A stretch of DNA of 28,186 bases from a virus. The notes beneath the pieces were generated by a model, which made no database searches, was not told the DNA's origin, and saw only the letters and a list, made by a program, of their open reading frames with translations. Numbering within the stretch: position 1 is the first letter of the stretch; every line of letters starts with the position of its first letter. Shown piece by piece: positions 1 through 28,186 of the stretch. The stretch is from IMG/VR virus record IMGVR_UViG_3300021420_000104, positions 1 to 28,186 of that record. One strand, 5' to 3'. A program made the position numbers and the translations under genes.

Positions 1-2192
1 GCCTCCGCATAATTCTTGGTATCGTATTGCGGATTGATCTGCCGCGCCCGGTTCATGATCGCCATGCCGACCGGCGTGATCGCCTTGAACTGCGAGATCG
101 GCGGCTGGTCGTAGTTCGCAATTGCCTTTGCGGTCGATTCGATCATCGTATCGTCGGCCTCACCCATCTGCGAAGTGTCGACCGGCTTGTGGGTAGCTGG
201 ATCGACCCACGAGCCCGTCTTCTGATCGAGCACGCCAAAGACCGGCTGACCATACAGATTGCGGCCAATCTGCTGCGGCTTCTTCATCTCGAACTGCTGA
301 TACGGCGTCGACTTGGTGAACTGATCTTGATGAAACTGTGCTTCCTGCGCCAGCTTCTTCGCCGATTGGTCGATCGACTGCTGGCCCTGAAACTCCTTCA
401 TGCCCTGCTGGAAACCGCCGGCAAAACCCTGCGGCGTGAACGCGCTTAGGCTTGCCTGTAGCAGCGCTGCGTATGGCGACTTGAGGAAACCCGCAAGGCT
501 CTTTCCGCTGTCAGGGGTGCTCGGTGGTGCGCCCGGGGTCGTCGCCGTGTCTGCGGATGGTTGCGCCGCAGCCGGCGCCGCTCCGGGCGTGCCAGCTCCT
601 GCCGTTGGAGCGGCGCCAGGCGGTGACGTACTGTCGGCGGTCGCAGTCGCTGCCGCGGTCGTGGGGTTGCCGCTGGCATCGACGCCAGCGGACACATCCG
701 GAAGCGGCGTGCTATCGCGCCAGGCCTGCGTCGCCTCGGCGCTCGGCATCCGCATCGGATTGAACGGCGTGCCGCTTGGATAAGCCTGCCCCATATCCGG
801 AGTCATGCCGGTCCCGCCGAGCGCGTTGATAGGCGCGTTGTCGGGGCCGGCGGTCAGGAAGCTCGGATAGCGATCACCGAACAGAGCCGGCGTCGTGTCA
901 GGATCGCCGCTCTCCGCAAGGCCATAGGCGGTAGGCGGCGCGTATGGCGTGCCGCCTGTATCGAACGCCTGGTAAGGCTGATTAACCGCGCCACCGCGGT
1001 TGTCGCCTTCCATGAAATCTTGCAAGGCGTCCTGCGCCGAATTGCTCATGCCAAGGAAGTTTTGGCCGCCGCTGCCGCTAAGCTGATTGGCCGTTAGCCC
1101 CCCAAGGCCGCCGCTGTTGCTGCCCTTACCGGTGCTGCCGGTCTGCGGCTGCATGTTCGGCTGCTGCGCATTCAGGTTGAGCGTCGGCGTGTTCGGGTGC
1201 GAAGCCGTCAGGCTCTCTTGCGGAATGATGTTCATCGCATCGACATTGATCGGCTGATCGTCCAATCCCGTTGGCAGGCTATAAGGCGCGCCGCCGGCCG
1301 CGAAGGCGAAAGGATTCGCCGAGCCGCCCCGCGAATACCCGACCACACCGCCAGAACCCTTTCCTCCGAGGTAGCTGCCGATCGAGGCGGCCGAGCCGGC
1401 GCCGCCGAGAATTTGCGAAAACAGGCTCGGGTTGTACTGCGATTGCGTTTGGCCAACGCCCTGCGTGGTGCCGCCCAAGGCTGGCGCCAAAGCTCCCGTG
1501 ATCCCCGCATTGAACTGCGCCTGCTGATACGGGAAGGCAGCCTGAGCCAATTGCTGCTGATAGGGCGCGTTGAGCTGGGCTTGCTGAAGCTGTTGCTGCA
1601 GTCCACCCGTGCCGAGCTGGGCTTGCGCGCCAGTAAGCTGCGAGTTGAGAACGTTGGTTCCCAGGCCCTGCATCGAGTTGCCCGCACCAAGCAACGCCTG
1701 CTGCTGCGTCTGCGCCGCCTGCTGCGCCTGGCCGTAGAGACCGGCATAGGTCTGGCCAGCCGCGAGCCCTTGCTGATTGGCGAGATCGGCTTGGCCGACC
1801 GCGATACGATCGGCGCCGACGCCGCCGGCCGCCTGCGTCAGGCTGCCCGTGTTCTGCGCGTTCTGCTCGCCGAAGATGTTCTGCATCTGCGACGTGACGG
1901 CGCTGGCCATCGGGTTATAGAACGCCGCGACGTTCGGCTGCTGTGCGGCCTGCCCGTAAAGGCTTTGCGCCTGATTGTAATAAGGCTGCGCCGAGCCCTG
2001 CGCATTGTTGACGTTCTGGAACGCCGAGAGCTGATCCTGCGAGAAGCCGGCAACAGGCGCTTGTGGGATATTAAATGGCAGGCTGGCAGCCGACTGCCCC
2101 TGGTTGAGTGCGTTCTGGATGTAACCAGCGCCGGTTGGCGCGTAGTTCTGCGACTGCGCGGTGTTGGTGGTCTGTGTGCCCTTGGCGCCCAT
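1..2192 (-). CDS. Gln-rich virion protein, probable DNA-ejection/internal protein (partial)
   Basis: The frame is open from ATG at 2192 to position 1 (730 codons, no stop; I checked every codon), so the C terminus lies outside the window. Residues 1 to about 300 are very rich in Gln, Ala, Gly and Asn, with many short YGQAQQ- and QQQL-like runs. A Pro/Ala/Thr-rich linker follows, near residues 490-560. The last visible residues, around MNRARQINPQYDTKNY, match a motif I recall from uncharacterised podophage virion proteins. Its place at the end of the virion block and its low-complexity, helix-prone N-terminal half fit an internal or DNA-ejection protein, but this role is inferred. The start overlaps the upstream acetyltransferase stop (TAATG). 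No signal peptide or membrane segment is apparent. Confidence 0.75.
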   Translation of the reverse strand, partial: MGAKGTQTTNTAQSQNYAPTGAGYIQNALNQGQSAASLPFNIPQAPVAGFSQDQLSAFQNVNNAQGSAQPYYNQAQSLYGQAAQQPNVAAFYNPMASAVTSQMQNIFGEQNAQNTGSLTQAAGGVGADRIAVGQADLANQQGLAAGQTYAGLYGQAQQAAQTQQQALLGAGNSMQGLGTNVLNSQLTGAQAQLGTGGLQQQLQQAQLNAPYQQQLAQAAFPYQQAQFNAGITGALAPALGGTTQGVGQTQSQYNPSLFSQILGGAGSAASIGSYLGGKGSGGVVGYSRGGSANPFAFAAGGAPYSLPTGLDDQPINVDAMNIIPQESLTASHPNTPTLNLNAQQPNMQPQTGSTGKGSNSGGLGGLTANQLSGSGGQNFLGMSNSAQDALQDFMEGDNRGGAVNQPYQAFDTGGTPYAPPTAYGLAESGDPDTTPALFGDRYPSFLTAGPDNAPINALGGTGMTPDMGQAYPSGTPFNPMRMPSAEATQAWRDSTPLPDVSAGVDASGNPTTAAATATADSTSPPGAAPTAGAGTPGAAPAAAQPSADTATTPGAPPSTPDSGKSLAGFLKSPYAALLQASLSAFTPQGFAGGFQQGMKEFQGQQSIDQSAKKLAQEAQFHQDQFTKSTPYQQFEMKKPQQIGRNLYGQPVFGVLDQKTGSWVDPATHKPVDTSQMGEADDTMIESTAKAIANYDQPPISQFKAITPVGMAIMNRARQINPQYDTKNYAE

Positions 2193-2704
2193 TACGCGAA
2201 CGCGGCGCTTGACGCGCTCGTGCTCCCCTTGCCGCCGTACAGGAAGAAGGCGCCGACCGGCTCAAGCATGCGGCGATAGAGCCGGACCTTGGCCTCGGTG
2301 CGCTCGGTGGAGATGATGCCGGTGACCAGCGGAATGCCGATCTTGTCGCTCTGGTTTTTCATCCAGTCGATCAGCACGCGCGCGTGGCTGGATTGGCGGC
2401 ACTCGGGATCGACGTAGACGATGAACTCTTCGAGGTGCCGGTCGTGCGAGTACCAATAGGTACCGATAGTCACGAACACGAGCGCTTCGAGCTTGCCGAC
2501 ATCGCCGATCACGCCGATCGCACCACGCGGCCCGGTGTCCCATTCCGGGATCAGATCAGGACGCAAGGCACGCGCCAGAAACCAGTCAACCTTCTCCGGC
2601 GCGAGGCTGAACTTGCCATTCTCGCGATGGCCCTGCAGGAACAGCCGCCAGATTTCGGTGTGATCCGCCGGCTTGGCGATGCGAACGATCGACGGGCAGG
2701 TCAT
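2192..2704 (-). CDS. GNAT-family acetyltransferase in the virion block
   Basis: A 170-residue protein with the GNAT fold order. There is a central strand pair (ALVFVTIGTYW, then HLEEFIVYVDPECRQS), a helix with SSHARVLIDWMK in the acetyl-CoA-binding position, and a C-terminal TEAKVRLYRRMLEPVGAFFLY typical of GNATs found in many phage structural clusters. Substrate is unknown; acetylation of a virion or host protein is a guess. I chose ATG at 2704, which overlaps the stop of the small membrane gene (TAATG); a TTG two codons upstream is less likely. Its own stop overlaps the next start in the same way, so it is translationally coupled on both sides. Confidence 0.8.
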   Translation of the reverse strand: MTCPSIVRIAKPADHTEIWRLFLQGHRENGKFSLAPEKVDWFLARALRPDLIPEWDTGPRGAIGVIGDVGKLEALVFVTIGTYWYSHDRHLEEFIVYVDPECRQSSHARVLIDWMKNQSDKIGIPLVTGIISTERTEAKVRLYRRMLEPVGAFFLYGGKGSTSASSAAFA

Positions 2705-2829
2705 TACCAAACCCTGTGCCAGCGACCGTCGGCGACATGCCCATTCTCAACCTTGTGGCAATCGCAGCCGCCGTAGACGAGCAGCACGTACATTGCGAAG
2801 AGGACGGGTGGCAGAAGAAGCAGACTCAT
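2704..2829 (-). CDS. small membrane protein, 41 residues
   Basis: A 41-residue protein whose first 20 residues form one hydrophobic segment (LLLLPPVLFAMYVLLVYGG), followed by CDC and a short polar tail rich in His and Trp. The ATG at 2829 has a good Shine-Dalgarno sequence, AGAAGGA, about 7 nt upstream, inside the end of the previous gene. The stop overlaps the acetyltransferase start. It could be a single-pass inner-membrane protein or have a Cys-anchored tail. Position and size are compatible with a lysis accessory such as a holin, but nothing specific supports that, so I leave the function open. A longer in-frame start at 2901 was rejected because it lies within the upstream gene and lacks the strong ribosome site. 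Confidence 0.65.
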   Translation of the reverse strand: MSLLLLPPVLFAMYVLLVYGGCDCHKVENGHVADGRWHRVW

Positions 2830-2831
2830 GT

Positions 2832-3467
2832 TCAATCCTTCTTCGGCGGCTTGAGTTTCTTGAGGGTCTTGATGTGCTCCTCGCGGGTATCGAGCACCCA
2901 CTGGTCGAGCGCCTTGTGCCCATGCTTGAGGCTGCCGAACTTCTGAATGATCTTCTCGGGCGGGATCACGATCTCGCCGCCGGCCGCAATGATCGGCGTT
3001 GGCTTGCCGGCATGCTCGGCGCCGCCGCGAGCAGACATGTTGCGCGGCCGTGGCGTGAGATTGCCTAGATGCGGGATTTGCGGACGTGCGGCGTGCAACG
3101 GCATCTGCTGCGAGCCGTAAGGTCCCATCTTGAACATCTTGTTGACGATGTTCGCGCCGGCCAGCGAATTGCCCTGCCCTAGCGCAGCGACATGATCTGC
3201 CGGCAGCACATAGGCGCCGCCGGAGACTGAGATCGGCAGCTTGTCCGTTCTTCCGGGGACCGGCGAATGCAGGAAGCCCTGATGCGTCTGTGCGCGGAAA
3301 GCGTTCTTCTCGTAGAAAGTCGGCGTTACGCCGCCAGCGGCGTGGCCGTACTTACGCGCATTGGAAAGCGCAGCCGCGACCGCTTGCTTCTGCGGATGGC
3401 CAGCGTGGACCATCTCGGAAATGTTCTGTGAGACAGCCTCGCGGCTGCCTGACTTGATAAGCGGCAT
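2832..3467 (-). CDS. conserved phage protein, function unknown
   Basis: A 211-residue protein. The N terminus (MPLIKSGSREAVSQNISEM, then GHPQKQAVAAALSNAR) is a widespread phage sequence of unknown function. Later segments ISVSGGAYVLPADHVAALGQ and IIAAGGEIVIPPEKI are two Gly-rich repeats of similar design (GGxYVLPAD versus GGEIVIPPE), also seen in related phage proteins. A lysine-rich tail ends in KPPKKD. No enzyme motif was recognised. The start is firm because MPLIKSGS is the conserved beginning, yet there is no Shine-Dalgarno sequence: palindrome A lies only 4 nt upstream and the ATG is part of its arm. It opens the last minus-strand unit. Confidence 0.75.
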   Translation of the reverse strand: MPLIKSGSREAVSQNISEMVHAGHPQKQAVAAALSNARKYGHAAGGVTPTFYEKNAFRAQTHQGFLHSPVPGRTDKLPISVSGGAYVLPADHVAALGQGNSLAGANIVNKMFKMGPYGSQQMPLHAARPQIPHLGNLTPRPRNMSARGGAEHAGKPTPIIAAGGEIVIPPEKIIQKFGSLKHGHKALDQWVLDTREEHIKTLKKLKPPKKD

Positions 3468-3502
3468 GAAATGAACATACGCTCATTTCTTGTGTCGCGC
3501 AA
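3468..3502 (-). promoter_or_regulatory. palindrome A, operator-like element
   Basis: Core at 3472-3485: TGAAC-ATAC-GCTCA on the plus strand. On the coding strand the left arm is CAAGAAATGAGC and the right arm GTTCATTTCATG, matching at 11 of 12 positions if one G-U pair is allowed. It fills the 35-bp gap between the collar gene stop and the next start, and the right arm ends in the start codon itself. One of six copies (A-F). Operator, promoter or RNA hairpin cannot be told apart from sequence alone. Confidence 0.7.
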
Positions 3503-4420
3503 TTAGGCGGCGCGGATCAACGTCAAGCCGTGCACCAAGAGCGGCGGCAGGTTCTGCCCGCCACCGCCGCCGGCCCCTGCATTGTTCACCGTGACGGTGA
3601 TGCCAGTGGCCGCACCGCCGGTCGTTCCGCCAGTATCGCCATATTGCGGATTGCCCGAACCGGCCAAGCCTGTAGCCGCCGCCAGGCCTGCCGCCACGAA
3701 GGCGCTATGAGCGTGGGTCGGGTCGTTCACGGTCGCGGTGTTTGCGTGCGAGTGCGACTGCAGGAATTGATCGCCGCCCCCGGTGAAGATCGTATTGCCC
3801 GTAACGACGCTGGTGTTGCGGCCGGTTCCCTGGTCGAGGGCAAATCGAGTGCGTCCTCTCGTATCCGGGAGCGTGGTGCCCCCCAGGATCGCGGCGAGCA
3901 TGGGATAGGTCCCAGCCGAAAATGTTCCGGCCGCGCAATTGAGCCACGGCGGCACGGTGCAGCCGGTAACCCAGTTTGGAACGGAAGAGCCGGCATAATC
4001 CCAATATGTGCCGACGCGGCCCATGTTCTTGTATTTGAGATTGGTGCCGTCGTTGATGACGTCAATGATCTCGCCGGGCGGACAGCAGATGACCTGGCCG
4101 CCGGTCGCCGTCGTTTCCAGCGTGATGGTGAACGCGCTCGATCCCGTGCACAGATGCTGAATCTCGTAGCTCTTGGTGAAGCTAGTCGGGAACGTGATGG
4201 TCACCGAGCCCGTCAGCGTCGAGTTGAATGTGATCTGCTTGTTCTGGAACTGCCCGGCGTTCAGAACGACATTGGAGTTGTTGAGCGGGATGGTCGCGAT
4301 CCCTCCGAGAAGAAGGTCGAGCAACGTCGTATTGCCGTTGACAGGCGTGTCCCAGGTGCCGACGTCGTCGCCACGGGCCGGCTCGGTTAATTGGACATTC
4401 GGGGTGAAGCTAGCAACCAT
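3503..4420 (-). CDS. tail fibre/collar-domain protein
   Basis: A 305-residue protein. Residues 11-40 (LTEPARGDDVGTWDTPVNGN) form the usual N-terminal attachment-like segment of small phage tail proteins. The middle is beta-rich with many Thr and Ser. Residues 184-201 (LPDTRGRTRFALDQGTGR) and the His pairs at 220-239 (QSHSHANT, PTHAHS) are hallmarks of the phage collar/microcystin-dependent-protein family, in which His residues may bind metal in a trimer. The Gly-rich C terminus ending in PPLLVHGLTLIRAA matches the family ending. It probably forms a distal tail tip or short fibre contacting the host. ATG at 4420 has AGGTGA 5 nt upstream. It ends the unit that starts at palindrome B. Confidence 0.8.
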   Translation of the reverse strand: MVASFTPNVQLTEPARGDDVGTWDTPVNGNTTLLDLLLGGIATIPLNNSNVVLNAGQFQNKQITFNSTLTGSVTITFPTSFTKSYEIQHLCTGSSAFTITLETTATGGQVICCPPGEIIDVINDGTNLKYKNMGRVGTYWDYAGSSVPNWVTGCTVPPWLNCAAGTFSAGTYPMLAAILGGTTLPDTRGRTRFALDQGTGRNTSVVTGNTIFTGGGDQFLQSHSHANTATVNDPTHAHSAFVAAGLAAATGLAGSGNPQYGDTGGTTGGAATGITVTVNNAGAGGGGGQNLPPLLVHGLTLIRAA

Positions 4421-4427
4421 GTGTCAC

Positions 4428-4655
4428 CTATTGCGGATAGAAGGGCATCTTGACGGTCGGGCCGGAAGACAGTGTCACCAGCAAGAAGCCGGTCGCTTCG
4501 GATGACGTGAACGTAACTGTCCCAAGCGTTGCCGGAGCCCCGGTGGAAACCGTCGTTACCTGCGGAAAGACCGCCTTGATCGTCGTGTTCAGCGTCTGGA
4601 TCGCCTGCACGCCCTGCTGCAGCGTTCCGAGAATGTCGCTCAGTCCAATGCTCAT
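4428..4655 (-). CDS. small virion-cluster protein, 75 residues
   Basis: A 75-residue protein beginning MSIGLSDILGTLQQGVQAIQ. It has a helical N-terminal half and a beta-prone C-terminal half (GTVTFTSSEATGFLLVTL). No enzyme motif is seen. The start at 4655 is strongly supported by AGGAGGT six nt upstream, the best ribosome site in this block; a longer reading from 4682 is unlikely. The gene sits between the large tail protein and the collar fibre, with a 7-nt gap to the latter, so a fibre-associated or assembly role is a reasonable inference. Confidence 0.7.
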   Translation of the reverse strand: MSIGLSDILGTLQQGVQAIQTLNTTIKAVFPQVTTVSTGAPATLGTVTFTSSEATGFLLVTLSSGPTVKMPFYPQ

Positions 4656-4659
4656 ATGA

Positions 4660-6696
4660 TTACCTCCTGCCCGACGTTCCAAAGCGGAAGCGGATGCGGC
4701 CGATGCGCCAGAACTCGCTCGATGAATTGCTCTGGATGAAAGCCGAGAGCAGCCGGTTGCGGATGCGGCAATTGATGAACTCGGTGGTCGAGGTCACCGT
4801 ATACGGGCCATAGATCGTCGGCGCATCGCCGGGGTAGTTGACTCCGAAGAAGGTGATGTTGATCGAGGCATTCGGCGAAGCGGAACGGATTCCGAAGATG
4901 AAGTCAGGGATGATCAGATCGACGAACGGAATCTCCTCGCCCTCGGCAATCGTGAAGTAGCCGGTCTGGAATGCCGGGCTGCCGGCACCCGTGAGTGACG
5001 TGCCGGTCTCGTGCTGCACAATCTGGCCAAAGTTATCGACACCTAGCGGCATGCCAAGGACAGAAACGTCGGTCCACGCCGTTCTGGTCATGGTGCCGTA
5101 GTCCCACTCGTATTCGCTGCCCTCGATGTGAACCTTGACGTAGCTATCGTTCTCACCGGCCGTATTGGCGGACGGATAGAACCATGCGGCCTCGTTGAAA
5201 GCGGAATTGATTGCGACGCGAATCTTGCTCTGGTTCACGACCGACAAGTTCTGGAACACCTGGTCCCACACGCTGCACGGCAGCGGTACGACACCATTGC
5301 TGCCGATGCTGTAGAAGTTATTGATGCCGATCCACAACGGGTTGCCCGCGAGAACGCCGCAGGCATGCGAAGACAGCCAGCCGCAACCCGTGCCGACGCG
5401 GGTGAAGTTGAAGATGACCACACCGCCGACATAGGTCATCGTCCAGACGTCGATGTCGGTCGAGATCAGCGCGTATTGTGGGCATTGGATGCCGCCGACG
5501 ACCTGCGATCCAGTCGGAATGCGGAACGAGCCCGCGGTGGTCTGATTGGTGACGGCCCAATTGGTGTAGTCGCCGGCATTCGACCAGCGCACTGTCAATT
5601 GATCCTGAACCCCGGTCGATTGCACGCTGCGCCATGCGACCAGAATCTGCTGCGGCATCGAGACAAAGATGCCGCCATTGAAGAATGGCGCTTGGTTGAT
5701 GACCTGCGCGTTCTGGAAACCGAAGTCCGGCGACCACGCATAGATCGGGCCGTTGGTCGGACACGAGAGAAGAATCTCGCCCCAGTTGTCTTGCGTCCAA
5801 TCAGTCGCCGTGATCGGCGGTGCCGGAACGCCGGCCTGTGCCGTTCCGATGCCGAAGCCGCCGGAGCCGAAGCCGCCAGCGCCGAAGCCCTGTGCGGGCT
5901 GGGTCGGGCCAAGCGTCACGTAATAGACAATCTGCGCATCGCCGCCGTTCATGGTGGCGGTTGCCGTGGTGCTCGCCTGCGTAACCGCGTTGATCGTGAA
6001 GTTGGTCGAGTCGAGGATCGTGGCGATCTGGTACTTGCCCTGAACGATGATCGGCTGACTCGTTCCGATCGTTGTCGGCGCGATGAACTGCTCGAATAGC
6101 CCTGTGATTTTCTGGAAGTTGTTGTTCGGCAAAGTGACCGTAATTGCCGCCGTGCCCGATGATGTCGAGAACACGGGTAGAATGCCCGACGCATTGACGG
6201 TTGCATTCGAGACCGAGGAAAGCAGGATCGTATAGATCGTCGAGCCGCCAACCGTGTTGATTGGGTAGGCGCCGTTCAACAGCCAGCCGCCGATTGCGAT
6301 CGGCGTGTTCAGGTAGATCGTATTGAACAGGCTCGCGTTGGCGTTGGGATCGACAATGGTAACCAGATTGGTTCCAGTCGAGATCGAGAAGTTCGGTACC
6401 GGGTTGGTTGTGACCGTCTGCGGCGTGATGTCCTGCAACGAGCCGGTCGTGATAACCGCTAGCTGCGCCGTTCCCGCGACTGCTAGATGCTGGTTACCAT
6501 TGATGTCCTGCCACGGGTGAAGATCGCGCACCGTGGAGTTGACGGTGAAGTTGACATAGTTCTGCCAGCCGCCAAGCGTCTGGATCATACCTTCCTTGTA
6601 GCGGATGGTCTGCGATTGCGAGACGCCGGCCTGGTTTGCCGAGAGCGTCTTCTGGGTGTCGACACCCGGATTGAGTTGAACAGCGCCCCAGGGCAT
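4660..6696 (-). CDS. large virion/tail protein (nozzle or stopper candidate)
   Basis: A 678-residue protein starting MPWGAVQLNPGVDTQ, with SANQAGVSQSQTIRYKEGMI and TLGGWQNY just after. This start pattern (a genome-end protein that counts rows of arguments in virion structure) is common in podophage tail genes of unknown detail. The rest is almost entirely beta-rich, with repeated Thr/Asn/Ser stretches, a Gly-rich loop (QGFGAGGFGSGGFGIGTAQ, near residue 270) and Trp/Tyr-containing blades (WDYGTMTRTAW) that suggest a propeller or large beta-sandwich. By position next to the adaptor gene it may be the tail nozzle. The ATG overlaps the adaptor stop (ATGA). I recognise the family only as virion-associated; the nozzle role is inferred. 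Confidence 0.65.
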   Translation of the reverse strand: MPWGAVQLNPGVDTQKTLSANQAGVSQSQTIRYKEGMIQTLGGWQNYVNFTVNSTVRDLHPWQDINGNQHLAVAGTAQLAVITTGSLQDITPQTVTTNPVPNFSISTGTNLVTIVDPNANASLFNTIYLNTPIAIGGWLLNGAYPINTVGGSTIYTILLSSVSNATVNASGILPVFSTSSGTAAITVTLPNNNFQKITGLFEQFIAPTTIGTSQPIIVQGKYQIATILDSTNFTINAVTQASTTATATMNGGDAQIVYYVTLGPTQPAQGFGAGGFGSGGFGIGTAQAGVPAPPITATDWTQDNWGEILLSCPTNGPIYAWSPDFGFQNAQVINQAPFFNGGIFVSMPQQILVAWRSVQSTGVQDQLTVRWSNAGDYTNWAVTNQTTAGSFRIPTGSQVVGGIQCPQYALISTDIDVWTMTYVGGVVIFNFTRVGTGCGWLSSHACGVLAGNPLWIGINNFYSIGSNGVVPLPCSVWDQVFQNLSVVNQSKIRVAINSAFNEAAWFYPSANTAGENDSYVKVHIEGSEYEWDYGTMTRTAWTDVSVLGMPLGVDNFGQIVQHETGTSLTGAGSPAFQTGYFTIAEGEEIPFVDLIIPDFIFGIRSASPNASINITFFGVNYPGDAPTIYGPYTVTSTTEFINCRIRNRLLSAFIQSNSSSEFWRIGRIRFRFGTSGRR

Positions 6697-7430
6697 CAGG
6701 CCCTCGGCGGTGTTGCGGACGGCGACGGAATCTGTGCCGACCAGGCGACGCTCTGAAACTTCATCCGCAGAGAGTCAACGCTCTGCGATTTGAGAAGATT
6801 ATTATACTGCGTCTCCCAACTCTGTGCCATCTGCGGATTGTCGGTCTGCGCACCGAAGTCGCGCATGAAGCCGCTCGCGAAGATCATGCCGGCCGCCACC
6901 ATCTGCTCCGGCGCATTGAGAGAGAGCCATGTCGTCGGGTTCGATGCTGAAAGCGGCGCCGGTCGGATCGTGGCGATGACCTCGGTGCCGTAGGCTTGAT
7001 CCGGCGTCGGACCGAGCATGATCTCGGTATCCGAGACGCGCGCGAAATATTCCGGCAAGCCGGTGTTCGACGATAGGGCCGAAGGATAGATTGTATCGAC
7101 TACGGCTTTCGAGACTGGCGTCAACGGAATGCGGGTCCCGTTGGACGAGGTTGTCCCTGCCGATGAAAAGAGGTTGACCGTTTCGAGAACAAGCAATGTA
7201 CCCTGCGTCGTCGACAGCGCGATCGTCCGCACGCCGGAGCTGCAGGTCACCGAGGTATCAGTCACCCGCACCGCCGGCAGATCGAGATCGCGCCATAGCC
7301 GGCCTTCGGCATAGTCGATGATGCCGGGCATGATGCCGGCAAAGTTCGTATCGCCGTTGACCAGGATCGTCGACGAAATCACGGTGATCGTTGCAATCTC
7401 CGAAATAAACGATGAGTAGGTAAGGCTCAT
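6696..7430 (-). CDS. portal-tail adaptor (SU10-adaptor / tail-tubular A-like)
   Basis: A 244-residue protein. An N-terminal helical part (IMPGIIDYAEGRLWRDLDLP) is followed by a beta-sandwich, then a C-terminal helical part (LNAPEQMVAAGMIFASGFMR, then QMAQSWETQYNNLLKS). The order helix, beta, TWLSLNAPE, paired helices resembles the adaptor proteins that ring the portal in short-tailed phages (SU10 adaptor or T7 gp11-like). ATG at 7430 has GGGAG close upstream and lies 6 nt after the previous stop. It overlaps the next gene by ATGA, as expected for partners made in fixed ratio. The family assignment comes from the motif pattern, not from a database search. Confidence 0.7.
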   Translation of the reverse strand: MSLTYSSFISEIATITVISSTILVNGDTNFAGIMPGIIDYAEGRLWRDLDLPAVRVTDTSVTCSSGVRTIALSTTQGTLLVLETVNLFSSAGTTSSNGTRIPLTPVSKAVVDTIYPSALSSNTGLPEYFARVSDTEIMLGPTPDQAYGTEVIATIRPAPLSASNPTTWLSLNAPEQMVAAGMIFASGFMRDFGAQTDNPQMAQSWETQYNNLLKSQSVDSLRMKFQSVAWSAQIPSPSATPPRA

Positions 7431-7436
7431 GCTCCC

Positions 7437-8234
7437 TCAGATATCGTTCGGTGCGGCGTCGGAGACGTTGAAGACCGCCTGCGCGATGGCGACAGCCGAG
7501 ATGCCGTCACCCTGCAGAGCGATGCGGTGATATTGGAAGAAGGCGCCGGACGTCGCGTTGGCCGTGATGCTTTCGCCCACGGTGCCTGCCGTGGTGCTCT
7601 GATAGATCGTGGTCCACAACCCGCCGTTGACGCTTCCCTGCAGCATGAAGCCGGTCGGCCCGCTGTTGAGAAACGGCGCATCGTTGGGCGCCGTGATCGT
7701 GAAAGACGAGACCACGTGCGTATTCGCCGCCACGGTCGACGGCAGCGAAATGGACGTGCCGGAGATATCGGCATTCCAATTCTTTCCGACCGTGTTCTGG
7801 AAACTCGAAACCGAAACGGATAGCGCGGCGCACATTTCCGCGCGCTTGTTCGCGGTGCCATTGAAGGCGGCATCGACGCCGGCATTCAGCGTCATATTGC
7901 CGATGTTGCCCGACTGCGGCGGCTGCGGCAGGAAATTGTCCGCCGGGCTGAACAGCAGCGTCGACAGCGGATTGTCCGCGGCGACGTAGTTCTCAGGCCG
8001 CGGATCGGCGATCGGCACCGGATCAGGCGGCAAGACGATGGTGCGGCCCGACTCCTGCGGAATGTCGAGGCAGGTCCGGCAAACTAGAATGCGCAAGTTG
8101 AACAGCCGCGGACCCTGCAGCCAGTCCCATTGCCACTGCAATTCGTCGTGGTTGTAGAGGAAGGCGCAACGATCGCACACGCCAAGTGCGCGCGGTGCTC
8201 TAGCACTGATCTGGGCACGGCCATGCGGTCTCAT
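7437..8234 (-). CDS. zinc-ribbon virion protein
   Basis: A 265-residue protein. The N-terminal domain has four cysteines in two CxxC knuckles, Cys20/Cys23 (VCDRCAF) and Cys52/Cys55 (VCRTCLD), separated by a Trp-rich stretch (LQWQWDWLQGPRLFN), so a zinc ribbon is likely. PPDPVPIADPRPENY follows. This combination is conserved in many phages but has no assigned function. Residues from about 130 to 265 are Ser/Thr/Asn-rich and look like a beta-sandwich. The start at 8234 is set by a four-base overlap with the upstream stop (ATGA); a longer frame starting at 8282 is less likely. It lies between a connector candidate and the adaptor. Confidence 0.7.
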   Translation of the reverse strand: MRPHGRAQISARAPRALGVCDRCAFLYNHDELQWQWDWLQGPRLFNLRILVCRTCLDIPQESGRTIVLPPDPVPIADPRPENYVAADNPLSTLLFSPADNFLPQPPQSGNIGNMTLNAGVDAAFNGTANKRAEMCAALSVSVSSFQNTVGKNWNADISGTSISLPSTVAANTHVVSSFTITAPNDAPFLNSGPTGFMLQGSVNGGLWTTIYQSTTAGTVGESITANATSGAFFQYHRIALQGDGISAVAIAQAVFNVSDAAPNDI

Positions 8235-8947
8235 CGGCGGTAATAGCCTCCGAGACCAGGCGTGACGTAGAGCGGCGTCCACTCGGTATCTTCGGCCGCC
8301 GAGATCGACCAGGCTTCGTCGCGATCGACCTTGCGCTGCGCCTCCAGGTCCGGCCGGTAGATGCGCGCGAGACGGTGCGCCAGATCAGCCGTGATCGCAT
8401 CAAAGAAACGGTAAGGCAGCTCGACGTTCTGTCCGTTCAAAACCTGCGCGTCTTGCACCTGCCGCGCGCGGTAATAGAAGAAGTCGTAGGGGAACGCTCC
8501 GTCTGGAACCAGATAGAAGGTCACGGTCGGCGAGATCAGCCGATCGAACCAATACTGCGATGGGAAACCCTGCGTGCCCTTGGTCGAGATCGCCGCGTAT
8601 TCGTCGCGGCTGATCGGATACATGTAACGATCGAGCGTCGGGCTGGTCTGGTAGCGAATGAAGGCGGACAAGATCATCCGCGTTTCGGCTGGGATCGAAT
8701 AGGTCGCCGTGCCCGCGATCAGCGGGATCGACTGCAGGTCGATGGTCCAAAGGTTCTGCCCCGGCATGGTGTTGAACCGCACCAAGGCGAGGTTCAATTC
8801 CATGATCGCGCGCTGCATCTGCGTCTGTTCGATTTCGGTCGGGCGCACCTGAATGCGATCAAACGCATTGAGGATGAACTCGCCGCCGGTTGGCGAGAAA
8901 TTGAAGGTGCCCGACGTCTGGACAACTGGGTTGAAGGGGTTGCTCAC
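8231..8947 (-). CDS. head-tail connector candidate
   Basis: A 238-residue protein. It opens MSNPFNPVVQTSGTFNFSPT and continues with helices carrying VRPTEIEQTQMQRAIMELN. Segments NLWTIDLQSIPL and GTATYSIPAETRMILSAFI, then GFPSQYWFDRL and TVTFYLVPDG, are strongly conserved in podophage proteins next to portal-adaptor genes. A final helix (FFDAITADLAHRLARIYRP) ends the fold. It is probably a head-closure or connector part; the exact ring is not known to me. The start is GTG at 8947, overlapping the previous stop as GTGA. Its stop overlaps the zinc-ribbon gene start, so this stretch is translationally coupled. Confidence 0.65.
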   Translation of the reverse strand: MSNPFNPVVQTSGTFNFSPTGGEFILNAFDRIQVRPTEIEQTQMQRAIMELNLALVRFNTMPGQNLWTIDLQSIPLIAGTATYSIPAETRMILSAFIRYQTSPTLDRYMYPISRDEYAAISTKGTQGFPSQYWFDRLISPTVTFYLVPDGAFPYDFFYYRARQVQDAQVLNGQNVELPYRFFDAITADLAHRLARIYRPDLEAQRKVDRDEAWSISAAEDTEWTPLYVTPGLGGYYRR

Positions 8948-9228
8948 GAGATCAACCTCAGAGAACCCGTGGTCGGGCTGGCCTGCCCCGGCGCCGAGAT
9001 CGAATAGTTGGTGATGCCGAGCGCAGCTACGCCGGTTCCCCAGGTCGCCGTGAAGAACGATCCGGATGGCAACATGCCGATCGTCGCGATCGTGGTGACG
9101 ATGCTGTTGGACGACAATGGATAGGTGACCGTCAGCGTCGCTGACGACGGCACGGTCAGCGCGTTAGTGGAGTCGAAGAACTCCACCGTGAACTGCACCG
9201 TCGATCCGGTCGTGACATTGATCGGCAT
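8944..9228 (-). CDS. small beta-rich virion protein, 94 residues
   Basis: A 94-residue protein made almost wholly of alternating hydrophobic and Ser/Thr residues (STVQFTVEFFDSTNAL, then SATLTVTYPL), which predicts one immunoglobulin-like sandwich. It is the first gene after palindrome B. The segment just before ATG 9228 is GCGGGG, which may serve as ribosome site but is also one arm of a 9-bp inverted repeat (9229-9237 with 9283-9291) that encloses the palindrome. Initiation could therefore be controlled by RNA folding. Its stop overlaps the following GTG start. Role unknown; a decoration or spacer protein is possible. Confidence 0.65.
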   Translation of the reverse strand: MPINVTTGSTVQFTVEFFDSTNALTVPSSATLTVTYPLSSNSIVTTIATIGMLPSGSFFTATWGTGVAALGITNYSISAPGQASPTTGSLRLIS

Positions 9229-9291
9229 GCCCCGCTATAGCATGGGTCGCACAAGAAATGAACACGCGATCATATCTTGATTTAGCGGGGC
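9229..9291 (-). promoter_or_regulatory. palindrome B nested in a 9-bp inverted repeat
   Basis: The inner palindrome has its core at 9259-9272, TGAAC-ACGC-GATCA. On the coding strand its arms are CAAGATATGATC and GTTCATTTCTTG. The outer arms GCCCCGCTA (9229-9237) and TAGCGGGGC (9283-9291) are perfect inverted copies. On the coding strand the downstream outer arm ends directly at the ATG of the 94-residue gene and contains its GCGGGG ribosome-site candidate. In RNA a two-tier hairpin could hide the start; in DNA it could be a cruciform operator. It begins immediately after the T-tract of the upstream terminator. Confidence 0.65.
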
Positions 9292-9320
9292 AAAAAAAGC
9301 CCGGCGCGAGAGGCGCCGGG
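9292..9320 (-). terminator. intrinsic terminator after the repeat-protein gene
   Basis: On the minus strand a perfect 8-bp GC stem (CCCGGCGC and GCGCCGGG, loop of 5 nt, 9300-9320) is followed by C and seven T residues (9298-9292). This is a textbook Rho-independent terminator for the transcript that ends with the gene at 9409. The next gene is 63 nt further on and has palindrome B between, so B marks a new start of transcription. It is the only strong intrinsic terminator I see in the window. Confidence 0.9.
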
Positions 9321-9408
9321 TTTGAAAGTCATAATTGCCCCGGCTGTGGGCTCGGGGAAGCACAACCCTGGCATCAAACCCATTACCGGGCAAGAGAAAA
9401 GTTGCCCT
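9321..9408. other. 88-bp spacer between the repeat-protein gene and its terminator
   Basis: The sequence between the terminator stem and the stop of the 583-residue gene holds no open frame of note. A weaker inverted match (CCCCG with CGGGG, about 9337-9357) could add to termination. I see nothing else in it. Confidence 0.4.
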
Positions 9409-11160
9409 TCATGAGGCCGGGACGATCGAGATGGAGACGCGCGCACCGGCAATAATTGGGACCGGGAAGCCGGAGACGGGAACGGTGACAGTGACCGGGA
9501 AGCCGGATACGGTCGGGCTGACGGTTACCGGCGAGCCGGAGACGGCCGGGGTGACGACGATTGGAACGCCAATTTCGGCGCCCGTGAATTTTAGCTCTCG
9601 CGCGCCAGCCTCGCCGCTGATGACGCGGTTAAATTCCGTGCCGCCGCCGAGAAATACGTCATGGTTATTATCGGTTGCGTCGAGGTCGGCGGTCGCTGTC
9701 GGGTTGGGCCGCAACTGCGTTGGCGCGGCGAAAAACTGCTGCAGGTGGGCGCCGAGTCCCGGCTTGACGCGGACCGGCTCGGTGAGCGCTGCGAACCACG
9801 AGAACGGCGTGACAACGGTTGGTTCGGGAACGTAGGCGGTGTACTGCTGTGCCATCGGCATGGCGGTCGGCTTGGTGCGGACCGGCTCACTCAGTGCCGC
9901 GAACCACGAGAAGGGAATGATGGTCAGCGGGTCGGGCGAGTAAGCCAGGAATTGCTGCAGATGCGGACCAAGGCCCGGTTTCACGCGGACCGGCTCGCTC
10001 AACGGCATGAACCAGCCGAACGATGGGACAGCCGGCGGAGCAGCCGGAACGAAGACCATGCCGGTCCACGGGAACGATATCGATCCGGACGTTCCGCCGC
10101 TGAACATGTAATTAATCAGGTCGCTCGTTCCGAAAGTATCCGAATGCGTCGTATCCTCGAAAGACCCGGTCGTGCCTGCGGCGATCGTGAGTAGCTGATT
10201 GACGCTGACGGAATTGACCCGGAAATTGGATGTAAAGGTCCCGCTCATGCTGTTGACGTTGACGAAGCCCCGCATGCGCGAAGTCGTCCCGCCATTCGGG
10301 ATCGACCGCGCAAGCGTGGCCTCGGTCGTTACCGGCGCGGCATAGCCGTAGAAGGGGCCGACGAATCGGTTGCTCGCGTTGAAGGTAAGAGAGCTGTGCT
10401 GGCCTCCGGGGAGTTCACTGGTTGTCGAACTATAATTGAACGAGCATCCCGCCGTCCCTCCGAGCGAGGAACCGCCGCTGCTCCATTCATACGCGAACGT
10501 GTTGCCCGACACGAGAGCGTCGCTGTTCGTCGTATCCTCGAAAACGCCGGTTGCCCCGGCCGTCACGGTCACCGTCATGGCGCCAGCCACGGCATTTTTG
10601 ACCGAGGTGAAGATGTCGTTGGTGGCAGAGGTATTGCTAAACAGCGAGACGGTCAGATTTTGGGCGGTCCCAGGAGCCCTGATCAAATACGGGGTACGCA
10701 CCCCGGTGGCCCATTGGGCGCCGAAGTACGAAAATTGAGGGCTGTTGAGCAGACCAACCGTTGAAGCCTCGTGAAACCCGAATGTCCCACTATCGGCAGT
10801 AAACAATCCGGTCAGCCAGACGAACGTGAACGGCGGCGAAGTGCTATCATTGCATTGAATATCGAGGGTGTCGCCGGCTGCCCAGTGATCGGAGGCCCCC
10901 GAGGCAAAGGTCCCGCTGGTCCCGTTGGCGAGCGTAAAGGTTACGTTGCTGTTGACGCCGTTTTTCCGGAAGTTGACGCTTCTCGAGGTCCCGGTCGCGC
11001 CGACGTTGATCGAGACATTCGAGATCGTTCCCGCTGAGCGGACGGGGAGCGCCCTGTCGGATTCGGTGGGGAAGGTGCCGAGATCGAGAATCGCGCTAAA
11101 ATAACTGGGATTAACCGAGACGGACGTATTTCGATCGCCTCCAATAACGGTCGCACCCAT
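9409..11160 (-). CDS. repeat-containing virion/receptor-binding candidate
   Basis: A 583-residue protein. Residues 1-370 contain three related beta modules: GTISNVSINV to DHWAAGDTLDIQ (about 45-105), NDIFTSVKNA to NTFAYEWSSGG (about 181-230) and NVNSMSGTFT to DLINYMFSGG (about 301-356). Residues 380-487 hold three exact-length 36-residue repeats beginning at 380, 416 and 452 (FGWFMPLSEPVRVKPGL, FSWFAALSEPVRTKP, FSWFAALTEPVRVKPGL). Near 536-570 VSGxPVTV-type motifs recur three times. The modular beta build and late position suggest a fibre, spike or decoration protein; receptor binding is an inference. It ends its unit at a strong terminator. The start is ATG at 11160, three nt after the small-gene stop. 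Confidence 0.7.
   Translation of the reverse strand: MGATVIGGDRNTSVSVNPSYFSAILDLGTFPTESDRALPVRSAGTISNVSINVGATGTSRSVNFRKNGVNSNVTFTLANGTSGTFASGASDHWAAGDTLDIQCNDSTSPPFTFVWLTGLFTADSGTFGFHEASTVGLLNSPQFSYFGAQWATGVRTPYLIRAPGTAQNLTVSLFSNTSATNDIFTSVKNAVAGAMTVTVTAGATGVFEDTTNSDALVSGNTFAYEWSSGGSSLGGTAGCSFNYSSTTSELPGGQHSSLTFNASNRFVGPFYGYAAPVTTEATLARSIPNGGTTSRMRGFVNVNSMSGTFTSNFRVNSVSVNQLLTIAAGTTGSFEDTTHSDTFGTSDLINYMFSGGTSGSISFPWTGMVFVPAAPPAVPSFGWFMPLSEPVRVKPGLGPHLQQFLAYSPDPLTIIPFSWFAALSEPVRTKPTAMPMAQQYTAYVPEPTVVTPFSWFAALTEPVRVKPGLGAHLQQFFAAPTQLRPNPTATADLDATDNNHDVFLGGGTEFNRVISGEAGARELKFTGAEIGVPIVVTPAVSGSPVTVSPTVSGFPVTVTVPVSGFPVPIIAGARVSISIVPAS
9700..10023 (-). repeat. three 108-bp in-frame repeats (36 residues each)
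   Basis: Three tandem units of exactly 108 bp, encoding residues 380-415, 416-451 and 452-487 of the virion protein. Each contains WF, then SEPVR or TEPVR, KP and a Gln pair. Units 1 and 3 are closest (VKPGLGPHLQQF and VKPGLGAHLQQF) while unit 2 has diverged. Such tandem protein repeats vary in number by recombination, which makes this a likely length-variable part. Confidence 0.8.
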
Positions 11161-11163
11161 GCT

Positions 11164-11301
11164 TCACGCCTTGCCGCCCGCGATGGCGCGCATGCCGGCT
11201 TTCTTCACGGTGCCCGTTCGATCATCCGTGATCGATGCGAGGACCCGATGCAGCGCGCCTGCGTCGCAGATGAGTTCACCGCCGATAACAGTAACGGACA
11301 T
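11164..11301 (-). CDS. small protein, 45 residues
   Basis: A 45-codon frame starting ATG 11301 and ending TGA at 11164. It begins MSVTVIGGELICDAGALHRV and ends RAIAGGKA. GGAG lies 8 nt before the ATG, and the gene fits exactly between the neighbouring genes with 4-nt and 3-nt gaps, which argues for real translation. Its first residues (SVTVIGGE) resemble the start of the next gene (GATVIGGD), so it may be a split or duplicated N-terminal piece. Function unknown. Confidence 0.55.
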   Translation of the reverse strand: MSVTVIGGELICDAGALHRVLASITDDRTGTVKKAGMRAIAGGKA

Positions 11302-11305
11302 CGGT

Positions 11306-11647
11306 TTAGCTCCAATTGAGCTTGGATGTCCCGAGCAGGGGACCGACCACCGCTAACGCGGCGGCTTGGTCCGCAGCGGACAAAGATTCGCCCACGACGC
11401 GGAGATCGTCATTGTCGTCATAGGTAACGGCGATCTTCGGCGCCTTCGCGCCGGTCGACTCCACATGCGCAACGATCGCGTTCAGGATCGCGTTCTTCTT
11501 CCGGTTATGCGCCAGCATGGTCGCGAGATGGGTGGCATCATCCGGCGTCGCCGCGTGCTTGGTACACTTCTTGTGCACGGCGACGACGTTGATCTGGTCG
11601 TCATACTCGACGACGCAGCCGCACGTATCGGGAGACCATTGTGTCAT
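11306..11647 (-). CDS. small conserved phage protein, 113 residues
   Basis: A 113-residue protein. The N-terminal third (WSPDTCGCVVEYDDQINVVA, then KKCTKH) has three Cys and a His in a short span, so a metal site is possible. This start pattern (TPDTCxCxVEYDD) recurs in phage virion clusters. The middle is a helix with HNRKKNAILNAIVAHV and the C terminus an Ala/Asp/Leu-rich helix. No enzyme motif is recognised. The stop is 4 nt from the next small gene, and 6 nt separate its start from the previous stop, so it belongs to the palindrome C unit. Confidence 0.65.
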   Translation of the reverse strand: MTQWSPDTCGCVVEYDDQINVVAVHKKCTKHAATPDDATHLATMLAHNRKKNAILNAIVAHVESTGAKAPKIAVTYDDNDDLRVVGESLSAADQAAALAVVGPLLGTSKLNWS

Positions 11648-11653
11648 TGCACA

Positions 11654-12208
11654 TTATAGCTCGCTACCGACGATGGTCGCGGTCACGGTGCCAGTGTATC
11701 CCGGCGAGCGGGCTCGCAACGCAATCGCGTTAGGGCCGGTGGCGCTGCTGCCGCTGCTCAAGGCTGGCACGACGAAATCCATGCCGGGGTTGACGACATC
11801 GCGGAAACTCGCGCGCTGGTTGGCGCCGAGATACCATCGCTCGACGGCATTGGTGATCCCGACCTCGCCCGTTGAGTTGATCTGAACGGCACCCTGGAAA
11901 GTGACATCCGCCGGGTCGATATTGAATCCGCTGCTGATGCTGCTGATCAGGGTGCCGGTGATACCCGCAGGGGTCGTCCCGAGGGTAACTAGCGCAAGGT
12001 CCCACTCAACCGCGTTATCCGCCGGGGTACCGTTCGTTCCAATGATGACATCGGTGATCTTGTATCGCCGGTTGCCGGCCCATCCATTGGTCGCGGTCGT
12101 AGCGGTGCTATTCCCGATAACGATGATCGTCTTGTACGTCGCCGTCAGATTCTGCTGCGAATTGCCGGCGCCGCTTATTGTTGAATTGGTGATCGCAAAG
12201 TTAGCCAC
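11654..12208 (-). CDS. beta-rich virion protein, 184 residues
   Basis: A 184-residue protein starting at GTG 12208 (MANFAITNSTISG), supported by GGAGAGG about 5 nt upstream and by overlap with the end of the previous gene (GTGGCTAA). A start at 12265 would add a poorly conserved Arg-rich tail inside the upstream gene. The sequence has about ten short beta strands (KTIIVIGNSTA, EWDLALVTLG, RYKITDVII) and a C terminus YTGTVTATIVGSEL. This looks like a jelly-roll or Ig-type decoration or tail protein. Function is not known to me; virion assignment is by context. Confidence 0.65.
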   Translation of the reverse strand: MANFAITNSTISGAGNSQQNLTATYKTIIVIGNSTATTATNGWAGNRRYKITDVIIGTNGTPADNAVEWDLALVTLGTTPAGITGTLISSISSGFNIDPADVTFQGAVQINSTGEVGITNAVERWYLGANQRASFRDVVNPGMDFVVPALSSGSSATGPNAIALRARSPGYTGTVTATIVGSEL

Positions 12209-13238
12209 GAGGCCTCTCCGCTTGCTTGCGACGCTTGCCTGCCCGCTTGAGCGGCCCAACGCCAAAAACGCTCGGCACCATTACGGGAGGCCTTTGATTC
12301 AGGACTCCCTGCAATTGCCCGATCTGTTGCTGCATCTGGCCGACCTGCGCCTTGAGCTGAGCGTTCTCGTACTGCAGGCGGCCCATATCGTTGCACACGC
12401 CGCCCCAGATGCTTTCGAAGTAGTCGAGGTCTTCGAGCGCGCCTTCGAGATAGGTCTTGTTGCGGCTGGCCTGGTCGATCTGCTGCGCCATGCCGTTGAT
12501 GCGGCCGGACACCTCTACCCGCCGCGCCATGATCTTGCGGCCAAACGGCGTGCTGTCGACATAGGCGTACAGCGGCGGCGACTGCATGATGTCGCTCTCG
12601 TGCGGCGCCGAGACCTTGATGCCGCGGCGCTCGGCCATGTGCTTGAAGAAGTAGAAGCCGGGCCGCTGCCGGATGTACTCATCGCGGCTCGCCATATCGA
12701 TGCCGTAGAGCGCGATCTCGGTGGCGCCCATCTTCATCGCCAGCGCCATCATCCAGGCAAAGCTCGACGTGAAGAAATTATCTCCGAACTCTGCAACCAG
12801 CTCGTCCTTCGGGAAAACCAGCGCCCTTGGGACCTGGGTCTGATCCTGCATGTAGACCGGGAAGGACTGGACCTTTAGCCACTCTATGTATGGTCGGCCG
12901 TAGTTCTCGTGTTCGGGCCAAAGCAGATTCGAATGAAGCTCAAACCAGAGATTGACCCGCGGCAGGATATTCATGTTCCCCGGCGAACAACCCCAGATTT
13001 GCCAGCTTGGATCATTGTAGGGCGCCAGCATGCGCGACGACGGCGCGGTGCCGATCATCGCGACCTTGAGGGGGCCGGAAGCAGCCGCCGGCTGCGCTTG
13101 TGGCGCGGTGCCGGTGGTGGAAACCGGCGGCTGCTCACCCTCGCGGGTTGGTTCATGGGCGGCAATGATATGTGGTCCCGCATGACCATTGCTCTGCCCA
13201 AGTGGGATACCTGTGAAATTCGGAGTCAGGATCGTCAT
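12201..13238 (-). CDS. Rossmann-like protein related to DUF115/GT42-type glycosyltransferase folds, with C-terminal coiled coil
   Basis: A 345-residue protein. Residues 1-55 are disordered (Pro, Gln, Ala). A nucleotide-binding-like strand-loop follows (LKVAMIGTAPSSRML, 57-71), then WQIWGCSPGN (79-88), PRVNLWFELHSN (93-104) and FFTSSFAWMMALAMKMGA with TEIALYGIDM (155-182). The last pattern resembles the core of phage and bacterial DUF115/sialyltransferase-like domains. Residues about 245-315 (ENAQLKAQVGQMQQQIGQLQ) are a Gln-rich coiled coil, and the C terminus is Lys/Arg-rich. It may be an enzyme tied to a structural protein, or a dead fold used as scaffold. ATG 13238 directly follows the previous TGA. 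It lies inside the virion block, not with other sugar genes. Confidence 0.6.
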   Translation of the reverse strand: MTILTPNFTGIPLGQSNGHAGPHIIAAHEPTREGEQPPVSTTGTAPQAQPAAASGPLKVAMIGTAPSSRMLAPYNDPSWQIWGCSPGNMNILPRVNLWFELHSNLLWPEHENYGRPYIEWLKVQSFPVYMQDQTQVPRALVFPKDELVAEFGDNFFTSSFAWMMALAMKMGATEIALYGIDMASRDEYIRQRPGFYFFKHMAERRGIKVSAPHESDIMQSPPLYAYVDSTPFGRKIMARRVEVSGRINGMAQQIDQASRNKTYLEGALEDLDYFESIWGGVCNDMGRLQYENAQLKAQVGQMQQQIGQLQGVLNQRPPVMVPSVFGVGPLKRAGKRRKQAERPRG

Positions 13239-13622
13239 TCAGTTCCCTGCCGTGATGGTGGCCGCCGTGATGGCCACGGTCTGCCCAGCGGTGATGTTGT
13301 TGGTCGGCGTCATTATGATGTCGAAAGAAGTGCTCCCGGTTCCGACCGTCAATCCAAAGATCGCGACGTTGCCGGCGGAGTCCTCGCAGCGCGCGGCGGT
13401 TACCTTGCCGGAGCCAGCGGCCGAGGGATCGATCAGCGAAAGCCCGTTGAAGACGAGGGTGTTATTGCTGACGGTCGCGCATGGTCGCGACAATTGGAAC
13501 GAGGAAACGACGCTGCCGCCGCTCAACAGCCGGATAAAGCCGTTGCTTCCCCCGGCGTCGATCGCATTGGCGACGACCTGCAATCGACTCGTCAGGATAG
13601 GGTTTGAATACTCGACTGGCAT
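13239..13622 (-). CDS. small beta-rich virion protein, 127 residues
   Basis: A 127-residue protein beginning MPVEYSNPILTSRLQVVANA. It continues with DAGGSNGFIRLLSGGSVV, a pattern common in phage virion-cluster proteins of unknown function, and ends with a Thr/Ala-rich strand (AGQTVAITAATITAGN). It opens the unit after palindrome C. There is no Shine-Dalgarno sequence; the last bases of the palindrome arm are the start codon itself, so initiation may be leaderless or controlled by folding. Its stop is directly followed by the next ATG (TGAATG). Confidence 0.65.
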   Translation of the reverse strand: MPVEYSNPILTSRLQVVANAIDAGGSNGFIRLLSGGSVVSSFQLSRPCATVSNNTLVFNGLSLIDPSAAGSGKVTAARCEDSAGNVAIFGLTVGTGSTSFDIIMTPTNNITAGQTVAITAATITAGN

Positions 13623-13646
13623 GATATGATCATTCGTTCATATCAT
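13621..13646 (-). promoter_or_regulatory. palindrome C, operator-like element
   Basis: Core at 13627-13640: TGATC-ATTC-GTTCA. Arms extend to ATGATATGATC and GTTCATATCAT, matching at 10 of 11 positions, the longest near-perfect copy. It lies in a 35-bp gap. The start codon of the 127-residue gene overlaps the outer end of one arm, and 4 nt separate the core from the ATG, exactly as in palindrome A. Confidence 0.75.
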
Positions 13647-13657
13647 CAGCGCAACGG

Positions 13658-14011
13658 TTAGCCAATGCCAGACTGCAGCGTCACGAAGGTGACCTTGGCG
13701 CCGGCCGACGATAGCGACGTCATCGAGAACTGATAGCCGGCGATCGGCTTGAGCAATGGCGCCGTCACCGAGCTGCCGAGGCTGAAAATCGCGTTGCTCG
13801 CCCCCGTGAAAATGCTGAACGCGGTGGGCGCCGAGCTGTTCGGGTTCGGATACGTGCCGGTTGGGTCTTCCAAGGTCACGCTGATCGAATAGGCCGACGT
13901 GCTGTTGGCTATGACCTGGAAACTCAGCTCCTGCGGCGTCGCGTGCCAGTTTGGCACCTGCCATGCCGTAGGCAAGCTGCTGGCAGTCAGGGTGAAATAC
14001 CGTGGCTGCAT
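13658..14011 (-). CDS. virion-cluster protein, 117 residues
   Basis: A 117-residue protein beginning MQPRYFTLTASSLPTAWQVP. It is Ser/Thr/Ala-rich, predicts seven or eight strands and has a conserved-looking motif (ISVTLEDPTGTYPNP). It overlaps the stop of the frameshifted gene (TAATG), so it is coupled to that product. No enzyme motif or membrane segment. Probably a small decoration or tail-related protein; it ends the unit that begins after palindrome D. Confidence 0.6.
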   Translation of the reverse strand: MQPRYFTLTASSLPTAWQVPNWHATPQELSFQVIANSTSAYSISVTLEDPTGTYPNPNSSAPTAFSIFTGASNAIFSLGSSVTAPLLKPIAGYQFSMTSLSSAGAKVTFVTLQSGIG

Positions 14012-14256
14012 TAGTGGTGCATCCCCTTAAGGGTGCGCGCTAGCGACACCATCTTCTTCATGTGCGGGTTACTGGATTTCGCCGCACTCGCCATCTTCTT
14101 GGCCGGAATCTTCTGTCCCTCAGGCACATGCAACGCCCGGTGCAGCGCACCGGGGTGCTTGATGGCGCCCTTTATCCAATGCGTCCCACCGCCCGAAGCA
14201 TAGCCTTCACACGGCTTGCTTACTTGGCCTCCGTGCTCGCGGTGAACGCCGAGCTG
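14011..14256 (-). CDS. C-terminal part of the His-rich protein, reached by a probable -1 frameshift
   Basis: An 81-codon open stretch in the -1 frame relative to the His-rich gene, ending TAA at 14011. It encodes HREHGG, then SGGGTHWIKGAIKHPGALHR and KMASAAKSSNPHMKKMVSLAR. The THWIKGAIKHPGAL pattern is widespread and conserved in phage and bacterial small proteins, so this frame is coding. Yet there is no ATG, GTG or TTG between the upstream frame's stop region and the motif. The only natural route is frame change from the upstream gene, giving a 149-residue fusion. Alternatives are an indel in the sequence or a non-standard start. The fused product keeps its Gly/His-rich character without a break, which favours the frameshift. 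Confidence 0.6.
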   Translation of the reverse strand, partial: QLGVHREHGGQVSKPCEGYASGGGTHWIKGAIKHPGALHRALHVPEGQKIPAKKMASAAKSSNPHMKKMVSLARTLKGMHH

Positions 14257-14459
14257 AAAGGGTGCTTGTCCGAACCGACACCGCCTCCCCGCGCCTTGTG
14301 GGTCCGGTGCTTGCCCTTGTGACCATGCACGCGACCGCCATGCTTGTGTTCCTTGGCCTCTTCCTCGACGCGGGAGTGATCGTATTCCTCCCGCCCCTTG
14401 CCGGCCGATCCGCCGCGGGCCTTCTTGTGCTTCATGTGGTGCTTGTGGTGACTTGCCAT
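14220..14459 (-). CDS. His/Lys-rich small virion protein (frame 0 product)
   Basis: A 79-residue protein beginning MASHHKHHMKHKKARGGSAG, with repeated HKHGGR, HGHKGK and HKARGGG elements and ending at TAA 14220. It is strongly basic and His-rich, as in a family of tiny phage virion-cluster proteins whose function is unknown. The CCC TTT C heptamer at residues 66-68 (14262-14256) allows a -1 shift into the frame of the conserved C-terminal domain. The ribosome site is AGGGAG near 14466. Its neighbours are virion proteins, so a DNA- or capsid-binding role is a guess. Confidence 0.7.
   Translation of the reverse strand: MASHHKHHMKHKKARGGSAGKGREEYDHSRVEEEAKEHKHGGRVHGHKGKHRTHKARGGGVGSDKHPFSSAFTASTEAK
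14235..14262 (-). other. candidate -1 slippery site with downstream hairpin
   Basis: On the coding strand the heptamer is CCCTTTC at 14262-14256, phased as C CCT TTC, which satisfies the X XXY YYZ rule. One nt later a GC-rich stem starts: GCTCGGCG pairs with CGCGAGC (one bulged G, loop TTCAC, 14254-14235). The very short spacer is unusual; 5 to 9 nt is typical. The two reading frames continue each other's composition. Seen in sequence; the frameshift itself is inferred. Confidence 0.5.
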
Positions 14460-14473
14460 CGGTTATCTCCCTA

Positions 14474-15475
14474 TTAGACCGACGAGAACTGCGTCGCACC
14501 GAAGAACGGGGCCACGGTGGTGGAGGTGATGCCTGCAGCGGCGACCGCGGTCGGAGTAACAACCATCTGCAGGCGGACCACGCCGTTCGACGCGGTGGTG
14601 CTCTCGAAGATGCCGCGCACGTCGGCGGTGGTCGAGGTTGCCGTCGCAGTCGAGGCTAGCGGCAGGATGAAGGTCGCCGACGACAGCGGAACAACCGGGC
14701 TCTGGCTCGATCCGACGTTGGACGCGACGATGGCGACCTGCGCGTTGAGACCGACATACGGCGTATAGAACGGCATGCCGTAGTGATCGGTGAAGCCGAT
14801 CGAGACGCCGGTTGAGGCCGGGGTCGTCGTGTTGGTGATCGCCGAGATGTACTTGAACGCCTTCTGCCCGGTGATGGTGACGCCCGACGAGTTGCTAGTG
14901 CCCTGCGAGAGCGCCAGCGTTTCGGTCATCTTGTAACCGTACATATCGCGGCCGGCGACGGTGAACACGCCAGCGTCGGTCGTGGACGATGTCGTGATCG
15001 AGACGCAACGGCCGGTACCGGCAGCCGGGTTCCAGACGCACTCGCTCGCCGCCGAGCCGAAGGTCAGGTAGGCCGCGGTGGAGTCAATCGCGAGCAGCGT
15101 GCCGGTCGCCTTGCCGGTCTCCGGCGCGATGATCGTGGTGGTGATGACGCCGGTAGCCGTGCTCGAAAGCGTGAAGTTGGTAACGCCGCTCGAAGTGCCG
15201 GTCGAGGTGAAGAACGCCGACGTGTTGACGGTCGCCGGCACGTAGTCGACGGTCGCGACGTTGTTGTAGAAGTTCATGAACAGGCGCGACGCGCCCTGCC
15301 CCGGCTGATAGCTGTACGCTACCCGCGGGTCCATCATGGAGTCGCCAAGGTCCGAGAACATCGGAGCACGCTGTTCGTTGTGCTCGAAGTCCAGGCCGAG
15401 GATGCCGGTGCCGGCGCTCGACGTCTGTACCGTGCCGAACTGGCCGATAGGTCCCGAGAATGCAGTGATGGTCAT
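14474..15475 (-). CDS. virion structural protein, 333 residues
   Basis: A 333-residue protein beginning MTITAFSGPIGQFGTVQTSS. The N-terminal third holds NEQRAPMFSDLGDSMMDPRV and YQPGQGASRLFMNFY, conserved in related phage clusters. The rest is Ser/Thr-rich beta structure (FTVAGRDMYGYKMTETLALS). It sits directly downstream of the major capsid gene, so a head-decoration or minor capsid role is plausible. A ribosome site GGAG precedes ATG 15475. It is separated from the capsid stop by 12 nt and belongs to the same unit. Confidence 0.65.
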   Translation of the reverse strand: MTITAFSGPIGQFGTVQTSSAGTGILGLDFEHNEQRAPMFSDLGDSMMDPRVAYSYQPGQGASRLFMNFYNNVATVDYVPATVNTSAFFTSTGTSSGVTNFTLSSTATGVITTTIIAPETGKATGTLLAIDSTAAYLTFGSAASECVWNPAAGTGRCVSITTSSTTDAGVFTVAGRDMYGYKMTETLALSQGTSNSSGVTITGQKAFKYISAITNTTTPASTGVSIGFTDHYGMPFYTPYVGLNAQVAIVASNVGSSQSPVVPLSSATFILPLASTATATSTTADVRGIFESTTASNGVVRLQMVVTPTAVAAAGITSTTVAPFFGATQFSSV

Positions 15476-15487
15476 GCGTTCACTCCA

Positions 15488-16402
15488 TCACGAGGTCGGG
15501 AACGTGCCGTAGATGTGCCGCCAGTCGTAGTAGGACGGGACGTAACGCTGGTAGCCCTTGACCAGGAGGTTGTCGGTCGAGAACTCGACACTCATGTCGG
15601 TCTCGAAAGGCTTACGGCTAAAGAACACCAGGCCCGGCACGTTCGTGAGCACGAACCACGCGAAGGACGACGACAGGTAGTCGTAAACGAAGTAGCCTTC
15701 CTTGAAGGACTGCTCCATTTCCTTGACCGCGTTGATGTCGTTGTTGCCGGTGCCGACGCGAAGCTCCGAACGAAACAGACGCGCTGCGATTGGCTCAAGG
15801 TTCGGCGGAACGATCAGCTTCTGACCGCGCGCATGCTGCTTGAGGCCGGCGTTGGTCTTCCAGGTCGACCGGATCGTGATCCCCGCGTTGAGCAGCGAAG
15901 TCTCGTTCAGCGAGACGTCCGGCGACGGCTGGTTTGCAATGCTGGTACCGTCGATCGGGTGCGCGGTGTTGATCAGCGAAACGCCGTCGCCCTGCACCTG
16001 GGTGTTGAACACGGTCGCGTTGTTGAGGATGTTGGCTGCGTAGACCTCCTCGGTCTCCTTGAAAGCCTCCATCAACCCATCGTTGTTAGGACCGAACTCC
16101 CCCTTATAGAGGTTGTCGTCTATACTTGGCCTCGTCATTGCATACATAAGTGCAATTTCGAAGGATTGCGCGTTGTAGATGTAGCGCTGTCCGGCGTTGT
16201 TGTCGGTCGCGCTTGGTGCGCCTTCGTTCTTAAGCTGCGCGTATCCGAGGTACCGCATCGAAGCGCGACGCTCCAATGCCATGTTGGAGTCGACCTGCTT
16301 GAAAATCTGCGGCCACTGCCGCTCGATCATCGGGTAGCGGCCATCAATTCCCCAGAGGCCCGGGAGAAGGAGGTCCTTGATCTGTGCGAGTGCGACGGGC
16401 AT
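15488..16402 (-). CDS. major capsid protein, Mu gpT-like HK97 fold
   Basis: A 304-residue protein. Start MPVALAQIKDLLLPGLWGID, then a helical and beta mix. NTAHPIDGTSIANQPSPDVS (about 144-163), followed by SLLNAGITIRSTWKTNAG, matches the Mu-type major head subunit, as does LKQHARGQKLIVPPNLEPIA later. Length fits that family (about 300 residues). The E-loop-like N-terminal half and the C-terminal DWRHIYGTF ending are compatible with the HK97 fold. GGGGGA about 9 nt before ATG 16402 predicts strong translation, fitting a copy-rich protein. No separate protease was found; the scaffold precursor lies two genes upstream. Confidence 0.85.
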   Translation of the reverse strand: MPVALAQIKDLLLPGLWGIDGRYPMIERQWPQIFKQVDSNMALERRASMRYLGYAQLKNEGAPSATDNNAGQRYIYNAQSFEIALMYAMTRPSIDDNLYKGEFGPNNDGLMEAFKETEEVYAANILNNATVFNTQVQGDGVSLINTAHPIDGTSIANQPSPDVSLNETSLLNAGITIRSTWKTNAGLKQHARGQKLIVPPNLEPIAARLFRSELRVGTGNNDINAVKEMEQSFKEGYFVYDYLSSSFAWFVLTNVPGLVFFSRKPFETDMSVEFSTDNLLVKGYQRYVPSYYDWRHIYGTFPTS

Positions 16403-16416
16403 TTACGTGTTCCCCC

Positions 16417-17115
16417 TTACGTGCTGCGCGGCGTGAGAGAGAGACGGTCGCAGTTGTTCATGCGGACAACGACGATGTTCGCCGGGTTGGAGTTATCGAG
16501 TCCGTTGACGATTCCGCCCGAGACCGACGAGTTGAAGTTGACGTTGCCGGTCGCGCCACCGCCCGGCGCATAAGCCGAGTAGAAGTCGACGAGACGGAAT
16601 GGCAGCGCGCTTGAGCCTCCGTAGGAGGTAGCCTGCAACGTGATGTTCGAATAACCGGTCAGGGTGTTGCCGGTGGTGCTGCCGGTCGAGATCGAGATGT
16701 TGAGGCCGATATAGCTCGACGTGATCGCGGCGTTGGTCGACGCCTGCACGAGGAAAAGCTCTTCGGGATCGTCGACAACGTAGGCTTTGATGTCGCCGGT
16801 CGAACCGGTGATCGTGCCCTGATACGAATTGCTCCAGACCACGCGCTGAACGCTCGGCTGGTACTGGTAGCAACCTTGGAAGATGCCGCGGACCAAGAAG
16901 CCGCTGGAATTGTTGCTAAGCTGCACCGACGTGACGTAGGCGCCGGAGTTGTTGGTGCCGAAGCCGCTCGACGTCACCACCGGATCGCCACGGAAAATAT
17001 ATCCGGCGTCAGTCGACGCGATCCAGACCTCGGTCATGCCGGCGGTCGGAGACCCGCCATCCATGCGCTTGAAGGTCTGGAAGCCCAGAGTTGGAGAACC
17101 AAGGGTGTTAGTCAT
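16417..17115 (-). CDS. capsid-associated protein
   Basis: A 232-residue protein starting at ATG 17115 (MTNTLGSPTLGFQTFKRMDG), with TTTTGGAG about 10 nt upstream. A TTG at 17130 is in frame but less likely. Internal motifs TEVWIASTDAGYIFRGDPVV and GIFQGCYQYQPSVQ, then AYVVDDPEELFLVQ, recur in proteins just before Mu-like capsid genes. Ser/Thr-rich beta structure dominates the rest. A decoration or capsid-stabilising role is inferred by position and pattern. It is the first gene after palindrome D and its attached hairpin, with a 5' leader of about 100 nt before the start. Confidence 0.65.
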   Translation of the reverse strand: MTNTLGSPTLGFQTFKRMDGGSPTAGMTEVWIASTDAGYIFRGDPVVTSSGFGTNNSGAYVTSVQLSNNSSGFLVRGIFQGCYQYQPSVQRVVWSNSYQGTITGSTGDIKAYVVDDPEELFLVQASTNAAITSSYIGLNISISTGSTTGNTLTGYSNITLQATSYGGSSALPFRLVDFYSAYAPGGGATGNVNFNSSVSGGIVNGLDNSNPANIVVVRMNNCDRLSLTPRST

Positions 17116-17195
17116 CGTGGACGGCTCCAAAATGAGATCAGCGCGACGACACGTCGGCGATCATCAGTCCGAGCCTCCACGGCGTGCGGAGGGCA

Positions 17196-17224
17196 ATCAT
17201 TAGGGCCAGCGCGGCCCTAATGAT
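17196..17224 (-). repeat. 12-bp perfect inverted repeat in the leader before the capsid genes
   Basis: Arms ATCATTAGGGCC (17196-17207) and GGCCCTAATGAT (17213-17224) are perfect inverted copies around a 5-nt loop. It immediately follows palindrome D on the coding strand and lies about 80 nt before the ATG at 17115. There is no T-tract on either side, so it is not a standard intrinsic terminator; it could be an mRNA stability stem, a second operator half or an attenuator. Confidence 0.75.
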
Positions 17225-17225
17225 C

Positions 17226-17239
17226 TGACCATTAGTTCA
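17226..17239 (-). promoter_or_regulatory. palindrome D, operator-like element
   Basis: Core TGACC-ATTA-GTTCA. On the coding strand the upstream arm is CAAGAAATGAAC, identical to the best-conserved half-site, while the downstream arm GGTCAGATC has diverged (about 7 of 12 pairs). It lies in the 150-bp gap between the conserved protein ending at 17266 and the capsid-associated gene. Confidence 0.6.
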
Positions 17240-17265
17240 TTTCTTGAAGTTCGTCAAGCCGGCGG

Positions 17266-17910
17266 TCATTCAGGTATCTCGACGCGCTCCAGCGTCTTCT
17301 TCACCTGGTTGCGCACGCTGCGGTGGTCGCTGCCGGTGACACCCGGAATACCGCGTCCGATCTGCTCTTCCGAAATCTGCAGCGGCAACGCAGCATCACG
17401 ATCCATCGCGCGGCGCGATTTCTGGTGAAGCGCCACGGGACGCGCCACGAGCAGACAGTCATCGACGCCGATCGCGTCATCCTGACCCTTTGGCATGAAT
17501 AGGCCGTCGAGAAGACCATCGAAGTCCGACTGATGCACCGGGGTCCAGCCGCCCTTGGTCATCTTCGAAAGCTCCTGCGGAGTCTCCTGGCCACGCACCG
17601 AGCGCGTCACCCACTGCAGCGCGACACCATCGCGATGTAGCGCGAACAGAATATCGTCGGGTATCTTGAGGCGATCTACCGCATCGAGGCCGACGCCCAT
17701 GAAATCTTCGCTCTCCCAATTCGGGCGAGCTTTCATCTTCATGAGCAGAGACGGTTTGGTTTGTGCGCGATCGGCCGCGGCCTTCACTTCCTCGACCGTC
17801 TTTGTCGCCCGCGGTTTACCCTTCGGCCATCCGCCGCGACGAGCCTTTACAGGTTCACCATCCGGAACAATGGAGGGCGATGCCCGTAGTTTCTTGATTC
17901 CGTCGCTCAC
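17266..17910 (-). CDS. conserved phage protein between scaffold and capsid genes
   Basis: A 214-residue protein. The basic N terminus (ARRGGWPKGKPRATK) is followed by LLMKMKARPNWESEDFMGVG and QWVTRSVRGQETPQ. WTPVHQSDFDGLLDGLFMPK follows near residue 120, then DDCLLVARP. This order of short motifs is widespread in phages of Proteobacteria and is always near the capsid genes, but I know no function for it. The start is GTG 17910, overlapping the scaffold stop (GTGA). It ends the unit that begins at palindrome E. Confidence 0.7.
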   Translation of the reverse strand: MSDGIKKLRASPSIVPDGEPVKARRGGWPKGKPRATKTVEEVKAAADRAQTKPSLLMKMKARPNWESEDFMGVGLDAVDRLKIPDDILFALHRDGVALQWVTRSVRGQETPQELSKMTKGGWTPVHQSDFDGLLDGLFMPKGQDDAIGVDDCLLVARPVALHQKSRRAMDRDAALPLQISEEQIGRGIPGVTGSDHRSVRNQVKKTLERVEIPE

Positions 17911-18974
17911 TGCTTCTGCTCCGAGTAGCTGCCATTGGCCTTCATTTGCTGGTACTTCCGCTTGTTCTGCGCGTAGATGTATTCTTTCTGCGCATTGGTC
18001 AGCGGGGCCATATCAGGGCGATCGACGATTGACGCACGCGCAATCGCGACCTCCTCCGGCGTCAACGTCATCTTGTTCGACGACTGACGCTGTCCGGTTG
18101 GCGTGGGTACGTCGCGGGAAACCGGGGCGGACACGGGCATGCTCCTTTTCTGTGGCTGTGGTGGTGGGTCTGGGGTTGTTGGTGATGGTGCCTGGCGCAA
18201 GCCAAGCTGGCCTTCGAGCGCTTCGAGATAGCGCGGCGTGCCCATGTGGCCTTCGCCGCCGGCTTCATCGAGCGCTTTGAAATGCGCATGGCCCAATTCC
18301 GCGTTTTTGCGCGGGTCAGTCAGGTATTCCTTGTGGCCGCGGAGCCATTGCTTCGCGCCATCCGGGACCTGCATCGCGGCGATGCTCTGTTCCACGGGGT
18401 CGCTGGCCCTTGGTGCCGGCGCAGGCGTCGGCTTGGCCTCGCGCTTGGTCTCGAAGGCGCGCTTGCCATCCTCAAGACGGTCGAGCCGCGCACTCGCGGT
18501 CGCCAACACGCGCTGCGCCTTGGTAGCCATTCCCCAATCGCCGGCAGCGGCAGCCGCGGCGTAGTCGGCTTCGGCCTTGTCCAGCGCCGACTGTTCAGCG
18601 GCAATTGCGGTCAGGACGGAATTGTATTCGGCTTCCTCGCGACCGCCGCGCTCTTGCTCCAGCTCGGCAATCCGATCGCGCTCACGCCGGAGCGCTTCAT
18701 CACGCTCACGCTGCGCCGTGCGCTGTAGCTCTTCGGCACGTTGCTGAGCGGCAAGCGCCTTCTGCAAGGCGTCATCTTCGACCGGTTCCGGCGCAGGTTT
18801 TGGCGCAGGCTTCGGCTCGGGTGTTACCTTCTCTTCGCTAGGTGCTTGAGCAAGATCAATCTGGATATCGCCAATATCGTCTTCCTGCAGCTCGATCTCG
18901 ATCGCATCGGTCGGCAATGGCTCTTCCGGCGGATTGATAACAGGCTTGACCGGCGGCGGCTTAAGTCGTGGCAT
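17907..18974 (-). CDS. probable head scaffolding protein
   Basis: A 355-residue protein starting at ATG 18974 (MPRLKPPPVKPVINPPEEPL), fixed by overlap with the co-chaperonin stop (TAATG). It has a Pro-rich start, an acidic segment (IEIELQEDDIGDIQIDLAQA), a long charged coiled coil (about 80-190, with RAEELQRTAQRERDEALRRE), a Pro-rich hinge and a basic C-terminal helix. That composition, with the position upstream of the capsid gene, is typical of phage scaffold proteins, which carry a C-terminal capsid-binding helix. No protease motif is visible within it. Assignment is by composition and position. Confidence 0.6.
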   Translation of the reverse strand: MPRLKPPPVKPVINPPEEPLPTDAIEIELQEDDIGDIQIDLAQAPSEEKVTPEPKPAPKPAPEPVEDDALQKALAAQQRAEELQRTAQRERDEALRRERDRIAELEQERGGREEAEYNSVLTAIAAEQSALDKAEADYAAAAAAGDWGMATKAQRVLATASARLDRLEDGKRAFETKREAKPTPAPAPRASDPVEQSIAAMQVPDGAKQWLRGHKEYLTDPRKNAELGHAHFKALDEAGGEGHMGTPRYLEALEGQLGLRQAPSPTTPDPPPQPQKRSMPVSAPVSRDVPTPTGQRQSSNKMTLTPEEVAIARASIVDRPDMAPLTNAQKEYIYAQNKRKYQQMKANGSYSEQKQ

Positions 18975-19387
18975 TAGAACACCATCGCGGGGTTGGAAAT
19001 GACCATGCGGATTTTGTCGTATGGGACCAGCCGGCACGCGGTGCCGTTGATCTGCACCGGCCAAGCATCCTTGATCTGGTAGACAACCCAGGTCCCAACG
19101 CGCGCGTTCTCGCCTTTGTCGTCGTCATCTTCCCAATCGCCGTAGGCCAGCGGCCCGGTCTTGAGCACGAGCCCGACCTTGCCTTGGTACTCGTCTTCCT
19201 TCAGCACTTCGGTTGGACGAATGATGCCGCCCGCGGTCTTTTCATTGCGGATGTAAGTGCCGAGCAGCACAAGATCGGAGGCGACTCTCTCCCGTGTGAG
19301 ATCGCCGACAGCAATCAAGATCGCAGCCTTCGGGTCTTTCGCCTGGCTGATCTGCTCGATCTTCGAGGCGCTAAGCACCGCCGTCAT
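18974..19387 (-). CDS. phage GroES-like co-chaperonin
   Basis: A 137-residue protein. Residues 37-58 (SDLVLLGTYIRNEKTAGGII) include a segment resembling the GroES mobile loop (TAGGIIRP). YQGKVGLVLKTGP (67-79) is the first conserved barrel motif and GTWVVYQIKDAWPVQINGTA (98-117) the second; the C-terminal strand is CRLVPYDKIRMVIS. This is the Cpn10 barrel carried by some phages, which adapts host GroEL to fold capsid proteins. Residues 84-95 form a very acidic insertion (DWEDDDDKGENA). GGAG lies upstream of ATG 19387. It is placed between portal-side genes and the scaffold, consistent with head assembly. Confidence 0.75.
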   Translation of the reverse strand: MTAVLSASKIEQISQAKDPKAAILIAVGDLTRERVASDLVLLGTYIRNEKTAGGIIRPTEVLKEDEYQGKVGLVLKTGPLAYGDWEDDDDKGENARVGTWVVYQIKDAWPVQINGTACRLVPYDKIRMVISNPAMVF

Positions 19388-19577
19388 TAGGTTCTTCTCC
19401 ACTCAATTTGAAATCAGCTTCGGCGGAAAACTGCAGCGCCTCGTCGAGGCCCTGCACCTTGCCGCAGTTCATGTAGTAGACATCCTTCGGCAGCCCGTTC
19501 GCGGATGCCTCAAGCAATGTCTGTCGCCGCTCAGCGATCAGTTGCTCCAGCACCCGCGAGTGCGCGCTCTTGCTCAC
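19371..19577 (-). CDS. small phage protein, 68 residues
   Basis: A 68-residue protein starting at GTG 19577 (MSKSAHSRVLEQLIAERRQT) and overlapping the previous stop as GTGA. It has a helical start, then YYMNCGKVQGLDEALQF, a pattern recurrent in small proteins encoded near portal genes; function unknown. Its end overlaps the start of the co-chaperonin gene by 17 bases. No metal site or membrane segment was recognised. Confidence 0.6.
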   Translation of the reverse strand: MSKSAHSRVLEQLIAERRQTLLEASANGLPKDVYYMNCGKVQGLDEALQFSAEADFKLSGEEPNDGGA

Positions 19578-20128
19578 TTCTTGCCCTTCTGCTTGTGGGC
19601 CTTCTCTTCACGGCCAACGCCGGTCGCGGCGCCGCCGCGGAAGTAGCTGTTCTTGGAAGCGCGTTCGCTCCACTTCGAGATGTTGCCCTTCGTCGCTTCG
19701 CCCGCGATGTGGTTGGCGCGACCACCACGAGCGCGCATCGGCATGCCCGGCGGCGGCGCTCCCGGCGGCATGCCAGGAGGTCCACCAGGCGGTCCGCCCA
19801 TCGGGCCGGGTGGCAAACCTGCACCGGGTGGGGGTGGCCCTGCAGGTCCAGCCATCGGCGGAGCCGCCTGGTGATGCGGAACGACGATGATATTGGTCTG
19901 GTGACCACTCTTGTGGCCCTTGACCTTGCCGCCGCGCGCATACTTCTTCGGCGCAGCGTCGCCGGAAACCTTCGCGCCGTGGTGCTCGGCGGCGGTCTTG
20001 CTCGTTACCTTCGAGAACGCCGGCCGCTTATGGTGCTCCATTGCGCCGGTTGGCTCGCCCTTAAGGATTGCGTGCACGCGACGGTGCGAAACCTGATGCT
20101 CGCGGTGCATGTGGTGCGAATGTGCCAT
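19574..20128 (-). CDS. His-, Gly- and Pro-rich virion-cluster protein
   Basis: A 184-residue protein. It begins MAHSHHMHREHQVSHRRVHA and continues with a basic His/Lys section (ARGGKVKGHKSGHQTNIIVV). A collagen-like run of Gly-Pro-Pro triplets occupies about residues 94-130, and ARGGRANHIAGEATKGNISK and RGGAATGVGREEKAHKQ follow near the end. It shares HGG/RGG-type elements with the frameshifted His-rich gene at 14011-14459, so the two may be related. Function unknown; virion or DNA-binding association is inferred from charge and position. One base separates its start from the previous stop. Confidence 0.6.
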   Translation of the reverse strand: MAHSHHMHREHQVSHRRVHAILKGEPTGAMEHHKRPAFSKVTSKTAAEHHGAKVSGDAAPKKYARGGKVKGHKSGHQTNIIVVPHHQAAPPMAGPAGPPPPGAGLPPGPMGGPPGGPPGMPPGAPPPGMPMRARGGRANHIAGEATKGNISKWSERASKNSYFRGGAATGVGREEKAHKQKGKK

Positions 20129-20129
20129 G

Positions 20130-20387
20130 TCAGACTTTCTCCAGTTGACGCTCTATGTTTTTAACGATGCGCGCATACGCTGCATCGGACCCATCTGGGT
20201 CGTTTGTGCTGAACAAATCATCGAGGTCGCCCTCGGTCGCGATGAAATCATCATTCGGTCTACCCACGATTTTGACGCCATCGCGGTATGCTCCGTGCAG
20301 ATGCTCGCGTTCGTGTGCCGGGTAAAAGTTCACTCCATACCTCGCGAACATCTTTTCGAAACGCACAAGATCACGCTCTCGTATCAT
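20130..20387 (-). CDS. small protein downstream of the portal gene, 85 residues
   Basis: An 85-residue protein beginning MIRERDLVRFEKMFARYGVN, with AHEREHLHGAYRDGVKIVGR and an acidic second half (EGDLDDLFSTNDPDGSD), ending in a helix (AYARIVKNIERQLEKV). No family was recognised. The ATG overlaps the portal stop (ATGA), so its translation depends on portal translation. Single-domain, soluble, no signal peptide. Confidence 0.6.
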   Translation of the reverse strand: MIRERDLVRFEKMFARYGVNFYPAHEREHLHGAYRDGVKIVGRPNDDFIATEGDLDDLFSTNDPDGSDAAYARIVKNIERQLEKV

Positions 20388-23062
20388 TTGCCTTCCTTTG
20401 GCTTTGGTTTCAGCATCGCCTTTGTCTTGGCGTCGGTTAGCTTCTTGGTGTTCGCGAGATCGGCCTTGTGCTTCTCGGTCTGCATCTTGAGCTTGGCGTC
20501 GTTGGTCTTCATGCCCTGCTCGTGCTTCTCGCCTTCGAGCTTGGTCTTCTGCTGTTCGGCCGGGCCGATCGCTTGCGCCTTCGCCTCTGCCATCTTGCGT
20601 TCGTTTTCCAAGCTGGCCTGATGCTTCTCGCGCTCAAGCTGGATGTCCTGCGCGTGCTGTTCGCGCTGCGCCTGCAGCTCTTGCTGATGCTTGGCCTGGT
20701 TGGCGGCGAGATCGAGCTGATGCTTCTGCGCATCCTGCTGCAGCCCGGCTTGTGCCTCGACGTGTCCTTTGATGATGTCGTGCTGCGCCTGCTGCTGCTT
20801 GACCTGCATGTCGTTCTGCGCGGTCTGGTTGTCGCGCTGGATATCATGCGCGTGGATAATCATCTCGTTCTTGAGCCGCATCTGCTCAAGCTGCATCTCA
20901 AACTGCTGCTGACGCTCCTTCGAGGCGCGCTCGGCCGCGTCGTTCTGCATCTGCGCCTGCGTCTGCTGCTGATCCATGGCGAGCTTCGCCTGGTCGATCT
21001 GCGCCTGCTGCGCCTCGGCCTGTGCCTTCGCCTGAATTGCGACCATGCGCGGATCAGGCGGCGGCTGCGCCTCCTGTGCGTTCATCAAGCCTTCGGCGTC
21101 GATGTCGGCGGTCCGCAAGATGCGCTTCAACGCATTGCGGCGGTCCATGTCCAGCGGGTACTTCTGGACAAGCATATCGATGATCGTCGCCTTCGCGATC
21201 CGATGCAGGCTGGTCGGGTTGTTTGGATCGGCGACCGGGACCAGCTCTTTCTCTTCAAGAGCCTTCTTGAACTGCTCGACGGTCCACCGCCGGCTCGGCC
21301 GTTTGTTGTGCCGCCAGAACGCCTCCGGGTCTTCCTTGAAGCGTTCCTTGAGAAGCTGAAATTCCTGCGCCTGCGCCGCGTGCAACCGCTTGTGCACGGA
21401 GTCCATGATCTTGGTGGCCTGCTCGATCATGGCCATGGTGGTGCCGACAGGAACGTCCTGCTTACCCTCGCCGATCTGCAGCTCAGCCGTCTGGCCAAGA
21501 CGCTGGCCAACTTCCTCGATGTGAACGCCGAGTTGTGTAAACGCCGCGCCGGTTTCCTTGTAAGGAAGCGGCATGAACGCTTCCTGGATTTTCATGCCGG
21601 GCGGCACGTCAACCGGGAAACCGCCGCCGGGCGGCACGCGCATCTGATTGGTGTTCTGCCGACCAGCCGGCTTGGCGAACAGAAAGCCCGGGAAGTTCGC
21701 GAACATCCCGTTGTCGATCATGATGCGCCAGATCGCGGTCAGCGCCATGGTGACGTTGCCGAGCAGGTGCAACAGACCGAGGCCGTAGAAGCCGAGGCCG
21801 CGAATGAACGGAAACTGGACGAAGAACTGCTTGGTCAGCGCTTCTTCGTCATCCTCATCCCAATTGCGCCGTACCGCGAGAACCTGCCGGCTGCGCTTTT
21901 CGACCGTGACGACGTAGGGCAGCGGGAGACCTTTGCCCTTGAACTTCTTGGGCGCGAACTTTTCGATATCAAGTTCGCAATAGCACTCGTAAACATCGTA
22001 ATCGGCGTCCTTTGGCTGCGCCGGCATCGGCTTGTAGCCGCCGATCGCCGCCTTCTCCTTTTCGGGAGCCGTGACGTCTGTTGACGGGTCCGGCGGCGCA
22101 AGCGAAACATCGCGGTAATGTCCGGCGATCTGCATCCGCTTTAGCCAGGACGGACGCATCTTGATGCGATGGGTTACCCGACCGCAGTTGCGGATATCGG
22201 TTGCCGAGTCCGACACGATAAGATCGTCGGCATCCACGGATTCCGACACCGGACGATTGCGCAGCGGGCAGTTGTAGACCTTCTTGAAGCCGTCGCCGCC
22301 AAAGCCGATGTAGAACATCATGCGATCGGTGTCGGGCACGTATTCGGTCGCCGTCACCGTCAAATAATGGTTCATGTCCTTTTCGAGAGCCGCGGCCAGC
22401 TCATCCAACTGCTCGCCTTCCGGCGTCGGCGCAGGCGGGGGTGGTGCGGGCGGTGCGCCCTGCGGCGAAACACCTTGTGGCGCAGGGGGTTGTGGCGCGG
22501 GTGGAGCGGCCCCGGCCGCCGGCGCAAAGGGATTCGGCTGCGGCGCGTCGGGGCGCATCGGCAGATCGTTGCGGACCTTGACCGGGCCGGAGGCAGGAAG
22601 AAGCTCGCCGAGCGCGTTGGCTTGGAAGTGAATGGTTGCTTCAAGCAGAAGCGGATGCCGGATCGACGACATGCCCTCCAGCGGCGCCGACGCGGTGCCA
22701 AGATCACCCCGCGGCTCTTCCAGCTTAAGGCCGAGCAGCCGAATGCCGGCGGCACGCGCTTCAAGCCAGTCACGGCGCGAGTCCTGATCCAGCGCGATGC
22801 CGGTCAAAAGCTCGGATGCGATGCGCGTCAGCTCATCGTCGTCGATTTCGTCGGCAATGTTCCGATAGAAACCGTCATCGGTCGATGGTTTGGCGCCGCG
22901 GCTTTCGTCAAAGGTGACGCTTCCGTCGCCGTGCTCGATCCGGGTCGCACCATCGACAACTGAAACCGAAGGCCCGTCGTCATCGCCAAGGTCAACCTCA
23001 GACGGCCCGAGGGTGTCCCAGGGCTGTTCAGGATCGACGATGCGGAGCGGCGACTTTGCCAT
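20384..23062 (-). CDS. portal protein (long, with Gln-rich C-terminal coiled coil)
   Basis: An 892-residue protein. MSSIRHPLLLEATIHFQANA and LGELLPASGPVKVRNDLPMR are the hallmarks of large portals of short-tailed phages. A Pro/Ala-rich stretch (about 175-215) follows, then the clip-stem core with WIYNCP-like and LGFYGLGLLHLLGNVTMALT segments. Residues from about 680 to the end are a charged, Gln-rich coiled coil (QAKAQAEAQQAQIDQAKLAM, QMQLEQMRLKNEMI). The portal forms the dodecameric vertex through which terminase packs DNA; the tail-like extension could run into the head as a barrel. It is the first gene after palindrome E and has no Shine-Dalgarno sequence at ATG 23062. Confidence 0.8.
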   Translation of the reverse strand: MAKSPLRIVDPEQPWDTLGPSEVDLGDDDGPSVSVVDGATRIEHGDGSVTFDESRGAKPSTDDGFYRNIADEIDDDELTRIASELLTGIALDQDSRRDWLEARAAGIRLLGLKLEEPRGDLGTASAPLEGMSSIRHPLLLEATIHFQANALGELLPASGPVKVRNDLPMRPDAPQPNPFAPAAGAAPPAPQPPAPQGVSPQGAPPAPPPPAPTPEGEQLDELAAALEKDMNHYLTVTATEYVPDTDRMMFYIGFGGDGFKKVYNCPLRNRPVSESVDADDLIVSDSATDIRNCGRVTHRIKMRPSWLKRMQIAGHYRDVSLAPPDPSTDVTAPEKEKAAIGGYKPMPAQPKDADYDVYECYCELDIEKFAPKKFKGKGLPLPYVVTVEKRSRQVLAVRRNWDEDDEEALTKQFFVQFPFIRGLGFYGLGLLHLLGNVTMALTAIWRIMIDNGMFANFPGFLFAKPAGRQNTNQMRVPPGGGFPVDVPPGMKIQEAFMPLPYKETGAAFTQLGVHIEEVGQRLGQTAELQIGEGKQDVPVGTTMAMIEQATKIMDSVHKRLHAAQAQEFQLLKERFKEDPEAFWRHNKRPSRRWTVEQFKKALEEKELVPVADPNNPTSLHRIAKATIIDMLVQKYPLDMDRRNALKRILRTADIDAEGLMNAQEAQPPPDPRMVAIQAKAQAEAQQAQIDQAKLAMDQQQTQAQMQNDAAERASKERQQQFEMQLEQMRLKNEMIIHAHDIQRDNQTAQNDMQVKQQQAQHDIIKGHVEAQAGLQQDAQKHQLDLAANQAKHQQELQAQREQHAQDIQLEREKHQASLENERKMAEAKAQAIGPAEQQKTKLEGEKHEQGMKTNDAKLKMQTEKHKADLANTKKLTDAKTKAMLKPKPKEGK

Positions 23063-23081
23063 GCGGTACTAGATGAAGGAA

Positions 23082-23095
23082 TGAACATGAGTTCA
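23082..23095 (-). promoter_or_regulatory. palindrome E, operator-like element
   Basis: Core TGAAC-ATGA-GTTCA is a perfect 5+5 palindrome around 4 bp. The coding-strand left arm ATGATATGAAC is as in palindrome C, but the right arm decays after GTTCATTCC. It fills the 43-bp gap between the terminase stop and the portal start, 19 nt from the ATG. Confidence 0.7.
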
Positions 23096-23105
23096 TATCA
23101 TGCCT

Positions 23106-24806
23106 TCACGCGGGATACAATGCGCCCTGCCGAGGTCGGTATTTGGTCTCGTCCGCAGTCTCGAAAGCCCGCTCTTCCTTGCGCTGTGCCCAGCCGGCGC
23201 GGCGCAGATAGATCAGCGCCATGCTGCAGGTATCGGCCAAGTCATCGTGCACCGCGCGCGGCACCATCGCGCACTGCTTCATCATCAAGTCGGCCCATTC
23301 CTTGTCTGGCGCGTAGATCAATCCTTCCGCGAACAGATGCACCACGGTCTGCAGCCGGGCCGACTTGTCGGGAGACTTGATAAAGCCGGCGCGGGGATCG
23401 ACGAGTTGAATGCCGAAATCGAACAGCCCGAACAGACGCGCCAACTCTTGGCTGACCGAGTGGCCGGCTGCCTTGTCTTCGATGACCAGGTGATCAACCT
23501 TGAACTTGTAGTCACAGAAGCCGCCGCGGCAGTCGTCGGCAACGCGTTTGACCAGGTCATGGATGCGCATGCGCTCCGACCAGCAATAGATCAGGAATAT
23601 CTTGGGATTGCGGTGCTTATCGCGAAACACGCCCCAGATCGAAAGCGCCGAAGGATCGTTCTCTTCCTTCTCGGTATAAGCGGTGTCCAGCGCCGCGATG
23701 ACATACTCGAAACCAGGATACTGGCCCGGCTCGACGCCGTGATCCTTGGCGGCCTCATCATCCCATTGCTGCCACCACTCATAGCGGATGATGCCGCCGC
23801 CGCGGGGCGCCGGCTCTTGCTGATACTGTCCGGCATAGGCGTAAGGACCAAGCTCCAGCTCCAGCTTGGCGACTTCGCTTGCCGGGTATCGATCCACCCA
23901 AAGCAGTTCGTTTTCTTCGCTGCGCCGATCAATCCAAAAGATATCGTCATCATCGATATCGTTGATATCATCGCCGATGAAGGTCTTGATCTGGTTGCCT
24001 ACCCACGCGTTGACGTGCTGGCACGGCACATAGGACATGGGCACACAGAAATGAACATAGCTGGCCAGCCGGCCGGCTTTGCGTTCGCTATTGTCCTTGG
24101 CCAGGATCGCGCCGGACAGGTCGCCTTCGTGAACCCGCTGCATGACCACGATCATGGCGCCGGTCTTACGGTTGTTGAGGCGGCTCGGCATGGTTTCCGA
24201 CCACCAGTTAACAGTGTCCTCGCGGACCTTTTCCGACTCCGCTTCCTTGACCAGGTGGGGGTCGTCGGCGACCAGGATGTCGGCGCCCCAGCCGGTCGCC
24301 TTGGCGTCAACCGACGACGCCATCCGGTAGCCGCCCTTGTCGTTTTCGAAGTGGCCCTGGTTTTCACGGATCAGCTTGAAACGATTACCCCAGAGCGCTT
24401 GGTACCAGCGCGACTGGATCAGCCGGCGGCATTTAAGCGAGTGCTCCAGCGACAGTTGCTCGGCATACGAGGCATAGAAGAACGAGACCTGCGGACCGAG
24501 CAGCGCCCCGCGCTCCCGCTGCGCCCATACCCATGCGCAGAAGCAGATCGAGATGATGAAGGTCTTGCCGGTTCGCGGCGGCTCGTTCAGCAGCAGTCGC
24601 GAAATGTGACCGCGTGCGACCGCCTCCATATGGTTGCAGATGTCCTCCAGATGCCAATTATCGGAGAACTCCGCGGGATCGACGACAGACCATGCCGCCT
24701 TGCAGAACTCGTAAAAACTGTTCTCAAGCTTCTCGGCTTCGCGAATTTGCTTAATGCGGCGCTTGGCGGCGATCACCTGCCACAGCGCCGTCTGGTCGAT
24801 GGTCAT
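23106..24806 (-). CDS. terL: terminase large subunit
   Basis: A 566-residue protein, the ATP-driven DNA packaging motor. The ATPase has Walker A NEPPRTGKT (74-82), Walker B ILVADDPH (177-184) and a coupling motif near VVMQRVHEGDL (220-230). The nuclease domain has LDTAY with Asp374, IEDKAAG with Glu443/Asp444, and HDDLADT with Asp521/Asp522, all expected metal ligands. Length fits the family. No small terminase is visible. A TATACT box lies at 24821-24816, only 9 nt before the ATG, and there is no Shine-Dalgarno sequence, so a leaderless transcript is possible. It is the first minus-strand gene after palindrome F. Confidence 0.9.
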   Translation of the reverse strand: MTIDQTALWQVIAAKRRIKQIREAEKLENSFYEFCKAAWSVVDPAEFSDNWHLEDICNHMEAVARGHISRLLLNEPPRTGKTFIISICFCAWVWAQRERGALLGPQVSFFYASYAEQLSLEHSLKCRRLIQSRWYQALWGNRFKLIRENQGHFENDKGGYRMASSVDAKATGWGADILVADDPHLVKEAESEKVREDTVNWWSETMPSRLNNRKTGAMIVVMQRVHEGDLSGAILAKDNSERKAGRLASYVHFCVPMSYVPCQHVNAWVGNQIKTFIGDDINDIDDDDIFWIDRRSEENELLWVDRYPASEVAKLELELGPYAYAGQYQQEPAPRGGGIIRYEWWQQWDDEAAKDHGVEPGQYPGFEYVIAALDTAYTEKEENDPSALSIWGVFRDKHRNPKIFLIYCWSERMRIHDLVKRVADDCRGGFCDYKFKVDHLVIEDKAAGHSVSQELARLFGLFDFGIQLVDPRAGFIKSPDKSARLQTVVHLFAEGLIYAPDKEWADLMMKQCAMVPRAVHDDLADTCSMALIYLRRAGWAQRKEERAFETADETKYRPRQGALYPA

Positions 24807-24815
24807 GCCGGCTAA

Positions 24816-24852
24816 AGTATACCGTCATCGCCATGATGTGAACACTTGATCA
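24816..24852. promoter_or_regulatory. palindrome F with divergent terL / RHH promoter candidates
   Basis: Core at 24839-24852: TGAAC-ACTT-GATCA. On the minus strand a -10-like TATACT (24821-24816) sits 17 nt from TGTTCA in the palindrome (a weak -35). On the plus strand TTGATC (24846-24851) can act as a -35 with a weak TTACAT -10 at 24868-24873. The palindrome would thus cover the -35 region of both divergent promoters, a natural arrangement for repression. The palindrome is seen; the promoters are inferred. Confidence 0.5.
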
Positions 24853-24881
24853 GACCTTCGGCCGCTGTTACATGCGTTAAC

Positions 24882-25040
24882 ATGAACGAACATAAACGCA
24901 TCAGTTGGATCAGCAGGATCACCATCAAGCCGGCCGAGCGCGACGAACTCCGGGAAATATCCAAGGAGATTCGGATTCCGGTCTCTAAACTGATCGGGAC
25001 CGCGATCACCGACTTCCTATCGCTTAGGAGCACGGCATGA
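24882..25040 (+). CDS. ribbon-helix-helix transcription regulator, 52 residues
   Basis: A 52-residue protein starting at ATG 24882. WISRITIKP (9-17) forms the DNA-contacting strand, AERDELREISKEI (18-30) the first helix, RIPV the turn and SKLIGTAITDFLSL (35-48) the second helix, the classic Arc/CopG/MetJ-type fold. Such proteins dimerise and bind short palindromes as pairs of dimers. It is the first gene of the plus-strand operon, directly facing palindrome F, and its own start codon lies in CATGAACGAACAT, which carries ATGAAC half-site sequence. It is a good candidate for the regulator of palindromes A-F. No Shine-Dalgarno sequence is seen. It overlaps the next gene by ATGA. Confidence 0.75.
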   Translation: MNEHKRISWISRITIKPAERDELREISKEIRIPVSKLIGTAITDFLSLRSTA

Positions 25041-25258
25041 AACGCGACGAAATGCTCCAGCTACGCGATCAGCTCATCCGCGGTAACCCGCCGTACTGGG
25101 TGGACGACATGAACAATCTGCGGCGCGAGAGGGGCGGAACGCGCGGCATTGAAGAGTTGAAGGCGATCGGGGATCACAACCCCGACTCGGCTTCGATCCG
25201 CCTGGCCCTCGAAACCTGCCTCAGGCTGGTCGACCATCTGTTGGAGCGGATGCGGTGA
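25037..25258 (+). CDS. small protein of unknown function, 73 residues
   Basis: A 73-residue protein beginning MKRDEMLQLRDQLIRGNPPY. It has a charged middle (NNLRRERGGTRGIEELKAIG) and a terminal helix with LETCLRLVDHLLERM. The family is not recognised. Overlaps on both sides (ATGA before, GTGA after) show that it belongs to the operon. Its short helical build is compatible with a regulator partner or scaffold, but nothing specific supports this. Confidence 0.6.
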   Translation: MKRDEMLQLRDQLIRGNPPYWVDDMNNLRRERGGTRGIEELKAIGDHNPDSASIRLALETCLRLVDHLLERMR

Positions 25259-25455
25259 AAGATGCCAAAGAAGATGTGCACTACGGCCCTGGCCACGTGC
25301 ATCATCACTGCGGACCGGTCTTTCATGACGATAAGTTCTATTGCCGGTTTTTCATCCCCTCTGCCGGCAAGATCGGGACCTGCGAGAAGGTCAAAGGCGA
25401 CATCGAACCGGCCTACGGTTGCGACCTCTACCAACGAGTATCCAAATCCTCATGA
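25255..25455 (+). CDS. small four-Cys protein, HiPIP-like pattern
   Basis: A 66-residue protein starting at GTG 25255, overlapping the previous stop (GTGA). Cys19, Cys30, Cys43 and Cys56 are spaced 10, 12 and 12 residues apart, and a His cluster (HVHHH, 14-18) lies next to the first Cys. FYCRFFIPSAGKIGTCEKVK and GDIEPAYGCDLYQ resemble small phage proteins reminiscent of high-potential iron-sulfur proteins. A metal or iron-sulfur site is likely from the residues; which one cannot be told. Possible role: redox or structural partner of the enzymes that follow, a guess. Confidence 0.6.
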   Translation: MKDAKEDVHYGPGHVHHHCGPVFHDDKFYCRFFIPSAGKIGTCEKVKGDIEPAYGCDLYQRVSKSS

Positions 25456-25964
25456 CCACGATCGCGACCGCGCGCTTGATCTTGCGGGAACTGAGCAAGC
25501 CCACACGGAACAACCTGGCCTGGCTAAAGGACCCGGATGTCGTTCGCTATTCCCAGCAACGGCATCAGTTTCACACGCTTTCTTCCCAGCACCGGTATGT
25601 CAGCTCGTTTGCCGGCGCCTCGAAGCTTTGGGGCATTTATTTCGTCGAGACCGGCGAGCACGTCGGCAACCTGTCCGCCACGCACGATGAACCCAACAAC
25701 GTATGCGACGTCGGCATCATGATCGGCGAGAAGAAGTATTGGGGGAAAGGGCTGGGTCGCGAAGCCTGGAAAGCGGCGTGCGACTGGTTGATCAGCAAAG
25801 ACGGCGGCAACATGCGCAAGCTTGAGGCGGGCTGTATGCGACCAAACGTCGCCATGCTGCGTATCATTTCGAACAGCGGCTTCAAGCAAGAGGGCGAGCT
25901 GCTGAACCACTTCCTGCTCGATGGCGCGCCGGTCTCGGGATTACTGTTCGGGAGAATGAAGTGA
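25452..25964 (+). CDS. RimJ/RimL-type GNAT acetyltransferase
   Basis: A 170-residue protein starting at ATG 25452 (MTTIATARLILRELSKPTRN), overlapping the previous stop (ATGA). WLKDPDVVRYSQQRH, DVGIMIGEKKYWGKGLGREA (acetyl-CoA loop with a GKGLG motif) and EAGCMRPNVAMLRIISNSGF are clear RimL-family features. The ending LLDGAPVSGLLFGRM is also typical. Related proteins acetylate ribosomal proteins or amino sugars. Because it sits in a cluster with a methyltransferase, an oxidoreductase and a cytidylyltransferase, I favour a sugar or amino-sugar substrate, as in PseH-like enzymes. It differs from the virion-block GNAT at 2192-2704 in family. Confidence 0.8.
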   Translation: MTTIATARLILRELSKPTRNNLAWLKDPDVVRYSQQRHQFHTLSSQHRYVSSFAGASKLWGIYFVETGEHVGNLSATHDEPNNVCDVGIMIGEKKYWGKGLGREAWKAACDWLISKDGGNMRKLEAGCMRPNVAMLRIISNSGFKQEGELLNHFLLDGAPVSGLLFGRMK

Positions 25965-26140
25965 AAGAACAGGCCACGATCGAGGCAATTTTCAACCTCC
26001 GAGTCAGAAACAATGACCCGTGGAAACGCTTGATGCAGATCGCGCTCAAGCACGCGCCGGAAGAAACCAAGGCCGTTCTGCGTGAGATCAGTGGCAATGA
26101 CGCCGCTATCACCACGCTGATGCAGGAACTTGTGCGATGA
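25961..26140 (+). CDS. small protein, 59 residues
   Basis: A 59-residue protein starting at GTG 25961, overlapping the previous stop (GTGA) and ending at TGA 26140, which overlaps the next ATG. Translation begins MKEQATIEAIFNLRVRNNDP and continues with WKRLMQIALKHAPEETKAVL; all helix, mixed charge. I recall similar small genes in alphaproteobacterial phages and prophages, beside sugar genes, but no function. Tight coupling on both sides argues that the product is needed with the acetyltransferase and methyltransferase. Confidence 0.65.
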   Translation: MKEQATIEAIFNLRVRNNDPWKRLMQIALKHAPEETKAVLREISGNDAAITTLMQELVR

Positions 26141-26739
26141 GACAGGCCGATATCTTCCTTGGGTCCGAAGGCAACGCCTGGTTTGCGCGAAACCGCGATG
26201 GGCTTGGCGTGCGCGACCCGGTTTCCGAGGCCATCGATAAGATGGGGATTATCCCGAGTAGCGTTCTTGAGATCGGCTGCGCCAATGGCTGGCGGCTGGC
26301 TCGCCTGCGCGACAAGTACGGATGCGATATTATGGGCGTTGAACCGAGCATGGATGCCTGCCTTGAGGCAGCGAGATTGCGCGTTCCGGTCCACCAAGCG
26401 ACCGCATCCACGTTACCGGTGCCGCCGAAACGTTTCGACATCATCATTTTTGGCTTCTGCCTTTATTTAACCGATCCGGACGAATGGTTCCGGATCGCGG
26501 CCGAGGCGAACTGTGTCCTCAAGGACTTCGGGCATATCGTCATTCATGACTTCGAGGCATGGGGCCAATTCTTCGCGCGACGTTATGAGCACCGCGATGG
26601 TGTCATGTCGTATCACTTTGACTTTGCCAAGCTTTGGCTCGCTCACCCCTGGTACAGCGTGGTAGTCCGGCGCCTCGATGAAACCGACAACTCGGTGACC
26701 ATCCTGAAGAAGTCCCCCACCGTTCAGGTGCGGGAATGA
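26137..26739 (+). CDS. SAM-dependent methyltransferase, class I
   Basis: A 200-residue protein. VLEIGCANGWRL (43-54) is motif I of the Rossmann SAM site, GVEPS (67-71) supplies the acidic residue after the second strand, and FDIIIFGFCLYL (104-115) is motif IV. GHIVIHDF follows. Family members with this small size act on small molecules, sugars or lipids. Here the likely substrate is a nucleotide-sugar or its precursor, or a glycan, given its neighbours. Start ATG 26137 overlaps the previous stop. No membrane segment or signal. Confidence 0.75.
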   Translation: MRQADIFLGSEGNAWFARNRDGLGVRDPVSEAIDKMGIIPSSVLEIGCANGWRLARLRDKYGCDIMGVEPSMDACLEAARLRVPVHQATASTLPVPPKRFDIIIFGFCLYLTDPDEWFRIAAEANCVLKDFGHIVIHDFEAWGQFFARRYEHRDGVMSYHFDFAKLWLAHPWYSVVVRRLDETDNSVTILKKSPTVQVRE

Positions 26740-27599
26740 AGATCGGCGTGGTCGGATACGGATCGATCGGACAACGGCATGCTGCGAATGCCACCAAGCT
26801 CGGGCACGAGGTCATCGTCTATGATCCGATGTTGCAGCACAACGACGTCAAATACGAGCGCGAAATCTACGAGCAAGCCGATGCTGTCGTGATTGCGACA
26901 CCATCCGGCTGCCACGAAGCAGGTCTGAGGGCCTGCATCGAGCGCGGCAAGCACGTGCTCGTGGAAAAGCCAATCTCGGTTAGCCTTGGCCAGCTCGAAA
27001 CCTTGCTCAAGGTTGCCGACGAAAAGAGGCTTGTCGTCATGATGGGCAACAACCTGCGCTTCCACCCCTGCGTCCAAGAGATCAAGCGCAGCGAGATATC
27101 GTGGAGGCTTTGGGCCAATTTTATCTGCTCTACCACGACGGATAAGCCGGGCTACTTGTCCGATGGCGTTACTCTTTGCACGGGAAGTCATGAAGTTGAC
27201 CTTGCGCTATACCTGCTCGGTCCTGCGCAAGTCCTTACCGCGACCGGGGACGAGAAGATGATGGATTTCGTCCTGCTGCATGACAGCGGCGCGCGTTCAT
27301 CCTTTCATCTCGACTTTGTAACTGGACGAGAGGTCCGTCAATTCTGGATCGGGTACGAGCGCAAATGCATATTGGTCGATCTTCCCGCGAGATCGATCAA
27401 AACCCACTTCGTCGACGGTGATATCAACACATGGCGATATCCCGGCAGCTATGACTACGACTACGAACGCGAAATGAGGGACTTTATACGTCAGGCCGAA
27501 GGAGCGCCCGCGATCTATGGCAATAGGGCCGCAACCGGCGAAGACGGACTGGCTGCACTGAAAGTCCTGTTAGCAGTAAAAAAGATGGCCGGTATATGA
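26736..27599 (+). CDS. Gfo/Idh/MocA-family oxidoreductase
   Basis: A 287-residue protein. The NAD(P) site is GVVGYGSIGQRHAANA (4-19) with GYGSIG as the dinucleotide loop, and Asp30 after the second strand suggests NAD preference. VVIATPSGCHEAGLRA, then GKHVLVEKPIS with the family EKP motif (77-79), is diagnostic. TGSHEVDLALYLLG, around residue 150, carries the expected His/Asp of the active site. Homologues act on UDP- or CMP-linked sugars in surface polysaccharide synthesis. Its position before the SpsF-like gene suggests the same pathway. Start ATG 26736 overlaps the methyltransferase stop (ATGA). Confidence 0.85.
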   Translation: MKIGVVGYGSIGQRHAANATKLGHEVIVYDPMLQHNDVKYEREIYEQADAVVIATPSGCHEAGLRACIERGKHVLVEKPISVSLGQLETLLKVADEKRLVVMMGNNLRFHPCVQEIKRSEISWRLWANFICSTTTDKPGYLSDGVTLCTGSHEVDLALYLLGPAQVLTATGDEKMMDFVLLHDSGARSSFHLDFVTGREVRQFWIGYERKCILVDLPARSIKTHFVDGDINTWRYPGSYDYDYEREMRDFIRQAEGAPAIYGNRAATGEDGLAALKVLLAVKKMAGI

Positions 27600-28186
27600 A
27601 AGTCGTCGCGATTATCCAAGCCCGCATGGGTTCGACCCGCTTGCCGGGCAAGGTGATGATGCCGCTTGACGGTCATCCCGTGCTCGAATGGTGCGTGCGT
27701 GCGTGCGAAAAGGCGCCGGGCGTAACAGAAACATGGGTTGCGACGTCGACGCTTGAAGCGGACGACGTCATCGCCGATTGGTGTGACGACCATGGTGTGT
27801 TCTGCTGGCGCGGATCAGAAACCGACGTCCTGGCGCGGTTCATGGGCTGTGCCAACGTCACCAACGGCGATCTCTTCCTAAGGTTAACCGGCGATTGTCC
27901 GTTTTTAGACTCGCAGGTCATTGGCGCCGTCGTTCGGCTGCAGTACGAGACTGGCGCAGCGTTCTGCACCAATGTGAGCCCGCGAACCTTCCCCGATGGT
28001 CTCGATGTCCAAGCGTTTACCTATCGTGCTCTCGCCGCGGCCGACGTCGAGGCCAAGCGCCCGCTCGATCGCGACGGGGTTTGCACGTGGATCGAGCGCA
28101 ACCGTTTCCGCTTTCCAGCCGAAACGCTCATTAACCCTATCCCGAACATGGCCGCCGAGCGTTGGGAACTGGACACCGAGCAGGAT
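27596..28186 (+). CDS. SpsF-like cytidylyltransferase / CMP-sugar synthase (partial)
   Basis: Translation from ATG 27596 runs 197 codons to the window edge; the end is missing. It begins MKVVAIIQARMGSTRLPGKV, the nucleotidyl-binding signature of the NTP-transferase (GT-A) family seen in CMP-sugar synthases. RLTGDCPFLD (96-105) is the metal-binding region, FPDGLDVQ (132-139) fits the SpsF subgroup, and RWELDTEQD (189-197) is a family motif near the expected active site. It probably activates a nonulosonic acid or similar sugar with CTP. Overlaps the previous stop (ATGA). Later pathway genes, such as an NeuB-like synthase or transferases, may follow outside the window. Confidence 0.8.
   Translation, partial: MKVVAIIQARMGSTRLPGKVMMPLDGHPVLEWCVRACEKAPGVTETWVATSTLEADDVIADWCDDHGVFCWRGSETDVLARFMGCANVTNGDLFLRLTGDCPFLDSQVIGAVVRLQYETGAAFCTNVSPRTFPDGLDVQAFTYRALAAADVEAKRPLDRDGVCTWIERNRFRFPAETLINPIPNMAAERWELDTEQD

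Follow-up and report, generated by a model that had tools for sequence, protein, structure and literature searches.

A very small ribbon-helix-helix protein as the probable repressor of dispersed late-gene promoters in a group of tailed phages

The 52-residue ribbon-helix-helix (RHH) protein encoded beside terL in the virus record analysed here is, judging from sequence, probably both an autorepressor and a repressor of dispersed late promoters, which it would shut by occlusion. The window, by which we mean the whole stretch analysed, comprised the entire record of 28,186 bases and harboured an imperfect 28-bp palindrome (family D2) in six copies, which start at positions 3465, 9252, 13620, 17219, 23075 and 24832, each of them heading a late-strand gene. 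In tailed phages the switching-on of late genes is commonly ascribed to an activator, an antiterminator or a phage polymerase; one very small repressor with matched operators over the late promoters would, if this reading is correct, be a compact alternative to late activation. The features concerned are as follows.

24882–25040, plus strand: RHH regulator gene (52 amino acids), identified by Pfam RHH_3, the PHROG Arc-like repressor family, the predicted fold, PDB fold matches and relatives situated upstream of terL
23106–24806, minus strand: terL, the proposed target (phrog_38, 1.6e-82)
25037–25258, plus strand: partner ORF (73 amino acids), sharing a 4-nt overlap with the RHH stop that is kept in many relatives
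24832–24859, no strand: dyad separating the RHH gene from terL and a proposed operator of each, overlapping candidate -35 boxes in both directions
23075–23102, no strand: dyad before the portal gene (20384–23062), with an equivalent dyad before portal in most relatives
17219–17246, no strand: dyad before a conserved structured leader and a putative virion gene
13620–13647, no strand: dyad at the start of a virion structural gene (13239–13622)
9252–9279, no strand: dyad before the gene at 8944–9228, with a terminator-like hairpin upstream and a CTATAG box downstream
3465–3492, no strand: dyad at the start of the gene at 2832–3467 (phrog_2423), found at the same position in the related records G001, G017 and G021

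The original prediction had placed an RHH regulator beside a palindrome and divergent from terL, and both the profile and fold matches and the layout agreed with it, in that the 24832 dyad separates the RHH gene from terL, which begins at 24806 on the minus strand. The RHH reading frame runs from an ATG at 24882 to a stop codon ending at 25040, with the translation MNEHKRISWISRITIKPAERDELREISKEIRIPVSKLIGTAITDFLSLRSTA. This protein was matched by the Pfam RHH_3 profile (PF12651; E-value 1.2e-6, 28.8 bits against a cut-off of 21.6) and by PHROG 3180, annotated ‘Arc-like repressor’ (1.6e-5). An AlphaFold2 model built from eight relatives (pLDDT 86.6) predicted an extended N-terminal stretch followed by two helices; the strand of RHH proteins forms only in the dimer. 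The top PDB fold matches of this model were the RHH proteins ORF56, PutA, CopG and Arc, with weak E-values (0.1–0.6) for a protein of this small size, and the solved structure nearest by sequence was also CopG, again weakly (E-value 0.056). By profile, predicted fold and fold search, the product is hence an RHH protein.

No relatives were found when the RHH protein alone was used as a query against viral contigs, and an alignment of its class A relatives was too diverse to serve as a search query. As a PF12651 search of the related phages missed diverged RHH genes, those of the relatives were retrieved with a profile built from six RHH proteins. The proteins so recovered formed two sequence classes, WxTRI and HLRIT-E, and RHH_5 was matched, mostly weakly, by four of the eight relatives in class A and four of the seven in class B. 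The partner ORF has the conserved pattern M.RDEM..LR...GDY...LLERMR, seen also at L096:747-926 on the minus strand, and matched no family in Pfam. It is also the neighbour in which the toxin of a type II toxin-antitoxin operon with an RHH antitoxin would be sought.

Each dyad consists of two half-sites of approximately CAWGAWATGAWC about a 4-bp centre, and both halves independently matched one half-site consensus, as is expected for a symmetric protein. With a scoring matrix built from relatives only, and without any window site, the six sites scored 23.0–34.4 bits, compared with 11.5 bits for the next position in the window and 20.9 bits for the top of 200 local shuffles, which bears out the earlier claim that six palindromes are present. 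That next position, a weak seventh site at 2814, straddles a gene junction and is not claimed. The letters ATGAAC, previously read as a half-site overlapping the RHH start, are present there, though this appears to be by chance, since the window contains ATGAAC or GTTCAT at 29 places and the second codon of related RHH genes specifies other residues. The leader that follows the 17219 dyad (about 17100–17218, minus strand) and precedes the putative virion gene is conserved and has a predicted GC-rich hairpin, with compensatory changes in 4 of 25 predicted pairs and no match in Rfam.

Related phage contigs were gathered by terL and portal searches, several being taken whole as pieces. A total of 64 dyads scoring at least 16 bits with a general matrix were identified in the window and these records, against 0.6 in shuffled sequence. 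On a crude ORF map 46 of the 64 were noncoding, relative to about 10% of random positions, and 39 had a late-strand start no more than 45 nt downstream, relative to 11% of random positions. Dyads were likewise found in five further records (L121–L124 and L127) that had been kept out of matrix building. No phage near-identical to the window was found in the phage collection searched, and a terL scan of bacterial genomes returned one distant Bradyrhizobium locus (34%). Amongst the distant terL and portal loci scanned that lack these dyads, no RHH gene of this set was found.

The RHH gene was found to travel with the dyads: of the 18 dyad-bearing records in which the region upstream of terL was covered, 17 have an RHH gene there in divergent orientation, and three pairs amongst these 17 are near duplicates. 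It was usually directly divergent from terL or from a small gene preceding terL. A related phage with the palindromes and without an RHH gene, the case named beforehand as contrary to the prediction, was encountered once, in G010; this record, an 18-kb fragment, has five dyads and no recognisable RHH gene within those 18 kb, and its partner gene is retained and faces terL. In other instances, G012 and G015 encoded an RHH protein with no recognisable dyad of this consensus, G021 and G022 had weak dyads at the RHH gene (11.6 and 12.9 bits), and in G008 and G009 an extra gene was situated between the RHH gene and the dyad. The extra gene of G008 (L014:902-1117, minus strand), which separates the RHH gene from the terL dyad, is Acb2/Tad1-like (PF24729, 1.7e-19). 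In G013 (L104:10100), another terL relative, which lacks these dyads, the region upstream of terL contains an RHH-like ORF and a palindrome, TAGTC-N8-GACTA, both unlike those described above; that this palindrome forms a repeated family was not borne out.

The operators were also found to differ between phages in a phage-specific manner. Half-site positions 11–12 and 7 were much more uniform amongst the sites of one phage than between phages (0/500 and 1/500 permutations), whilst positions 1, 3 and 5 gave no within-phage agreement of that kind. For instance, at positions 11–12 G007 had only AC and G001 mostly GG, and G017 never had C at position 12. Amongst the relatives, RHH identities ranged from 16% to 95%, relative to 69–96% for terL. 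With terL controlled, the correlation of RHH distance with operator distance (partial rho 0.22, p 0.034) is only suggestive that divergence of the RHH sequences weakly tracks that of the operators beyond terL; classes A and B also differed at half-site position 7 at a p of 0.03 that is uncorrected for many tests. It is possible, although we hold this tentatively and consider it rather doubtful, that this tailed-phage group holds its late programme with one RHH repressor of roughly 50 residues at many promoters, and that the repressor-operator code has diversified between relatives into distinct specificity groups, a possible basis for superinfection immunity acting on late genes. Diverged RHH/operator pairs would offer natural material for studying how specificity shifts in beta-ribbon recognition.

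Predicted sigma70-like boxes overlapped the dyads, with a mean best score, using E. coli weights, of 8.5 against 6.2 in shuffled sequence. The earlier placing of a palindrome over both -35 candidates was confirmed at 24832: the candidate terL promoter has its -35 (TTCACA, 24842–24837) inside the dyad and a -10 of TATACT at a spacing of 15, and the candidate RHH promoter, read by eye, has a -35 of TTGATC at 24846–24851 and a -10 of TTACAT at 24868–24873. Many terL sites had TTCACA as the -35 in the right half, and several relatives had TTGACA facing the RHH gene directly after the dyad. In many portal sites TTGTAT and TATGA were separated by 17 bp, the -10 lying in the left half, though TTGTAT also encodes conserved terL residues and its conservation is therefore not independent. 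The -10-like boxes, as read by eye, often ended 6–8 nt before the ATG, a proximity hinting at leaderless messages. Together, the co-occurrence in 17 of 18 records, the divergent layout, the phage-specific signatures and the promoter overlap lend good support to the reading, as first predicted, of an autoregulated RHH protein that may control dispersed late-gene operators; the argument from a half-site at the RHH start has been dropped from it.

Since the core promoter is covered at varying positions, repression by occlusion would be the mode of action, at the RHH gene included, and we infer the binding of the dyads by the 52-residue protein, repression through that binding and the way in which repression is lifted. 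The 28-bp dyad would be occupied through the beta ribbon of an RHH dimer, each site probably taking up two or more dimers. Occupation of 24832–24859 would cover the -35 regions of terL and of the RHH gene, resulting in autoregulation and in a closed terL, and occupation of the other five dyads would cover the -35 or -10 of the portal, virion and distal late-gene promoters. Late transcription may in this way be kept silent at the beginning of infection or in the prophage state; a tyrosine-recombinase match in two related records suggests that part of the group may be temperate. Each related phage would have its own RHH variant with a matching operator set, and repression would be lifted possibly via the coupled partner protein.

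An unlikely alternative to repression by the RHH protein is that the dyads are operators of another protein, be it a host regulator, a phage repressor encoded off the contig or the partner ORF product, and that the RHH protein controls something else. The window contig may be incomplete, and in the 18 kb of G010 five dyads and the partner ORF are retained with no recognisable RHH gene; however, a host regulator would not yield a half-site signature specific to each phage, an RHH gene accompanied the dyad in 17 of the 18 testable records, and the partner ORF matched no DNA-binding family. It is very improbable that the dyads serve as centromeres, partition sites scattered along the genome and bound by an RHH centromere-binding protein. 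Some partition proteins are of the RHH type and a phage-plasmid with scattered centromeres is known, but the dyads here keep closely to the starts and promoters of late genes. Several dyads touch or contain a start codon, as RNA hairpins at ribosome-binding sites might, yet the arms did not covary: real sites had 515 complementary cells, compared with 536 ± 10 after within-phage shuffling of the right halves. The absence of covariation marks the palindrome as a DNA dyad, and the RNA-hairpin idea, to which we give hardly any credence, was rejected.

Also quite unlikely is that the RHH protein binds the dyads and activates the late promoters, or both activates and represses by concentration. The late genes of many phages require an activator, and AvtR of the archaeal virus AFV6 has been reported as both activator and repressor, depending on concentration (PMC5569661). 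Activators usually require a fixed upstream position, whereas these dyads cover the -10, the spacer or the -35 at a varying distance from the start codon, which suits occlusion.

With repression by the RHH protein preferred, the nearest known systems may be compared. In the literature searched, the coverage of which was incomplete, no tailed phage was found described in which an RHH protein governs dispersed late-gene operators. SvtR of SIRV1 and AvtR, both small RHH proteins of viruses, act as repressors of their own genes and bind several other sites in the virus genome, the strongest SvtR site being at a structural gene (PMC5569661). The window RHH protein is like them in having candidate sites at its own promoter (the 24832 dyad) and at structural genes (portal and virion genes). 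They differ in that SvtR and AvtR belong to archaeal viruses with archaeal promoters, the main SvtR site lying about 80 nt from the promoter elements, whereas the window phage and its relatives are tailed phages in which the dyads overlap predicted bacterial-type promoter boxes of many late genes.

The original prediction had likened the sites to stoperators. In Cluster A mycobacteriophages one repressor acts at many genome sites, with phage-specific site motifs and cognate repressors (PMC6550527), and the window group shares with these the many dispersed sites and the phage-specific motifs. Stoperators are 13-bp, asymmetric and orientation-dependent, lie mostly away from promoters and block elongation, and the repressor bound to them is a monomeric two-domain HTH protein (PMC9283540, PMC6550527). 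The likeness did not survive this comparison, as the dyads are symmetric over 28 bp and situated at gene starts (39 of 64 within 45 nt upstream) with promoter-like boxes. On the best reading of these analogies, the window system would resemble SvtR and AvtR more than asymmetric stoperators.

The window protein is also like CopG of pMV158, the closest solved structure by sequence (weakly, as given above) and itself a very small autorepressor, and like Arc and Mnt of P22, RHH phage repressors of which Arc gives its name to the PHROG family and was amongst the fold matches. CopG, however, serves a plasmid copy-control operon and not a set of late viral promoters, whilst Arc and Mnt act in the immI region and not at dispersed late promoters.

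Two further features of the window were observed. Beside the RHH operon, positions 25341–27599 on the plus strand encode a GNAT acetyltransferase, a methyltransferase and a Gfo/Idh/MocA oxidoreductase, an unusual cargo for a phage. Short tandem-like repeats with 33-nt and 108-nt spacing occur at 9461–9570 and 9734–10030 on the minus strand, within the gene at 9409–11160.
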